Positions 1 through 64,000 of a DNA stretch of 64,000 nt are shown here, piece by piece (the stretch's first letter is position 1; each line of letters starts with the position of its first letter). The notes under the pieces were generated by a model. It was not told the origin of the DNA, made no database searches, and worked only from the letters and a program-made list of their open reading frames with translations. The DNA comes from Rhodospirillaceae bacterium (lineage in GTDB: Bacteria > Pseudomonadota > Alphaproteobacteria > Rhodospirillales > UBA2165), in assembly GCA_947467145.1 (NCBI GenBank), contig CANIGJ010000013.1, positions 1 through 64,000 of the forward strand, written 5' to 3'. The position numbers and the translations under genes are program-made.

Positions 1-132
1 CAGGATGCCGAGGTGCGCACCAAAGGCCGCCACGATCCCTGCGTCGGTATCCGCGCCGTGCCGGTCGGCGAATCCATGATCGCCTGCGTGCTTGCCGACG
101 CGATGCTCAGGCAGCGGGCGCTCAGGGGCTGA
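1..132 (+). CDS. aroC: Chorismate synthase, C-terminal fragment
   Basis: The first 43 codons of the window are open from base 1 and end in TGA at 130-132. They encode the conserved C-terminal segment of chorismate synthase, including the [18 protein letters not shown] stretch that ends the flavin/EPSP-binding fold and the following helix with an alanine-rich ACVLADAML pattern. Chorismate synthase converts 5-enolpyruvylshikimate 3-phosphate to chorismate, the last step of the shikimate pathway, in the cytoplasm. The rest of the gene lies upstream of the window. The identification rests on a short but very characteristic motif. The next gene starts two bases after this stop. Confidence 0.9.
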
Positions 133-133
133 G

Positions 134-544
134 ATGTTCCGCACTGCGATCCTCGGCTTCGTTTTCCTTGCCGGGTTCGCATTATCAGCCTGCACGACCG
201 CGCCAGCCGAAAAACCCGCGCCTAGCGGCAATGTATTCCAGGACTATGTTCAGTCGGCGCAACGGGCCATCGCGCAAAACATACAAACTGTCCCGGTCAG
301 CAACGCGCAGGCCGCCGGCGCGTTGATTGTCGCCCTCACCATCGATCGCGACGGGCGCCTGATCGATTCAGCTTTGGAAAAAAGCACTGGCCTTGCCGCG
401 CTGGACACCGATCTTTTGGCCGCCGTCCAACGCGCCGCCCCCTTCGGCAAGCTTCCCGACGAACTGCCGGGCGAAACGATGTCGATGAAGCTGCTGTTTT
501 GTTTGGATGCCGATCCGGCGAGTTGCGCGGCGCCCCGCCCTTAA
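134..544 (+). CDS. Small lipoprotein with TonB C-terminal-like domain
   Basis: A 136-residue protein. The ATG at 134 is chosen because it gives a clean lipoprotein signal: short basic start, hydrophobic core and lipobox LSAC with cysteine near residue 20. An upstream ATG at 92 in the same frame would bury the signal and overlap aroC. The mature part (about residues 45-125) looks like a TonB C-terminal domain: an AAGALIVALTIDRDGRL strand, then a helix and a final KLLFCLD strand. Proteins of this type are periplasmic or outer-membrane attached. A true energy transducer needs an N-terminal membrane anchor and proline-rich linker, which this protein lacks, so its role is unclear. Its stop overlaps the convergent methyltransferase stop by four bases. 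Confidence 0.75.
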   Translation: MFRTAILGFVFLAGFALSACTTAPAEKPAPSGNVFQDYVQSAQRAIAQNIQTVPVSNAQAAGALIVALTIDRDGRLIDSALEKSTGLAALDTDLLAAVQRAAPFGKLPDELPGETMSMKLLFCLDADPASCAAPRP

Positions 545-1395
545 ACAGTCGCGATCAACAATTCCTCCGCATTCTTCGGCGGACGCAGGCCGTCGTCGCG
601 CCCCGAAAAATAGCGCGCCGCCAGATCGTCGGCCGAGACGTGTTGAACCTTGCGAAAGCCCGCCTGCTTCGCCATCGCCATGATTTCATCCGGCATGAAA
701 TAGCTGATGAAGGGCGTGCCATTGGCGGCCGCCCCCTTGGCCGACATTTCGAGGCCCGGCCGCACGTCCGCATCCGCCATCTCGAACGGCAAGATGAAGG
801 ACATGGTGAAGATGGTGCCGGGTGCTAGATGTACGATCTCGCGCAGCGCGGCGGCGTTCGCCTCTTTGGTCAGATACATCGACACGCCGGTCGATACAAC
901 AACCGCCGGTTCGGTATCGTCAAAGCCTGCATCGTGCAATTCGTGGCGCCAATTCTCGCCGTCTTCGAAATCGACCGGCACGAAGCGCAGCCAATCGGGA
1001 ATGCCGTAACCCAGTTCGTTCAGGCGCTGCTTTTTCCATTTTTGCGTCTCGGGCTGATCGATCTCGAACACGCTGAGTTTCGCGCCCATCTCGGGATGGC
1101 GTTGCGCGAAGGTATCGAGGCCGGCGCCCAGGATGACATATTGATCGACACCCTGCTTGGCCTGCTCCAGCACCAAATCCTCGATGAAGCGCGCGCGCGC
1201 GACGATCGAGGCACGGAACAGGCGCGTACCCATCGGATGCATGTCGCCGCGATTGCGCCAGCTTTCAGGGGGCGCTGCGAGCTTCAGGCCGATGGTATCG
1301 TCCAGCACATGCGGCGGCGCGTCGATCTCGGTATGCAGCGCCCGCCACAAGGCGACGCGCACGGCGGTGTTGTCGGGAATTTGTTTGTCGGCCAT
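541..1395 (-). CDS. Class I SAM-dependent methyltransferase, leucine carboxyl methyltransferase family
   Basis: A 284-residue protein of the LCM/TIGR00027 type of S-adenosylmethionine methyltransferases. The SAM-binding signature is visible as QYVILGAGLDTFAQR (motif I), followed by VFEIDQPETQ (acidic residue for the ribose) and VSTGVSMYL around the active-site loop. The N-terminal RARFIEDLV segment is also typical of the family. The methyl acceptor cannot be read from the sequence; relatives in polyketide biosynthesis and in other bacteria act on carboxyl or hydroxyl groups. It is the last gene of the minus-strand block and starts four bases after the tlyA stop, so it is probably co-transcribed with tlyA and dxs. 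Confidence 0.85.
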   Translation of the reverse strand: MADKQIPDNTAVRVALWRALHTEIDAPPHVLDDTIGLKLAAPPESWRNRGDMHPMGTRLFRASIVARARFIEDLVLEQAKQGVDQYVILGAGLDTFAQRHPEMGAKLSVFEIDQPETQKWKKQRLNELGYGIPDWLRFVPVDFEDGENWRHELHDAGFDDTEPAVVVSTGVSMYLTKEANAAALREIVHLAPGTIFTMSFILPFEMADADVRPGLEMSAKGAAANGTPFISYFMPDEIMAMAKQAGFRKVQHVSADDLAARYFSGRDDGLRPPKNAEELLIATV

Positions 1396-1399
1396 TTGC

Positions 1400-2119
<720 letters not shown>

Positions 2120-2152
2120 TTGATCAAGGCGAATTTTAGGAGACGACGTGGC

Positions 2153-4087
2153 TTACGCCTTGACCGAACGCCGCATGGTCTCGGCCGCTTTTTCTTCGCC
2201 GAGCGCCAAGAGCGCCGTGGTCACGATGTCGGCCTTACGCAGGCCCGCCTGGGCGTATTGCGTGTCCGGCTTTTCCTGATCCTGGAAGATGTCCGGCAGC
2301 ACCATCGAGCGGAAGCGCAGGCCCTTGTCGAAGTGACCACTGTTGGCCAGGAAGTGCGCGACGAACGAGCCGAAGCCGCCGACCGAACCTTCTTCGATGG
2401 TGATGAGGACTTCGTGTTCCTTGGCGAGACGGCGGATCAGGTCTTTGTCGAGCGGCTTGGCGAAGCGCGCATCGGCCACCGTGGTGGACCAGCCGCGCGA
2501 ACCCAACTCGTCAGCCGCCGCCATGGCTTCGCCCAAACGACCGCCGAACGACAGGATGGCAACGCTTGAGCCTTCACGCAGGATGCGGCCCTTGCCGATT
2601 TCCAGCGGCACGCCGAATTCCGGCATCTCGACGCCACGGCCTTCGCCGCGCGGATAACGGAACGCACTCGGCATATCGTCGATGGCGCGCGCGGTGGCAA
2701 CCATATGCACCAATTCGGCTTCGTCGCCGGCGGCCATGATCACGATGTTGGGCAGGCAGCCGAGATAGGCGACGTCGAACGTACCGGCATGCGTCGCGCC
2801 ATCGGCGCCGACGAGGCCGGCCCGGTCGATAGCAAAGCGCACGGGCAGCTTTTGCAGCACCACATCGTGCACGACCTGATCGTAGGCGCGCTGCAGGAAG
2901 GTCGAATAGATGGCGCAGAACGGCTTGTAGCCTTCGGTCGCCATGCCGGCGGCGAAGGTGACGGCGTGCTGTTCGGCGATGCCGACGTCGTAGCAACGGT
3001 CGGGGAACTTGTCGCCGAACTTATCCAGCCCGGTACCCGACGGCATCGCGCCGGTGATGGCGACGATCTTCGGATCTTTCTGCGCTTCCTTGATCAGCGA
3101 ACTGGCGAACACGCTGGTGTAGGACGGCGCGTTGGAGATCGTGGCGGCCTGCTTGCCGGTCACCACATCGAATTTGTTGACGCCGTGATACTTGTCGGCG
3201 GCCTTTTCGGCGGGGCCGTAACCATGGCCCTTCTCGGTGACCACATGCAGCAGGATCGGGCCGCCCTCTTTCGAGTCGCGGACGTTCTTCAACACGGGCA
3301 GCAGATGGTCGAGGTTATGACCGTCGACCGGGCCGACATAGAAGAAGCCGAGTTCCTCGAACAAGGTGCCGCCGGTCAGGATGCCGCGCGCATATTCTTC
3401 GGCGCGCTTGGCGGCTTGCTCCAGGGGCTTCGGGAATTTCGCTGCCACGTCGCGCGCCAGATGGCGGATCGAGGTATAGGACTTCGACGAGATCAGGCGC
3501 GAGAGGTACGCGCTCATGGCGCCGACCGGGGGCGCGATCGACATATCGTTGTCGTTGAGGATGACGACCAGACGGGCATCCATCGAGCCCGCATTGTTCA
3601 TCGCTTCGTAGGCCATGCCGGCGCTCATGGCGCCATCGCCGATCACGGCAATGGCGTGACGCTCAATCCCGGCGAGGTCGGAGGCGACCTTCATGCCGAG
3701 AGCGGCGGAAATCGACGTCGAGCTGTGCGCCGCGCCGAACGGATCGTATTCGCTTTCGGTGCGCTTGGTGAAGCCGGACAGGCCGCCGCCCTGACGGAGC
3801 GTCAGCATGCGGTCGCGCCGACCGGTCAGGATCTTGTGTGGATAACTTTGATGGCTGACGTCCCAGATCAAACGATCGTGCGGCGTATCGAACACATGGT
3901 GCAACGCAACGGTGAGTTCAACGACGCCAAGGCTGGCGCCCAGGTGACCGCCCGTGAAGGAGACAGTCTCCACCGTCTCGCGACGCACTTCGTCCGCAAG
4001 CTGCTTCAACTGCTCGACCGTGAAATTCCGGATATCGGCCGGTTTGGACACAGTGTCGAGAAGCGGCGTGGTACTTTTATCCGTCAC
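2153..4087 (-). CDS. dxs: 1-deoxy-D-xylulose-5-phosphate synthase
   Basis: A 644-residue thiamine-diphosphate enzyme that condenses pyruvate and glyceraldehyde 3-phosphate to DXP, the entry step of the MEP isoprenoid pathway. Visible signatures include [16 protein letters not shown] near the N-terminus, the ThDP motif beginning [17 protein letters not shown] with NDNDMSI closing it, and the transketolase pyrimidine-domain segment [16 protein letters not shown] chose the GTG at 4087 because GAGG lies seven bases ahead of it. A TTG at 4099 would add four residues. It sits between ispA and tlyA on the minus strand, an order common in alphaproteobacteria that couples precursor and prenyl diphosphate synthesis. 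Confidence 0.96.
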
Positions 4088-4132
4088 CGATCGCCTCAAA
4101 GTAATGAAACTATTATTGCACGTTTATGTAAG

Positions 4133-5023
4133 TTAAGAGCGTCGCTCGACAACAAATTTTGCCAAGTCCCTCAAAATATTACCTTTTTCTCCAAAAATCT
4201 CAAGGTACTTGGTGGCCTGGTCGACGAGAATCATGGCTTGGTCGCGGGCACGCTCGACGCCCAAAAGCGACACAAACGTGGCCTTTCCGGCGTCCGCGTC
4301 CTTGCCGGTCGCCTTGCCCATCTCTTCAGGCGTCGCGCTGATATCTAACAGATCGTCGGCGATCTGGAAGGCCAGGCCGATATTGTTGGCGTACGCGCTC
4401 AACAACTGACGCTGGTGTTCGTCCGCCCGGCCCAGGATGGCGCCGGCGGCGCAGGAATAGGCGATCAGAGCGCCCGTCTTCATGCGCTGCAAACGGGTGA
4501 TCTCGGGCACATCCAGGGCATGGGTCTCGGCCCAGATGTCGAGCATCTGCCCACCGACCATGCCGCGTGCGCCAATCGCCTTGGCCATTTCCAGCACCAG
4601 TTCCGAACGCACCTCGGCCTGGCGATGGGTCTTATCCTCGGCCAGAACCTCGAACGCCAGGGTCAGCAGCGCATCGCCCGCAAGGATCGCCGTCGCCTCG
4701 TCGAACTGCTTGTGACAGGTCGGCATGCCGCGACGCAGGTCGTCATCGTCCATTGCCGGCAGATCGTCGTGGATCAGCGAATAGGTGTGCACCATCTCGA
4801 CCGCGGCGGCGACGCGCTCGGAGCATTCGCGCGACACATTGAACAGATCGGCGCAGGCGATCACCAGGAACGGGCGCAGGCGCTTGCCGCCGGCCAGGGT
4901 GGAATAGCGCATGGCTTCGAAGACGCGCGCTTCCGGTGCTTCGCTTTCCGGGATCAGACGACGCAACGCGGCGTCCGTGAGGCGCTGGGCCTCGGTGATG
5001 GCTTCGTCGAACGATTTCAACAC
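4133..5023 (-). CDS. ispA: Polyprenyl (farnesyl-type) diphosphate synthase
   Basis: A 296-residue trans-prenyltransferase. The first aspartate-rich motif is DDLPAMDDDDLRRG, with the FARM insertion typical of bacterial IspA, and the second is FQIADDLLD. GGKRLRP and the KTGALI segment are also conserved. The enzyme adds isopentenyl diphosphate to allylic diphosphates, giving farnesyl or geranylgeranyl diphosphate; the product length cannot be fixed by eye. The GTG at 5023 is preferred: it has AGGGGA just upstream and follows the xseB stop by seven bases, while longer in-frame starts run into xseB. It forms one transcript with xseB and dxs. Confidence 0.93.
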   Translation of the reverse strand: MLKSFDEAITEAQRLTDAALRRLIPESEAPEARVFEAMRYSTLAGGKRLRPFLVIACADLFNVSRECSERVAAAVEMVHTYSLIHDDLPAMDDDDLRRGMPTCHKQFDEATAILAGDALLTLAFEVLAEDKTHRQAEVRSELVLEMAKAIGARGMVGGQMLDIWAETHALDVPEITRLQRMKTGALIAYSCAAGAILGRADEHQRQLLSAYANNIGLAFQIADDLLDISATPEEMGKATGKDADAGKATFVSLLGVERARDQAMILVDQATKYLEIFGEKGNILRDLAKFVVERRS

Positions 5024-5030
5024 AGATCCC

Positions 5031-5282
5031 CTATTCGATATTCGCGGGCTCGGCGCGAACCTCGCCATTGGGGCCGATATTGATCTTTTCGACCTTCTCA
5101 CGCGCCGCCCGCAGCTTGGCTTCGCAATGGGTCTTCAGATGCGTGCCGCGCTCGTAGAATGTGATGGCGTCTTCCAGGCCGGCCGAGCCCTGCTCCAAGG
5201 TCGCGACGATACCTTCGAGCTCTTCGAGGGCTTGCTCGAAGCTCATCTTGGCGATGTCGGCAGGTATCGTCTGGTCGGCCAT
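5031..5282 (-). CDS. xseB: Exodeoxyribonuclease VII small subunit
   Basis: An 83-residue protein with the full small-subunit pattern MSFEQALEELEGIVATLE followed by LEDAITFYERG. XseB wraps as a coiled coil around the large subunit XseA and is needed for ExoVII, which degrades single-stranded DNA in both directions. The ATG at 5282 gives the standard length; an upstream in-frame start at 5348 adds an unconserved basic stretch. XseA is not in the window. Position directly ahead of ispA is a frequent alphaproteobacterial arrangement. Confidence 0.92.
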   Translation of the reverse strand: MADQTIPADIAKMSFEQALEELEGIVATLEQGSAGLEDAITFYERGTHLKTHCEAKLRAAREKVEKINIGPNGEVRAEPANIE

Positions 5283-5375
5283 AAAAAACGTTCCGATTGG
5301 TCCGGTTAATCGGGCGCGGAGTGTACGGTCGGTTGCTCCAGGCGGCAACCGGGGAGTGTCACCTAATATAGCGAT

Positions 5376-6317
5376 TTATTGCGTGGTTTGGCCCGCTTGC
5401 AACAGCACGCCGACATGGGCCTGGGCGCAGTCGGCCAGGGCTTCGAGGTCGTAGCCCCCTTCGAGCGTGGAGACCAGGCGGCCGGCGCAGAATTCATCGG
5501 CCAGCGCGCACAATTCCCCGGTCAGCCAGGCGAAGTCCGCGGTTTCGACATTGAGCTGGCACAAGGGATCGCGCACATGGGCATCGAAGCCCGCCGAGAT
5601 GAGCAGCAGATCGGGCGCGAAGGCGCGTAATTCGGGCAGGATGATATCGCTGTAGGCGGCGCGGAACGGCATCGATCCCGATCCGGGGCGCAGCGGCACA
5701 TTGACGATATTGCCGCAACCGCGCTCGCTCGCATCACCCGTGCCGGGATAGGCCGGATATTGATGGCTCGACGCGTAGAACAAGGTCGGGTCGGGCTCGA
5801 ACATATGCTGCGTGCCGTTGCCGTGATGGACGTCGAAATCGACGACCGCCACCTTGCCCAGGCCATGCTGTTTTTGCGCATGGCGCGCGGCGATGGCGAT
5901 ATTGTTGAACAGGCAAAAGCCCATGGCGAGGCTACGTTCCGCATGATGTCCGGGCGGCCGCAGCGCGCAACAGGCGTTGTGCACGCGCCCGGCCATGACG
6001 TCGTCGACCGCGGCACAAACGCCGCCGGCCGCACGCATCGCCGCCTCGCCCGATTTGGGTGATAGGATCGTATCGCCGTCGATCGCGACATGGCCCGAAC
6101 TGGGTACCGTGTTGATCAGGGCTTTGATGTAGCGTTCGTCATGCATCAGGGCTAATTGCGCGAAGGAGGCGAAGGGCGCCGCGCGGCGATCGAGTGCGGC
6201 GAACGCCGGCTCGGCCAAGGCATCGTCCACCGCGGTCAGTCGCGACGGACTCTCCGGATGGCGGAAACCTGGATCGTGTTCGATACAGACCGGATGGGTG
6301 TAATAGGCAGTAGCCAT
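5376..6317 (-). CDS. Histone-deacetylase-like amidohydrolase
   Basis: A 313-residue member of the HDAC/acetylpolyamine amidohydrolase superfamily. Visible catalytic features are the tandem histidines in RPPGHHAE, the zinc-binding DFDVHHGNGTQ segment, the aspartate in SAGFDAH and the glycine-rich end TLEGGYDLEAL. Bacterial relatives remove acetyl groups from small amines, polyamines or proteins; the natural substrate cannot be inferred here. It precedes xseB by 93 bases on the same strand and is likely the first gene of the isoprenoid block. The start ATG at 6317 faces the AT-rich intergenic region shared with the ArsR gene. Confidence 0.88.
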   Translation of the reverse strand: MATAYYTHPVCIEHDPGFRHPESPSRLTAVDDALAEPAFAALDRRAAPFASFAQLALMHDERYIKALINTVPSSGHVAIDGDTILSPKSGEAAMRAAGGVCAAVDDVMAGRVHNACCALRPPGHHAERSLAMGFCLFNNIAIAARHAQKQHGLGKVAVVDFDVHHGNGTQHMFEPDPTLFYASSHQYPAYPGTGDASERGCGNIVNVPLRPGSGSMPFRAAYSDIILPELRAFAPDLLLISAGFDAHVRDPLCQLNVETADFAWLTGELCALADEFCAGRLVSTLEGGYDLEALADCAQAHVGVLLQAGQTTQ

Positions 6318-6620
6318 GGTTTTGTTCTAAGCGTCAGTTCGGCTTGTTGCAAAGCACGGACGCCTCAAGGGCACATAATATTAGTTTTTATATAATATAC
6401 AGCCCTACATGCTCGATTAAATCGCATTTCAATAAAGTAATAATTTTCATTTCGACCGACGGAATGCGCTCCAAGGCCCGTTTAAGGATCAAGGTGCCCG
6501 CAAAGGCAGAACGCTTTGTGGTTACTGGAGGGCCCCACCCCCGCCGACACGCCATTGCGGTCCGAGGGTTCGGCTACGTCTGCCGCACTAGTAAAGGTGA
6601 CGTTAGCGAAAGTGGAATAC
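6318..6620. promoter_or_regulatory. AT-rich divergent intergenic region between HDAC-like gene and arsR
   Basis: About 300 bases without a gene. Bases 6373-6399 are almost pure A/T (ATAATATTAG, TATATAATATAC), in strong contrast to the GC-rich neighbours, and contain several TATAAT-like hexamers on both strands. Flanking AGGGC and GCCCT can pair around this core. This is the probable promoter region for the minus-strand HDAC-like gene and the ArsR gene, and a likely place for an ArsR operator. No transcription start can be fixed by eye. Confidence 0.45.
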
Positions 6621-6941
6621 ATGATCTTAGAAGATAAGGCCGACGAGGTCACAACGCTCCTCAAGTCGATTGCCAACCGGCATCGTCTCAGAATCATCCG
6701 CCTGCTTGCGGAAAAAGAATATTCGGTCGGCGAACTCGAAAAAATCGTCGGGCTCAGCCAGTCCGCATTATCGCAGCACTTGGCCCGGCTGCGCCGCGAC
6801 AAGATGGTGACGACGCGACGCAACGCGCAAACCATCTATTATTCGCTCGCCGGATCGCTGCCGCGCTCGTTGGTCGATTCACTGACCAGCGTGTTCAGCC
6901 AATATGCGACGCCGTCAGACCAGACCGTCGCAGCCGAGTAA
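6621..6941 (+). CDS. ArsR/SmtB-family winged-helix repressor
   Basis: A 106-residue DNA-binding regulator. The helix-turn-helix is clear: IANRHRLRIIRLLAEKE, then SVGELEKIVGLSQSALSQHLARLR (recognition helix) and the wing VTTRRNAQTIYYSL. ATG 6621 gives the usual family length; longer in-frame starts reach into non-conserved sequence. No CXCXC or paired-histidine metal site of the ArsR/SmtB metal sensors is present, so this looks like a metal-independent member, possibly redox or small-molecule responsive like BigR/SqrR-type proteins, though no redox cysteines are visible. It converges with the MBL-fold hydrolase gene, six bases away. Confidence 0.88.
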   Translation: MILEDKADEVTTLLKSIANRHRLRIIRLLAEKEYSVGELEKIVGLSQSALSQHLARLRRDKMVTTRRNAQTIYYSLAGSLPRSLVDSLTSVFSQYATPSDQTVAAE

Positions 6942-6947
6942 AACGAC

Positions 6948-7970
6948 TTATGCGCGGCTGAACATCACGACGCCCCGCGGGTCCGGTTGTGCGCCGACCA
7001 GGCCGTCGTCCTGCAGATAGCGCAGGTGCGAGAGCGTTTCGCCGACGGCAAAAAACATCGAACGCCCATCGAGCGGCCGCGTGAAGAGTTTGCGCGCGAC
7101 CTCCATGCAGCTTGCCGGGCTCTCACACGCCGCCAGGGTCGTGTCCAAGCGCTTGGCGTGATGGCTTTCATATTGGCCGATGCGCGCCTGCAAGCCTTCA
7201 AACGGCAGGTTGTGGCTCGGCAAGACGTGCAGGCCCTGCGGCAGATCGAGGAAGCGTCTGTTGCTGTCGAGGAACTGACGCAGCGGACTGGCATCGGGAT
7301 TTTCGGTGCCGATCGTCAGCGCCGGCGTGATCTTCGGCAGGAACTGATCGCCGCCGATCATCACGTTCAAGCTTTCGCTGAACAGACAGGCATGTTCGAC
7401 CGAATGACCGAAGGCCGTCATCACGATCCAGTCGTGGCCCGCCATCTGGATCGTATCGCCGTCGTACAGGCGATGATAATTGTCGGGCACGCGGGCGAAA
7501 TGACGCATGCCGCCGCTGGATGAATTGCCGAACGCACCGTCCATGTCGGCCTCGGTGCAACCGGCAGCTTGATAATATGCGCGGTAGCGTTCGGTATCGA
7601 TCGCCTCGAGGCTATAGCGCCGCCCCTGCGCCCATTCGCCCTCGGTGGTCCACAACTCGGCGCCCAACGTCTCGGCGACCCAACCCGCCAGGCCCATGTG
7701 ATCGGGATGGCTATGCGTGCAGACGAGGCGCTTAAGTTTCGCGCCGCGCAGGTGCGTGTCGAGAATGCGTTGCCAATGGGTCTTGGTGGCGTCGCCAAGC
7801 ACGCCGGTATCGACCATGGTCCAGCCGTCGCCGTCGTCGAGCAGCCACAGATTGATGTGATCCAGCGCGAAGGGCAGCGGCATGCGCACCCACAACACGC
7901 CGGGTGCGACGGCCACAGCGTGGCCGGCGGCGGGAATATCGAACGGCAGGATGGTTACGGTGTCGCTCAC
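6948..7970 (-). CDS. MBL-fold metallo-hydrolase
   Basis: A 340-residue metallo-beta-lactamase-fold protein. The metal-binding signature is THSHPDHMGLAG, with the downstream ligand histidines at TAFGHSVEHACLF and LPSHNLPF and an aspartate in IGGDQFL. The C-terminal 90 residues (LSHLRYLQDDGLV) look like the winged-helix extension found in LACTB2/BLACT-type hydrolases. Such proteins hydrolyse thioesters, nucleic acids or lactones; the substrate is not evident. It is followed upstream, on the same strand and 55 bases away, by an unknown conserved gene with which it may be co-transcribed. Confidence 0.85.
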   Translation of the reverse strand: MSDTVTILPFDIPAAGHAVAVAPGVLWVRMPLPFALDHINLWLLDDGDGWTMVDTGVLGDATKTHWQRILDTHLRGAKLKRLVCTHSHPDHMGLAGWVAETLGAELWTTEGEWAQGRRYSLEAIDTERYRAYYQAAGCTEADMDGAFGNSSSGGMRHFARVPDNYHRLYDGDTIQMAGHDWIVMTAFGHSVEHACLFSESLNVMIGGDQFLPKITPALTIGTENPDASPLRQFLDSNRRFLDLPQGLHVLPSHNLPFEGLQARIGQYESHHAKRLDTTLAACESPASCMEVARKLFTRPLDGRSMFFAVGETLSHLRYLQDDGLVGAQPDPRGVVMFSRA

Positions 7971-8025
7971 CGCGTGACGCTAACAAGCCACGCGGGCGAC
8001 AGCAAACAAGGTAACCGGGGCGGGT

Positions 8026-8775
8026 CTAGTGGACGATGCCCGGCGTCAGGTCCAGGCGGATCCAGGCGAGTTCCTGCTTGATGGCTTCCAACGACGGCTT
8101 GTTGGGCGCCTTCAGAGCCTCGTTGATGATCTCGTTGCGCACCGTGATCGGCAGGCGTTCGAGATGTTCGAGGAACAGGAACTTGATCGACGGACGGATG
8201 GTGTCCGACATCAACAGGCCGAGGATCAGACGCTTGCGGATATCGACGCGCAGATTGCCGGCTTCGGAGAGTTCGAAGAATTCGGAGACGAAGCGGCGCG
8301 GTTCAATATCGCCGCCCAACAGCGCCTTCAGGTTCTTGCGCAGCGCATCGGCGTAACGCTGACGCGAGAGTGCGACGAATTTCTCCGCGTTGCGCTGCAC
8401 CTTGTTGATCATCAGCGGATCGAAATCGCTTTCGGTGATCAGCTCGACCATCTGCTTGACGACCGGATGCTTGGACGTGCCGCCCAGCATCTCGAACACT
8501 TCGCCGATCAGGCGCGAGTCGCGCCCGCGCGGGCTGAGGCGCACCGCAGCGGCCACCGACATCGGGGAATCCGGATCGCGCGTCGCGACCATCGCCAGCG
8601 GCAGCGGATCTTCGTAATCCAGTAGATCGATATCGCGGTTGAGGAGGTGTTCGGGCATCAAGAGCTTGTCGGTCTTGCCGCCATGCACCAGCAGCGGCTG
8701 ATGCGTCTGATAACGTTCACGCAATTCCAACGCAAGTTCGACGCCGCGCTGGCTGATCTCCAAGGCCTTGGCCAT
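8026..8775 (-). CDS. Conserved protein of unknown function
   Basis: A 249-residue, probably soluble protein that I do not recognise. It is rich in charged and helical segments (for example RNAEKFVALSRQRYADALRKN and a LEHLERLPITVRNEIINEAL repeat-like run) and has no signal peptide or membrane segment. It could be an all-alpha scaffold. The ATG at 8775 is preferred because GGAG stands six bases ahead; a GTG five codons upstream is possible. It lies upstream of the MBL-fold gene on the same strand, and its own upstream side is the unusual AT-rich region around 9 kb. Codon use is like that of the neighbours. Confidence 0.75.
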   Translation of the reverse strand: MAKALEISQRGVELALELRERYQTHQPLLVHGGKTDKLLMPEHLLNRDIDLLDYEDPLPLAMVATRDPDSPMSVAAAVRLSPRGRDSRLIGEVFEMLGGTSKHPVVKQMVELITESDFDPLMINKVQRNAEKFVALSRQRYADALRKNLKALLGGDIEPRRFVSEFFELSEAGNLRVDIRKRLILGLLMSDTIRPSIKFLFLEHLERLPITVRNEIINEALKAPNKPSLEAIKQELAWIRLDLTPGIVH

Positions 8776-8940
8776 TCCCCACTCCACCACCGAATTTTCG
8801 CGCCGTGCCGGTTGCGTCGTTATCGACTTAAGGTCCCGGGCCGCGCGTTTTCACACACCGTCGTCACTATCGGGGGGAAATCATTGCCAAAGTATTGAGG
8901 TGCCAACGCTATTCCGGCGGGGGCCGCACAAATACTGCGC

Positions 8941-9296
8941 GAGTCATGAAGAGGCCCTGTCGCGAACGCAGACTCTAAAAACGTGCGAGATGAATCTAAA
9001 TCTCGCCCGTCTGAATCTTGAATTCGTCAATTCGTTAATATTTACCACTTTCTATTTGGACTTATGACTCTGTGGATAACTGTAATGTTGGTTTTAACCT
9101 TTCAAAAACCTTGAATATTGAATCTCAACGAATCAGTTTTATTTATTAATGTGGAAGTTTTACTTGAATAATTTCCAGATAAGACACCGAGTTCGACTGC
9201 GATCACGCCAAGTTTTTCACTACAAAATGCAGTATGACCCCCTAAATATTGTATTTAGCCGGTTGACGGCCACTACGAACCGTCTTACACCGAATC
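8941..9296. promoter_or_regulatory. AT-rich segment with eight GANTC sites and a DnaA box (candidate cell-cycle control region or origin)
   Basis: Between the unknown gene (start 8775) and the small gene at 9365 lie about 590 gene-free bases, clearly AT-rich after about 8990. GANTC, the CcrM methylation site, begins at 8941, 8971, 8992, 9013, 9066, 9120, 9130 and 9292; about one or two would be expected by chance in this length. A perfect DnaA box, TGTGGATAA (reverse complement of TTATCCACA), sits at 9071-9079 directly against the GANTC at 9066-9070. A weak sigma-70-like promoter for the small gene may be TTGACG 9263-9268 and TTACAC 9285-9290, with a GANTC just downstream. No second perfect DnaA box was found here. 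Confidence 0.5.
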
Positions 9297-9364
9297 ATGT
9301 CTTGTTAATAAAGAGACAGTCGAAGCTGGGCGGATGCGACCGGACAGAGAATAGGTGGGGGCCT

Positions 9365-9595
9365 ATGTATACTGTTTATTACACCGAGAACGACTCGCCG
9401 GCGGAACAGCGGATCGGCATGGTTTCGGCCCCGAATTTGGGGACTGCCCAACGGATCGCCGAACTGCAATTCGTCAACTCGACCATCCTTAAAGTGATCG
9501 AACTCACACCGCCGGACCGCGACACGCAGTTCCCCGGCGCCCGTTTCATCCGTGGCGAATTCCGCCCGGTTCTGTACCAAGACGAGATTCACTAA
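9365..9595 (+). CDS. Small conserved-looking protein of unknown function (76 aa)
   Basis: ATG 9365 follows GGTGGGGG by a few bases, a good ribosome-binding site, and opens a 76-codon frame with normal GC-rich codon use although its leader is AT-rich. The protein is acidic to neutral, begins MYTVYYTENDSP and has no signal peptide, membrane segment or cysteine. I do not recognise a family. An in-frame start at 9149 would add an AT-rich, unlikely extension. It stands alone: an unusual regulatory region upstream and a strong intrinsic terminator downstream suggest a single, well-expressed transcript. Confidence 0.7.
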   Translation: MYTVYYTENDSPAEQRIGMVSAPNLGTAQRIAELQFVNSTILKVIELTPPDRDTQFPGARFIRGEFRPVLYQDEIH

Positions 9596-9670
9596 ACAGT
9601 TTTGCTCTTAACGGGGGCACACCACCCCCTTCGGCCGGGCTCAGCTCGCCAAGGGGATCTCGGGGGAAGA

Positions 9671-9715
9671 AGGATGCAGCTCAATGCCTGGGGGAGCTGC
9701 ATCCTTTCTTCGTTT
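9671..9715 (+). terminator. Intrinsic terminator after the 76-aa gene
   Basis: A perfect 12-base-pair stem, AGGATGCAGCTC at 9671-9682 with its complement at 9694-9705, 11-base loop, followed by TTCTTCGTTTT. A smaller GGGGG/CCCCC hairpin lies ahead of it around 9615-9631. It ends the small-gene transcript before the ROK kinase gene. Confidence 0.85.
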
Positions 9716-9834
9716 TAGGGCCCCGTTTCCGCATTTTCCAAAATAGAGTCCTACATAAGACACGAGGACGCGCGTTGTCACAGACGCGACCCTCGGCGAC
9801 AATTCCGCTACCTGACTCTCAGTACGGATTGAAC

Positions 9835-10776
9835 ATGCGGATCGGCGTCGACCTCGGCGGCACCAAGATCGAAGCGATCGTCATCGCGCCCGGCGGCGCA
9901 GAGATCGCACGCAAGCGCGTGCCGGCGCCGCGCGGCGATTATGCCAACTCCATCACCGCCATCCGCGATCTCGTTCTCGCCATCGAAAAGGAAGCCGGCA
10001 TTGCGGGCGCACCAGTCGGCATGGGCATCCCGGGCGCCACCTCGCCGCAGACCGGGCTGTTCAAGAACGGCAATTCGACCTGGCTGATCGGTCATCCCAT
10101 CGACAAGGATTTGGCGGCCGCCCTTAATCGCCCGGTCCGCGTCGCCAACGATGCGAATTGTTTCGCGTTGTCCGAAGCGGTCGATGGCGCGGCCAAAGGT
10201 GCGGACACGGTGTTCGGCGTCATCCTCGGCACCGGCACGGGCGGCGGCCTCGTCGTGCGCCAGCGCGTGCTCAATGGACATAATGGCGTGGCCGGCGAAT
10301 GGGGCCACAATCCCCTGCCCTGGGCGAACGAATCCGAACGCCCCGGCCCCGATTGTTATTGCGGCCATAGCGGCTGTATCGAAACGTTTCTCAGCGGCGG
10401 CGCGTTGGTGCGCACCTATCGGCACGAGACCGGGCACAATCCTGGGCCCGAGGTCGACGCGCCCTGGGTGCATGAAGCGGCCTTGCGCGGCGATGCAGCC
10501 GCCCTCGCTGCCTTCGACAAATACACCAGTCGCCTAGCGCGCGCGCTGGCCCACATCATCAATATCTTCGATCCCGATGTGATCGTGCTGGGCGGCGGCG
10601 TATCGAACGTGGATTTGATTTACGATGCGGTGCCGAAGCTCTGGACCCAATGGACGTTCGGCAACCAAGTGACAACGCCGCTGGTGCGCAATGTGCACGG
10701 CGATTCATCCGGCGTGCGCGGCGCGGCTTGGCTGTGGCCGCCAGAAACAGACAATGCAGAGGACGTCAGGGTGTGA
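9835..10776 (+). CDS. ROK-family sugar kinase (fructokinase / N-acetylglucosamine kinase type)
   Basis: A 313-residue ROK kinase. The N-terminal phosphate loop MRIGVDLGGTKIEAIV, the central GTGTGGGLV and the zinc-binding CYCGHSGCIE signature that defines the ROK group are all present, as is the catalytic aspartate in VANDANCFALSE. Enzymes of this type phosphorylate a hexose with ATP; fructose, glucose, mannose and N-acetylglucosamine are all used in the family, so the substrate is open. I chose ATG 9835 because the family begins right there. A TTG at 9775 with GAGGA ahead of it would add 20 residues. Its stop overlaps the dinB start (GTGTGA), so the two genes are translationally coupled. Confidence 0.88.
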   Translation: MRIGVDLGGTKIEAIVIAPGGAEIARKRVPAPRGDYANSITAIRDLVLAIEKEAGIAGAPVGMGIPGATSPQTGLFKNGNSTWLIGHPIDKDLAAALNRPVRVANDANCFALSEAVDGAAKGADTVFGVILGTGTGGGLVVRQRVLNGHNGVAGEWGHNPLPWANESERPGPDCYCGHSGCIETFLSGGALVRTYRHETGHNPGPEVDAPWVHEAALRGDAAALAAFDKYTSRLARALAHIINIFDPDVIVLGGGVSNVDLIYDAVPKLWTQWTFGNQVTTPLVRNVHGDSSGVRGAAWLWPPETDNAEDVRV

Positions 10777-12038
10777 CTGCGCTCTGCCGGCAATGCGCGG
10801 TTGCCCTGCCCGACCCCGCACCCGATCGCTGCACGAGTTGCGGCTCGCCGCGCGTCATCAGCCATCCCGAACTGCATGAGCTATCGATCGCGCACATCGA
10901 TTGCGATGCGTTCTATGCCAGCGTCGAGAAACGCGACAATCCCGATCTCGCCAATAAACCGGTGATCGTCGGCGGCGGCCAGCGCGGCGTGGTGTCGGCC
11001 TGCTGCTATATCGCGCGCATCAAAGGGGTGCGCTCCGCCATGCCGATGTACATGGCGCTGAAAGCCTGCCCCGACGCCGTGGTCATCCGGCCGAACATGG
11101 AAAAATACGCCAAGGCCGGCAGCGAGATCCGCGAACTGATGCGCAGCATCACGCCGCTGGTCGAGCCACTGTCCATCGATGAAGCTTTCCTCGATTTGAG
11201 CGGCACGGAAAAACTGCATCACGGCAGCCCGGCCCAAACCCTGGTGAAACTGGTGCGCCGCATCGAAGACGAGATCGGCGTCACCGCATCGATCGGGTTG
11301 AGCCATAACAAGTTCCTGGCCAAGCTCGCCTCCGATCTCGACAAACCGCGCGGCTTCGCCGTCATCGGCCGGGCCGAGACGCTCGACTTCCTGGGGCCGC
11401 GTGCCGTCGGCACGATCTGGGGTGTCGGCTCCAGTTTGCGCGAACGCTTGGAACGGGACGGCCTGCACACTATCAACCAGCTGCGCGAAATAGACGAAGC
11501 GACCATGACGGCGCGCTACGGCTCCATCGGACGCAGGCTCTATTACCTGTCGCGCGGGCAAGACAGTCGCACTGTCGACCCGCGCGGCGAAGCCAAGACG
11601 ATCTCCGCCGAGACGACGTTCGAGCGCGACATCGCCGATGCCAAGGAACTGGCGCACCGGCTGTGGCCGCTGTGCGAAAAGGTCGCGCGGCGCCTGCGCG
11701 ACAAGAACCTCGCTGCCGGCAGCATCACCTTGAAATTGAAGACCGGCAGCTTCCGCAGTTTGACGCGCGCGCGCAAACTGCCCACGCCGACGCAATTGGC
11801 CGAGGTGCTGTATCAATCGTCCCTGCCGCTGGTCGAAGCAGAAGTCACAGGCAAAAATGCCGGCCAATCGTTCCGCCTGATCGGCGTCGGCAGCAGCGTC
11901 TTCGCCGATCCCGCAGACGCGGACATTCCCGATCTGGTCAATACCGAGGTAGCCGCCCAGGCCAAGGTCGAGCAGGCCATGGAAGCGGTGCGCAAAAAAT
12001 TCGGCCGCCCGGCCATCGTCAAAGGCCGCTCGCTGTAA
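10773..12038 (+). CDS. dinB: DNA polymerase IV
   Basis: A 421-residue Y-family polymerase for translesion synthesis. Catalytic carboxylates are in HIDCDAFYASVE and SIDEAFLD; SIGLSHNKFLAKLASD and the helix-hairpin-helix region VGTIWGVGSSLRERL follow, then the little-finger domain. The start is the GTG at 10773, four bases inside the ROK kinase gene. That start adds a short N-terminal extension with two CxxC pairs (C5, C8, C20, C23), which resembles a zinc ribbon, before the standard polymerase start. Coupling to a sugar kinase is unusual for an SOS-type gene; no LexA box was recognised nearby. Confidence 0.93.
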   Translation: MTALCRQCAVALPDPAPDRCTSCGSPRVISHPELHELSIAHIDCDAFYASVEKRDNPDLANKPVIVGGGQRGVVSACCYIARIKGVRSAMPMYMALKACPDAVVIRPNMEKYAKAGSEIRELMRSITPLVEPLSIDEAFLDLSGTEKLHHGSPAQTLVKLVRRIEDEIGVTASIGLSHNKFLAKLASDLDKPRGFAVIGRAETLDFLGPRAVGTIWGVGSSLRERLERDGLHTINQLREIDEATMTARYGSIGRRLYYLSRGQDSRTVDPRGEAKTISAETTFERDIADAKELAHRLWPLCEKVARRLRDKNLAAGSITLKLKTGSFRSLTRARKLPTPTQLAEVLYQSSLPLVEAEVTGKNAGQSFRLIGVGSSVFADPADADIPDLVNTEVAAQAKVEQAMEAVRKKFGRPAIVKGRSL

Positions 12039-12071
12039 GGAACCAAGCGCGCGCACGGCGGTTTGATCGCC

Positions 12072-12539
12072 ATGACAAAACGCCCGACGCGCAAAACGAA
12101 GTCAGACAAAAAGCAGAAGCTCAATAGCTCCGGCTGGTTCAATCGCTTCGCCAGCAAGATCGCTCATTTCAGCGGCCGCCCGGCCACCTTCATGATGGCA
12201 GTGACGATCGTGCTGGTCTGGGCGATCTCCGGCCCGTTCATGGGCTTTTCCGAGGTTTGGCAGCTCACCATCAATACCGGCACGACCATCATCACCTTCC
12301 TGATGGTGTTCATCATCCAGAGCACGCAGAACCGCGATACGGCGGCCATGCAGATCAAGCTCGACGAGTTGATCCGCACCACGCACGCGGCCCACAATTC
12401 CTTGCTGAACCTCGAAGAGCTGTCGGAAGACGAGCTGGACGATTTGCGCCGCAAATATATCGCCCTGGCGGAACAGGCCCGCGAGGACGGCGTCGATCTG
12501 CAGGACGTCGAAAAGGAAGCCAGCCGGACCTTGGGCTGA
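12072..12539 (+). CDS. Low-affinity iron permease family membrane protein
   Basis: A 155-residue protein matching the iron permease family PF04120. After a lysine-rich N-terminus come two membrane segments, ATFMMAVTIVLVWAISG and TIITFLMVFIIQ, followed by the highly conserved QSTQNRDTAAMQIKLDEL and a charged C-terminal helix. In yeast a distant relative (Fet4) moves ferrous iron; bacterial members are small and their transport activity is poorly tested. ATG 12072 is preferred over the TTG nine bases upstream. It lies 33 bases after dinB on the same strand. Confidence 0.82.
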   Translation: MTKRPTRKTKSDKKQKLNSSGWFNRFASKIAHFSGRPATFMMAVTIVLVWAISGPFMGFSEVWQLTINTGTTIITFLMVFIIQSTQNRDTAAMQIKLDELIRTTHAAHNSLLNLEELSEDELDDLRRKYIALAEQAREDGVDLQDVEKEASRTLG

Positions 12540-12677
12540 CCCGGCGGACACTTCCCACCGCCGCCCACCATTTTGCGGCGTGACCCACAATCTTGAACTG
12601 TGTTACGGTTTTTCCAATTCGCCAGGTTTTTAAGGCGGTGGCCAGTAAGGCCGCGACCGGAATTGGGAGGACTTCTT

Positions 12678-14207
12678 ATGCATAAATCGATAGCGATTGG
12701 ATTCTGTGCGGCTGTGGCTCTGTTGGCGTCGGCGCACGCCCATGCGCAGAAGGCGAAGGACACACTCCGCATCGCGGCGAACGATCAATATTCGATCCTA
12801 TCGCCCTACGATCTGCCGCTCGACGAGGCCTCGCCGTTCTACAACGAGATTTATTCGCCACTGATCGTGCTGAATGAGAACACCGGCCAATATGTCGGCG
12901 AACTCGCCAAGGCGTGGCGCCATGTCGACGATAAGACCCTCGAATTCGATCTGCGCGACGACATCACCCTGCATACCGGCAAGAAATTCACCGCCGACGA
13001 CATCAAGGCGAGTATCGAATACGCCATCGATCCGAAAACCAAGATCCGCAGCCAAAACCGCTATACCTGGGTCAAAAGCGTCGAGAAGCTGGGCGATTAC
13101 AAGATCCGCGTGAACCTGGAAAAGCCCTACGCCCTGGATCTGTTCGCCTTCGCCTATCGCTTCACGACGATGGATTCCGATGTGTTGTCCAAGATGGAGA
13201 ACAAGGCGGAATACGGCCGCGTGTCGGGCGCCAGCGCCGGGCCGTACAAGATCGCATCCTACGATCGCAACACCGGCTTCGTGTTGCAGAAGTTCGACAA
13301 GCTGAATATCGCGCATCGCCGTGCGCCCATCGGCCGCGTTGTCATCGCGCCGATCACGGACGACCAAACCCAGATCGCGCAATTGTTGACCGGCGGCCTC
13401 GACGTGCTGCGCAACGTGTCGGAATCCAACGCGGTCGAACTCGCCAAACAGAAGAATATCGAAATCACGCCGACGGCGAGCTCGCAGTACGTCTATATCA
13501 CCATCGACGCCATCGCGCGGTCGGGCCGCAAGGAATTCGAAGACGTACGCGTGCGCAAGGCCATCGGCATGGCGATCAATCGCGACCAGATCGCCAAGGA
13601 GATCATCCCCGGCGGCAAGAAGGTCGGCGAAGTGATGGAGGCGCTGTGCTTCCCCTTCACCGTTGGTTGCGGCTACACCGTGAAGCCCTATGGCTACAAC
13701 GTCGCGGAAGCCAAGAAGCTGATGGCCGAAGCCGGCTTCAAAGATGGCATCGAGGTCGCCATCCAGGTGCACGAGCCCTACAAGGATATCGCGGTGGCGA
13801 TTTCCGGCCAGCTCCGCGATATCGGCATCCGCGCCACCGTGCAACCAATGACCATCACCCAGTACGTCAAGATGCGCGAAGACGGCAAGCTGACGATGTT
13901 CGTCGGCTCGCGGCCGACCGCCAATTTCCCCGAGACCATCGAGACCTTGGAAAGCTTCTTCGAAGGATCGCGCGATTACTGGAAAGACGATCTGATCATG
14001 AAGTCGATCGCCGAGGCACGCCAGATCACCGACGACAAGGCGCGTGCCAAGGTGCTGACACCGGCGCTCGATCGCAACAATGCCCAGGTCTATGTGCTGC
14101 CCATCGCGACGACGCCCTGGGTCTTTGCACATTCGCAGGAGATCCGCATCGGCGAGAACCAGATCAAGGCGCGCACGGTGAACATCTCCGACATATTTTG
14201 GAAGTGA
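12678..14207 (+). CDS. ABC transporter solute-binding protein, family 5 (peptide/nickel/opine type)
   Basis: A 509-residue periplasmic binding protein. ATG 12678 follows GGGAGG and starts a signal peptide (MHKSIAIGFCAAVALLAS, cleavage after AHA). The mature part has the family-5 pattern: LAKAWRHVDDKTLEFDLRDDITLHTG and VRKAIGMAINRDQIAKEI. Ligands in the family include peptides, opines, glutathione and plant-derived compounds; nothing identifies this one. No permease or ATPase gene is adjacent, so it is an orphan binding protein. It is followed after 58 bases by a MetE-like methyltransferase, and it is a paralogue of the interrupted gene at 41883, sharing the QKAKDT start of the mature protein and the same length. 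Confidence 0.9.
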   Translation: MHKSIAIGFCAAVALLASAHAHAQKAKDTLRIAANDQYSILSPYDLPLDEASPFYNEIYSPLIVLNENTGQYVGELAKAWRHVDDKTLEFDLRDDITLHTGKKFTADDIKASIEYAIDPKTKIRSQNRYTWVKSVEKLGDYKIRVNLEKPYALDLFAFAYRFTTMDSDVLSKMENKAEYGRVSGASAGPYKIASYDRNTGFVLQKFDKLNIAHRRAPIGRVVIAPITDDQTQIAQLLTGGLDVLRNVSESNAVELAKQKNIEITPTASSQYVYITIDAIARSGRKEFEDVRVRKAIGMAINRDQIAKEIIPGGKKVGEVMEALCFPFTVGCGYTVKPYGYNVAEAKKLMAEAGFKDGIEVAIQVHEPYKDIAVAISGQLRDIGIRATVQPMTITQYVKMREDGKLTMFVGSRPTANFPETIETLESFFEGSRDYWKDDLIMKSIAEARQITDDKARAKVLTPALDRNNAQVYVLPIATTPWVFAHSQEIRIGENQIKARTVNISDIFWK

Positions 14208-14265
14208 CGTGCGAGGTCGCACTGTTCTGGAAACAACAAAATCGTATCATAGAGAGGAACGTAAC

Positions 14266-15396
14266 ATGGCGGACACGAAAATCAGCCGGCCCTTCCGCGC
14301 CGATCAGGTCGGCAGCTACCTGCGGCCCGACGAATTGATGAATGCGCGGCAGGACAATGCCGATAAAAAAATCACCGACGCGCAGCTTCACGCTATCGAG
14401 GACAAATACATCCGCGAGCTGGTCAAGGCGCAGGAAGATATCGGCATGCCGGTCGTCACCGACGGCGAGTTCCGCCGCCAGAGCTGGAACAAGGATTTCC
14501 TCGGTGGCTTCGATAATGTGGTCGAACAGCCGGGCAACCTGAAGCTCTATCACCGCCTGCCCGACGGCACGAATTCCACCAACCAGATTTCCGGCTGGGC
14601 GGTCACAGGAAAATTCAAGCGCAGCAAACCGATCCAGGTCGACGGCTTCAATTTCCTCAAGGGCATCACCAAGGTGACGCCGAAGACCTGCATCACCTCG
14701 CCGACCCTGCTGCATTTCCGTGGTGGCCGCGAAGCGATCGACAAAAAAACCTATCCGAAGATCGAACAGTTCTTCGACGACGTCGCCGCCGCCTACCGCG
14801 AAGAGATCAAGGATCTCTATGCCGCCGGCTGCCGCTATGTGCAGCTCGACGATACTAACTTTGCCTATCTGTGCGACGAGCGCTTCCGCAATGCGGTCAA
14901 GGAAATGGGCGAAGACCCGGTCAAGCTGACCGACACCTATATCAAGCTGGTCAACGACAGCTTGCGCGACAAACCCAAGGACATGCTGTCGGCCATCCAT
15001 TTGTGCCGTGGCAATTCGTCGACCGCCGGTGCGGCGCAAGGCGGCTACGAGGTCGTCGGCCCGCAGCTATTCCCGCAGCTCAATGTCGATGCCTTCTTCC
15101 TGGAATATGACGATGCACGTGCCGGCAAGTTCACCGCGCTCGCAGATGTGCCCAAGGGCAAGACGGTCGTGCTCGGCCTGATCACCACCAAGCGCGCCGA
15201 TCTCGAAAAGAAGGACGAGCTGAAACGCCGCATCGACGAAGCGGCCCAGACCGTTCCCATGGAGAATCTCTGCCTGTCACCGCAGTGCGGCTTCTCGTCC
15301 GGTGCGCATATGAAAAAGCGCATCACCATCGCCGACGAGATGGCCAAGATGAAGCTGCTGGTGGACACCGCGCGCGACGTCTGGGGCGGGATGTAA
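14266..15396 (+). CDS. Cobalamin-independent methionine synthase-like (MetE C-terminal domain) methyltransferase
   Basis: A 376-residue protein containing only the catalytic half of MetE. The probable zinc ligands are present in order: AIHLCRGN (His and Cys), FFLEYDDAR (Glu) and SPQCGFSS (Cys). The N-terminal VGSYLRP motif is typical of stand-alone relatives. Full-length MetE transfers methyl from polyglutamylated methyltetrahydrofolate to homocysteine. Short homologues may use another methyl donor or thiol acceptor. GAGAGG precedes the ATG at 14266. The gene follows a solute-binding protein, which suggests it acts on an imported compound. Confidence 0.85.
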   Translation: MADTKISRPFRADQVGSYLRPDELMNARQDNADKKITDAQLHAIEDKYIRELVKAQEDIGMPVVTDGEFRRQSWNKDFLGGFDNVVEQPGNLKLYHRLPDGTNSTNQISGWAVTGKFKRSKPIQVDGFNFLKGITKVTPKTCITSPTLLHFRGGREAIDKKTYPKIEQFFDDVAAAYREEIKDLYAAGCRYVQLDDTNFAYLCDERFRNAVKEMGEDPVKLTDTYIKLVNDSLRDKPKDMLSAIHLCRGNSSTAGAAQGGYEVVGPQLFPQLNVDAFFLEYDDARAGKFTALADVPKGKTVVLGLITTKRADLEKKDELKRRIDEAAQTVPMENLCLSPQCGFSSGAHMKKRITIADEMAKMKLLVDTARDVWGGM

Positions 15397-15423
15397 GGCA
15401 GAAAACTGCGGCACAAGAAAAAC

Positions 15424-15492
15424 CCTCATGCTGAGCCTGTCGAAGCATGAGGGGGTGCCGCTGGCCCATCCTTCGACAAGCTCAGGATGAGG
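15424..15492. repeat. REP-like palindromic pair
   Basis: Two hairpin units in opposite orientation: CCTCATGCT...AGCATGAGG at 15424-15452 and CATCCTTCGACAAGCTCAGG at 15469-15488 with its continuation to 15492. The core CTTCGACAAGCTCAGG is the inverted copy of CTGAGCCTGTCGAAG. A single related unit occurs at 48974-49002. Such elements lie between genes in many proteobacterial genomes. This pair separates the convergent metE-like and eipB genes and may also help end both transcripts. Confidence 0.75.
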
Positions 15493-15508
15493 TCTTTAGG
15501 TTAGTCCG

Positions 15509-16402
15509 TCATTCCTCCGGCTTCTCGTCCTCGACGCCGTCCGGCAGATGCCCGCCGGGATCTGGCACGGCCGGGATGTCGCAGGACGGGCGCGGCAGGA
15601 TTTCGATCTGGCGCAGCCGCGCCTCGATCGAATGGTCGTCGTAATCCTGGCGCACGGTTTCGACGATGCCGTCGTCGCGATACAGCACGCTCAATTCGTA
15701 TTCCGGGGTTTCGGCTTTTTTGGCGACGGGGAAATAGGCCAGTCGCGCCTTCCAGCGCGCCCCTTCGCCCAAGGTCTTCTTCACCTCGTCGGTCAGAACA
15801 GAGGTCGGCGCCTCGCCGATCAGCGCGCTGATCTCGTACGGATCGTCTTCGCTGGCGCCATCGAATACCACGGCGCTGAAATGCGTCTTGCCGGCCTGTG
15901 AACGCCGGATGATCTCGATCATATGCTGGCTCGGGAACATCGAGCCCTTGGGCAATTCCGATTGCGTGTTCTGCGGTTCGGTATATTCGGCCACACCGGG
16001 CGCGCCGACGGCATCGACGACCGCCACACCGCGCAGCTTGTCGCTCGTCTGGCCCTGCGTGGTTTCATCCAGGCGGAAGCGGAAGCCCAAGCCGTCCTTG
16101 GCTTCCCAGGTCGTCATCTTGCGCAGATTTTCGATCTCGTCTTCCGCGCCGGCATAGGCGCTGCGCATCAGCACCTTGGTGTCGATCTTCCAGGCCTCGC
16201 AGGTCTCGACCATCTCGTAATACATCACGCCGCGCGCATCGACAGGACCGCCCTGCCCGGTCACCCCGGCCAGGCCCATGGCATAGACCGCGCGATGCGG
16301 CTTGAGGACGATCGGCGTTTCGGCCCGGATCGAGCCGGACATGGACAGCACCAGGGTCGCTGTCAGCGTGACGCCGGAAACTGTCATCGGAATGAATTTC
16401 AT
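15509..16402 (-). CDS. eipB: Periplasmic cell envelope integrity protein, EipB/DUF1849 family
   Basis: A 297-residue exported protein. ATG 16402 is preferred over the ATG at 16435 because it begins a regular signal peptide with cleavage after SIRA. The sequence matches the DUF1849/EipB family, a periplasmic beta-spiral protein that supports envelope integrity in Brucella. The two cysteines that form the conserved disulfide in EipB are present here at residues 68 (VETCEAW) and 274 (RPSCDIP), close to the Brucella positions. The C-terminus is acidic. It is transcribed alone, converging on the repeat at 15424. Confidence 0.87.
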   Translation of the reverse strand: MKFIPMTVSGVTLTATLVLSMSGSIRAETPIVLKPHRAVYAMGLAGVTGQGGPVDARGVMYYEMVETCEAWKIDTKVLMRSAYAGAEDEIENLRKMTTWEAKDGLGFRFRLDETTQGQTSDKLRGVAVVDAVGAPGVAEYTEPQNTQSELPKGSMFPSQHMIEIIRRSQAGKTHFSAVVFDGASEDDPYEISALIGEAPTSVLTDEVKKTLGEGARWKARLAYFPVAKKAETPEYELSVLYRDDGIVETVRQDYDDHSIEARLRQIEILPRPSCDIPAVPDPGGHLPDGVEDEKPEE

Positions 16403-16557
16403 AGGGCATCCTAGAGCATGTTTGCCGCAGCGCAAAATACGGCAATTTTTGCCCGGCAGCGGATGCCCGCGCGCCGATCGCGCCCCGTCCAGCCGCCCGA
16501 AACCCTAGCAAATCCGCGTGATTCCAATGGCATGAGGATTGCGTAACACACGACGAT

Positions 16558-17109
16558 ATGCCGTTCGAATACGAAGCCACGCCCTCATTGCGCGCCGGTA
16601 TCCGCGCCGCCCTGGAAGCACGCCGCTCGCCCAGCCTGCACGATATTGCCGGTCGATACGACATTCGGGCAATGACGCCGCGCGAGATGGCCGATCTATC
16701 GGCCGAGCTCTACATGGCGGGCTTCCTCAACCACGAGCAATATTCCGACCTGTCGTTCCAGGCCGAGTTGATGCCCAATTACGACATGACCATCGGCGCG
16801 CTGACCGGCAGCCGCGCCGCCCCCGATCGCCCACGCGACTACACGTCGATCTGGCGCGCCAAGCTCAAATTCGAGATGAAGCACTTGGCCGACGATCCGC
16901 GCATCGTTGAGCGGACGCGCAAGATCCTCGATCTGCTGCGCTCCATCGAAAAGCCCGAAAACCTGCCGCAGGTCATCGCCACCGAAACCATTCCGCGCGG
17001 CCGCCCGGCAACCAGTCAGGCCCACAATCAAGCCTTGGCGCGACCGCTACCGCCCGCCATCGAGCTGCCGCCGCTACGCCTGCGCGCTACCCCGGACGAT
17101 CGCTGGTAA
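16558..17109 (+). CDS. Conserved protein of unknown function
   Basis: A 183-residue protein, divergent from eipB. It is mostly helical in appearance: residues 35-70 (IRAMTPREMADLSAELYMAG), then a charged helical region ending in ERTRKILDLLRSIEKPENLP, and a proline-rich low-complexity tail of about 40 residues. No signal peptide, membrane segment or enzymatic motif is seen. The ATG at 16558 lies within a weak ribosome-binding context. I cannot assign a family; the ordered middle part suggests a real gene, and coding GC bias agrees. Confidence 0.7.
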   Translation: MPFEYEATPSLRAGIRAALEARRSPSLHDIAGRYDIRAMTPREMADLSAELYMAGFLNHEQYSDLSFQAELMPNYDMTIGALTGSRAAPDRPRDYTSIWRAKLKFEMKHLADDPRIVERTRKILDLLRSIEKPENLPQVIATETIPRGRPATSQAHNQALARPLPPAIELPPLRLRATPDDRW

Positions 17110-17205
17110 GCCGTCCCGCTACCTAAACGCCGATCGCCAGATAGAACTTCGCCAGACGTTCGAAGGCCTCGTCGAGATAACGCCGGAGCGACATCCTCAT
17201 GCGCG

Positions 17206-19392
<2,187 letters not shown>

Positions 19393-19485
19393 TGCTATCC
19401 ACTCCCGCTTTTATTTTTTGAATGATTCAAAGGAACGGAGGGATAACTGGCAGCGTGGAGGCTGGTTCCCATCGTAGAGCCGTAG

Positions 19486-19522
19486 CTAACAAAAAAACGG
19501 CCCGGATTGATCCCGGGCCGTT
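19486..19522 (-). terminator. Intrinsic terminator after the 164-aa gene
   Basis: A ten-base-pair stem, AACGGCCCGG at 19496-19505 with its complement at 19513-19522, loop ATTGATC. Read on the minus strand it is followed by a run of seven T (19495-19489), giving a good rho-independent terminator for the gene ending at 19550. On the plus strand TTTTT follows as well (19525-19529), so it can work in both directions. It insulates katE. Confidence 0.88.
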
Positions 19523-19549
19523 CCTTTTTCAGAGCATAACTCAGTCTTA

Positions 19550-20044
19550 TTAGTTCATCGCTAGCACCAGAATGCCGTGCGGCAGTTCGACCGAGCCGAG
19601 GCCGAGCGCGGCACTGAGTGCGATTGCCTTCCAGCGGTTGCGCGTGATGCCGAACATCTCTTCACGCAGATCGCCCATGGCCGGTGCGGTGCCGAGGTCA
19701 TAGCGCGCGACCTTCAACGCGGTGTTATAGCGACGACGAAGATTCTCGCCGATCTGCTTGGCGATGTATTCCATATATTGCTCGCCGGTGAGGCCGAGAT
19801 CGCCCGCCTCGTCGGCCGGCTTCAGCCCGCCGCCCGAACGGAAATCGTCCGCCGTGTCGAACAGGGTCTGGCCGTTGCGCGCCACGACGCAAATCGCCTT
19901 GCCGTGCACGCGATAGACCGTGTGCGCCTCGACCGCGTTCTGGCGATCGTATTGATCCATCATCTCGTCGAAAATCCCCGCGCGACGATCCTTCTTCAGG
20001 ACATCGGTAAGCTCAGACAGATTCATCGCTACTGGTGTGTTCAT
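19550..20044 (-). CDS. Protein of unknown function (164 aa) behind a sigma-54-like promoter
   Basis: ATG 20044 has GGGAAATC just ahead; a second ATG six codons later is possible, and the longer frame from 20110 lacks support. The protein has no signal peptide or membrane span. Features: an N-terminal helix MNLSELTDVLKKDRR, a beta-rich middle (TVYRVHGKAICVVARNGQTL), a YNTALKVARYDLG segment and a hydrophobic C-terminus rich in Ala, Gly and Leu. I do not recognise the family. A sequence with the sigma-54 spacing stands 44 bases upstream and an intrinsic terminator follows, so it appears to be an independently controlled single-gene unit. Confidence 0.72.
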   Translation of the reverse strand: MNTPVAMNLSELTDVLKKDRRAGIFDEMMDQYDRQNAVEAHTVYRVHGKAICVVARNGQTLFDTADDFRSGGGLKPADEAGDLGLTGEQYMEYIAKQIGENLRRRYNTALKVARYDLGTAPAMGDLREEMFGITRNRWKAIALSAALGLGSVELPHGILVLAMN

Positions 20045-20087
20045 GATTTCCCTCAAAACGCCCCGGTTCTCCGGTTGAGCGTTGCAG

Positions 20088-20104
20088 CGCAAAAACGATG
20101 CCAA
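20088..20104 (-). promoter_or_regulatory. Candidate sigma-54 (-24/-12) promoter
   Basis: On the minus strand this reads TTGGCATCGTTTTTGCG, close to the sigma-54 consensus TGGCACG-N4-TTGC, with exactly ten bases between GG and GC. The -12 GC lies about 45 bases ahead of the ATG at 20044, leaving a leader of about 30 bases. No enhancer site or enhancer-binding protein gene was recognised nearby. Confidence 0.45.
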
Positions 20105-20236
20105 CCCCATTACAGGCGGATTGTCTTAGGAATTAATTAACCCGAACCACGGCAGACGCGCTGAAACCGGCAGATTCTGCCGCCTCACACCAACGTGAAG
20201 GTAAAAAACGTCTTCAATAATTAAGGAACGCGCGTC

Positions 20237-21682
20237 TCAGTTGCCGGCCGGAATGGTCCTGCCCGGGTTCATCATGCCCTTCGGATCGAGCGCGGCTTTG
20301 ATGGAACGCATGACATCGAGCGCCACGGCGTCTTTGTATTTACGCATTTCGGGAAGCTTGTGCGAACCGATACCATGCTCCGCGCTGAACGATCCGCCGC
20401 TTTGGGCGAGCAGATCCAGAACGGCGTTTTTCATCTCGCCCGCCTTCGCCTTGAAAGCATCGACATCCGCATCGGGATCGCACCAGATGCCGAGATGCAG
20501 ATTGCCGTCGCCGAGATGGCCGAGCGGATTGAGATAGGCCCCCGTCACCGTGCGATCGACGATCTTTTGCGTCGCATCGACAAATCCATGGATGCGGTCG
20601 AGCGGCAGCGAGATATCGAAACCGATCTTGGTCTTTACACTATTGGTGACTTCGAGGGCCGCTTCGCGCAGTTTCCAGATATCGAGACGTTGTGCTTCGG
20701 ACGCCGCAAACAAAGCATCCTGGATGAGACCGTCTTCAAGCGCCGCTTCGGCCGCGCGCTGCAACGTCGCGGCGACCGGAAGCGCACCGTCGGCATCGGG
20801 CGTTGCCGCCTCGTCCGAGGTCGCGGCGATTTCGATCATCACGCCGTAACGCGGCAGATCGCGGAACGGCTGCAACAAATTGGGATTGTGGCGCTGCGCC
20901 TGACGCAGAAAGGCATTGGGCATGATCTCGAACGCTTCGACCGCGCCGCCGCTTTCCGCCTGCACGCGATTGAGCACGCTGAGTGCATCGGCGAGGCTCT
21001 CCACCGACACCAGCGCGGTCGCGCGCGCCTTGGGCAACGGATAAAGCTTCATCGTCGCCGCCGTGATGATGCCGAGCGTGCCTTCGGAGCCGACGAACAG
21101 ATCGCGCAGATCGTAACCGGTGTTGTTCTTGCGCAAGCCCGACAGCAGATCCATCACGCGGCCGTCAGGCAGCACAACCTCGATCCCCAAACACAGTTCG
21201 CGCGTATTGCCGTAACGCACGACGTTGCTGCCGCCGGCATTGGTCGCGAGATTCCCGCCGATCATGCAACTGCCCTTGGCGCCGAAATTGAGCGGGAAGA
21301 ACAGGCCCTGCCCCTCGACCGTCTCATGCAGTTTGGCGAGCACGCAGCCTGCCTCCACCGTCATGGTGAGCGCGGAGGTACTGATCTCGCGGATGCAGTT
21401 CATGCGTTCGAGCGACAACACGATCTCTTTGCCACTGTCATCGGGGATACTGCCGCCGGCGAGACCGGTATTACCCGATTGCGGCACGACCGCGATGCCC
21501 TCGGCATAGGCGGCCGCCATCGCGGTGGAAACTTCGGCTGTAGTGGCGGGGCGCACGACGCAGAGCGCCTTGCCGGCCTCGCTGCCGGACCAAGAGCGCA
21601 CATACTTGGCCATGTCGACGGGATCGGTGAGCACCGCGCCCGCACCGAGCATTGACGCCAGTTTGGATGCGAAGTCGCTCAT
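20237..21682 (-). CDS. FAD-linked oxidase, GlcD / D-2-hydroxyacid dehydrogenase type
   Basis: A 481-residue flavoprotein of the PCMH-type FAD-binding family. The FAD-binding segment is VVPQSGNTGLAGGSIP, with GGNLATNAGGSNVVRYGNTRELCLGIEVV and GSEGTLGIITAA; the C-terminal domain has GHLGDGNLHLGI and SAEHGIGSHK. Relatives oxidise D-lactate, glycolate or D-2-hydroxyglutarate and pass electrons to a quinone, cytochrome or ETF. The C-terminal half lacks obvious iron-sulfur motifs, so it fits a one-subunit D-2-hydroxyglutarate or D-lactate dehydrogenase. It starts 12 bases after the aspS stop and is probably co-transcribed with aspS. Confidence 0.88.
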   Translation of the reverse strand: MSDFASKLASMLGAGAVLTDPVDMAKYVRSWSGSEAGKALCVVRPATTAEVSTAMAAAYAEGIAVVPQSGNTGLAGGSIPDDSGKEIVLSLERMNCIREISTSALTMTVEAGCVLAKLHETVEGQGLFFPLNFGAKGSCMIGGNLATNAGGSNVVRYGNTRELCLGIEVVLPDGRVMDLLSGLRKNNTGYDLRDLFVGSEGTLGIITAATMKLYPLPKARATALVSVESLADALSVLNRVQAESGGAVEAFEIMPNAFLRQAQRHNPNLLQPFRDLPRYGVMIEIAATSDEAATPDADGALPVAATLQRAAEAALEDGLIQDALFAASEAQRLDIWKLREAALEVTNSVKTKIGFDISLPLDRIHGFVDATQKIVDRTVTGAYLNPLGHLGDGNLHLGIWCDPDADVDAFKAKAGEMKNAVLDLLAQSGGSFSAEHGIGSHKLPEMRKYKDAVALDVMRSIKAALDPKGMMNPGRTIPAGN

Positions 21683-21694
21683 GATCGAAAAGCC

Positions 21695-23503
21695 CTAGTC
21701 TTTCTTCTTCGGCTTCGGCAGATCCGGCGCGATGTGCAATTCCTTGTAACGCGCAGGGGGAATGGTCGCAGGCGCGCCCATCAACAAGTCTTCGGCCTGC
21801 TGCGTCATCGGGAAGGTGATGACCTCGCGGATATTCGGTTCGTCGGCGAGCAGCATCACCATGCGGTCGATGCCGGGCGCCGAGCCACCATGCGGTGGGG
21901 CACCGAACTTGAACGCGTTGAGCAGGCCGCTGAAGCGCAGCTCGACTTCTTCTTTCGGATAACCCGCGATCTCGAACGCCCGATACATGATGTCGGGCTT
22001 ATGATTACGAATGGCGCCCGACGACAGCTCGATGCCGTTACAGACGATGTCGTACTGATAGGCCAGGATATCGAGCGGGTCTTTATTGTTCAGCGCATCG
22101 AGGCCGCCCTGCGGCATCGAGAACGGGTTGTGGCTGAAATCGATCTGCTTGGCGTCCTCGTTGTATTCGAACATCGGGAAATCGACGATCCAGCAGAACT
22201 TGAACTGATTGGCGTCGAGCAGACCGAGTTCGTTGCACAAGCGCGTGCGCACCTGGCCGGCGAACAGCGCCGCCTTGTCCGCCACCGCACCGGCAACGAA
22301 GAACACCGCATCGCCGTCTTTCAGACCGGCGATCTCTTTGATCTTGGCCGAGCGCGCGGGCTCGAGATTCTTGGCGATCGGGCCCTGGGCCTCGCCGTCC
22401 TTGAAGGTGATGTAACCAAGACCACCCTGGCCTTCGGCACGCGCCCAATCGTTGAGCTTGTCGAAGAAGCTGCGCGGCTGTCCGGCGGCACCGGTCGCCT
22501 GGATGGCGCGCACCACGCCGCCACCCGCCACGATCTTGGCGAACAGGCCGAAGTTAGAACCGGCGAAGGCTTCGCTGACATCGCTGATCAGCAGCGGATT
22601 GCGCAGGTCGGGCTTGTCCGAACCGTATTTCAGCAAGGATTCACGATACGGAATGCGCGGGAACGCGCCCTGCGTCACCGGACGGCCTTTGCCGAATTCC
22701 TCGAACACACCACCGAGCACGGGCTCGAGCGTAGCGAAGACGTCGTCCTGCGTGACGTAGCTCATTTCCAAGTCGAGCTGATAGAACTCGCCCGGGCTGC
22801 GGTCGGCGCGCGCATCTTCATCGCGAAAACACGGCGCGATCTGGAAATAACGATCGAAGCCCGACACCATCAGCAGCTGTTTGAAGATCTGCGGTGCCTG
22901 CGGCAGCGCGTAGAACTTGCCCGGATGGATGCGCGACGGCACGAGGTAATCGCGCGCGCCTTCCGGCGATGACGCTGTCAGGATCGGCGTCTGGAATTCC
23001 ATAAAGCCGGCATCGGTCATGCGGCGGCGGATCGACGAGATCACCTTGCTGCGCAGTACGATATTGTCGTGTACCTTCTGGCGGCGCAGATCGAGGAAGC
23101 GATAGCGCAGACGGGTCTCTTCCGGGAACTCGGCCTCGCCCGCGACCTGAAGCGGCAGCACGTCGGCTTCCGATTCCATGGTGTATGCGCGGATGCGCAG
23201 TTCGACCTCACCGGTCGGCAGGTCGGCATTGATGGTGTCGCCGGTGCGCTTCTCGACCGTGCCGGTCACCGTGATCACGCTTTCGGGACGGGCCTTTTCC
23301 ACCTCGGTGAAGAGCGGGTCACCCGCTTCGATCACGCACTGGGTCAGGCCATAGTGATCACGCAGATCGATGAACAGCAGATTGCCGTGGTCGCGCTTGC
23401 GATGCACCCAGCCGGACAGGCGTACCCGGTTGCCCGCGTCCGTGCCCCGGAGCTGGCCGCAGGTGTGGGAACGATAGGGATGCAGGTCGGTGTCCGAAGC
23501 CAT
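21695..23503 (-). CDS. aspS: Aspartyl-tRNA synthetase (bacterial type)
   Basis: A 602-residue class IIb synthetase. The N-terminal OB-fold anticodon domain ([20 protein letters not shown]), motif 2 ([19 protein letters not shown]) and motif 3 ([19 protein letters not shown]) are present, along with the bacterial GAD insertion domain in the middle. It charges tRNA-Asp. In many alphaproteobacteria lacking asparaginyl-tRNA synthetase the enzyme is non-discriminating and also charges tRNA-Asn for GatCAB; this window does not decide that. The gene is divergent from rnd with 82 bases between the starts. Confidence 0.97.
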
Positions 23504-23585
23504 GGTTTATCCGCGCAAATCCAGGGGTTGTGGCCGGGCTTCATACACGCTTTCATGGCCAGCGGAAAGGATGTAAAAGCGCCCC

Positions 23586-24755
23586 ATGTCGATCATAACG
23601 GACACCGAAACCCTCGCCGATTTCTGCCGGCGGGTCGGCCGATCCAGCTACGTCACCGTCGATACCGAATTCATGCGCGAGAACACGTTCTGGCCGCATC
23701 TCTGCGTCGTGCAGGTGGCGGGCGAGGATGACGCGGCCGTGATCGATGCGCTGGCCGATGGCATGGACCTGACGCCGCTCTACGCCCTGATGGCCGATCC
23801 GGCCGTTCTCAAGGTCTTTCATGCGGCGCGCCAAGATCTGGAAATCTTCTGGAACGCCATGCAGGATTCGCCTATCTGCCTGCCCACGCCCCTGTTCGAT
23901 ACCCAGGTGGCCGCCATGGTTTGCGGCTTCGGCGAGTCGGCCGGTTACGAAACCCTGGTCCGCCAGTTGGCCGGCAAGCAGATCGACAAATCCTCGCGCT
24001 TCACCGATTGGTCGCACCGCCCGCTCAGTGAAAAGCAGACCGCCTATGCGCTGGCCGACGTGACGCACCTGCGCCCGGTCTATGAAAAGCTCGCCGGCAT
24101 GCTGGCCAAAAACGGCCGCACCGCATGGCTGGATGAGGAGATGGCGATTCTGACCGAGCCCCGCACCTATTCGCAGCCGTCGGAAGACGCCTGGAAACGC
24201 ATCAAGGGCAAGCCGGGCAATCGCCGCGCGTTGGCCGTGCTGATGCAGATCGCCGCGTGGCGCGACCGCGAAGCCAAGCGCCGCAACATCCCGCGCTCGC
24301 GCGTGCTGCGCGACGAAGCGTTGGTCGAAATTGCGCACCATGCGCCGCAAACGGTGGACGATCTCGCCCGCGTGCGCGGCATGGGCCGCCGCTTGGCCGA
24401 AGGATCGTCGGGCGCGGAATTATTGGAAGCCGTCGCCGCCGGCCTCGCCGTGCAAGACAAAGATCTGCCGGTCATCGAACGCGCCGACGCGTTGCCGCGC
24501 GGCCTCGGCCCGATCACCGATCTGCTCAAGGTCCTGCTCAAAGCGAAATGCGAAGAGAACCAGGTTGCGACCAAGCTGATCGCGACGGCCGACGATGTGG
24601 AAAAGATCGCGGCCTTCGGCGAAAAGGCCGATGTCGCCGCCCTGCACGGCTGGCGCCGCGCGGTGTTCGGCGAAGATGCCTTGGCGCTGCGCTCGGGCAA
24701 ACTGGCCATGGTCGTCTCGAAGGGACAGCTGGAACTCGTCGAGTTCGACGACTAG
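23586..24755 (+). CDS. rnd: Ribonuclease D
   Basis: A 389-residue 3'-5' exoribonuclease acting in tRNA and stable RNA maturation. The DEDD catalytic residues are in VTVDTEFMRE, KVFHAARQDLEIF and the TAYALADVTHLRPVY segment, and an HRDC domain follows (LVEIAHHAPQTVDDLARVRG). The length fits the family. The aspS/rnd divergence is frequent in alphaproteobacteria. It converges on the response regulator gene ending at 24773. Confidence 0.95.
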   Translation: MSIITDTETLADFCRRVGRSSYVTVDTEFMRENTFWPHLCVVQVAGEDDAAVIDALADGMDLTPLYALMADPAVLKVFHAARQDLEIFWNAMQDSPICLPTPLFDTQVAAMVCGFGESAGYETLVRQLAGKQIDKSSRFTDWSHRPLSEKQTAYALADVTHLRPVYEKLAGMLAKNGRTAWLDEEMAILTEPRTYSQPSEDAWKRIKGKPGNRRALAVLMQIAAWRDREAKRRNIPRSRVLRDEALVEIAHHAPQTVDDLARVRGMGRRLAEGSSGAELLEAVAAGLAVQDKDLPVIERADALPRGLGPITDLLKVLLKAKCEENQVATKLIATADDVEKIAAFGEKADVAALHGWRRAVFGEDALALRSGKLAMVVSKGQLELVEFDD

Positions 24756-24772
24756 TCCTCTATTTCGGCGCC

Positions 24773-26209
24773 CTACTTTGGTGAACCGGCGGAAATCCAA
24801 ATCTTCTCGTTCAGTTTGCCGGTCTCATACAGATTATCGAGCACGCCGATGTGGCGTTCGGTGAGCGTCGTCCCGGCGCCCAGATAAATCGCGCCGTTGG
24901 TCGTGTGGACATCGCGACTCAAAACCTGCCCAGGCTGAATGCCGGTCGGATCGACGGAGCGTTCGGGGCCGCGCGGGCGCGCCGGCGGCGTGGGTCGGCG
25001 TGCCGGTGCGCGCGGCGCACGCGCGACCACCTCGGGTGTGTCTTCCGCGCCGGGCGGCACCATGACCTGCACCACGGGGCGGCCGGTTTTGGCATCCGAC
25101 GGCAAGGTCAGCGCATTGCGGCGATCGAGTTGGCCGAGCAGACGGATCACCGTCGGGGTCAATTGCGTGCCCGATGAGATCAGCACGCTGCCGTCGGACG
25201 AGAAGATGTTCTGCGCCGCCACGGCGGCCTCAGGCATATCCTCGATCTTGCAATCGCGCTGCTGCCACTCCGTCGTCACCACCTGTTTCGTGCGCAACGG
25301 CTCGGCATCGCCGCCGGTATTCAGTATGTAGGCGATATCGCCCATGGTCAGCGTGCTGTCGCGCTCCAACCGATCCAGCGCCCGCAGGATGCCGCTGGCT
25401 TCCGACGCCCCCAGCTCGGCGTACAGGCGTTCGATGCCGACTTTGACGTCGGCCGCGACGTTATCCTCGCCCGAGAAGTTGGCCAGACGATCGACGAACT
25501 TGGTCCGGCTCGCTTCGTGATGCGCCGCGACCTCGGCTTCGTCCTCTTTCGACAATAGATGTTTAAGCAGATCGGCCGCCGCTTCGCTGGCTTCGGCGGA
25601 GATGTTCATCGGCGCCTCGTCCTCGTCGTCGCCCCCCTCGCCGCCGCCGCCGGCCTTGCGCCGCCCTTTCTTGGCCATGCCTTTGTTTTCGCCGATCGCC
25701 GGCTTCGGTGCGGCTGCCGCCGGACTGCCCGGGTTGAGCACTTCATCGCTGACCGTGGTGCTGACCGCATCGTAGATTTCGGTCGTCTTCAGCCAGCTAA
25801 TATCCTTTTCGGTGCGAGCCAGATGCGTGAAGCGTTTTTCCAATGCCGCACGCGACACCGGCTTCACCAGGAAGGCACTGACGTCGAGCTTGAGTGCGAC
25901 ATCGACGAGATCGCGATCCGAATAGGCGGTCAACATGATGAACGGCGTCGCGCGATTGAGGCCGCATTGCCCCATCCGGATGGTCTTGAGCAATTCCAGC
26001 CCATCGATCTTGGGCATATTGAAATCCGACAGCATCACTACCGGGCCGCCGGGGAGAGTCCAGCTTTCGGCCAAGGCTGCCTCGCCGTCTTCGGCCTGGA
26101 CGACGTTGGTCGCGCCCATGCCGATCAGCAGGCGCACCACCGTCTGGCGCGTGAAAGCCTCATCCTCGACGACAATGACGGTATGTTTCGCGAGATCGAA
26201 GCCGTTCAT
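24773..26209 (-). CDS. Response regulator with N-terminal REC domain and duplicated C-terminal motif
   Basis: A 478-residue protein. The REC domain covers residues 10-130, with E15/D16 in VVEDEAF, the phosphoacceptor D62 in MLSDFNMPKIDG, T94 and K116. A low-complexity linker (lysine and glycine rich, then acidic) follows around residues 175-200, and then a helical region. Two similar C-terminal segments, SDGSVLISSGTQLTPTVIRL and NGAIYLGAGTTLTERHIGVL, resemble the accessory repeats found beside HD-GYP domains, but no HD-GYP motif is present. The ATG at 26209 shares its first base with the stop of the upstream REC-HPt gene (TAATG), so the two are translationally coupled. No histidine kinase is adjacent. 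Confidence 0.85.
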   Translation of the reverse strand: MNGFDLAKHTVIVVEDEAFTRQTVVRLLIGMGATNVVQAEDGEAALAESWTLPGGPVVMLSDFNMPKIDGLELLKTIRMGQCGLNRATPFIMLTAYSDRDLVDVALKLDVSAFLVKPVSRAALEKRFTHLARTEKDISWLKTTEIYDAVSTTVSDEVLNPGSPAAAAPKPAIGENKGMAKKGRRKAGGGGEGGDDEDEAPMNISAEASEAAADLLKHLLSKEDEAEVAAHHEASRTKFVDRLANFSGEDNVAADVKVGIERLYAELGASEASGILRALDRLERDSTLTMGDIAYILNTGGDAEPLRTKQVVTTEWQQRDCKIEDMPEAAVAAQNIFSSDGSVLISSGTQLTPTVIRLLGQLDRRNALTLPSDAKTGRPVVQVMVPPGAEDTPEVVARAPRAPARRPTPPARPRGPERSVDPTGIQPGQVLSRDVHTTNGAIYLGAGTTLTERHIGVLDNLYETGKLNEKIWISAGSPK

Positions 26210-27015
26210 TATACGTGGTTGTCCACAAAACTCTGGATACGGGAAGATTCCGGCCGGATCGCCGGGATGAGTTCGGCAACCTCCGGCCAGGCGCCGTCGC
26301 GCGCCGCTGCCTCGATCCGCGCGAAGAGATCGCGCAACCGATGCGCGGCCGCCGTCGCCGCCGCACCCTTGGCCGCATGCGCGGATTCGATCATCGCACC
26401 GTCGATTCGATCCACAGCCGCGCGCTCGATCCGATCGATCAGGCGCGGCAGATGTTCGAGGAACAGGCGCAGATGCGCCAGCAGCTCCACCGGATCGGTT
26501 TCGCCAAGCGTCTCGGCCAATTGACCGAGATCGACGACGTCGGTTTCGATGCTGGCCGCATGCGCGTCGACAAGACGTGCTTCCATCTGATCGGCGCGCC
26601 ATTCGAAGCCGTGCGCCACGACGGTGGCGACGGTATCGCGTAGGATCTTGGCCGGCACGGGTTTGGTGAGCACGGCGTTCATGCCGGCATCACGGCAGGC
26701 GGCGATATCGTCGGCATCGTTGCTGCCGGTCAGACCGATGATCGGGATCAACCCCACCGGCCCATGGGTGCCCCGGATCGCGCGCGTCGCCTGGATGCCA
26801 TCCATGCCATCCATATTGCGATCCATGATGATCACGTCGAAGGCCACGGTCGACAGCAACTCGAACGCCGATACCGCATCGGCGACGCTATGCACCTCAT
26901 GACCGACATTGGCGAAAATGCGCCGAATCACGTCGCGGATAGACGCATCATCCTCGACATGCAGAATGCACAGCGAGCGGCCGCCAGACGTATTTCGAGG
27001 CGTACCCCTGAGCAT
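26209..27015 (-). CDS. Response regulator fused to a histidine phosphotransfer (HPt) domain
   Basis: A 268-residue two-domain phosphorelay protein. The REC domain (residues 16-130) has E21-D22-D23, phosphoacceptor D65 in IIMDRNMDGMDG, T96 and K118 in VLTKPVPA. The C-terminal HPt domain carries H213 in ESAHAAKGAAATAAAH, the H-x-x-K-G pattern of phosphotransfer histidines. A REC-HPt fusion can receive phosphate from a hybrid kinase and pass it to another receiver, plausibly the REC protein of the next gene. Start ATG/GTG near 27015 is provisional; residues before 14 are not conserved. A minus-strand AT-rich ATTATATA element lies about 70 bases upstream. Confidence 0.85.
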   Translation of the reverse strand: MLRGTPRNTSGGRSLCILHVEDDASIRDVIRRIFANVGHEVHSVADAVSAFELLSTVAFDVIIMDRNMDGMDGIQATRAIRGTHGPVGLIPIIGLTGSNDADDIAACRDAGMNAVLTKPVPAKILRDTVATVVAHGFEWRADQMEARLVDAHAASIETDVVDLGQLAETLGETDPVELLAHLRLFLEHLPRLIDRIERAAVDRIDGAMIESAHAAKGAAATAAAHRLRDLFARIEAAARDGAWPEVAELIPAIRPESSRIQSFVDNHV

Positions 27016-27186
27016 TTCCGTCGATCCCCCGACCGAGAGACAGCGCCCCCCGGCCGATCGATACCGGTTTCATTGCGGCTATATAATGCGGAATTCGCCC
27101 CAGCCGCCATTGCGAAGAACGCACTATCCAGGGTCATTTTTGCCAGGATTGGTTGCCGGGCTTACGTTGTCTGGCAGCCCGACGCC

Positions 27187-28707
27187 TTAGGCGATATCGC
27201 CTTTGACGCCAAGCTGTTCCGCCAAATCCTCGAAGATGCGCTGTACGCCTTCGCCCGACAGATCTTTCGCGCCACCCTCAAGCTTCATGGTCAGGCGGTT
27301 CGACGTCAGGGTCAGCGCGGACTTGGGCAGGACATCGGGCACGCCGCCCGACAGGACGTGCGCCAGGCGCAACGCCAAACCGATCACCTCGGCATTCTGC
27401 AGATCGTCCTCCGACAGCAGCGAGCGCACGGCCTGGACCTCGGGCTGGCGACGGCGGCCGTTGTAGCGCACGAAGGTCGCGATCGCGAGCATGATGCGTT
27501 CGCGGTGCGTGATGCCGGCGATCGCCAGGCGCAGCACGCGCAGGAACGAATGCAGTGCGCGATAGTCGGGATGCTCGGTCCAACCGATATCGGACAGCAA
27601 GGCAGCCGACAGCACGAGGCGATGATCGCCTTCGTCGAGATCGGCGAGCACCGGAATCATCCAATTATAGATCTCTTCGCCATGCACGGCGAAACGGCCG
27701 CCGCGCTGCGCGAACCCTTCGCAGACCGACACCAGCGGATCGCCGCTGCGCAGATTCGCCGGCAGTTGTTCGAAGAACAGGCCTTCGCGCAAACCGAAGC
27801 CGGAGAAGACCAGCGATTTCGCCTTGGTGATTTCAAGCAGACGATTGATGGCCATTGATGCGAACGGCAACGTGTCGGCGCGGCGGCGCGCCACGCTCGC
27901 CATACGTTCCAGCGACGCCGGGCTTTGGCCCGCGATCAGCTTGGTGAGATCGAAAGCGGGTTTGTAGGGGATCGTCAGATAGTCGAGCACATGCAGCGGA
28001 TAATTCGTCTGCTCGACATAGATCCGCGCCAGCGAACGGCACGCCCCGCCGACGGCATAAAAATCGTGCCCCGCCGCATCGCGCAGCCAATCGATCTCGG
28101 CAAAGGCCTTGTCGGCGATCTTCTGCGCGGCACTCATCGAGCCGCCCGAATCTTCGGCCAGACGCAAATGGCCGAGCGGTACGGTGGCGCTTTTCTTGAA
28201 CTGGCCGTTTTCCAGCAATACAAGATCGAGGCTGCCGCCGCCCAGATCGCCGAACAGACCGTCGGCATCCTTCACGCCGCCCAGGATGCCCATGGCGCCG
28301 AGACGCGCTTCTTCCTCACCGGACAGAACCTCGACCGGGAAACCGAAGCGGCGCTGCACTTCCTTGGCGAATTCCGGACCGTCCGACGCATCGCGCACGG
28401 CGGCCGTAGCCACCATCTTGAATTTTTCCACCGGCATCTGCTTGGCGAGCGCGGTGAAACGACCGAGCGTCTTGAACGCCAATTTGACGCCGTCCGGGTT
28501 CAGCTTACCGCTTTTGCCGATGCCCTTGCCGAGCTGGCACGAAACGCGTTCGTTGAAGATCGGCACAGGCAGGCGCGCCGGTGCGTCATAGACCACCATG
28601 CGCACGGTGTTGGAGCCGATATCGACGATGCCGATGCGCCCACCGGTGCGGGTGGTGCGCTCGTTGAAGCGGTCGTTAACGGTATTGTCCTTGGCGGCCG
28701 CTGGCAT
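27187..28707 (-). CDS. ppx: Ppx/GppA-family exopolyphosphatase
   Basis: A 506-residue member of the ASKHA fold. The phosphate-binding loops are visible: RIGIVDIGSNTVRMVVYD, the SGEEEARLG catalytic region and the second glycine-rich loop FGDLGGGSLDLVLL. The C-terminal HD-like domain follows. It releases phosphate from polyphosphate ends or converts pppGpp to ppGpp. Directly downstream of ppk with a 24-base gap, on the same strand, so synthesis and breakdown of polyphosphate are probably expressed together. Confidence 0.93.
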   Translation of the reverse strand: MPAAAKDNTVNDRFNERTTRTGGRIGIVDIGSNTVRMVVYDAPARLPVPIFNERVSCQLGKGIGKSGKLNPDGVKLAFKTLGRFTALAKQMPVEKFKMVATAAVRDASDGPEFAKEVQRRFGFPVEVLSGEEEARLGAMGILGGVKDADGLFGDLGGGSLDLVLLENGQFKKSATVPLGHLRLAEDSGGSMSAAQKIADKAFAEIDWLRDAAGHDFYAVGGACRSLARIYVEQTNYPLHVLDYLTIPYKPAFDLTKLIAGQSPASLERMASVARRRADTLPFASMAINRLLEITKAKSLVFSGFGLREGLFFEQLPANLRSGDPLVSVCEGFAQRGGRFAVHGEEIYNWMIPVLADLDEGDHRLVLSAALLSDIGWTEHPDYRALHSFLRVLRLAIAGITHRERIMLAIATFVRYNGRRRQPEVQAVRSLLSEDDLQNAEVIGLALRLAHVLSGGVPDVLPKSALTLTSNRLTMKLEGGAKDLSGEGVQRIFEDLAEQLGVKGDIA

Positions 28708-28731
28708 GCTCTCGGATACGGATTGCGACGT

Positions 28732-30894
28732 TCAGGCGGAATCGGCGGCCGACATTGGCATCGCCGGGCGATGCTGTTCGAGCGCACTACCGCGCCCGGA
28801 CAGGCTTGGGTTGGTCATGAAGTAGGTATGGGCGCAGAAACCATGCTCGTTCGAAGGTTCGCGCGTATAGGTCCCATCCGCGTTCATGTCCCAACTTTGC
28901 CGAGAGTCCTTCAGATTGGCAACCATCACCTGCTCGACGACTTGCTGATGAACGGTTGGATTCTCGATCGGAACCAGAACTTCCACACGGCCGCTCAAGT
29001 TCCGGCCCATCCAATCGGCCGATGACATAAAAACCTTGGCGCGCGGCGACGGCAGGGCATGGCCATTGCCGAACACCACGATTCGCGAATGTTCCAGGAA
29101 TCGCCCGACGATGCTTTTGACGCGGATGTTGTCGGACAATCCCGGCACGCCCGGACGCAGGCAACAGATGCCGCGCACCACCAGTTCGATCTGCACGCCG
29201 GCCATCGAGGCGCGATACAGCTCGTCGATGATGTCGGGGTCGACCAGCGAGTTCATCTTGGCCCAGATCATCGCCGGACGGCCCGCCTTGGCGTTTTCGA
29301 TCTCGGCTTCCATATGCTCGACCAAGGTCTCGCGCAACGTGAGCGGTGCCACCGACAATTTTTCCAGACCGCGCGGCTCGGTATAGCCGGTCATAAAATT
29401 GAAGATCTGCGCAGCATCACGGCAGAGCGCCGGATCGTCGCTGAAGTACGACAGATCGGTATAGATGCGCGCCGTGTTGGGGTGGTAGTTGCCGGTGCCG
29501 AAATGCACGTAGGAACGCAAACTATCGCCTTCGCGGCGCACGACCAGGCTGATCTTGGCATGTGTCTTCTTGTCGACGAAGCCGAACACGACATTAACGC
29601 CGGCGCGTTCGAGATCGCGCGCCCAGCGGATATTGGCTTCCTCGTCGAAACGCGCCTTGAGTTCCACCATCGCGGTGACCGACTTGCCGGCTTCGGCCGC
29701 CTGCACGAGAGCCGCAACGATCGGCGAATTGTTGCTGGTGCGATACAGCGTCTGCTTGACCGCAACGACGTTCGGATCGGCCGCCGCCTGACGGATGAAC
29801 TGCACGACGACGTCGAAGCTTTCATACGGATGATGTACGACGAAATCCTTGCGGCGGATCGCCTCGAACATATCGCCGTTGAGTTCGCGCACGCGTTCGG
29901 GGAACCGCGTCACATACGGTTTGAACAGCAGATCGGGGCGGTCGAGTTTAAGCAATTCGTCGGTTTCCGACAGGCCGAGCATGGCACCGTGGCGCACGAC
30001 GTTCTTCGGATCGCACTCCATCTCGTCCATTATCATCTGCAACAGATCCTCGGACATGTCGGTGACCGACAGGCGCACGATTTCGCCGTGGATGCGTTTC
30101 TTGAGCGCCGTTTTGAACGTGCCCACCAGATCTTCCGCGCCCTCGTCCACTTCGATTTCGGTATCGCGGATGATGCGGAACCAGGCCGAGCGTTCGATGG
30201 TGAAATCGGGGAAGACCTCGTCCACGCATTCGGAGATCACATCGTCGAGCAGGATGAAGCGCGTATCGTCGCCTGGAATGCGCACGAAGCGATCCATCAT
30301 GTTGGGCATCGGCATAAGCGCCTTGCGCGCGACCTTCGAGCCGCCGGCGCGCGCACTCAACTGGAGCACCATCGAGAAGCCAAGATTCGGAATGAACGGG
30401 AATGGGTGCGCGGGATCGACCGCCATCGGCGTGAGCAGCGGAAACACGTGTTCACGGAAATACGTTCGCACCCACTCCTTGTCGGCGCGCGTCATATCGG
30501 GGCGCGAGACGACTTCGATACCGGCGTCCGCCAACTGCGCCTTCAAGGCCACCCACACTTCGCGCTGGCAACGCATCAGATCGTTCGCATGCTCGCGCAC
30601 GGTGTCGAGTTGCTGAAACGGCGTCAGGCCATCGGGGCTGCGCTTGAGCACGCCGGCCTCGACCTGGCCCACCAAGCCGGCGACGCGCACCATATAGAAT
30701 TCATCGAGGTTGGCCGCCGAGATCGATAGGAAGCGCAGGCGCTCCAGCAACGGGTGGCTCTCGTTCTGGGCCTCTTCCATGACGCGCTGATTGAACCGCA
30801 GCCAGGACAGTTCCCGGTTCAGGAATCGCTCCTTCGATTGGAGCGTAATGTCGCTCTTTTGCGCGACCGCCTGGTTGTTCATAGTGGCATCCAT
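28732..30894 (-). CDS. ppk: Polyphosphate kinase 1
   Basis: A 720-residue PPK1. Signatures: FLNRELSWLRFNQRVMEEA at the N-terminus, VAVKQTLYRTSNNSPIV, and the active-site region HFGTGNYHPNTARIYTDLSY with the autophosphorylated-type histidine. It reversibly transfers the gamma phosphate of ATP onto polyphosphate at the inner membrane. ATG 30894 has AAGG at a fair distance; an ATG four codons later and a TTG at 30933 are alternatives. First gene of the ppk-ppx unit; divergent from sixA with about 155 bases between. Confidence 0.95.
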   Translation of the reverse strand: MDATMNNQAVAQKSDITLQSKERFLNRELSWLRFNQRVMEEAQNESHPLLERLRFLSISAANLDEFYMVRVAGLVGQVEAGVLKRSPDGLTPFQQLDTVREHANDLMRCQREVWVALKAQLADAGIEVVSRPDMTRADKEWVRTYFREHVFPLLTPMAVDPAHPFPFIPNLGFSMVLQLSARAGGSKVARKALMPMPNMMDRFVRIPGDDTRFILLDDVISECVDEVFPDFTIERSAWFRIIRDTEIEVDEGAEDLVGTFKTALKKRIHGEIVRLSVTDMSEDLLQMIMDEMECDPKNVVRHGAMLGLSETDELLKLDRPDLLFKPYVTRFPERVRELNGDMFEAIRRKDFVVHHPYESFDVVVQFIRQAAADPNVVAVKQTLYRTSNNSPIVAALVQAAEAGKSVTAMVELKARFDEEANIRWARDLERAGVNVVFGFVDKKTHAKISLVVRREGDSLRSYVHFGTGNYHPNTARIYTDLSYFSDDPALCRDAAQIFNFMTGYTEPRGLEKLSVAPLTLRETLVEHMEAEIENAKAGRPAMIWAKMNSLVDPDIIDELYRASMAGVQIELVVRGICCLRPGVPGLSDNIRVKSIVGRFLEHSRIVVFGNGHALPSPRAKVFMSSADWMGRNLSGRVEVLVPIENPTVHQQVVEQVMVANLKDSRQSWDMNADGTYTREPSNEHGFCAHTYFMTNPSLSGRGSALEQHRPAMPMSAADSA

Positions 30895-31049
30895 ATTCAA
30901 GGCCTTGTCCGTTACCGACACCCCGTGACACAAGCGTCATGCGGGCCTCGAAGATTTTATTGCACCATTTTTACCATAATTTGACAGTCGGTGAAAAACG
31001 AGGCGAAACAATGGCATATCGACCCAGCTGGGAAGGACATTGACGTCGT

Positions 31050-31571
31050 ATGAAGACCCTTTACGTCCTGCGCCATGCCAAGGCCGAACGCGATGCCCCG
31101 TCGGGTGAGGACTACGACCGCCCCCTGGCGGCGCGCGGCCGCACCGATGCCGCCCGGTTGGGCAGCCTGTGGCAGATCCACCCCGATCTCATCGTCACGT
31201 CATCGGCCAAGCGGACCCTCGAAACGGTGGAGCAGTTGACCGCGCGCTGGCCGAAGCCGGTCGCGATCCAGGCCGAAGATAAGCTCTATCTGGCACCGGC
31301 GGCACGCCTGATGGAAACGGTGCGGACCTTCCCCGACACGGCGCACAGCGCCATCCTGGTCGGCCACAATCCCGGCATTGGCGATTTGGCCGCCCAGCTC
31401 GCCCACCAGACGCCAGGTGCGGCGCGCGAGCGTATTCGCACGCAATACCCGACCTGCGCGCTTGCCACATTCGAGATCGCCGCCGACAGCTGGTCCCTGG
31501 TCAGCCCCGGTCTGGCCCGCCTGCTTGCGTTTGCCGCGCCCAAGGACCTTGCGAATGGCACCGGCGCCTGA
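31050..31571 (+). CDS. sixA: SixA-family phosphohistidine phosphatase
   Basis: A 173-residue histidine phosphatase. The RHG-type catalytic motif is LRHAKAERD, and the second histidine lies in LVGHNPGIGDLA. In E. coli SixA removes phosphate from histidine phosphocarriers, including the ArcB HPt domain and NPr of the nitrogen PTS. The presence of a REC-HPt protein a few kilobases away makes a similar target conceivable, but that is inference. The following glycosyltransferase gene starts one base after the stop, suggesting co-translation. Confidence 0.88.
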   Translation: MKTLYVLRHAKAERDAPSGEDYDRPLAARGRTDAARLGSLWQIHPDLIVTSSAKRTLETVEQLTARWPKPVAIQAEDKLYLAPAARLMETVRTFPDTAHSAILVGHNPGIGDLAAQLAHQTPGAARERIRTQYPTCALATFEIAADSWSLVSPGLARLLAFAAPKDLANGTGA

Positions 31572-31572
31572 G

Positions 31573-33054
31573 ATGGTCCGCGCCATGTCGAAAAACGCCG
31601 CCGCCCTGAGCTGGACCCTGCTGTGGGCAATCCTCGTGATTACCGGGCTGACGCTCCGCCCGCTCTTGCCGGTCGACGAGACACGTTACGCCAGCGTGGC
31701 CTGGGAAATGTGGCTGCATGGCGATTACCTCGTCCCGCATCTCAACGGCGAAACCTACAGCCACAAACCGCCGCTGCTGTTCTGGCTGATGAACGCATCG
31801 TGGCTGCTGTTCGGCGTCAACGATTGGACGCACCGTCTGATCGCGCCGCTGTTCGGTCTGGCCTCGCTGTTCCTGACGTCGCGTATCGCCGAGCGTCTGT
31901 GGCCCGACAGCCAAGCCACGGTCGCGGCACCGTTGTTGCTCCTCGCCGGCATCTTCTGGGCGACCTTCAGCACGCTCACCATGTTCGACATGATGGTCGC
32001 AACTTGGACGCTTGTCGGCATGCTGGGCCTGATCGAAGCCTGGCGCGGCCGCAGCGATCTGGGCTGGACCTTGTTCGCGCTCGCCATCGGGCTGGGCGTT
32101 CTGTCCAAGGGGCCGGTGATCCTGGTCTTCCTACTGCCCTGCGCCCTCGCCGCGCCTTATTGGACGAAAGGTGCGAAGCCTGCCGGAACCTGGGGGGCAT
32201 GGTATCTCAAGATATTGCTCGCCACCCTCGCCGGTGTAGCCATCGCGCTCGCTTGGGCAATCCCCGCCGGCATTAGCGGCGGCGAAGCCTATCGCAACGC
32301 GATCTTCTGGGGTCAATCGGCCGGACGCGTCGTCGATTCCTTCGCCCATCGCAAACCGATCTACTGGTATCTCGCGATCCTGCCGCCGATGCTGTTGCCG
32401 TGGCTGCTGTGGCCGAGCTTCTGGCGCGCGGTGTGGCGCGGTCTGACGAACCTACGTCAACGCAGCGGTGGCGTCGCCGATCATGGCACGCGCCTAATCG
32501 CCATCTGGGTCGGCGTGCCGTTCGTGATTTTCTCGCTCGTCAGCGGCAAGGCGCCGCATTATCTACTGCCGTTCCTGCCGGCCATCGCCATCGCCGCCGC
32601 CATCGGGATCGAGCGCACACCGAACGGTGCCCGCGCGTTGCGCCAAGCGCTGCCGTTGGCCGTACTCGGCGTGATGATCGTCGTCACGATCCATCTCGGC
32701 GCGAACGCGCGCTTGAAGGATGCCTACGACCTAAAACCGTTGGCCGAAAAACTTGCCGGCTATGAGCGCGACGGCTACGCGATCGCGCATTACGGCAATT
32801 ATCATGCACAATTCCAATTCCTCGGCCGCCTAACGCAGAACATCGAAGAAATCGGCGATGGCGAACCGACATGGCTGCGCGAGCATCCCAAGGCCAAGGT
32901 CATCGCCTATCGCTATACGCTGCCCGACGGCGTCACACCCGACTATGTGCAGAAGTTCCGCGGCCGCTATGCCGTCATCTGGGACGGCAAGGACGTGATC
33001 GCCAACCAAGCCATTGCGCGCCGCGACGGACGGGCGCAAGACGACGACGATTAG
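31573..33054 (+). CDS. GT39-type membrane glycosyltransferase (ArnT/PMT-like)
   Basis: A 493-residue integral membrane protein with about ten hydrophobic segments. It has the family start PVDETRYASVAWEM, with the catalytic-type acidic residue in the first periplasmic loop, then GETYSHKPPLLFWL; VLSKGPVILV follows later. These enzymes move a sugar from a polyprenyl-phosphate carrier to lipid A or protein in the periplasm. The acceptor is unknown here. ATG 31573 is used, with another ATG four codons downstream. The last four bases overlap the convergent hda stop. The protein ends in an aspartate run. Confidence 0.85.
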   Translation: MVRAMSKNAAALSWTLLWAILVITGLTLRPLLPVDETRYASVAWEMWLHGDYLVPHLNGETYSHKPPLLFWLMNASWLLFGVNDWTHRLIAPLFGLASLFLTSRIAERLWPDSQATVAAPLLLLAGIFWATFSTLTMFDMMVATWTLVGMLGLIEAWRGRSDLGWTLFALAIGLGVLSKGPVILVFLLPCALAAPYWTKGAKPAGTWGAWYLKILLATLAGVAIALAWAIPAGISGGEAYRNAIFWGQSAGRVVDSFAHRKPIYWYLAILPPMLLPWLLWPSFWRAVWRGLTNLRQRSGGVADHGTRLIAIWVGVPFVIFSLVSGKAPHYLLPFLPAIAIAAAIGIERTPNGARALRQALPLAVLGVMIVVTIHLGANARLKDAYDLKPLAEKLAGYERDGYAIAHYGNYHAQFQFLGRLTQNIEEIGDGEPTWLREHPKAKVIAYRYTLPDGVTPDYVQKFRGRYAVIWDGKDVIANQAIARRDGRAQDDDD

Positions 33055-33734
33055 GCGTCTTTGTCGCGCAGGTTGTGCATGATCTCGCGCACGAACGGCA
33101 CCGTGACGTCGCGATGCGCCGACAGCGCTGCCGCATCGATCGCCGCCACGAGGCGTTGCGCCTCGGTCAAGGACCGCTCCATGCGGCGCGCGAGAAATTC
33201 CACGACATCGACATCGACCCGCACCTGACGGTCGGAAAACAATTTCGCCAGCACCGCCTTGATCAATTCATCATCGGGCCGGCCTAAGGCTGCCGCCGGC
33301 GCGCTCAATAGGCGTGAGCGCAGATCGAGCAAGGTGATCTGCCAGGCCGCCGGGGCGTGCCGCGCCGTCATCAGGATATGCCCGCCGCGCGCCGCCACCG
33401 CATTGTAGAGATGCAATAACGCTTCAGGATTTTTCACCCGATCGGCATTGTCGATCAGGCAATCGCCGGTCGCGTTGAGCAGATCGGCAAAGCCATCGCC
33501 GCCGAGCGTTGCCGGATCGATCTCGCGCGCGCCAGCGCGCGCACGGAACACCTGGCCGAGATGACTTTTGCCCGAGCCGGCGGGACCGTAGATGATCAGC
33601 ACCGGGGCGGGCCAATTGGGCCAGGCATCAAGCCAGGCCACCGCGTCGCGGTTCGCCGTCGTGACCAGAAAATCGGCGCCCGACAAAGCAGGCCGCTGTT
33701 CGAAACCGAACGCGAGTTGACCAGGACCTTTCAC
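33051..33734 (-). CDS. hda: DnaA regulatory inactivator Hda/HdaA
   Basis: A 227-residue DnaA-related AAA+ protein. The sliding-clamp binding motif QLAFGF is at the N-terminus, Walker A is YGPAGSGKSHL, a Walker-B-like DCLIDNAD segment follows, and no DnaA DNA-binding domain is present. Hda with the clamp stimulates ATP hydrolysis by DnaA after initiation and so limits re-replication. It starts with GTG overlapping the permease stop as GTGA, making it the last gene of a four-gene coupled operon. Confidence 0.92.
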   Translation of the reverse strand: MKGPGQLAFGFEQRPALSGADFLVTTANRDAVAWLDAWPNWPAPVLIIYGPAGSGKSHLGQVFRARAGAREIDPATLGGDGFADLLNATGDCLIDNADRVKNPEALLHLYNAVAARGGHILMTARHAPAAWQITLLDLRSRLLSAPAAALGRPDDELIKAVLAKLFSDRQVRVDVDVVEFLARRMERSLTEAQRLVAAIDAAALSAHRDVTVPFVREIMHNLRDKDA

Positions 33735-34834
33735 GGCGTGCTATCGGGCCCGCTCGGCAGCGCGATATCGGTGCGGTGGCGGTTGCCGTGATACAGCGGG
33801 CTCGCGAGATAATGACCGAGGAAGAAGCGCACGAGCACGCCGATGGTCGCCGCGATCGGGATCGCCAGCAGCACGCCGGTGAAGCCCATCAGCAAACCGC
33901 CGACCATGAGCGCAAAGATGATCCAGACCGGATGCAGGCCGACCTTGTCGCCGACCAGACGCGGCGTGAGATAAAACGACTCGATCAATTGGCCGAAGCC
34001 GAAGACGCCCAGCACCATCGCGATGTGCACCCAATCGCCGAACTGCCCGAGGGCGATAATCAAGGCGACCGACACGCCGAATAATGAGCCGACATACGGG
34101 ATGAATGATAGGAAGCCGGCGACCAGACCGACCAGCAGGCCGAATTCGAGCCCGACGAGCGTCAGCCCGACGCCGTAGACGGTGGCCAGGAACATCACCA
34201 CCATGCCGACGCCGCGCACGAAGCCGGAGATGATCGTATCGATCTCGGCCATCAGCATGCGAATGGTGGGCGCGAACTCGCGCGGCAGCCAGCCGTCGAT
34301 CTTGGCGACGATCACATCCCAATCGCGTAGCAGATAGAACGCGACGACCGGCGTGATCAGCACGATGGAGACGGCGTTGAACAGCGCCAGGCCGCCCGCC
34401 CAGATGCCGCGCACCAGGCGGCCGAACCAGGCCGCGACCGTGCCGATGAAGGATTTGCCGGCATCCTCGAGCCCTTCCATGCGCTCGGCCGGAAAGGCGC
34501 GGCGCAGGTCCTCGGTATAAGGTTCGACGCGCTTCATCAGCGCTTCGATCAAGGACGGCACCTTGTGGAAAAACGCCAAGGTCTGGTCGAGCACCACCGG
34601 ATAGATCAGCAAGATGATCGCGGCGATGACGCCGAAGAAGACGGTGGTAATGATGCAGGTCGCGAACATGCGCGAACAGCCGACGCGCTGCAGGCGATCG
34701 GCGGTCGGATCGAGGAAATAGGCGATGGCGATGCCGATCAGGAACGGCAGCAAGATCTCGTTGATGACATAGAGTGCCAGGATGGTGAAGGCGAGGATGC
34801 CCAGCCAGATCCACATGCGTTGCGAGCGGCTCAT
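33731..34834 (-). CDS. AI-2E/PerM-family transporter
   Basis: A 367-residue polytopic membrane protein with about eight hydrophobic segments. It has the AI-2E transporter family features VGLEFGLLVGLVAGFLSFIPYVGSL, LGQFGDWVHIAMVLGVF and LVGDKVGLHPVWIIFALMVGG. Members are annotated as autoinducer-2 exporters or, more broadly, permeases; the substrate is unknown. A second long minus-strand frame at 33741-34880 is a shadow. ATG 34834 overlaps the preceding stop by four bases (ATGA), and the stop overlaps hda. Confidence 0.88.
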   Translation of the reverse strand: MSRSQRMWIWLGILAFTILALYVINEILLPFLIGIAIAYFLDPTADRLQRVGCSRMFATCIITTVFFGVIAAIILLIYPVVLDQTLAFFHKVPSLIEALMKRVEPYTEDLRRAFPAERMEGLEDAGKSFIGTVAAWFGRLVRGIWAGGLALFNAVSIVLITPVVAFYLLRDWDVIVAKIDGWLPREFAPTIRMLMAEIDTIISGFVRGVGMVVMFLATVYGVGLTLVGLEFGLLVGLVAGFLSFIPYVGSLFGVSVALIIALGQFGDWVHIAMVLGVFGFGQLIESFYLTPRLVGDKVGLHPVWIIFALMVGGLLMGFTGVLLAIPIAATIGVLVRFFLGHYLASPLYHGNRHRTDIALPSGPDSTP

Positions 34835-35391
34835 TCTCCAGGCTCCAGTGCGTGTGCCTTGCGGCCCCAAACCACGACATAGGCGGTGCCCGACCAGATC
34901 GTCGTCAGCGTGGTGAGTACGGTCAGGACCGCGACGACCATATCGTCATTGATGCCGTATCCGGACAATCCCAGAACCAGCGACACCATCAGGAATTGGA
35001 CGGCGGTATTGAGCTTGCTGCTGACCAGCGGCTCCATGGTCAGATTATCGTACAACAGGTGATACAGCACGGCGCCGCCGACGATCATCGCATCGCGGAA
35101 CACGACCAGAATGACGAGCCACGACGAGATGAAACCCTCATGGCCCAACGTGATGAACACACTGACCAGCAGCGCCTTGTCGGCGAGCGGATCGATATAA
35201 CCGCCGATCGCGGTGCGCAGATTGAAGCGCCGCGCGATGAAACCGTCCGCCGCATCGCTCAAACTGGCGAGAACAAAAATCCAGAAGGCCGCCAGCAATT
35301 GTCCGTTGAGGATCAGCCATACGGTCAACGGCACGCACAGCAGCCGCGCGAAACTGATCAGATTGGGAATATTGAGGATCAGGCCGCTCAT
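34831..35391 (-). CDS. CDP-alcohol phosphatidyltransferase (PgsA-like)
   Basis: A 186-residue membrane enzyme. The full CDP-alcohol signature DG-x2-AR-x8-G-x3-D-x3-D is present in DAADGFIARRFNL followed by GGYIDPLADK. Six or so hydrophobic segments are seen. The family makes phosphatidylglycerophosphate, cardiolipin or related lipids from CDP-diacylglycerol. With the N-terminal NIPNLISFARLLCVP it fits PgsA-like or ClsA-like transferases; a second copy elsewhere may be the housekeeping PgsA. ATG 35391 overlaps the DUF2066 stop as ATGA. Confidence 0.87.
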   Translation of the reverse strand: MSGLILNIPNLISFARLLCVPLTVWLILNGQLLAAFWIFVLASLSDAADGFIARRFNLRTAIGGYIDPLADKALLVSVFITLGHEGFISSWLVILVVFRDAMIVGGAVLYHLLYDNLTMEPLVSSKLNTAVQFLMVSLVLGLSGYGINDDMVVAVLTVLTTLTTIWSGTAYVVVWGRKAHALEPGE

Positions 35392-36536
35392 GGACCGCCT
35401 TTTGCGCCACCCTTGGATTGCTGGGCGCGGGCGGCGAAGCTCAACGTCCAGCTCCCCTCGCCCTCGGTGAGCACGAGATCCTTCTGCGCCAGCGCCAGTT
35501 TCAACTGCGCCGCATCGCCGAGATAGAACAGATTGAAGCGTGCTTCTTCGCGCGACATGAGCACGAGATCGACACGTTGGATGAACGCCACTTCGCGGAA
35601 ACGCTTCTGCGCCTCGACCCAATCGCGCAAGGAGCTGAGCGGCATCTCGGCGACCATAACGGAATTTTGTTCGAACTGGATCAGGTTGGCGCTTTTCCAG
35701 TAATCCTCGACCAGATCGGCGGTATCGCGCCGCGCGCGCTCCAACAACGCATCGAGGGTTTCATTCGCGGTCGCGGCCAGGGTGGTCACGACGGTCTGAT
35801 CGCGGGCACCGTAGGTTACGGCCGTGACGGCGACCTCGGGCCGGCCATCAGGGCGCGCACCCATCACCGCGCGCGCCACGATGGCGGCATCGGCGCCGTA
35901 ACGCTGCGCGATCTGTTTCAGACGCGGCACATCCCCGCTTGCCGCCAGCTCGGCGCTGATCTCGGAGACATCTTTCAAATCGGCCGCCGGGGTGCGCAGC
36001 GGCACCAGCCCAGTGCGTTCGGGGGCCGCCGACCAGACCTTGCGCCACGGATTGGGATCTTCCCACAGCGCGATGGTGCCTGCCGTTTCATAGAGCGGCA
36101 GGACGAGCACGGGTTTGGAGCGGGTTTCCGCGTACCGCAGGCCGCTGCTGCGCATCAGGTTGCGGATCGCCTGCGCCTTGAAGCGGTAGGTGATGTCCGC
36201 GATGTAGCGCACGCTCGAATTCTTTTCGTTAGCGATGGCGATGTCCTGCACGAGCCCGGATAAGGTCTCGGCGCTGGGGCGCGGTAAGCGGTCGCGATCG
36301 GACCGTACCGTCAGGCGGCGCATCAATTCGTCGAACGCGCGGCGCTCGCCGCGCGACAGCGCGGTATCACGTGCACCGGCCGCCGCCGCCGCCGATTCGT
36401 CCACATGGACGTTGGCCACGGTGAAAACGTCGGTGGCATCGGCCGCCTTAAGGGCAGCCGCGGCCAGGGTCCCGATCAGGAAAAAACTCAATAAGGCGGC
36501 GCTTATATGCCGCACGACGCGCAGATGGGCTGACAT
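35388..36536 (-). CDS. DUF2066-family exported protein
   Basis: A 382-residue protein with an N-terminal signal or anchor ([20 protein letters not shown]). It matches the DUF2066 family by its [11 protein letters not shown] start, the [15 protein letters not shown] segment and its position ahead of the CDP-alcohol transferase. Function is unknown; it is probably periplasmic. It opens the coupled operon DUF2066, CDP-alcohol transferase, permease, hda. It is divergent from purM with only 36 bases between the starts, so both promoters must overlap there or lie inside the genes. Confidence 0.8.
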
Positions 36537-36572
36537 CGATGTCCGCTGGCTCGATTCTGTTATTGCCGTAGA

Positions 36573-37724
36573 ATGTCGGTTAATTTAACACGTCTCGTCG
36601 GTCCCGAAAGGATACCCGAAATTTCTTCCCCCCGCGATACCAACAGTCCAAGCCTGTCCTACCGTGACGCCGGCGTCGATATCGACGAAGGCGACCGCTT
36701 CGTACAGGCCATCAAGCCGCTCGCCAAGACCACCATGCGCCCGGGCGTTGTCGCCGGAATCGGCGGGTTTGGCGGCGTTTTCGACCTCAAGCAGACGGGC
36801 TACAAGGACCCCCTGCTGGTCGCCTCGACCGATGGCGTCGGCACCAAGCTGAAGGTCGCCATCGAGGCCGAATTACACGGTACGGTTGGCATCGACCTGG
36901 TGGCCATGTGCGTCAACGACCTGATCGCGCAAGGCGCCGAACCCCTGTTCTTCCTGGATTACCTGGCCACAGCCAAGCTGGCCGCTAAACCGTTCGACGA
37001 CGTGATGAAGGGCGTGGCCGAGGGCTGCCGTCAGGCCGGCTGCGTGCTGATCGGCGGCGAAACCGCCGAAATGCCCGGCATGTATGCACGCGGCGATTAC
37101 GATATGGCCGGTTTCACGGTCGGCGCGGTCGAACGCGATGCGGTGCTGCCGCGCCCCGATATCAATGCCGGCGATGTCGTCCTGGGTATCGCCTCGTCCG
37201 GCGTGCATTCCAACGGCTATTCGCTCGTGCGCAAGGTCGTCGAACGTTCCGGCGTCGCCTATGCGGCATCCGCCCCCTTCGATGCGAGCCGCAAACTCGG
37301 CGAAGCCCTGCTGGCGCCGACCAAGATTTATGTCAAAAGCTGCCTCGCCGCGATTAAGGTCGGCGGCGTGAAGGCCTTCGCCCATATCACCGGCGGCGGC
37401 CTGATCGAAAACATACCGCGCGTGCTACCCGACGGCATCGGCGTCGCGCTCGACGCATCGAAATGGGATATCCCGCCGGTCTTTCCGTGGCTCGCCGATA
37501 TCGGCGGCATTGACGTGCATGAAATGGCGCGCACGTTCAATTGCGGCATCGGCATGGTATGCATCGTCGAAGCGGCCAAGGCCGACGCGGTCACGGCGAT
37601 GCTGCGCCAGCATGGTGAGACCGTCTCGACCATCGGCACCGTCACCAAGATTGCCGAAGGTGCGGAACGCGTCGCGGTTGCCGGACTCGAAGCCGCCTGG
37701 GCGCGCGGGAAAAAGCACGCGTGA
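36573..37724 (+). CDS. purM: Phosphoribosylformylglycinamidine cyclo-ligase
   Basis: A 383-residue enzyme that closes the imidazole ring to aminoimidazole ribotide in purine synthesis. Signatures: [40 protein letters not shown] and [11 protein letters not shown]. The family usually begins at about [10 protein letters not shown], so this protein has a 25-residue extension from ATG 36573. The only nearby ribosome-binding-like GAAAGGA is inside that extension (36606) without a standard start codon after it. The stop overlaps the purN start (GTGA). Confidence 0.95.
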
Positions 37725-38332
37725 AAATCGGTGTCCTGATTTCGGGACGCGGCAGCAATCTTCAGTCGCTGATCGACGCCACGGCCGAGCCCGGCTTTCC
37801 CGCCGCGATCGCGCTGGTGATTTCCAATATCCCCGATGTTTATGGGCTCGAACGCGCGAAGCTCGCGGGCATTCCCACACGCGTGGTCGATCACAAATCC
37901 TTTGCCGGCGATAAAGCGGCGTTCGAGGATGCGTTGCATGCGGAACTCAGCGCGGCAGGCGTCGAGTTGGTCTGCCTCGCCGGCTTCATGCGCCTTTTGA
38001 GCGCCGGCTTCGTCAATCGCTGGCATGACAAGCTGATCAACATCCACCCGTCGTTGCTGCCGGCTTATAAAGGGCTGCACACCCATCAGCGCGCCATTGA
38101 GGCGGGCGAGAAATTCGGCGGCTGCACGATCCATTTCGTGCGCCCGGCCATGGACGACGGCCCGATCATCCTGCAAGCGCCGGTGCCGATTATTGCCGGC
38201 GACACGCCGGACACGTTGGCCACGCGCGTGCTCGTCGAAGAGCACCGCATCTATCCCGAAGCGGTCAGGCTGATCGCGTCGGGGCGCGTTCGCGTCGATG
38301 GCGAACGCGCGTTGGTCGATCAGAATAAATGA
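37721..38332 (+). CDS. purN: Phosphoribosylglycinamide formyltransferase
   Basis: A 203-residue folate-dependent transformylase making formyl-GAR. Signatures: [17 protein letters not shown], the catalytic region [20 protein letters not shown] with the conserved His, and [18 protein letters not shown] 37721 overlaps the purM stop by four bases, so purM and purN are translationally coupled. The formate-THF ligase gene (fhs) at 49135 could supply its 10-formyl-THF cofactor. Confidence 0.95.
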
Positions 38333-38371
38333 GAAGAAGCGGCGGGCGCCGCTGCGCCCGCCCGCAACAGC

Positions 38372-38794
38372 TTAGCCCGGAATTTCGAGGCCGCTGAAGA
38401 AGAACGCGATTTCCTGCGCTGCCGTTTCGACCGCATCGGAACCGTGCACCGAATTGGCTTCGATGCTCTCAGCGAAATCCTTGCGGATGGTGCCGGCGGC
38501 AGCGTTCGCCGGGTTGGTGGCGCCCATCACTTCGCGGTTCTTGAGAACGGCGTTTTCGCCTTCGAGCACCTGCACGACCACCGGACCGGAGATCATGAAC
38601 GCGACGAGATCCTTGAAGAAGGCGCGCTCGCGATGCACGCCGTAGAAATTGCCGGCCTGTTCCGGCGTGAGGCGGATGCGCTTCTGCGCAACGATGCGAA
38701 GCCCCGCATCTTCGAACCGCGCATTGATCTTGCCGGTGAGATTCCGGCGGGTCGCGTCCGGTTTGATGATGGAGAGAGTGCGTTCGACGGCCAT
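38372..38794 (-). CDS. ndk: Nucleoside diphosphate kinase
   Basis: A 140-residue enzyme that transfers the gamma phosphate between nucleoside triphosphates and diphosphates. It starts [14 protein letters not shown] and contains the catalytic histidine in the conserved [11 protein letters not shown] 38794 gives the family length. Convergent with purN. Confidence 0.95.
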
Positions 38795-38879
38795 GATTTC
38801 TTTCACCCTAGTGGTAAGGGGCCGCCTTATAGACAGTACGCCCCCCCCAGGCAACAGGTTTCAGACTAGGTGCGATTTC

Positions 38880-39194
38880 CTAGTGCCGGTAGTGCCAGCC
38901 CCGCTCAGGTTGGTGCTTCAGCTTGGGATAAAGCTGCTTGGCGTAAACGTCGATCAGTCGACCGACGATGAAGGTGAGCACCACGTAGCCGAGCAATTCG
39001 CGCGCGCCGCCAAACGTGAACCAGGCGTTGCGAACCTTTTGCAACAGCTCAATGCCCTTCCAGACTTCCATCCAGGTCAAGAACCCTATGGCGATGGACA
39101 GCAGGAAGAACTGCGTCGCAATGACATGCAGAGTCATGCCGAGAATGCGGCGCCGGCGCGGGGTCAGGAACGCGGCAATGTTGAGGGCCGACAT
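38880..39194 (-). CDS. Small membrane protein of unknown function
   Basis: A 104-residue protein. ATG 39194 follows GGAGGGGCC. Two hydrophobic segments are visible: TLHVIATQFFLLSIAIGFL and ARELLGYVVLTFIVGRL, separated by a loop with LLQKVRNAWF. The C-terminus is basic (KLKHQPERGWHYRH). No family recognised. It is 24 bases after the next upstream unknown gene on the same strand, so the two probably form an operon. Confidence 0.68.
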   Translation of the reverse strand: MSALNIAAFLTPRRRRILGMTLHVIATQFFLLSIAIGFLTWMEVWKGIELLQKVRNAWFTFGGARELLGYVVLTFIVGRLIDVYAKQLYPKLKHQPERGWHYRH

Positions 39195-39218
39195 CACGGC
39201 CCCTCCTACCTTCGAGGA

Positions 39219-39602
39219 TCAGGAAATCAGCGGCTGAACGACCTTTTTCATCTGGCGTTCGAAGCAGCCGAGCTGGCGATCGGCAGCGGAGCCGACGAAG
39301 CGCGCATAATTGGCCTCGTTGACCCGGCTGATCACATATTGCACCCGTTCGGCGCGCACGCCCTGATCGAGCAGATGGGAGCGATAGGCCTGCTCCTTGT
39401 CCGCACAATGGGTATAGGCGGGCACCATGCGGCGCACGCTCGCCTTCGGATCGGCGGCCTGTAGGCCACCCGTCAGACAGGCCAGATAGGCTTCTTCGAC
39501 GCTGGGCTGGGCGACAGCCAGCAATTCTTCGCGCACCGGCGTGATGGCGGCCGCGGCGACCAGGGCGACACCGGCCAAACTCCACAACGTAGACTTTGCC
39601 AT
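39219..39602 (-). CDS. Small exported or membrane-anchored protein of unknown function
   Basis: A 127-residue protein starting at ATG 39602 behind GGAG. Residues 5-25 (LWSLAGVALVAAAAIT) form a membrane segment or uncleaved signal. Three cysteines (in YLACLTG, YTHCADK and LGCFERQ) could form a disulfide after export. Family not recognised. Likely co-transcribed with the membrane protein gene downstream. Confidence 0.68.
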   Translation of the reverse strand: MAKSTLWSLAGVALVAAAAITPVREELLAVAQPSVEEAYLACLTGGLQAADPKASVRRMVPAYTHCADKEQAYRSHLLDQGVRAERVQYVISRVNEANYARFVGSAADRQLGCFERQMKKVVQPLIS

Positions 39603-39676
39603 GGGCTGCACTCCTTGATTGGCCTCAGCCTACACCCGGTTTGGAATGGGGAGCAACTGAGGCGGGCAATAAGGCT

Positions 39677-39710
39677 TGGCCCCCGGTTGGGCCAAATATT
39701 ATAATATTTA
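39677..39710. promoter_or_regulatory. Candidate operator of the GntR/FadR-type regulator
   Basis: Two palindromes sit just ahead of the regulator gene: TTGGCCC (39677-39683) paired with GGGCCAA (39690-39696), and a perfect 16-base AT palindrome AAATATTATAATATTT at 39695-39710. The second also contains a TATAAT hexamer (39701-39706), so binding there could block the promoter. Confidence 0.45.
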
Positions 39711-39743
39711 GGTTTTAAGCCCGATTTCCCGTAAGACTGAGCC

Positions 39744-40511
39744 ATGAACGAAGCCTCGCCCCCGCCCAAAGACCCACTGCAGGATGCTGGGGACCTCGAT
39801 CTCGAGCGCCCATGGACCCCGGCGCGCGTCGCCCCGGTTTCGGGCCAGATCGTGTCGCAAATCCGCCGCGCCCTGTTCAAAGGCGATCTCAGCCCCGGTC
39901 AATTCATGGGCTCGGAGGCACAATTGGCGCAGCGCTTCGGCGCCAGCCGCGGCACCATCCGCACGGCGTTGCGCACCCTGGAAGCGCTCGGCGTGATCGA
40001 CATCAAGGCCGGCGCCGGCGGCGGCATCCGCGTCGCCGACGGCAATCCCGACCGTTTCGCCGAAGCGCTCGCTGTGCAATTCAAGCTCGTCGGCGTCAGC
40101 CGCGAGGAACATCTCGAGGCGCAGATCGCCATTGAATCCGCGACCGCCAAATTGGCGGCGCGCAACGCGACCGAAAACGACTTAGCCGATCTCCGCCGTC
40201 TCATCGCGCAAGCGCGCTCCATCGAGGATGACGCACCGCGTTTCTCGCAGCTCGGCCTCGCGTTTCATCTGGCCGTTGCCGAAGCCGCGCACAATCGCGC
40301 CCTTGCTGTGCAGCTCAAGGCGCTGCGCCATCAGATGTGGCCGGAGAACGATCAGCGCCCGGTGGGTGCCACCGCGCTCCGCCTCGTCGCGGTGCATACC
40401 GAAATCTACGAGCGCATCCTGGCGCGCGACGAAGCCGGCGCCGAACGCGTGATGCGCGACCATCTCGAACAAGTCCGGACCAACACAGCGGCCGAAAAGG
40501 CCTGCTGCTGA
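39744..40511 (+). CDS. GntR-family regulator with FCD ligand domain
   Basis: A 255-residue FadR-subfamily repressor or activator. The winged helix is visible as SQIRRALFKGDLSPGQFMGSEAQLAQRFGASRGTIRTALRTLEALG, and the C-terminal FCD domain has the metal-binding-type residues in EAQIAIESATAKLAA, FHLAVAEAAHN and HTEIYERILARD. Regulators of this kind usually sense a carboxylate from the pathway they control. It precedes a Rieske oxygenase by 25 bases, so the oxygenase pathway is its likely target. Confidence 0.88.
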   Translation: MNEASPPPKDPLQDAGDLDLERPWTPARVAPVSGQIVSQIRRALFKGDLSPGQFMGSEAQLAQRFGASRGTIRTALRTLEALGVIDIKAGAGGGIRVADGNPDRFAEALAVQFKLVGVSREEHLEAQIAIESATAKLAARNATENDLADLRRLIAQARSIEDDAPRFSQLGLAFHLAVAEAAHNRALAVQLKALRHQMWPENDQRPVGATALRLVAVHTEIYERILARDEAGAERVMRDHLEQVRTNTAAEKACC

Positions 40512-40536
40512 AGCAAAGAAAAAACAGGAGAGCCGA

Positions 40537-41856
40537 ATGACCACTGCAGCGGAAAGCGAAGTCCTCACCCGCGTCGGCGCCGGAACCCCGATGGGCAACC
40601 TGATGCGCCAATATTGGATCCCGGCGGCAAAATCGAGCGAGCTGACCAAGGACGGCGATCCGGTGCGCCTGCTGCTGCTCGGCGAACAGCTCATCGGCTT
40701 TCGCGATTCCACCGGCAAGGCCGGCATCATGGATCATCGCTGCCCGCATCGTTGCGCGTCGCTGTTTTTCGGGCGCAATGAAGAGGGCGGCATCCGCTGC
40801 GTCTATCACGGCTGGAAATTCGACGCCGATGGCAACTGCGTCGATATGGCCAACGTGCCGCCGCATCAGGACTTCAAGCACAAGGTCCATGCGAAAGCCT
40901 ACAAGACCGAGGAGCGTAACGGACTTGTGTGGGTCTTCATGGGCGATCAGGCCAACATCCCGCCGCTGCCGCAGATCGAACCGACGCTGCTGCCCGAAGG
41001 TGAAGTCCGCATCATGATGGTGCAACGCGAATGCAATTATCTGCAGGCGCTCGAGGGCGACATCGATACCTCGCACTTCGCCTTCCTACATGCCGGCTCG
41101 GTCGACGTCGCCAATGTCGATCCGAACGAGATGTCGCGCTTCAACCTGATCAGCCCGGCGCCGCAATACCGCGTCGCCGATACCGATTGGGGCACCATGT
41201 ACGGCGCGTATCGCCCCGGCCAATCGGGCGAGACCTATTGGCGGGTCGCGCACTTCCTGTTTCCGTTCTGGACCTATCCGCCGGACGGCGAGTTCGAGTC
41301 CCACATCATCGGGCGCGCCTGGGTGCCGATGGACGATACGCACACCATGTTCGTGCACATCTCGTGGGTCGGCAACAAGCAGGGCCTGCGCAACGACAAG
41401 GACGGCAAGATGCTGCCCGGCATGGAACTGATGACCGAGGTCTTGCCCAACACCACCGAATGGCACGGCCGTTTCCGCACCAAGGCGAACGCGTCGAACG
41501 ATTTCCAGATCGATCGCGCGGCGCAACGCGCCGACGACATCTATAGCGGCGTGCGCGGCATCCATATGCAGGATCAGATGATCACCGAAAGCATGGGCGG
41601 CATCACCGACCATACCTTCGAACATCTCGCCCCCAGCGATCACATGATAACGCAGACGCGCAAGCGGCTCTATCTCGCCGCCAAGGCTTTTGCCGAGACC
41701 GGCGCGGTGCCGCCCGGCGCCTTCGATTCCACGTCGTTCATGCGTGCACGCGCCGGCGATTTCGTCGTGCCCGAGGGCATGGATTGGCAAGACGCCTACG
41801 AGCGCCTGATGAAGGCCTCGCTCAATCCCACCGGCCAATTGCAGGCCGCGGAGTAA
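40537..41856 (+). CDS. Rieske non-heme iron oxygenase, phthalate-dioxygenase type alpha subunit
   Basis: A 439-residue oxygenase. The Rieske 2Fe-2S cluster ligands are C69/H71 (HRCPHRC) and C88/H91 (RCVYHGW), spaced C-x-H-x16-C-x2-H. The mononuclear iron site is at the DTSHFAFLHAG region. The sequence is close in style to the phthalate 4,5-dioxygenase group, which uses a separate FMN/2Fe-2S reductase; no reductase gene is adjacent. Substrate is unknown but probably aromatic. Embedded between a GntR regulator and a solute-binding gene that is interrupted by a stop codon. Confidence 0.88.
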   Translation: MTTAAESEVLTRVGAGTPMGNLMRQYWIPAAKSSELTKDGDPVRLLLLGEQLIGFRDSTGKAGIMDHRCPHRCASLFFGRNEEGGIRCVYHGWKFDADGNCVDMANVPPHQDFKHKVHAKAYKTEERNGLVWVFMGDQANIPPLPQIEPTLLPEGEVRIMMVQRECNYLQALEGDIDTSHFAFLHAGSVDVANVDPNEMSRFNLISPAPQYRVADTDWGTMYGAYRPGQSGETYWRVAHFLFPFWTYPPDGEFESHIIGRAWVPMDDTHTMFVHISWVGNKQGLRNDKDGKMLPGMELMTEVLPNTTEWHGRFRTKANASNDFQIDRAAQRADDIYSGVRGIHMQDQMITESMGGITDHTFEHLAPSDHMITQTRKRLYLAAKAFAETGAVPPGAFDSTSFMRARAGDFVVPEGMDWQDAYERLMKASLNPTGQLQAAE

Positions 41857-41882
41857 ACACCCCAGACGTAACGGAGACTTCA

Positions 41883-43415
41883 GTGAGTTATAAACACGCA
41901 TTGTACTGCGCGGGTGCGCTCGTGCTCGCATCCACCCACGCCGGCTTCGCCCAGAAGGCGAAAGACACCGTCCGCATGGGCTTCGTCGATCCGATTGAGG
42001 CGGTCGATTTCTATTATGACCCCAAGCCCGAGACGAGCTTCCTCACGCGGGGCGTCTTCACCAACCTGATCGACTACGATCCGGACGCCGGCAAGTTCGT
42101 GCCGATGATGGCGACGAGCTGGCAACAGGTGAACGACACGACGGTGGAATTCAAACTGCGCTCGGACGTGAAGTTCCACGACGGCACGACTTTTAGCGCC
42201 GACGACGCCGTCTACACCATCAAATGGCTGATCGATCCGGCGACCAAGCTGCGCTTCAAGACCAACTAAGATTGGATCAAGGACGCCGAGAAGATCGACG
42301 CAACGACGGTGCGCGTGATCGCGCATACGCCGGTCGCGCACGGCCTGGCACGTCTCGCCGTCTCCACGCCGATCCTGCCGGCTACCGCGCACGGCGCGTT
42401 TAAAGAAAAAGCCGACTTCGGCCGTAAGCCGACCGGCTCGGGTCCGTATCGCGCCACATCGGTCGACGCCAACACCGGCGTCGTGATGGTGAAGTTCGAC
42501 GGCTACACGATGAGCGATGTGCGCGGCAAGGCGAACATCGGCCGCTTCGAAATCCGTCCGATGCCCGAGGTGCAGACGCAGATCGCGCACTTCATCCGTC
42601 AGGAAGTCGACCTGCTGAACGCAGTGCCGAAGGATCAGATCGAAAACATGACGGCGAACCCCGACGTGCGCATGACGCCGTCGCAATCGCTGGCGTATTA
42701 CTATTTCATGTTCGATGCAGCGGGCCGGTCGTCCAACAAGGTGTTCAAGGACATCCGCGTGCGCCAGGCCGTTTCGATGGCGCTCAACCGCGATGCGATC
42801 GTCAAAAACATCCTCGACATCGGCGGTTCGGTGAAGCCCATCGACAATGTCTGCTTCAAGCTGCAACAGGCCTGCGTCTATTCGGCCAAACCGCCAGCGT
42901 ATGATCTGGCGCAAGCCAAGAAGCTGCTCGCCGAGGCAGGGTTAGCCAACGGTTTCGATCTCGAGATCACGGCGCAGCCGGAAGTTTATGAGCTCGCCGA
43001 AGTGATGGCGGGCGAGCTGCGCAAGATCAACATTCGGGCCACGGTCGACAAACGCACCATGGGCACCTATCGCAAGAAGCAGATGGATGGTGAGTTGCAG
43101 ACGCTCGCCGGCATCTTCACCTCGGGCGGTCTGCCCGACGCCTCGGCGCTGCTCAATTTCCACTTCGATGGCGGCGGGCGCGATTATGCGCGCGATCCCG
43201 AGATGACCAAGTGGGCCGAGGAAGGCGAACGCACGATGGATCCGAAGGCGCGCGACGCGATTTATATGAAGGCGTTCGACCGGTTGAACGAGCAGAGCTA
43301 CGTGCTGCCCATCGCCAACAAGCCGACGTTCTGGCTGCATACCAAGGACATCAAGATCATCCCAGGCTCGCTCGCCCCCATCGGGGGCGAACCGACACGG
43401 GTGCTCTGGAACTAG
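41883..43415 (+). pseudogene. ABC solute-binding protein, family 5, interrupted by an in-frame stop
   Basis: The reading frame starts at GTG 41883 with GGAG ahead and encodes a signal peptide (cleavage after GFA) and a family-5 binding protein, 511 codons in total. A single TAA at 42267-42269 interrupts it after residue 128 (...FKTN). The same frame continues immediately with DWIKDAEKID to 43415 and covers the rest of the domain. In the intact paralogue at 12678 a tyrosine stands at this position (NRYTWVK), so one base change from TAT or TAC explains it. A recent pseudogene, a sequencing error, or stop readthrough are the three possibilities. The second half is otherwise undamaged. Confidence 0.85.
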
Positions 43416-43430
43416 ACTTTATTTGGCGAC

Positions 43431-43476
43431 GCGAGGTCGCTTTGCCGACTCGCTAATAAACGCAAAGCGACCTCGC
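43431..43476. repeat. Perfect 14-base inverted repeat after the binding protein gene
   Basis: GCGAGGTCGCTTTG at 43431-43444 and its exact complement at 43463-43476, with an 18-base spacer. It has no T run, so it is not a simple terminator; it may be a repetitive element or a processing hairpin. Confidence 0.6.
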
Positions 43477-43492
43477 ATCGCAGATTAATAAG

Positions 43493-43526
43493 GGCTGCGT
43501 CGGAAACGGCGCAGTCCTTTTTCTTT
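43493..43526 (+). terminator. Intrinsic terminator-like hairpin
   Basis: GGCTGCG at 43493-43499 can pair with CGCAGTCC at 43510-43517 (one bulge), followed directly by TTTTTCTTTG. It would end the GntR/Rieske/binding-protein transcript. Confidence 0.55.
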
Positions 43527-43598
43527 GTCCCCCCGATGGAACCAAACAGGGCACGGACCGTTTAGGCCTTACTCATGAGGCTACTGGAGACTTTTCGA

Positions 43599-43904
43599 AT
43601 GCGACGCACACACACCCAGGTTCAATCTTCTGTTGACGCCCGCTCGACCTCGACCCGCCGTCTGGCGCTTGCCCTGCCCTTGCTCGGTGCTGCCCTTCTG
43701 CTCGGCGCGTGCGGCAATTCCTCGCTCGATCGCGGCGTTAGCGGCGCGGGCATCGGCGCCGGCACGGGCGCGGCCGTCGGCGCGATCTTCGGTGGCGTCG
43801 GCGTCGTTCCGGGTGCGCTGATCGGCGCCGCGGTCGGCGGCGGCACGGGCGTTCTGTCGTCCAAGCAGCAGATTGACATCGGCGATCCGATCTGGCGCCA
43901 ATAA
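43599..43904 (+). CDS. Glycine-zipper lipoprotein
   Basis: A 101-residue protein with a long basic n-region, a hydrophobic core and lipobox LLGAC, then a glycine-zipper segment (GIGAGTGAAVGAIFGG and GALIGAAVGGGTG) of the kind found in YmgG/SlyB-like outer-membrane lipoproteins. ATG 43599 with GGAGA ahead is preferred; an in-frame ATG at 43575 would add eight residues. Its function in the envelope is unknown. A strong GCAA-loop terminator follows. Confidence 0.75.
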   Translation: MRRTHTQVQSSVDARSTSTRRLALALPLLGAALLLGACGNSSLDRGVSGAGIGAGTGAAVGAIFGGVGVVPGALIGAAVGGGTGVLSSKQQIDIGDPIWRQ

Positions 43905-43941
43905 ACGCACCAGTAAGCGTTTAGACTTAGACGCGATAAAG

Positions 43942-43975
43942 AGCGGCGGCTGGCAACAGCCGCCGCTTCTTTATT
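43942..43975 (+). terminator. Intrinsic terminator with GCAA tetraloop
   Basis: An 11-base-pair stem AGCGGCGGCTG (43942-43952) with CAGCCGCCGCT (43957-43967), loop GCAA, then TCTTTATT. It ends the glycine-zipper gene. Confidence 0.85.
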
Positions 43976-43978
43976 GGA

Positions 43979-44161
43979 CTACGAGGCTAAGGTCTTGAGT
44001 CGCCCGCGCCGCTGCGGAAACGTGTAGGTGACGCTTTCGATCGGCTCGCCGACCACATTGACCGCACACGTACGGATATGCTTCACGGCGAGGGTCGCGC
44101 TGTTGGGATCCCACGGATCGATGCGGGGGCGGGTTTCGCTTTGGGGCTTCAACGGGTCCAT
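43979..44161 (-). CDS. Possible small protein (60 aa), uncertain
   Basis: A 60-codon minus-strand frame starting at ATG 44161 with AGGCC near it. The product looks protein-like (beginning MDPLKPQSETRPRIDPWD, with VKHIRTCAVNVVGEP later) and ends twelve bases from the terminator stem. No family is recognised. A larger overlapping minus frame (to 44261) in another phase looks random. Confidence is low because length and context give little support. Confidence 0.4.
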   Translation of the reverse strand: MDPLKPQSETRPRIDPWDPNSATLAVKHIRTCAVNVVGEPIESVTYTFPQRRGRLKTLAS

Positions 44162-44558
44162 CGGCCTGGCCTCTTCTGCTCCATCGGTCCCCGACGCGGG
44201 AACCTACTAACATGGCAAGGCGGCAGGCCCCTGTGCTGTTCCGGGACAAATCGGTGGCCAAACTAGGCCAAGCATTTGGACTCGTAACGATTACGGATTT
44301 GGCGGCTGACGAAGGCAGACAGCCCCCTCGCCGCGCAGCACCAATTCGTTCATATGCAGCACATCGCGCGGGCTCGGGGTGCGACGACCGCGATCAAGGC
44401 TATCTCCAGGTTACGGATTCCGACCGGCCAAATCTAGAATTTAATTCCGACTGCCTGTGACATCGTACGCAAAGCGAGCGAGCGGGCCCGTTCCGGGTGA
44501 TCCGACCGCGCGGACGCCACGTATCTCTGCCTGCCCGCTTATTCTGACTTGGCATTAA
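44162..44558. other. Gene-free region ahead of the EAL gene
   Basis: About 400 bases. Small frames on both strands look random. The last 100 bases should hold the promoter of the EAL gene, but no convincing -35/-10 pair or palindrome was seen. Confidence 0.5.
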
Positions 44559-45347
44559 ATGGCGATCACTCCCGTGGCTCTTCTCGATCAGCACCATTCC
44601 CCTGCGACCGCCGGCTGCGGCGGACGCTGCGCGGTCCTGCCCGATTTCGCCTTCCAGATGGCGTTCCAGCCGGTGGTCGATCTCGCCGCGCGGCGCATCT
44701 ATGCCTACGAAGCGCTCGTGCGCGGGCCCAATGGCGAGTCCGCCTATTCCGTGTTGAGCGCGATCGACGAGAACAATCGCTACGCCTTCGATCAGGCCTG
44801 CCGGATCAAGGCCATCGGCACGGCGGCGGCGTATGGGCTCGACCGGCGCCTCAATATCAATTTCCTGCCCAACGCAGTCTATCACCCGGAGGCCTGCCTC
44901 CGCCTGACCATCGCGGCGGCGCGCGAGCACAACTTCCCGGCCGAGTTGATCACCTTCGAGTTCACCGAGAACGAACAGATCCTCGACCGCGATCACCTCA
45001 AGCGCATCGTCGAGACCTACCGCGCCAACGGCTTTCGCACGGCGCTCGACGATTTCGGCGCGGGTTATGCCGGGCTGTCGCTGCTCGCCGATTTTCAGAC
45101 CGACATCATCAAGATCGATCGCGTGCTGGTCGATCACGTCGATCAGGACCGGCCGCGCCAAGCGATCATCGCCGGGATCGTCAAGACGGCGGAGATGCTC
45201 GGCCTGTCGGTGGTGGCCGAAGGGGTCGAACGCGCCGACGAGGTCCGCCAGCTGCGCGCCATGGGCGTGAACCTGTTCCAGGGCTTCCTGTTCGCCAAGC
45301 CGCAACTGGGCCGCCTCGTCCGCGACGCCGAGATCGACTGGATCTGA
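44559..45347 (+). CDS. EAL-domain cyclic-di-GMP phosphodiesterase
   Basis: A 262-residue protein consisting almost only of an EAL domain. Motifs needed for catalysis are kept: the EALVRG signature, NFLPNA, the metal-binding EFTENE, DDFGAGYAGLS, the lysine in IIKIDR, and EGVE followed by FQGFLFAKP. It should linearise c-di-GMP to pGpG and so favour motility over biofilm. There is no GGDEF, sensor or membrane part, so it is cytoplasmic and control may be transcriptional. An overlapping 44549 frame is a shadow. Confidence 0.9.
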   Translation: MAITPVALLDQHHSPATAGCGGRCAVLPDFAFQMAFQPVVDLAARRIYAYEALVRGPNGESAYSVLSAIDENNRYAFDQACRIKAIGTAAAYGLDRRLNINFLPNAVYHPEACLRLTIAAAREHNFPAELITFEFTENEQILDRDHLKRIVETYRANGFRTALDDFGAGYAGLSLLADFQTDIIKIDRVLVDHVDQDRPRQAIIAGIVKTAEMLGLSVVAEGVERADEVRQLRAMGVNLFQGFLFAKPQLGRLVRDAEIDWI

Positions 45348-45557
45348 CGCGCCCCCGGCGCCGGATCGCATGACGGGCGATGACCGTTCCGCCCGGAGCA
45401 CAAAGGGGATAGCCTAACGCCATCGGAATCGGCTTTGCTGATCCCCATGCCGCGCGCGCCGCGCACCGTCAGCGCACGCGCTGCCGAACGTACACCGTAG
45501 CTAACGAATGAAGGACCAAAGCGTACATGTAGCCACTCCACAACAGGACTACGGTCG

Positions 45558-46049
45558 ATGAAACGCATTCTTTCCGGGATCGTCGCTGTCATAGCGTTCG
45601 CCGCCAGCGCCACAGGCGCATGCGCCGCCGACATCGTGGGCGCGGCGCGCGTGATCAACGGCGACACACTGATCATAGAGCAACAGCGCGTGCGGCTTTA
45701 CGGCATCGATGCGCCCGAAACGCGGCAGCGCTGTTGGGCGAGCGGCGTGCGCTACAATTGCGCCGATCAGGCCAAGGCCACGCTCATGCATCTGACGCGC
45801 GACAAGGACGTCAGATGCCATCTGGAAAGCTACGACCAGTACGGACAATTCCTCGGCACCTGCACTGTCGGCGCGATCGAGATCAATCGCGAACTCGTGC
45901 GCCAGGGCTGGGCGCTCGCCTATCGTCCCGTCACGTTGGCTTACGTCGCCGATGAAGCCGATGCGGAACGCCGCAAGGCCGGCCTGTGGATGGGCGATTT
46001 CGAAACGCCGTGGGAGTGGCGTACGAAAAACGGCGAGCCGCCGGGGTAA
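45558..46049 (+). CDS. Exported thermonuclease-family (SNase-like) protein
   Basis: A 163-residue protein with a signal peptide (cleavage after GACA) and an SNase/OB fold: VINGDTLIIEQQRVRLYGIDAPETRQ, with the metal-binding aspartates and the catalytic-type arginine and glutamate. Four cysteines, for example in RQRCWAS and YNCADQA, suggest disulfides in the periplasm. It probably cleaves nucleic acids, but many family members are untested. First of three consecutive exported enzymes. Confidence 0.85.
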   Translation: MKRILSGIVAVIAFAASATGACAADIVGAARVINGDTLIIEQQRVRLYGIDAPETRQRCWASGVRYNCADQAKATLMHLTRDKDVRCHLESYDQYGQFLGTCTVGAIEINRELVRQGWALAYRPVTLAYVADEADAERRKAGLWMGDFETPWEWRTKNGEPPG

Positions 46050-46155
46050 CAGGGCCGCGCAAAGCATCGGTACGAAAGAGTACGGAAGAACGGTGCGTAT
46101 CGGTCTACACCGTGATACGGGGATAATTCTAAAAAGCTGCGGCCAAGGGGGCATC

Positions 46156-46860
46156 ATGCTTAACAATATTTTGGGTGGTAGCGTGATCACCCGGCTGGCG
46201 CTGGCCGGCGCGATCTTCGCTTACGTATCGGTCGCGCGCGCCGAGGTTAAGATCGTGGCGATTGGAGACAGCAACCTCGATGTGCCGCACATTGCGAAGA
46301 CTGATATGTATCCCGCGCAATTGGAGCGCGTGCTGCGCGAGCGCGGGCACAAGGTGACAGTGACCAACGCCGGACAGCGCGGCGATACCACGCAAGGCGT
46401 GCTGCAACGGCTTGACCGACACGTACCGGACGGGACGGACATCGCGCTCGTCGGCATCGGCGCAAACGATACAGCTTTATTCAAAGTGCCGAGGGAAATC
46501 TGGACCGCGAACTTAACGACCATTGTAAAACGATTGCGCGCACGCGGGATCGAGGTGCTGGTCTTCGGGGTCGGCAATCTGAACAATGCGGAGTGTTGTT
46601 TTGGCAAGGCCGTGGCCACCGAAACCGACGCGTTGTTCTACCGCCATTTTCAGGACGGGCTCTACAACGATATGTCCCTGCATTCGGAAAAGATTAAGCC
46701 GAACCCATCGCCGACGGGGCCCGTGGATAAGAATGCGACGGCGTGGCACCTGAACGAAAAGGGCAACGTGATGGTCGTCGAGCGCACGCTGCCGCTGGTG
46801 GAAGCCCTGATCGCGCGCGTCGATGCGCGCACGTCCGGCGCAGCAAAGCCCAATCCATAA
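46156..46860 (+). CDS. Exported SGNH/GDSL-family hydrolase
   Basis: A 234-residue protein with AAGGGGG ahead of ATG 46156 and a signal peptide (cleavage after VARA). Block I is AIGDSNLD (catalytic serine, with N in place of the usual L), block III is GIGANDTAL, and the histidine is in TAWHLNEKGN. The aspartate normally three residues before this histidine is not there (Thr instead), so the catalytic triad is not standard. The fold resembles TesA-type lysophospholipases and esterases. Substrate unknown. Confidence 0.8.
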   Translation: MLNNILGGSVITRLALAGAIFAYVSVARAEVKIVAIGDSNLDVPHIAKTDMYPAQLERVLRERGHKVTVTNAGQRGDTTQGVLQRLDRHVPDGTDIALVGIGANDTALFKVPREIWTANLTTIVKRLRARGIEVLVFGVGNLNNAECCFGKAVATETDALFYRHFQDGLYNDMSLHSEKIKPNPSPTGPVDKNATAWHLNEKGNVMVVERTLPLVEALIARVDARTSGAAKPNP

Positions 46861-46907
46861 ATCGCCGAGCCTGCGTTGAATCCGCGCGACCTTGGGGGAG
46901 AACGAAT

Positions 46908-47972
46908 GTGAGCGCAAAGGGCCAATTGTCCAGGCGATCGGTCCTCAAAGGTGCCGGCGCCGTTGCAATGGGGGCTTTGTTGCAGCCGCTCCACGCCGTT
47001 GCCGTTCAAGCGGAGCCGTTTTCACCGGCCGCGCAGGAGCAACGCCAGCACCTGCTGAATTCTTATCGTGACACGCTGAAAAGCCTGATCAGGCGCTCGC
47101 GCTTACCGATCATCGATGTGGAACATCATTGGGGGAATAGACTCCCGATCAAGGATTTGATCGAGAAAATGGATGCCAACGATGTGGCTCTGACCTGGCT
47201 GGGCGCGAACGAAGGCAACGGCAGTCAATCGTCCATCGACACCTGCCGTTCCTTTCCCGACCGGCTGGTGCCGACAACCATTCATGGCGACGGCCGCCGG
47301 TGGCACGGCCACGATTTATCCGTCGTGCAGGAACTCGATGCCGACGTCCGCTCGGGCCAATATTTCGCCATGGGCGAATTCGAAGCGCGTCATTACGTCT
47401 CCAGCACGAACAATCGCGATATTCACATGCCGGTGGATTCCGAGTCTTTTCACGGCGTCTTCCGCGCGTCCGAAGCGACGGGCGTTCCCTTCCTCCTGCA
47501 CCACGAGGCGGAAGACGCCCTGCTGCCCGAGGTGGAACGAATGTTGTCGGCGTATCCGCAAGCGAATGTCGTGTGGTGCCATGTCGGGCGCAATCGCAAT
47601 CCCCAAACGTGGACGCAATTTCCGACCGCCGACGGAGTCCGCCGGTTCATTCAGAAATATCCCAATTTACATTTCGACGTTTTGCAGAGTGGCCCGGGGA
47701 GTATTTTTCCGCCGACGCAAGCGCTCGAATCCGTTCTCTACGACGGCTCGCGATCGGCAACCTTAAGGTCCGAATGGCTCAAGCTATTCAAGGATTTCCC
47801 GGATCGTTTCTTGATAGGTTCCGATATCAACACAGGACGTTGGCCGAATTACGATCAGGTGATGAGTCGTTTCCGAACGAGCGTCTTGCGTGTCGTCCCG
47901 CCCCAAGCCGCCGAGCAGATCGCCTTCAAGAACGCCTGGCGATTGATGGGTGGCGGAGTATGGCAGGCGTGA
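46908..47972 (+). CDS. Tat-exported amidohydrolase-family protein
   Basis: A 354-residue protein starting at GTG 46908 behind GGGGGAG. The N-terminus carries a twin-arginine signal (SRRSVLKGAG) followed by a hydrophobic stretch to VQA, so it is exported folded, probably with its metal bound. The mature part looks like an amidohydrolase-2 TIM barrel: IIDVEHHWGN for the first metal histidines, GVPFLLHHEAED, VVWCHVGRN and the IGSDINTG aspartate region. Reaction and substrate are open (decarboxylase, lactonase and hydrolase activities occur in the family). Confidence 0.78.
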   Translation: MSAKGQLSRRSVLKGAGAVAMGALLQPLHAVAVQAEPFSPAAQEQRQHLLNSYRDTLKSLIRRSRLPIIDVEHHWGNRLPIKDLIEKMDANDVALTWLGANEGNGSQSSIDTCRSFPDRLVPTTIHGDGRRWHGHDLSVVQELDADVRSGQYFAMGEFEARHYVSSTNNRDIHMPVDSESFHGVFRASEATGVPFLLHHEAEDALLPEVERMLSAYPQANVVWCHVGRNRNPQTWTQFPTADGVRRFIQKYPNLHFDVLQSGPGSIFPPTQALESVLYDGSRSATLRSEWLKLFKDFPDRFLIGSDINTGRWPNYDQVMSRFRTSVLRVVPPQAAEQIAFKNAWRLMGGGVWQA

Positions 47973-47994
47973 ATTCCGGGGCATTCGGCGGAAC

Positions 47995-48885
47995 CTAAAA
48001 CCGCCCGAAGAATCCGAGCGAGTATGAAATCGGCAGCGCGATCCTGACGCTCTCCCCGTCGACGTCGTCGGGGACACGCGGCAGCGGCGAGGCGTCGCGC
48101 GCCATCTGCAACGCTGCTTCGTCGAGCAGTGGAAAGCCCGACGCTTGCGCGATCTGCGCGCCCAGCACGGTGCCGTCGCGCGCGATGTGTAACGAGATGC
48201 TCACCGTACCTTCCTGCTTCAGCTTGCGCGCCTGATCGGGATATTTCTTGTGTCTGGCGAGTGCCGAGCGCACGCGCTCCAGATAATCGTTGGCACTGCG
48301 CCCTTTCGTGCCGCCGCCGGACGCCTTGCCCGATCCACCGCCGCCCCCACCGCCCGACGTGGCCGACGCTTGTTGTCCGGCACCTGTGCCATTGGCGGAA
48401 CTTGTTCCCGTCGCGTTGCCGCTTGCGGCTTGGCCGGTGTTCGCCGTCGCCGATGCCGCAGGTGCTGTTGCCTGAACCGAGGCTTGTTCGACGACGGGCA
48501 CGGTTTCCGACGGCGGTGTGGAGACCTGACGCACGACGGGAGCCGCCTTGGCCGGGGCCGGCGGCGCAGCCTTAACCGGCGGCGCTTTCGGTTTCGGGGT
48601 CGGCCGGGGCGCGACCATGGTCGGCTGCGGTGCGGCGGCTGGTTGTTGCGGTGCGGCTGCTTCCGCTTTTTCGCCTTCGAGCTTGCCGGCGGTCTCGTCG
48701 CCGCTTTCCAGAATGACCGTCACCTCGATTGGCTGGGGCGGATCGGGCGGCTTGCCGAACAGCAACAGCGCCGCCGCGATGAGGACCGCGTGCAGAATGA
48801 TCGACAGACTGAAATAACGCCCCGTCGGCCGCGCGCGCCGGCTGAGCCTGACGCGAACGCCGAGCACCCTGTCTGCCGCGCCCAT
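47995..48885 (-). CDS. tonB: TonB-family energy transducer
   Basis: A 296-residue protein with the TonB layout: a basic cytoplasmic start, one membrane anchor with a histidine (YFSLSIILHAVLIAAALLLF), a long proline/alanine-rich periplasmic linker with a serine-glycine-rich part, and a C-terminal TonB domain (YPDQARKLKQEGTVSISLHI, then ASGFPLLDEAALQMARDASP). It would energise outer membrane receptors with ExbB/ExbD, which are not in the window. TolA-like proteins have a similar layout and cannot be fully excluded. The gene converges with the amidohydrolase gene. Confidence 0.85.
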   Translation of the reverse strand: MGAADRVLGVRVRLSRRARPTGRYFSLSIILHAVLIAAALLLFGKPPDPPQPIEVTVILESGDETAGKLEGEKAEAAAPQQPAAAPQPTMVAPRPTPKPKAPPVKAAPPAPAKAAPVVRQVSTPPSETVPVVEQASVQATAPAASATANTGQAASGNATGTSSANGTGAGQQASATSGGGGGGGSGKASGGGTKGRSANDYLERVRSALARHKKYPDQARKLKQEGTVSISLHIARDGTVLGAQIAQASGFPLLDEAALQMARDASPLPRVPDDVDGESVRIALPISYSLGFFGRF

Positions 48886-48973
48886 TACTTACCCTGCCCG
48901 CGCCTTCTCACCGCTCCATGGCAAGCTATCCGATGGCGCAGACTTTGCGGCTCACGTTGATGTGAGGCAGCCG

Positions 48974-49002
48974 CCTCGTCCCTCGACAGGCTCAGGATGA
49001 GG
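48974..49002. repeat. Single REP-like unit
   Basis: CCTCGTCCCTCGACAGGCTC followed by AGGATGAGG, related to the paired element at 15424-15492. It lies between the divergent tonB and fhs genes, where the fhs leader begins. Confidence 0.7.
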
Positions 49003-49134
49003 CTTATTTGTGGAAATTGCCCAACTTTTGACAGGTCAATTTTTATGGGCCATGATCCGCCCAACTTCGCGCCGGGGCCCGCGTTGACCCGCCTGTCCTG
49101 CGCCGATCAGGCAAAACAATCAGGGACAAACGCC

Positions 49135-50850
49135 GTGGCCAAAAGCTCCACCCCTTCCGCAACCCGCCGCGATCCCAAGACCGTCGGCAGCGACATCGAA
49201 ATCGCGCGTTCCTACACGCCGCGCCCGATGGACGAGATCGGCGCCAAGCTCGGCATCCCCAAAGACCACGTGCTCACCTATGGCCGCGGCAAGGCGAAGG
49301 TGGATCTCGACTATATCTCCAGCCTGTCCGGCAAGAAGGACGGCAAGCTGATCCTGGTCACCGGCATCAGCCCGACGCCCGCCGGCGAAGGCAAAACGAC
49401 GACGACGGTCGGCCTCGGCGATGCGCTCGCCAGCCTCGGCAAAAAGGCGGCGATCTGTCTGCGCGAGCCCTCGCTCGGGCCCTGCTTCGGTGTCAAAGGC
49501 GGCGCGGCCGGCGGCGGCTACAGCCAGGTCATCCCGATGGAGGACATCAACCTTCATTTCACCGGCGACTTCCACGCCATCACCTCGGCGCACAATCTAC
49601 TCGCCGCGATGCTCGACAATCACATCTATTGGGGCAACGACCTCGGCATCGATCAGCGCCGCGTCACCTGGCGCCGCGTGATGGACATGAACGACCGTGC
49701 GTTGCGCTCGATCGTCGGCTCGCTCGGCGGCGTCGCCAACGGTTTCCCGCGTGAAGACGGCTTCGACATCACCGTGGCGTCGGAAGTCATGGCGATCTTC
49801 TGCCTGGCTGAATCCTTGTCGAACCTACGCGAGCGTCTGGGCAACATCATCGTCGCCGAAACGCGCGACCGCAAAGCGGTGACGGCAGCGCAGCTCAAGG
49901 CCAACGGCGCAATGGCGACGTTGCTCAAAGACGCGATCATGCCGAACATGGTGCAGACCCTGGAAGGCACGCCCGCCTTCGTGCATGGCGGCCCGTTCGC
50001 CAATATCGCGCACGGCTGCAACTCGGTGACCGCGACGCGCGCGGCACTCAAGCTCGCCGATTTCGTCGTCACCGAAGCGGGCTTCGGCTCCGATCTCGGC
50101 GCCGAAAAATTCTTCGACATCAAATGCCGCAAGGCCGGCATCACGCCGAACGCCGTGGCCCTGGTCGCCACCGTGCGCGCGCTGAAAATGCATGGCGGCC
50201 TCGCCAAGGATCAGCTCAAGGGCGAAAACCTCGACGCGCTGAAGAAGGGCCTGGTCAATCTCGGCCGTCATATCGAGAACCTGCAGAAGTTCGGCGTGCC
50301 GCTGGGCGTGGGCGTAAACCGCTTCACCACCGACACCGACGCCGAGATCAAGATGGTCATCGATTTCTGCGCCGAGCGCGGCGTCAAAGCTTTCGAATGC
50401 ACGCATTGGGCCGACGGCAGCCTCGGCATTTCGCCGTTCGCCGAACATATCGCCGCACTCGCCGACCAGCCTTCGACCTTCAAGCCGCTCTATTCGCTCG
50501 ATAGCCCGCTGTGGAGCAAGATCGAGACGATCTGCAAGGAGATCTATCGCGCCGGCGATGTGACGGCGGCCAGCGCGGTGAAGCAGCGTCTCAAGCAGTT
50601 CGAGGAACAGGGCTTCGGCAACCTGCCGATCTGCATCGCCAAGACGCAGATGAGCTTCTCCACCGATCCGACGAAGATTGGTGCTCCGGAAAACCACGAG
50701 GTCAATGTGCGCGAAGTGCGCCTCGCGGCCGGCGCCGGCTTCATCGTCGCCATCTGCGGCGAGATCATGACCATGCCGGGCCTGCCGAAGGTGCCGTCGG
50801 CCAATACGATCGACGTCAACGCCGAAGGCCTAATCGAAGGGCTCTTTTAG
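49135..50850 (+). CDS. fhs: Formate--tetrahydrofolate ligase
   Basis: A 571-residue FTHFS that makes 10-formyl-THF from formate, THF and ATP. Visible are the P-loop [41 protein letters not shown] with [13 protein letters not shown], the [21 protein letters not shown] region and a [12 protein letters not shown] end. GTG 49135 has AGGGA ahead and matches the family start. An in-frame extension to 48997 is not conserved. The gene stands alone with a terminator after it. Its product can serve purN. Confidence 0.96.
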
Positions 50851-50862
50851 GTCTGCGACGCC

Positions 50863-50896
50863 CATCCTCGCATTGCGAGGACGCAATGACGTCGCT
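50863..50896. repeat. Short palindromic repeat unit
   Basis: Contains CCTCGC-ATT-GCGAGG (50866-50880) and the extension GACGCAATGACGTCG, a pattern seen as an interspersed intergenic repeat in alphaproteobacteria. It is unlike the CTTCGACAAGCTCAGG type at 15424. Confidence 0.55.
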
Positions 50897-50925
50897 TTGC
50901 GCTAAACAAGCCATTGCTGAATTAG

Positions 50926-50959
50926 AAAGCCGTCACGCCTCAGGCGTGACGGCTTTTTT
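50926..50959 (+). terminator. Intrinsic terminator after fhs
   Basis: AAAGCCGTCACGC (50926-50938) pairs perfectly with GCGTGACGGCTTT (50944-50956), loop CTCAG, ending in TTTTTT at 50954-50959. Confidence 0.92.
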
Positions 50960-51028
50960 GTTGCGCGAATCATCGTCCTCTTAGACGCGCTTTCCTTAAC
51001 AGAAGTCATGTTCTAAGAAGACGACTGG

Positions 51029-52144
51029 ATGTTGTCGTCTTTTCCCCAGAAATTGCGTGACGCCGCGCAAGAGCTCCGCGCCAATTGGCGCACCTTGGCG
51101 CTCACGCTGTGTCTCGCCTTCATGGGCGGCTACACCTTCTCGCATTACAAACTGCCGATGCCTTGGGTCCTGGGCGCGATGAGCGTGTGCACCGTCGCCG
51201 CGATGTGCGGCGTGCGCATCTGGCAGCCGCGCTGGATGGTCGTGTCCATGACCATGGTGCTGGGCCTGCTGTTCGGCACCACCATCGCGCCCGATATCTT
51301 CAGCCGCGTGCTCGAATGGCTGCCGTCCGTCATCGCCGTGTTCGTGTTCGTGCTGGTGACCACCGGCGCCAGCATGCTGTACCTGATGCGCGTGGTGGGA
51401 ACCGACCGCACCACGGCGTACTTCTGCTCGGCGCCCGGCGGCGTGATCCCGATGACCGCGATGGGGGCGCATTACGGCGGCGACATGCGCTTCATCGCAC
51501 TCGTGCAGAGCATGCGCTTGATCGCCACCGTCGTCGTCGTGCCGGTCTGCTTCGCACTGTTCGGCGATTATCATCCGACGGGTGCGGCGGGCACCGGCGG
51601 CCAGCTCAAGGATCTGCCGCTCTACGACATTCCGGTGCTGGTGGCGCTGGCGCTCGGCGGCTGGGGTCTCGCCAAGCTCTGCCGCCTGCCCGCGCCCGAA
51701 CTCGTCGGCCCGATGCTGGTGATGGCCGTCGCCCACGCCACCGGCACGTTCAGCGCCCCCTTTCCCGATCCGGTCGTCGCCTTCGCGCAGCTCTGCGTCG
51801 GCGCACGCCTCGGCGCCGGCTTCTATCGCTTGAATCTTCGCACCTTCGGCAAGCAACTGCTGCAAGCGACGTCGGTGGCGCTGCTCATGTTGGGCATGGG
51901 CGTGCTGTTTTCCTTCGCGGTGGCACCCTTCACCAACGAGCCGATGACTGCGCTGATCCTGGCCTATGCGCCGGGCGGCATCGCCGAAATGTCGATCATC
52001 GCCTTCAACCTGAAGATCGAGGTGGTGTTCGTCATCACCCACCAGCTCATACGCTTCCTGTTCGTCGTCGCCCTCGTGCCGGCTGCGGTCGCGACCTTCA
52101 AGATGGTGCCGAAGGAAGAAGGGTCCTCCCCCACGTCCACTTGA
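51029..52144 (+). CDS. AbrB-family permease
   Basis: A 371-residue membrane protein of about ten hydrophobic segments. It has the AbrB/TIGR03082 features: two similar halves with PMPWVLGAMSVCTVAAM, FCSAPGGVIPMTAMG and LAYAPGGIAEMSIIAFNL. Members are often mis-annotated as ammonia monooxygenase; transport is assumed and the substrate is unknown. The gene ends 70 bases before a LigB-type dioxygenase on the same strand, which suggests import of an aromatic compound. Confidence 0.85.
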   Translation: MLSSFPQKLRDAAQELRANWRTLALTLCLAFMGGYTFSHYKLPMPWVLGAMSVCTVAAMCGVRIWQPRWMVVSMTMVLGLLFGTTIAPDIFSRVLEWLPSVIAVFVFVLVTTGASMLYLMRVVGTDRTTAYFCSAPGGVIPMTAMGAHYGGDMRFIALVQSMRLIATVVVVPVCFALFGDYHPTGAAGTGGQLKDLPLYDIPVLVALALGGWGLAKLCRLPAPELVGPMLVMAVAHATGTFSAPFPDPVVAFAQLCVGARLGAGFYRLNLRTFGKQLLQATSVALLMLGMGVLFSFAVAPFTNEPMTALILAYAPGGIAEMSIIAFNLKIEVVFVITHQLIRFLFVVALVPAAVATFKMVPKEEGSSPTST

Positions 52145-52214
52145 TCCAGATCAAGGCGGCCCGCAGCCCCCAGTCGCTATGTTGATAACATCAACAATGA
52201 ATGGGGTTTTTCAT

Positions 52215-53237
52215 ATGGCAAAAATCGTCTTTGGCGTTGGCACCTCCCACAGCCCGCTGCTCGCGATGAAGCCTGATCAATGGCCGTTGCGCGCCGAGGA
52301 CGACAAGAAAAATCCCAAACATTTTTATCGCGGCAAGACTTACACCTACGACGAACTGGTCGCGCTGCGCAAAGATGAGAACCTCCGTGCCCAAGTCGCT
52401 CCGCAGGTGATGCGCGATCGCGATTTCCGCAATCAGAGCCACCTCAATTTCCTGGGCGAGAAGATCAAGGAAGCGAACTTGGATCTCCTGGTCATCTTTG
52501 GCGACGACCAGCATGAAATCCTGCTGCCGGACAATTCGCCCGCCTTCATGATCTACACCGGCGCGGATATTCCGTTCATGCCGACGTCGCAGGAGCGGCT
52601 GGACGCGATGACCCCGGCGATCCGCCTCGCCGACTGGGCACGTCACCCTGAAAAGCCGATGACGCTGAAAGGCGATCCCGACCTCGCCCGCCACATCGTG
52701 CGTTCGGTCATCAAGGAGGACTTCGACGTCGCGGTGTCCGAGAAGATCCTACCCAAGCCCGGGGCCGAGGACGGCGTCGGCCATGCTTACGGGTTCTACT
52801 ATCACCGGCTGCTGAATGACCTTAAGGACGTTCCACACATGAAGACGCTGCCGATTTTCATCAACTGCTTCTTCCCACCGAACCAGCCCACGGTGAAGCG
52901 CGTGATCGAGTTCGGCCGCGCGGTCGGCCGGGCCATTCGTTCGTGGGACAAGAATATGCGCGTCGGCATCGCGGCATCCGGCGGCTTCAGCCACTTCGTC
53001 ATCGACGAGGAGCTAGATGCGCGCCTCATGGAAGCAGTCAAGACGCGCGACCTGCTCACGCTCACGAGCGAACCGGAATCGAGCTATCAATCCGGCACGT
53101 CGGAGATCAAGAACTGGATCGCGACGATGGCGGCGCTTGAAGGGACGGGCCTGGAGTTTGACCTGATCGACTACATACCGTGCTACCGCTCGGAAGCCGG
53201 TACCGGCAACGCCATGGCCTTCGCGTTGTGGAAATGA
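52215..53237 (+). CDS. Class III (LigB-type) extradiol ring-cleavage dioxygenase
   Basis: A 340-residue protein. Metal and catalytic histidines are in the expected places for LigB: H12 in GTSHSPLL, FGDDQHEILLPD, and ASGGFSHFVID. The enzymes use Fe(II) and oxygen to open catechol-type rings, for example protocatechuate or gallate. ATG 52215 gives the normal start. A partner alpha subunit (LigA) is not seen, so it may be a single-chain form or belong to a related hydrolase/dioxygenase of unknown substrate. A tiny frame overlaps its stop (ATGA at 53234). Confidence 0.85.
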   Translation: MAKIVFGVGTSHSPLLAMKPDQWPLRAEDDKKNPKHFYRGKTYTYDELVALRKDENLRAQVAPQVMRDRDFRNQSHLNFLGEKIKEANLDLLVIFGDDQHEILLPDNSPAFMIYTGADIPFMPTSQERLDAMTPAIRLADWARHPEKPMTLKGDPDLARHIVRSVIKEDFDVAVSEKILPKPGAEDGVGHAYGFYYHRLLNDLKDVPHMKTLPIFINCFFPPNQPTVKRVIEFGRAVGRAIRSWDKNMRVGIAASGGFSHFVIDEELDARLMEAVKTRDLLTLTSEPESSYQSGTSEIKNWIATMAALEGTGLEFDLIDYIPCYRSEAGTGNAMAFALWK

Positions 53238-53326
53238 GTATGTGGCAGGAGATTTTCAAAGGCGGGGCGTGCTGCGGCTGCACAATCCCTATTGACGCCG
53301 CAGCGACACAGGGGCAAACAGGAAAC

Positions 53327-53506
53327 ATGGCAAGCGCACCCGTCAAACCCCGCAATATGCTCTATACGTCCCTCGCCTTCGCCGCGCTCGGCGCGTGGAT
53401 GACGTATGACGGCTCGGAATTCAAATACACGCTGATCGGCTGGGTGCCGGCGGCTGTATTCTTCGCCGTGTTCGTATGGGGCGCCGTCACCGAGAAGCGG
53501 TTTTAA
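53327..53506 (+). CDS. Small membrane protein (59 aa)
   Basis: ATG 53327 has AGGA immediately ahead and gives a 59-residue protein with one long or two short hydrophobic segments (LYTSLAFAALGAWM and IGWVPAAVFFAVFVWGAV) and a basic end. The frame is open back to an ATG at 53234 that overlaps the LigB stop (ATGA), which would add a CCGC-containing 31-residue head. The strong ribosome-binding site favours the short form. No family recognised. Confidence 0.6.
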   Translation: MASAPVKPRNMLYTSLAFAALGAWMTYDGSEFKYTLIGWVPAAVFFAVFVWGAVTEKRF

Positions 53507-53515
53507 CCGTCTCGG

Positions 53516-54031
53516 CTATTCGGCGGGCACCGGATCTTTCGTGCGCGCCTTGAAATCTTCCAGCGCTTTGTTCGCCGCCTCGTCGAGCTCGTAGAGCTTC
53601 GCGCCGATATACCAATTCTCCGGCTTGGGCGTCAGCTCCCTGCCCGTCGCCTTGTCCATCAGGAAGGCGAGTTCGATGGTGGCGCCGTTGGGGTCTTTAA
53701 CGAACACGCGCTTCAGATGGTCGTCGCCGATATCGGCCTCGCGGTACAGGTAGCCTTTCGACTTCACGAACGCGACCGTCTCGTCATAGCCCTCGGCGAG
53801 GCTCGCCCAATGATCGATGCGATTGAGCCGGCCGGCCGGCACGCCGTCGTTCGCGGGGATCTCGATCAGATGCAGCACCGGCTGCGCGCCGTGATACATC
53901 CAATAACCTGGCAGCGACAGGCGCGGACGCGGGCCGACTTTCAGGCCGACGACGTCTTCGTAGAACGCGCGGGTTTCCTCGAGCTTGCAGGTTTCGATAT
54001 TGACGTGGTGCAGACCCATCGTTCGGCGCAT
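53516..54031 (-). CDS. VOC-superfamily (glyoxalase/dioxygenase fold) protein
   Basis: A 171-residue protein with vicinal-oxygen-chelate features: GLHHVNIETCKLEETRAFYEDVVGL, IDHWASLAEGYDET, and DPNGATIELAFL with the third metal ligand. It could be a glyoxalase, an extradiol dioxygenase or a binding protein; the single-domain length cannot decide. AGGAGAG precedes the ATG at 54031. It is near the LigB gene but on the other strand. Confidence 0.82.
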   Translation of the reverse strand: MRRTMGLHHVNIETCKLEETRAFYEDVVGLKVGPRPRLSLPGYWMYHGAQPVLHLIEIPANDGVPAGRLNRIDHWASLAEGYDETVAFVKSKGYLYREADIGDDHLKRVFVKDPNGATIELAFLMDKATGRELTPKPENWYIGAKLYELDEAANKALEDFKARTKDPVPAE

Positions 54032-54082
54032 CGCACTCTCCTGTTTTTTTGACCGTTGTGGCCTTAGGACGAGTATAGGCCG

Positions 54083-54529
54083 CTAGGCCTTCTTTTCCCA
54101 GGCCCCGCGCTCATTCTGCTGCCAGTAGGTGAGCGTGTGGCCCGCCTCTTTCAGCTTTTTCCAGCGCTCGCGCGCGGCGGCGACGGCGCTATCGTCGTTG
54201 CCGTCGAACAGATCGAAGCAACGCTCATAAGATGCCGGATCGGTCTCGCTGCCGTCGGTCAGGAACAGGAACGTTGCGCTGTTGGTGTTGTGATGGCTGG
54301 AACTGAGCCAGATCGGCTGATCCTCGGGCCGGCCGTCCTTCAAGGTGCCGTGCGGCAGCCAGGAGCCCGGATCGGCGGTCCACAGCAGGGACGACAGGTT
54401 TTCGACGCGATCCTCGGAACCGGCGAGCACTAGCGCGCGTTTGCCCTGATCGAGCGTGCGCTGCAGCAATTTGGGCAGCACCGCATCGAGCGGTGAACGC
54501 TGCAGATGATAGAATGCTATTTCCGCCAC
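54083..54529 (-). CDS. holC: DNA polymerase III chi subunit
   Basis: A 148-residue protein matching HolC: EIAFYHLQRSPLDAVLPKLLQRTLDQGKRA, then WTADPGSWLPHG and QPIWLSS, and a C-terminal WKKLKEAGHTLTYWQQNERGAWEKK. It links the clamp loader to SSB. GTG 54529 is used because AGGA stands just ahead and it gives the standard length. HolC is often next to pepA in proteobacteria; here two plus-strand genes lie between them. Confidence 0.9.
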   Translation of the reverse strand: MAEIAFYHLQRSPLDAVLPKLLQRTLDQGKRALVLAGSEDRVENLSSLLWTADPGSWLPHGTLKDGRPEDQPIWLSSSHHNTNSATFLFLTDGSETDPASYERCFDLFDGNDDSAVAAARERWKKLKEAGHTLTYWQQNERGAWEKKA

Positions 54530-54597
54530 AATTTCCTGCTTTCGTAGAACCGTCAGTTTAGCCACGCTGGCCCGCCACATCAAATAAGAGACGCCGC

Positions 54598-55290
54598 ATG
54601 ATCCGCCTTATGCTCGCCGCCCTCCTCATCGCCCTCCCGTTTTATGCGGCCAAAGCCGCCGAATCGCCCCGCACCATCAGCGTTCAGGGCAGCGGCGTCG
54701 CCTATGGCAAACCCGATATCGCCACGGCGAGCGCCGGCATCGAAAGCCGGGGTGCGACACCCGATGCGGCGCTGGCGGCCAATACCAAGGCGATGACGCA
54801 AATCATGGCGGCGATCAAACGCCACGGCATCGCCGAGCGCGATATCGAGACCAGCCAATTCAGTGTGAACCCTGTCTATGGCCAACAACCCAGCCCGCGC
54901 GGCACCATGACCATCGAGGGTTATCAGGTCACCAACCAGGTCACCGTGCGCGTGCGCGACATGGATAAATTGGGCGGATTGCTGTCCTCGCTTGTCGAGG
55001 CGGGCGCCAACCGGCTCAACGGCGTGTCGTTCGATATCGCCGAGCCCGCCAAGTTGCAGGACGAGGCGCGCAAGGCGGCGGTGGCGGACGCGAAAAAGCG
55101 CGCCGACCTGTTCGCCACGGTGGCCGGCGTCACCGTCAAACGCGTGCTGTCGATCGCCGAGGGCGGCAATTTCACCCCGCCCCAGCCGATGGCCATGCGC
55201 GCCATGAAAGCCGGCGCGGCGGATGTGCCGGTTTCAGGCGGCGAGCAAAGCATCGCGGCCAATGTCAGCGCCGTCTACGAGATCGAATAG
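54598..55290 (+). CDS. Exported SIMPL-domain (DUF541) protein
   Basis: A 230-residue protein with a signal peptide (IRLMLAALLIALPF, cleavage after AKA) and the SIMPL pattern TISVQGSGVAYGKPDIATASAGIESRG, DIETSQFSVNPVY and a C-terminal ISAVYEIE-like strand. Relatives form periplasmic oligomers and have been tied to oxidative stress or IRAK signalling in hosts. Function here is unknown. It is divergent from holC and followed by a PhoD gene 39 bases later. Confidence 0.85.
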   Translation: MIRLMLAALLIALPFYAAKAAESPRTISVQGSGVAYGKPDIATASAGIESRGATPDAALAANTKAMTQIMAAIKRHGIAERDIETSQFSVNPVYGQQPSPRGTMTIEGYQVTNQVTVRVRDMDKLGGLLSSLVEAGANRLNGVSFDIAEPAKLQDEARKAAVADAKKRADLFATVAGVTVKRVLSIAEGGNFTPPQPMAMRAMKAGAADVPVSGGEQSIAANVSAVYEIE

Positions 55291-55329
55291 TTCATTTAAC
55301 TATCACGTCGATGCGCTAAACTACCCGCG

Positions 55330-56886
55330 ATGCATCGTCGTACTTTCCTTCATCTTGCCGGGACGAGCGCGCTCAGCACCTTGGCGGCGCCCGCGCTGCT
55401 GGGCTGCGCGACTTCCGCGCCCACCTGGACGAACGATCCGTTTGCGCTCGGTGTCGCGGCGGGCGATCCGGCGCCCGACGGCTTCGTGTTGTGGACGCGC
55501 CTCATCTCCGCCAACGGATTGCCGAAAGGCAATATCGAGATCGCCTACGAGATCGCCACCGATGAAACTATGCGCGAGATCGTGCGGCGCGGTACAGCCG
55601 TCGCCGAGGCCGCATACGCCCATTCGGTTCATCTTGAAATCCACGGCCTGACACCGGGGCGGCCTTATTGGTATCGCTTCATGAGCGGTACCGCGTCGAG
55701 CCGCGTCGGCAAGGCCGCCACGCTACCGGCACCGGGTGCCCGCGTCGACAATCTGCGCTTCGCGTTCGTGTCCTGCGCCAACTACGAGATCGGTTATTTC
55801 TCGGCCTATCGCCATCTTGCCGACGAGCAGCCGGATCTCGTCCTGTTTCTCGGCGATTACATCTACGAATATATCGAACGCCGTCGCCCGACCGTGCGCC
55901 TGCACAGCGACGAGAAAGAAGCGACGACGCTTGCCGGGTATCGCAATCGTTATGCGCAATATCGCCAGGATCCCGACCTGCAACGCCTGCACGCCACCGT
56001 GCCGATGCTGGTCAGCTGGGACGATCACGAGGTCGACAACGATTACACATCCGAATGGTCATCGACTTTCGCCGATCCGGTGAAGTTCGCCGCCAGGCGG
56101 GCCGCCGCCTATCAGGCGTTCTACGAACATATGCCGCTGCGCCCCAGCCGCTACGATGCGCGGAGCCACGCGATCCGGCTCAACGATCGCTTCGCCTATG
56201 GCGATCTGCTCGAAATCGCACTGACCGATCCCCGCCAATACCGTTCGCGCCTCGCCTGCCCGACACAACCCGATCGCGGGCGCGGGCATCTTGAAACGCT
56301 CGCGAGCTGCCCTGAACTCGTCGATCCAACGCGCTCGTTCTTCGGGCTGGCCCAGGAACGCTGGCTGATGGACGGACTCGCGCGCACGACGGCGCGCTGG
56401 AACGTGATCGCGCAAAGCACGCTGATGTCGCAATGGCGTCAGCGCGACCAGAACAATGAGATCAGTTTCTGGACCGAGGACTGGAACGGCTACGCGCCCA
56501 GCCGCACGCGCCTGCTACAACACATTCATAATGCGCGCGTCGCCAATCCGGTCGTCATCGGCGGCGACGTGCACTCGTTCTGGGCGAACGATCTGAAGCT
56601 CGATTTCGACAACCCGAAATCCCCGACTGTCGCCACCGAACTCGTCGGCACGTCGATCACCTCGGTCGGGCCGAATTACGAGACCTTCACCAAGTATCTG
56701 CCCGACAATCCGCATGTGCGCTACTTCGAGAGCCGGCGGCGCGGCTACACGTCGGTCGATCTCACGCGCAACCGTATGACGACGCGTTTTCGCAACGTGT
56801 CGGACGTGCACAAACCCGATGCGACGATTGCGACGCTCAAGACTTTCGTGGTCGAGGACGGCAAAACGGGCGTGGTTCCCGCCTAA
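55330..56886 (+). CDS. PhoD-family alkaline phosphatase / phosphodiesterase
   Basis: A 518-residue protein. The N-terminus has a twin-arginine start (HRRTFLHLAG) and a possible lipobox at LLGCA, so it is exported by Tat and maybe lipid anchored. PhoD motifs: FAFVSCANYEIGYF, LVLFLGDYIYEY, SWDDHEVDNDY and VIGGDVHSFWAN, which bind calcium and iron. It releases phosphate from phospho-di- and monoesters outside the cell. No Pho box was recognised ahead of it. Confidence 0.88.
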   Translation: MHRRTFLHLAGTSALSTLAAPALLGCATSAPTWTNDPFALGVAAGDPAPDGFVLWTRLISANGLPKGNIEIAYEIATDETMREIVRRGTAVAEAAYAHSVHLEIHGLTPGRPYWYRFMSGTASSRVGKAATLPAPGARVDNLRFAFVSCANYEIGYFSAYRHLADEQPDLVLFLGDYIYEYIERRRPTVRLHSDEKEATTLAGYRNRYAQYRQDPDLQRLHATVPMLVSWDDHEVDNDYTSEWSSTFADPVKFAARRAAAYQAFYEHMPLRPSRYDARSHAIRLNDRFAYGDLLEIALTDPRQYRSRLACPTQPDRGRGHLETLASCPELVDPTRSFFGLAQERWLMDGLARTTARWNVIAQSTLMSQWRQRDQNNEISFWTEDWNGYAPSRTRLLQHIHNARVANPVVIGGDVHSFWANDLKLDFDNPKSPTVATELVGTSITSVGPNYETFTKYLPDNPHVRYFESRRRGYTSVDLTRNRMTTRFRNVSDVHKPDATIATLKTFVVEDGKTGVVPA

Positions 56887-56893
56887 GCCCTGA

Positions 56894-57006
56894 GCGTCAT
56901 CCTCCGGCTTGACCGGAGGATCCACGAAAGCGCGATAGCGCGAAAAGACTCATGTCGGCGCAGACGCGCCTCCCGTGGATGGCTGGATCAAGTCCGGCCA
57001 TGACGA
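56894..57006. repeat. RPE-like inverted repeat pair
   Basis: GTCATCCTCCGGCTTGACCG followed by GAGGATCCACG at 56896-56926, and the inverted relative CGTGGATGGCTGGATCAAGT followed by CCGGCCATGACGA at 56974-57006. The pair resembles the palindromic elements common in Rhizobiales and Rhodospirillales and sits between the convergent phoD and pepA genes. Confidence 0.75.
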
Positions 57007-57020
57007 CCGAATTTAGGGCG

Positions 57021-58523
57021 TCAGCCCTCGTAGAAATCCGTCACGAACTGATCGAGCAGACGCACGCCGAACGCGGTGCCGCCCTTCGGCACGGTCGGCG
57101 CGTCGGATTTCGACCAGGTCACGCCTGCGATATCCAGGTGCGCCCACGGCGTCTTCTCGACGAAACGCTGCAGGAACTGCGCGGCGATGATCGAGCCGCC
57201 GCCACGTCCACCGATGTTCTTCATATCGGCGCCGTCGGTGTTCAGCTCCTTGTCGTATTCCGCGCCCATCGGCATGCGCCACAGCTTTTCGCCGATCTTC
57301 TGGCCCGCCTTGGTGAGCTTGTCCGACAGCGCATCGTCGTTGGAGAACAGGCCTGCATATTGCGCGCCGAGCGACACGATGATCGCGCCGGTCAGAGTGG
57401 CGAGATTGACCATGAATTTCGGATTGAAGCGTTCCTTGCAGTACCAGAGCGCATCGGCCAGCACCAAGCGGCCTTCGGCGTCGGTGTTGATCACTTCGAT
57501 CGTCTGACCGGACATCGATGTGACGATATCGCCCGGACGCTGTGCGTTGCCGCCCGGCATGTTCTCGACGCAGCCGATGATGCCGACGACGTTCACCTTT
57601 GCCTTACGGCCGGCGAGCGCCATCATCAGGCCGACGACGACACCGGCGCCGCCCATGTCCCATTTCATGTCTTCCATGCCGCCGGCCGGCTTGATCGAGA
57701 TGCCGCCGGTATCGAAGCACACGCCCTTGCCGAGGAAGGCGATCGGCTGTTCGCGGCGCGCGGCGGCACCTTTACCGTTGTAGGTCATGACCACGAGCTT
57801 GGATTCGCGGATGCTGCCCTGACCGACGCCGAGTAGCGAGCCCATGCCCAGCTTCTTCATCTGCGCTTCGCCCAGGATCTCGACCTTCACGCCGAGCTTC
57901 TTCAATTCATCGGCAGAGCGTTTGGCGAGTTCGGCCGGGTACAGAATGTTCGCGGGCTCGGACACCAGATCGCGCGTGAAGAACACGCCGTTGGCGATCT
58001 TGTCGAGCGTTGCGTAGGATTTTTTCGCGACGTCGAATTTCTCGACCTGGAACGCGAGGGTGCGCAAGGACGGCTTGTCGGCCGCCTTTTCCTTGGTGCG
58101 GTATTTATCGAACCGGTAGGAGCGCAGCCGCGCGCCGTACGCCAGGCGCGCCGCACTTTCCGGCGCACTCAATCCGGCACCCGGCACATGATCGACCGCG
58201 ACCGCCACAGCGCCCGACTTGTCGCGCTGGGTTTCGGCATAGATGCGCCCGCCGAGATTTTCCATTTCCGCTACCGCGATCTCGTCGGGCTTGCCGAGAC
58301 CGACCAGCAAGATGCGGTCGAGTCGGGTTCCGGCGGGTGCAACCAGCGACAGGCTTTGGCCCTTATTGCCCTCGAAGCGGCCGGCCTTGAGCGCGCGTTT
58401 GATGGCGCCGCCGGTCTGGCGATCGAGTGCCGCCGCCGATTTCGTCAAGGTGCCCTTGGCGAGGACGCCGACGACCACTGTGCCTGTCGCCGGCAAGCCG
58501 GGTTTGACGAAGGAAATTTTCAT
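57021..58523 (-). CDS. pepA: Leucyl aminopeptidase (M17 family)
   Basis: A 500-residue cytosolic metallopeptidase. The M17 signature NTDAEGRLVLADAL and the metal ligands in FLGKGVCFDTGGISIKP and MKWDMGGAGVV are present. It removes N-terminal residues, and in E. coli PepA also binds DNA at cer/carAB sites. Usually followed by holC; here the SIMPL and PhoD genes and a repeat pair separate them. Confidence 0.95.
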   Translation of the reverse strand: MKISFVKPGLPATGTVVVGVLAKGTLTKSAAALDRQTGGAIKRALKAGRFEGNKGQSLSLVAPAGTRLDRILLVGLGKPDEIAVAEMENLGGRIYAETQRDKSGAVAVAVDHVPGAGLSAPESAARLAYGARLRSYRFDKYRTKEKAADKPSLRTLAFQVEKFDVAKKSYATLDKIANGVFFTRDLVSEPANILYPAELAKRSADELKKLGVKVEILGEAQMKKLGMGSLLGVGQGSIRESKLVVMTYNGKGAAARREQPIAFLGKGVCFDTGGISIKPAGGMEDMKWDMGGAGVVVGLMMALAGRKAKVNVVGIIGCVENMPGGNAQRPGDIVTSMSGQTIEVINTDAEGRLVLADALWYCKERFNPKFMVNLATLTGAIIVSLGAQYAGLFSNDDALSDKLTKAGQKIGEKLWRMPMGAEYDKELNTDGADMKNIGGRGGGSIIAAQFLQRFVEKTPWAHLDIAGVTWSKSDAPTVPKGGTAFGVRLLDQFVTDFYEG

Positions 58524-58606
58524 GACGGATCTTTCACGAACGTTGAATGGAGGAATCGCACTTCAGATAACAACTTTAACGTTGCCGGACCCCGCCTTGA
58601 AAGACC

Positions 58607-59557
58607 CTAGTTGGGGTCATCCCCGGCCTGCTTCTTATTGCCGCCGCTGGCGAGCCAGACCAGCCCGGCCGGCAAGGACAGCACAAGGCTGACGACGCCG
58701 AACAGGATCGACAGCACGAAGGCATCGCCTTGCGCGACGCCGACAAAGGCGAACAGCGTGACCATCGCGCCTTCGCGCAAGCCCCATCCGGCAATGGAAA
58801 TCGGAATGGTCGTAATCAAGATCACAGGCGGGACGAGCACGATGCAATCGAGCAAATCGACGTGATCGAGATTGAGCGCCTGCGCCAAGGTGTAGAACAT
58901 GGCCGAGACCAGCAATTGGCCGGTCACACCAAGCATGATCGCGCCCGCCGCATAGCCCGGATGCAGGAACAGGCTTTTCGCATCCGCACCCAATTGCACG
59001 ATGCCGCGCACGACGGTCCATTTGCGCCAGCGCTCGGGTGTGCGGTCGAGCATCATCAAGAAGCAGATGCCACCGATGCCGGCGGCGGCGAGCAACGGAA
59101 AGACATACTTCGCCGGATTGTCGCCGATGCGCGCCAGCAGGAATGGCTGCGTCACCACAACCAGAAGGATGAGGCCCAGGACCGCGACCACCCGTTCCAG
59201 CATCACGCTGTTGACTGCGGTCGCCAAGGACAGCCCGGCACGCCGGCTCAACACCATACGCGCCGCATCGCCGCCGATGGTCGACGGTAGCGCCTGATTG
59301 AAGAAGGCGGCGATATAGATCATGCGCAGCGCGGCCCAAAAGCCCAGGCGCGAGCCGAGCGCCCAGATCACGATTTCCCAACGCAACGAATTGTTGGCCA
59401 GCAGGGCGGTAAAGATGACGGCCGAGACGGCCAACCAGCGCATATCCGCCTGGGCCATGCGCTGCGCGGCGTCGCCCAGATCGAACGTCGTCGCCATATA
59501 GGCGATCAGCGCCACCGAAATCGCGAATTTAACGATAAAGCCCAGGTACCGCTGCAT
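58607..59557 (-). CDS. Flippase-like membrane protein (LPG synthase TM-domain family, UPF0104)
   Basis: A 316-residue protein with about eight hydrophobic segments. It matches the lysylphosphatidylglycerol synthase transmembrane family PF03706: FFNQALPSTIGGDAARMVL and IPISIAGWGLREGAMV. The aminoacyl-transfer domain of MprF is absent, so it is more likely a lipid flippase or lipid-linked membrane protein than an LPG synthase. Same strand as pepA, 83 bases away. Confidence 0.85.
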   Translation of the reverse strand: MQRYLGFIVKFAISVALIAYMATTFDLGDAAQRMAQADMRWLAVSAVIFTALLANNSLRWEIVIWALGSRLGFWAALRMIYIAAFFNQALPSTIGGDAARMVLSRRAGLSLATAVNSVMLERVVAVLGLILLVVVTQPFLLARIGDNPAKYVFPLLAAAGIGGICFLMMLDRTPERWRKWTVVRGIVQLGADAKSLFLHPGYAAGAIMLGVTGQLLVSAMFYTLAQALNLDHVDLLDCIVLVPPVILITTIPISIAGWGLREGAMVTLFAFVGVAQGDAFVLSILFGVVSLVLSLPAGLVWLASGGNKKQAGDDPN

Positions 59558-59630
59558 GGCCGAGGGGCTTAGGCCAATTCGGCCCGAGATTCAATGATTT
59601 GGGCCGCAAAACTCCGTCATCCCGCGCCGG

Positions 59631-60125
59631 CTAGGCGGTTTTCTTGGGCTTCGGCGCGGACTTCTGATTTGCCGGCATGTCCTGATCGACCACCCGGACC
59701 ATGAGCGCGAGGAACTGACGGCGCTCGTCCGGCATCAGTTTCGCCAGCATGCGGCGTTGCGCCCGGTCGGCGGCGGGCAGCAATTCGCCCAAGAGCTGTT
59801 CGCCGTCCGCCGTCAGCGACAAGAGATTCGAGCGCCGGTCATGGGCCGCCGGGATACGCGTGATCAGCCCCTTGTTTTCCAGCCGCAGCACCACACCCGC
59901 CACGGTCGTGCGGTCGAGCTTGATGGCGTTGGCCAGGCGCAATTGATCGATCCCCGGGCGGAACTGGATGGCGCGCAGCGCCGCCAATTGGACCGGGGTG
60001 ATATCGCCATGCGGGGTCTCGTCATAATAGAAGGCATCGGCCGCCTGGTGCATGCGGCGGATCAGATAGTTCAGCCGTTTGAGCTGATCGTCCTGCAAAT
60101 TATCGTCGGGGGCATCATCGGCCAT
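59631..60125 (-). CDS. MarR-family transcriptional regulator
   Basis: A 164-residue winged-helix regulator: ITPVQLAALRAIQFRPGIDQLRLANAIKLDRTTVAGVVLRLENKGLITR with the wing AAHDRRSNLLSLT. It is divergent from the CoA-transferase operon and separated by a perfect palindrome, so it very likely represses that operon until a pathway acid or CoA ester binds. The C-terminus is lysine-rich. Confidence 0.92.
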   Translation of the reverse strand: MADDAPDDNLQDDQLKRLNYLIRRMHQAADAFYYDETPHGDITPVQLAALRAIQFRPGIDQLRLANAIKLDRTTVAGVVLRLENKGLITRIPAAHDRRSNLLSLTADGEQLLGELLPAADRAQRRMLAKLMPDERRQFLALMVRVVDQDMPANQKSAPKPKKTA

Positions 60126-60161
60126 GGCCCCCTTTTACCCCCGGTCGCGGCCCAAGACCAC

Positions 60162-60187
60162 AAATTAATCAGTATTGTGATTAATTT
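60162..60187. promoter_or_regulatory. Candidate MarR operator
   Basis: Perfect inverted repeat: AAATTAATCA (60162-60171) and TGATTAATTT (60178-60187), six-base spacer. It lies 36 bases upstream of the marR start and 60 bases ahead of the CoA-transferase gene, just ahead of TTGACT (60190-60195). Confidence 0.75.
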
Positions 60188-60246
60188 CGTTGACTCAGGC
60201 CAATGCTCGACCTAGGAGTCGAGGGTCACAGTGAGGAAAATTAAGA

Positions 60247-61194
60247 ATGGCCGACACGCCTAAATTCCAAATCCCGCTCGACGAGCAGGCGGCCAAATCG
60301 GCCAAGCGCCGCAGCAAGCTCATCAGCCTCGAAGAAGCCGGTAAGATCATCGCGTCAAAAAAGACCGTCTCGCTCGCCGGTTCACACTCGGCCGATGCGG
60401 CCATGAGCCTGATCCGCGCCGCCATTCGCGCCGGCGCGAAAGACATGACGATGATCCCGCCGGTGACGACCTCGATCGCCGCCGACCTGCCGATCGCGGC
60501 CAAGATGCTGTCGAAGCTCTATCTGTCCTACGTCGGTTTCGAAGTCTGGGGCATGGCGCCCGCCTTCCGCGAGGCGGCCGAGAACCAGACGATGGAGATC
60601 ATCGAGGCCGACGAGCCGTTCATCCTGCTCGGCACGCAGGCCGCCGCCGGCGGCCGGCCGTTCAACGCCGTTCAGTATATGTACGATGCGACGTCGCATC
60701 CGAAACTGAACCCCTACATCAAGACCGTCGTCGATCCCTATTCGGGGCGCACGGTCTATACGATCCCGCCGCTGCATTCCGATGTCTTCATCATGCATGC
60801 GCAGGCCTGCGACGAATTCGGCAACGCGCAATGCTGGGGCGGCAGCGGCCAGGAACGCGACAAGGCCAAGGCCGCCAAGATGGTGATCGTGCAGACCGAC
60901 GAAATCGTCTCATCGAAGGAGATCGAGAAGGACGCCGGCAAGCAGACCATCCCGGGCCTGTGGGTCGATCATGTGGTGCATGTGCCCTATGCCGCACATC
61001 CGACATTTTCGTCGTTTAACTATGCTCCCGATGAAGAGCACCTAAAGCTCTATATCGACATGGTGAAGAACGGCAAAGCCAAGGAATATATCGAGACCTA
61101 TGTGACCGGTCCGAAGGATCACATGGATTACATCGAGCGCGTCGGCGGCATGAACCGCATGGAACACCTCCGCAAACAATATCAGGAAGGATAA
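60247..61194 (+). CDS. CoA-transferase-family protein, alpha subunit (GctA/IpdA-like)
   Basis: A 315-residue class I CoA-transferase fold protein: ISLEEAGKIIASKKTVSLAGSHSADA, SYVGFEVWGMAPAFREAAEN with E99 conserved in GctA/IpdA relatives, and a C-terminal HLKLYIDMV region. In glutaconate CoA-transferase the alpha and beta chains form the active site together. IpdA of steroid degradation is related and is a ring-opening hydrolase. Six bases separate it from the beta gene. Controlled by the divergent marR. Confidence 0.85.
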   Translation: MADTPKFQIPLDEQAAKSAKRRSKLISLEEAGKIIASKKTVSLAGSHSADAAMSLIRAAIRAGAKDMTMIPPVTTSIAADLPIAAKMLSKLYLSYVGFEVWGMAPAFREAAENQTMEIIEADEPFILLGTQAAAGGRPFNAVQYMYDATSHPKLNPYIKTVVDPYSGRTVYTIPPLHSDVFIMHAQACDEFGNAQCWGGSGQERDKAKAAKMVIVQTDEIVSSKEIEKDAGKQTIPGLWVDHVVHVPYAAHPTFSSFNYAPDEEHLKLYIDMVKNGKAKEYIETYVTGPKDHMDYIERVGGMNRMEHLRKQYQEG

Positions 61195-61199
61195 GGCAC

Positions 61200-62045
61200 A
61201 TGGCAGAAGTCGCTTATCCCGGAACCGACCGCTATTCGATGGCCGAACTGATGGCCATCCTGCTCGCGCGCATGGCGGCGGGCGAAGCCGAAAGCGCCGG
61301 CGGCGGTGGCGCCAACCAGATCATCAGCCTGGCCGGCAACAAGTTGGCGCAGGCCACCACCGCGCCCAACGTGTGGCTCTTCACCGGCGGCGCCGGCGTC
61401 TACAATGGCAAGTTCGACCGCCTGCCGCTCGGCACGTGGGATTCGCGTTGCGGCCAGGACGCCGAATGCAAGATCCCGCTGATCGACATCGCCGACGGTT
61501 TGACCAAGGGTGTGAACGACAACCTGCCGCGGCGCGTACAACGCGTCGGCGCCGGCGGGCTCGGCGGCATCCAGGTCGACAAATACGGCAACATCAACAT
61601 GATCGGCATCGGCCCGCATCCGAAGCTGAAGGTGCGCGGCCCGGGCAGCGTGGGCTCGATCTGGCTCGGCGCCGGCCAAACCAACATCTTCCTGCAGCAT
61701 CACGGCAAACGCCTGTTCGTCGAGAAATGCGATTATGTCAGCGGCGCCGGCTGGCTGTCGGGCGGCGATGCCCGCGCCAAGACGCTGAACGGCCGCGAAG
61801 GACCGCGCTACGTGTGGACGCCGATCGCGGTGATGGACTTCACCGAGGACGAGCACCGCATGCGCATCTGCACGGTGCATCCGGGCTATACGGTCGCCGA
61901 CGTCGTCGCCAACACGGGCTTTGAGCTGGTGATCCCCGACAATGTGCCGCAGACCGTGGCGCCAACCGACTACGAGCTGCATGCGCTGCGCACCAAGGTC
62001 GATCCCGATGGACAATTGCGCACCAAGCGGGTGACGGTGGGCTAA
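61200..62045 (+). CDS. CoA-transferase-family protein, beta subunit (GctB/IpdB-like)
   Basis: A 281-residue partner of the preceding protein, with GAGGLGGIQVDKYGNINMIGI and a C-terminal VVANTGFELV region typical of GctB-type chains. The region where the transferase carries its catalytic glutamate reads VWLFTGGAGVYNG (residues 58-70) and has no Glu. This argues against normal acyl-CoA transfer. A role like IpdB, or another CoA-ester hydrolysis or ring cleavage, is more likely. That is inference from the missing residue. Confidence 0.8.
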   Translation: MAEVAYPGTDRYSMAELMAILLARMAAGEAESAGGGGANQIISLAGNKLAQATTAPNVWLFTGGAGVYNGKFDRLPLGTWDSRCGQDAECKIPLIDIADGLTKGVNDNLPRRVQRVGAGGLGGIQVDKYGNINMIGIGPHPKLKVRGPGSVGSIWLGAGQTNIFLQHHGKRLFVEKCDYVSGAGWLSGGDARAKTLNGREGPRYVWTPIAVMDFTEDEHRMRICTVHPGYTVADVVANTGFELVIPDNVPQTVAPTDYELHALRTKVDPDGQLRTKRVTVG

Positions 62046-62101
62046 AACAGGCTACAGTCCAGAACCGGCGTAAGACCGGTCCAGAAACAGGGAGAACAGA
62101 T

Positions 62102-63556
62102 ATGACAGACGAAACAACGTGTGACGTACTGATCATCGGCTTCGGCGGCGCCGGCGCATCGGCCGCCATCGAGGCGCACGACGCGGGCGCCGAGGTCATC
62201 ATCATCGAGAAGCTCGACGAGCCCGGCGGCAATACGCGGTGGAGCAATTGTTCCTGGTTCTCGCCGCCGCCCGGCACCGAGAAGATGGCCGTCGAACATA
62301 TCGACGCGCTGTGCTTCGGACGCACGCCGATCCCGGTCATCGAAGCCTATGTGAAGATGGCGGGCGAGACCAAAGCCTGGCTCGAAGGGTTCGGCGCCAC
62401 CGCCAAGACGACGCATTTCCTGAACGTGCGCTATCCGACGATCACCCATCCGTCCTGGCCGAATTTCCCGGGCTCGGCCGCCATGGTGAACCAGACCGTG
62501 ATGTCGCCACGCGACGATCAGCCGAACGGCGAACGCCTGTTTCAGCTGCTTGCCGAACAAGTAACCAAGCGCGGCATCAAGGCGATCACCGGTGCTCCCG
62601 CGAAGGAACTCATCACCAACGACAAAGGCGACGTGATCGGCGCCACCTACACCAAGGGTGGCCAGACGCACACCATCAAAGCGCGGCGCTCGGTCGTCCT
62701 CACCACCGGCGGCTTCGAATTCAACGAAGAAATGAAGAACGAATATCTGCCGATCTATCCGGTCACCGCCATCGGCAGCCCGGGCAATACCGGCGACGGC
62801 ATCACCATGGCGCGCAAACTCGGTGCGCAGATTTGGCATATGGGCGTGTGCGTCGCGGGCTTCGGCCTCGAGGTCGAGGGGTATCCCGGCGGCTTCGGCA
62901 TTTCCTTCCCGACGCCGCATTTCATCCACGTCAACAAATACGGCAAGCGTTTCGCCAACGAGCTGGGCACCGAAATGCATTTCGCCTGGCACGGCGTCGC
63001 GGCCTTCGATCCAAAAAAGCCCGGCCATCCCACCTTGCCGTCCTACGCCATCTTCGGCGAAGAGGCGTTCAAGAAAGGCGCGGTCAGCATCGGCACTGCG
63101 GGTACGACACGCCATTATAAATGGAGCGCCGACAATTCCGCCGAACTCGCCAAGGGCTGGATCAAAAAGGCCGACAGCATCGCCGAGCTGGCCAAGATCT
63201 TGAAGCTCGACGCGGCCGCGCTGGAAAAGACCGTCACCAAATACAACGAAGCCTGCGGCACGGGCGTCGACGGCGATTTCCATCGCAGCAAGGACACCAT
63301 GCAGCCGATCAAAGGGCCGTTCTACGCCATGGAAATGCATCTGCGCATGGTCAACACCATGGGAGGGCCGCGCCGCGACGAAAACGCCCGCGTGGTGAAA
63401 CCGGACGGCACGCCGATCGGGCGCTTGTTCTCGGCGGGCGAGCTCGGCTCATTGTGGGGGCATCTATATTGCGGCGGCGGCAATGTCGGCGAAGCGCTCG
63501 CCATCGGGCGACAGGCCGGACAGAACGCCGCCAAAGAGAAGCCTTGGTCTAATTGA
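62102..63556 (+). CDS. FAD-dependent oxidoreductase, fumarate reductase / ketosteroid dehydrogenase type
   Basis: A 484-residue flavoprotein. FAD-binding: DVLIIGFGGAGASAAIEAHD with the downstream acidic residue in IIEK, LTTGGFEFNEEM, and the end motif SAGELGSLWGHLYCGGGNVGEALAIGR. The middle covers the capping domain of the fumarate reductase/KstD group. It could desaturate or reduce a CoA-linked or free acid ring compound. Third gene of the marR-linked operon, 56 bases after the beta subunit. Confidence 0.85.
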   Translation: MTDETTCDVLIIGFGGAGASAAIEAHDAGAEVIIIEKLDEPGGNTRWSNCSWFSPPPGTEKMAVEHIDALCFGRTPIPVIEAYVKMAGETKAWLEGFGATAKTTHFLNVRYPTITHPSWPNFPGSAAMVNQTVMSPRDDQPNGERLFQLLAEQVTKRGIKAITGAPAKELITNDKGDVIGATYTKGGQTHTIKARRSVVLTTGGFEFNEEMKNEYLPIYPVTAIGSPGNTGDGITMARKLGAQIWHMGVCVAGFGLEVEGYPGGFGISFPTPHFIHVNKYGKRFANELGTEMHFAWHGVAAFDPKKPGHPTLPSYAIFGEEAFKKGAVSIGTAGTTRHYKWSADNSAELAKGWIKKADSIAELAKILKLDAAALEKTVTKYNEACGTGVDGDFHRSKDTMQPIKGPFYAMEMHLRMVNTMGGPRRDENARVVKPDGTPIGRLFSAGELGSLWGHLYCGGGNVGEALAIGRQAGQNAAKEKPWSN

Positions 63557-63585
63557 TGCGCGAGACGCGCAGGGAGTAACTAGGA

Positions 63586-64000
63586 ATGAATGGGATGCCG
63601 CTGATCACGCAGCAATTCACGCTCGCGGCGTCCCAATTCCGCGTCTGGGACCTACTCGCCACCAGCATCCTGCAAAGCATGCCGGTCGAGCAGACTGAAA
63701 TCGTCAACGATTCCACCATGCGCGGCATTCTGAAATTCAAGTTCGCCGGCATCACCCTTCCGCTGCGCCTGCAGGTCGAGGTCGCCGACGTCTCGCCGAT
63801 GGATTCCTTCACCACCCTGGTCACGGTGACCAAGTGGGGCACCGAAACCGTGCTGCGCGTGAAGTACGACCTGAAAGTCATCGGCGACGAGGAAATTCAG
63901 GTGAATTGCGCCGCCGTGGTCGAGAAGGCACCGGCCTGGATGGCACTGGTGACGCCGATCCAGAAAAGTTTCGCCGCCAATATGTTCGAGGATATCCGCA
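63586..64000 (+). CDS. SRPBCC-like (CoxG/START-fold) protein, 5' part
   Basis: A frame opens at ATG 63586 with AGGGAG ahead and runs open past the last base (138 codons seen). The protein has alternating strands consistent with an SRPBCC fold (for example STMRGILKFKFAGITLPLRL and ETVLRVKYDLKVIGDEE) and a C-terminal helix PIQKSFAANMF. Such proteins bind hydrophobic ligands, serve as cyclases or escort cofactors. It is the fourth gene of the operon; the stop and the rest lie outside the window. Confidence 0.65.
   Translation, partial: MNGMPLITQQFTLAASQFRVWDLLATSILQSMPVEQTEIVNDSTMRGILKFKFAGITLPLRLQVEVADVSPMDSFTTLVTVTKWGTETVLRVKYDLKVIGDEEIQVNCAAVVEKAPAWMALVTPIQKSFAANMFEDIR

Follow-up and report, generated by a model that had tools for sequence, protein, structure and literature searches.

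A conserved, helically phased array of GANTC sites between two divergent genes as a likely methylation-sensing control region in Rhodospirillales

Within the window, that is, the whole stretch of 64,000 nucleotides analyzed here, the intergenic region between two divergently oriented genes carries a phased, multisite CcrM array that is real, conserved among relatives, and of greater interest than the replication origin that had also been considered for this position. We consider it likely, from sequence evidence, that the region is a methylation-sensing control region of the CcrM/GcrA type serving the divergent pair and mainly the gene for a 76-aa protein. This reading draws on an excess of sites, selection on the GA and TC bases themselves, recurrence, helical phasing, a predicted and conserved promoter, and the presence of both ccrM and gcrA. 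The features discussed below are as follows, in window positions.

8029 to 8775, minus strand: the "big" gene, encoding a conserved 249-aa protein without a Pfam or NCBIfam match
8776 to 9364: shared intergenic region of 589 bp and 46% GC, flanked by the divergent 249-aa and 76-aa genes and containing the array
8884 to 8899, minus strand: conserved block near the 249-aa gene, reading CTCAATACTTTGGCAA on the minus strand and found in whole or in part in the family
8941 to 9296: GANTC array, with sites starting at 8941, 8971, 8992, 9013, 9066, 9120, 9130, and 9292
8971 to 9017: exact 21-bp triplet of GANTC sites, starting at 8971, 8992, and 9013
9071 to 9079, minus strand: perfect DnaA box, TTATCCACA, touching the GANTC site at 9066
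9263 to 9291, plus strand: predicted sigma-70 promoter of the 76-aa gene (TTGACG, 17-bp spacer, TACACC)
9365 to 9592, plus strand: the "small" gene, encoding a 76-aa protein without a Pfam match

Site excess and composition of the locus

All eight GANTC sites listed in the preliminary description are present, and its estimate that one or two would occur by chance agrees with the 1.74 expected in positions 8941 to 9296 from dinucleotide-preserving shuffles, none of 2,000 of which contained eight or more. For the complete intergenic region (8776 to 9364), shuffles of the same kind gave 2.5 expected sites versus 8 observed (P = 0.0005). The array has the highest GANTC density per 356 bp within the window, across which GANTC is scarce (104 sites versus 326 expected). 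Such scarcity is normal for ccrM-bearing alphaproteobacteria, which avoid GANTC genome-wide and are relatively enriched for it in intergenic DNA (PMC3973325). Elsewhere in the genome, no more than 5 sites fell in any 356 bp of five unmasked 20-kb stretches; a sixth stretch was masked. A genome-wide search for triple sites with gaps of 2 to 30 bp returned 50 places versus 10 for the reversed pattern, and the 14 cluster regions examined after this search reached a maximum of 7 per 356 bp. Since clusters elsewhere do not exceed 7, the locus ranks first among the regions examined, a ranking that covers the window, the five sampled stretches, and the 14 cluster regions.

The array segment has a GC content of 39%, versus 62% for the window, and coincides with the AT-richest 400 bp of the window. 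No conserved gene was found between 8941 and 9296, and a 148-aa open reading frame at 9149 to 9595 is merely the frame of the 76-aa gene extended upstream, so the earlier characterization of the segment as strongly AT-rich and free of genes held. A structured RNA was rejected as an explanation because an Rfam scan of positions 8000 to 10000 gave no match above the gathering score. CtrA sites (TTAA-N7-TTAA) numbered zero in the window, with 3 matches over the 40 orthologous regions described below. Downstream of the small gene are genes for a ROK-family kinase and a DinB-type polymerase. A hairpin-forming sequence 3′ of the small gene (9670 to 9715; GGATGCAGCTC...GAGCTGCATCC) is retained in relatives and is probably its terminator.

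Conservation and recurrence of the array

In a copy of the locus from the same genus (L011), six of the eight GANTC sites are found at the corresponding positions, and three of these six differ in the center base; intergenic identity outside the sites is only about 57%. For comparison, the 15 remaining gapped palindromes with the GANTC layout were retained in this copy at 7 of 39 instances. The spacing of 21, 21, 53, and 54 bp in the window corresponds to 21, 21, 52, and 54 bp in L011, and the triplet at 8971, 8992, and 9013 keeps its 21/21 spacing despite changed center bases. Alteration of the center base while GA and TC stay implies selection on GA-TC itself, and change at the free base with GA and TC retained is the pattern that should be expected, as far as sequence can indicate, from selection for recognition by CcrM. 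Loss of the GANTC spacing in close relatives, which the preliminary description had named as evidence against its proposal, is thus not what the alignment revealed, as both sites and spacing are conserved.

The divergent pair and its intergenic region recur in many families. Where both genes are on one contig, they are almost always divergent neighbors, 0.4 to 1.25 kb apart; the named relatives are mostly MAGs labeled Rhodospirillales or Rhodospirillaceae. Recurrence of the array was assessed in 40 orthologous intergenic regions, and arrays were found in six families of the order. GANTC enrichment (7 to 17 sites, P ≤ 0.02) was observed at 7 of 9 loci of the family to which this genome belongs (f1), at all 6 loci of f6, and at the single locus of each of f3, f5, f8, and f16, while seven families (f9, f14, f18, f21, f23, f25, and f26) showed no enrichment at P ≤ 0.02 among the 40 regions. 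The array is also absent in genome G100. Since most of the genomes whose locus has no array nevertheless have ccrM, the two genes themselves do not require the array. At three loci where the big gene is not adjoined by a small gene (L016 to L018), no array was found upstream of big, a link between the array and the divergent gene order; the exception is L032, with 11 sites in a genome where the small gene was undetected. In f21 and f6 (L194:487-1014, L216:15-509), a gene for a helix-turn-helix-like protein of about 165 to 176 aa was observed between big and the array, so that the interval of 1 to 1.2 kb in these families is partly coding, which dilutes the test for enrichment in f21. A search of the genome studied here with the f21 helix-turn-helix-like protein found none.

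Helical phasing of the sites

Helical phasing of the GANTC sites is real, significant at this locus, and replicated in the orthologous regions of other families. The preliminary description had based its phasing claim on six of the sites, for which we obtained P = 0.001 under random placement, a value that reflects a post hoc choice. The claim survives when all eight sites are used, with a best period of 10.5 to 10.7 bp (P = 0.048 under random placement with periods of 9 to 13 bp scanned; P = 0.006 to 0.007 under a jitter null with shifts of up to 6 bp). Phasing was likewise detected in other genomes of the same family (P = 0.0045 to 0.0125), in seven loci from five other families (P < 0.0005, period about 10.5 bp), and in two loci first looked at once the hypothesis had been fixed (P = 0.0025 to 0.003). 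Loci of one family share ancestry, which makes their P values partly dependent on one another, and the argument is therefore carried by the agreement between families. A phasing scan of the nonenriched families was not significant. When 88 gapped motifs were compared in the same twelve regions, GANTC came first for phasing (z = 7.5), the next motif reaching 3.1. Other GANTC clusters of the same genome displayed a weaker phasing trend (P = 0.010 at a fixed 10.5 bp; P = 0.076 in the scan), and no phasing was found among its scattered background sites.

Promoters flanking the array

The predicted promoter of the small gene keeps its TTGAC-17-TA pattern in relatives over many families, often as TTGACA with a TATA-like −10 element. 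The GANTC site at 9292 abuts the predicted −10 element and is the sole array site near a predicted core promoter in the window; the predicted −35/−10 spacer in the window contains no GANTC, unlike that of the ccrM promoter. Several enriched loci have GANTC at −66, −55, +29, and +51 from the first TTGAC base (P = 0.0055), and the window retains the +29 site (9292) and has lost that at +51. A single GANTC 49 to 52 bp downstream of the first TTGAC base of the small gene recurs in f1, f6, f21, and f26. On the other side of the array, the conserved block at 8884 to 8899 is a probable promoter element of the 249-aa gene.

CcrM, GcrA, and a possible mechanism

The preliminary description had held that a genome without ccrM would speak against its proposal. 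We found ccrM (L080:2543-3622), whose product has N6_N4_Mtase and RAMA domains and scores 641 bits against NF050803, the Caulobacter CcrM model, under its cut-off of 830, and gcrA is present as well (C4:70570-70896). Among the 31 genomes searched, ccrM was found in 28 and gcrA in 30. In Caulobacter, gcrA is under DnaA control; a perfect DnaA box was observed here about 190 bp upstream of gcrA (G000:C4:70375-70383).

The ccrM promoter, as an expected CcrM target, provides a positive control. In this genome, the ccrM promoter and start (L080:2435-2572; G000:C22, upstream of 10542) hold seven GANTC sites, and in most relatives the ccrM promoter reads TTGAC-GANTC-N6-GANTC, with the GANTC pair 11 bp apart, indicating that GANTC clusters mark CcrM-linked promoters in the group. 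The locus is like the ccrM promoter in having a GANTC cluster beside a TTGAC promoter and in its 11-bp pairs. However, the sites at ccrM lie in the predicted −35/−10 spacer and just upstream, whereas those at the locus extend across 350 bp of the space separating the divergent pair.

In Caulobacter, GcrA binds methylated GANTC promoters and contacts RNA polymerase, and GANTC-to-GCNTC changes cripple several GcrA promoters (PMC3667746). Conserved GANTC sites also predict CcrM-dependent expression (PMC3973325). Similar to the GcrA/CcrM promoters of mipZ, ctrA (P1), podJ, and tipF (PMC3667746), the locus has GANTC sites upstream of genes in an alphaproteobacterium with ccrM and gcrA, and its promoter-region sites are conserved between relatives. 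In contrast to the Caulobacter targets described there, with one to three GANTC sites each, the locus has 8, and its relatives have up to 17, phased within a long divergent region; its sites are also mostly upstream of the predicted core promoter, and the genes are of unknown function. Membership in the GcrA-type promoter class appears to be the most likely assignment.

Under the mechanism that we propose, CcrM would methylate the GANTC sites of the upstream region shared by big and small, and passage of the replication fork would leave them in a hemimethylated state that persists up to the late-cycle appearance of CcrM. A methylation reader, most likely GcrA with sigma-70 RNA polymerase, would bind several sites on one helix face and might thereby determine how active the promoters on either side are, chiefly the conserved sigma-70 promoter that serves small. 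Methylation of the sites, GcrA as reader, the sign of regulation, and its timing in the cell cycle are what we infer in this scheme. Counting against it are the loci that lack an array and the distance of all but one array site from the predicted core promoters, and selection may have favored a different phased DNA-binding protein, e.g., a nucleoid protein, as the reader. The methylation-sensing element suggested by the preliminary description is supported at the sequence level by the combination of ccrM and gcrA, selected sites, and a phased, conserved array by a conserved predicted promoter. The same observations favor the CcrM/GcrA part of its alternative suggestion, a DnaA/CcrM/GcrA-controlled promoter, whereas the DnaA part fell because the box is not conserved.

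Alternative explanations

The preliminary description had also proposed a replication origin, a reading encouraged by sequence that is AT-rich and GANTC-bearing, as in hemE-linked alphaproteobacterial oriC, and by the perfect DnaA box. We regard the probability that this is the origin of the chromosome as negligible given the position of hemE, the skew of a complete relative, and the lack of conserved DnaA boxes. The usual neighbor of alphaproteobacterial origins, hemE, is found off this locus at G000:C35:12826-13833 with GANTC sites of its own. In the complete relative G070, cumulative GC skew (twenty 20-kb samples) has its minimum at 1.95 to 2.1 Mb and its maximum near 0.5 Mb; hemE, at 1.963 Mb, coincides with the minimum, and the big gene is at 0.184 Mb, the locus lying 1.3 Mb from hemE. 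A separation of 1.2 to 1.7 Mb between locus and hemE was seen in five further relatives with complete or near-complete genomes. Thus, the skew minimum, which had been put forward as a check on the origin, is elsewhere in G070. Within the window, GC skew makes no negative-to-positive turn at the locus, and a search of the locus for strict DnaA boxes found a single one, not conserved. Unlike a hemE-linked oriC, the locus therefore has neither adjacent hemE or other origin genes nor a skew minimum nor a conserved DnaA-box cluster. The box at 9071 to 9079 is where it had been described, and its contact with the GANTC site at 9066 might suggest a DnaA-titration site or a DnaA-controlled promoter overlapping GANTC, which we consider very improbable. 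The same-genus copy lacks this box, and strict boxes in 28 orthologous upstream regions were found, besides the window, only in the distant L037. Furthermore, TTATCCACA occurs 22 times in the genome versus 19 times for the reversed control, a frequency not above chance, and the box is probably accidental or lineage specific. Upstream of hemE (L083:3605-3660, G000:C35), three GANTC sites were observed with a near DnaA box (TTATCCAGA), and this is probably the oriC region. No dnaA gene in the G000 assembly reaches the family cut-off, and dnaA is probably missing from this incomplete assembly; a short DnaA-like match, perhaps of Hda type, was observed at 33060 to 33434 of the window.

MucR is linked to local hypomethylation in alphaproteobacteria. 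It is conceivable, although rather unlikely in our judgment, that the region serves mainly as a platform bound by an AT-preferring silencer, either MucR-like or some other nucleoid protein, which would keep CcrM off the sites. These would then form a locally hypomethylated switch rather than docking points for GcrA. The AT content of the region, the highest of any 400 bp in the window, the weaker phasing of AANAA and AANTT (z of about 3.1), and the local site hypomethylation described for alphaproteobacteria (PMC5172544) would fit such a platform, but GANTC is retained more often than other gapped palindromes, including those rich in AT, and is phased far more strongly than A/T motifs. We also weighed whether the array might be a by-product of base composition or tandem duplication, with an AT-rich spacer gaining GANTC by drift while coding sequence avoids it. 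Genome-wide avoidance and intergenic enrichment of GANTC in alphaproteobacteria with CcrM (PMC3973325) are in keeping with this, and the 21-bp spacing could stem from an old tandem repeat. However, the excess survives dinucleotide shuffles, sites are retained with changed center bases, and other families exhibit phasing in different site arrangements, making a by-product quite improbable.

The divergent proteins and significance of the array

Matches to the big protein were found in 136 of 199 genomes of the order, in some to remote paralogues only; orthologues share 43 to 90% identity within the order, and remote paralogues share about 21 to 28%. Its AlphaFold model is mostly helical, is of low confidence (pLDDT of 63.5), and had no PDB match with an E value of ≤0.001. 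The small protein, recovered by profile search in 48 of 317 genomes, fell into no Pfam or NCBIfam family and has a conserved C-terminal ARFI-G-F motif. Its first 45 residues or so were modeled with good confidence. The best structural match was T7 Gp2 (Z of 6.6, E of 0.18, rmsd of 1.1 to 1.4 Å over 47 to 48 residues), with YkzG, an RNA-polymerase-interacting protein, lower (Z of 4.6); both T7 Gp2 and YkzG are RNA polymerase binders. Since the Gp2 values are below a secure level and within the range of a common arrangement, this weak match is a lead only, by which the N-terminal part may have a T7 Gp2/RNA-polymerase-epsilon-like fold.

Most knowledge of CcrM/GcrA regulons comes from Caulobacter and its close kin, with few sites per promoter and fast regulon turnover (PMC7987155). 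We found no description in the literature of an array of 8 to 17 phased CcrM sites, known GcrA promoters having few. That one locus keeps a dense phased array in several families suggests that methylation is read cooperatively and that CcrM has a conserved linked target beyond the regulon described so far. We can only tentatively suggest that it represents a new methylation-reading cis-element, in which 8 to 17 CcrM sites on one helix face would be selected as an array rather than singly and would integrate methylation cooperatively to control two divergent genes, one of them encoding a small Gp2/epsilon-like protein that binds RNA polymerase. The two uncharacterized gene families are worth testing, and the locus allows the direct question of whether transcription depends on how many GANTC sites are methylated and how these are phased.

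Two further GANTC clusters were observed in this genome. One, between irr and a rubrerythrin-like gene (L081:2469-2666; G000:C34), has TTGACTC and GAGTC overlapping the predicted −35 element and spacer. The other (L079:2479-2606; G000:C7) comprises seven GANTC sites, with spacings of 11, 11, 42, 12, 19, and 32, upstream of a gene for a 305-aa protein with weak similarity to receiver domains.
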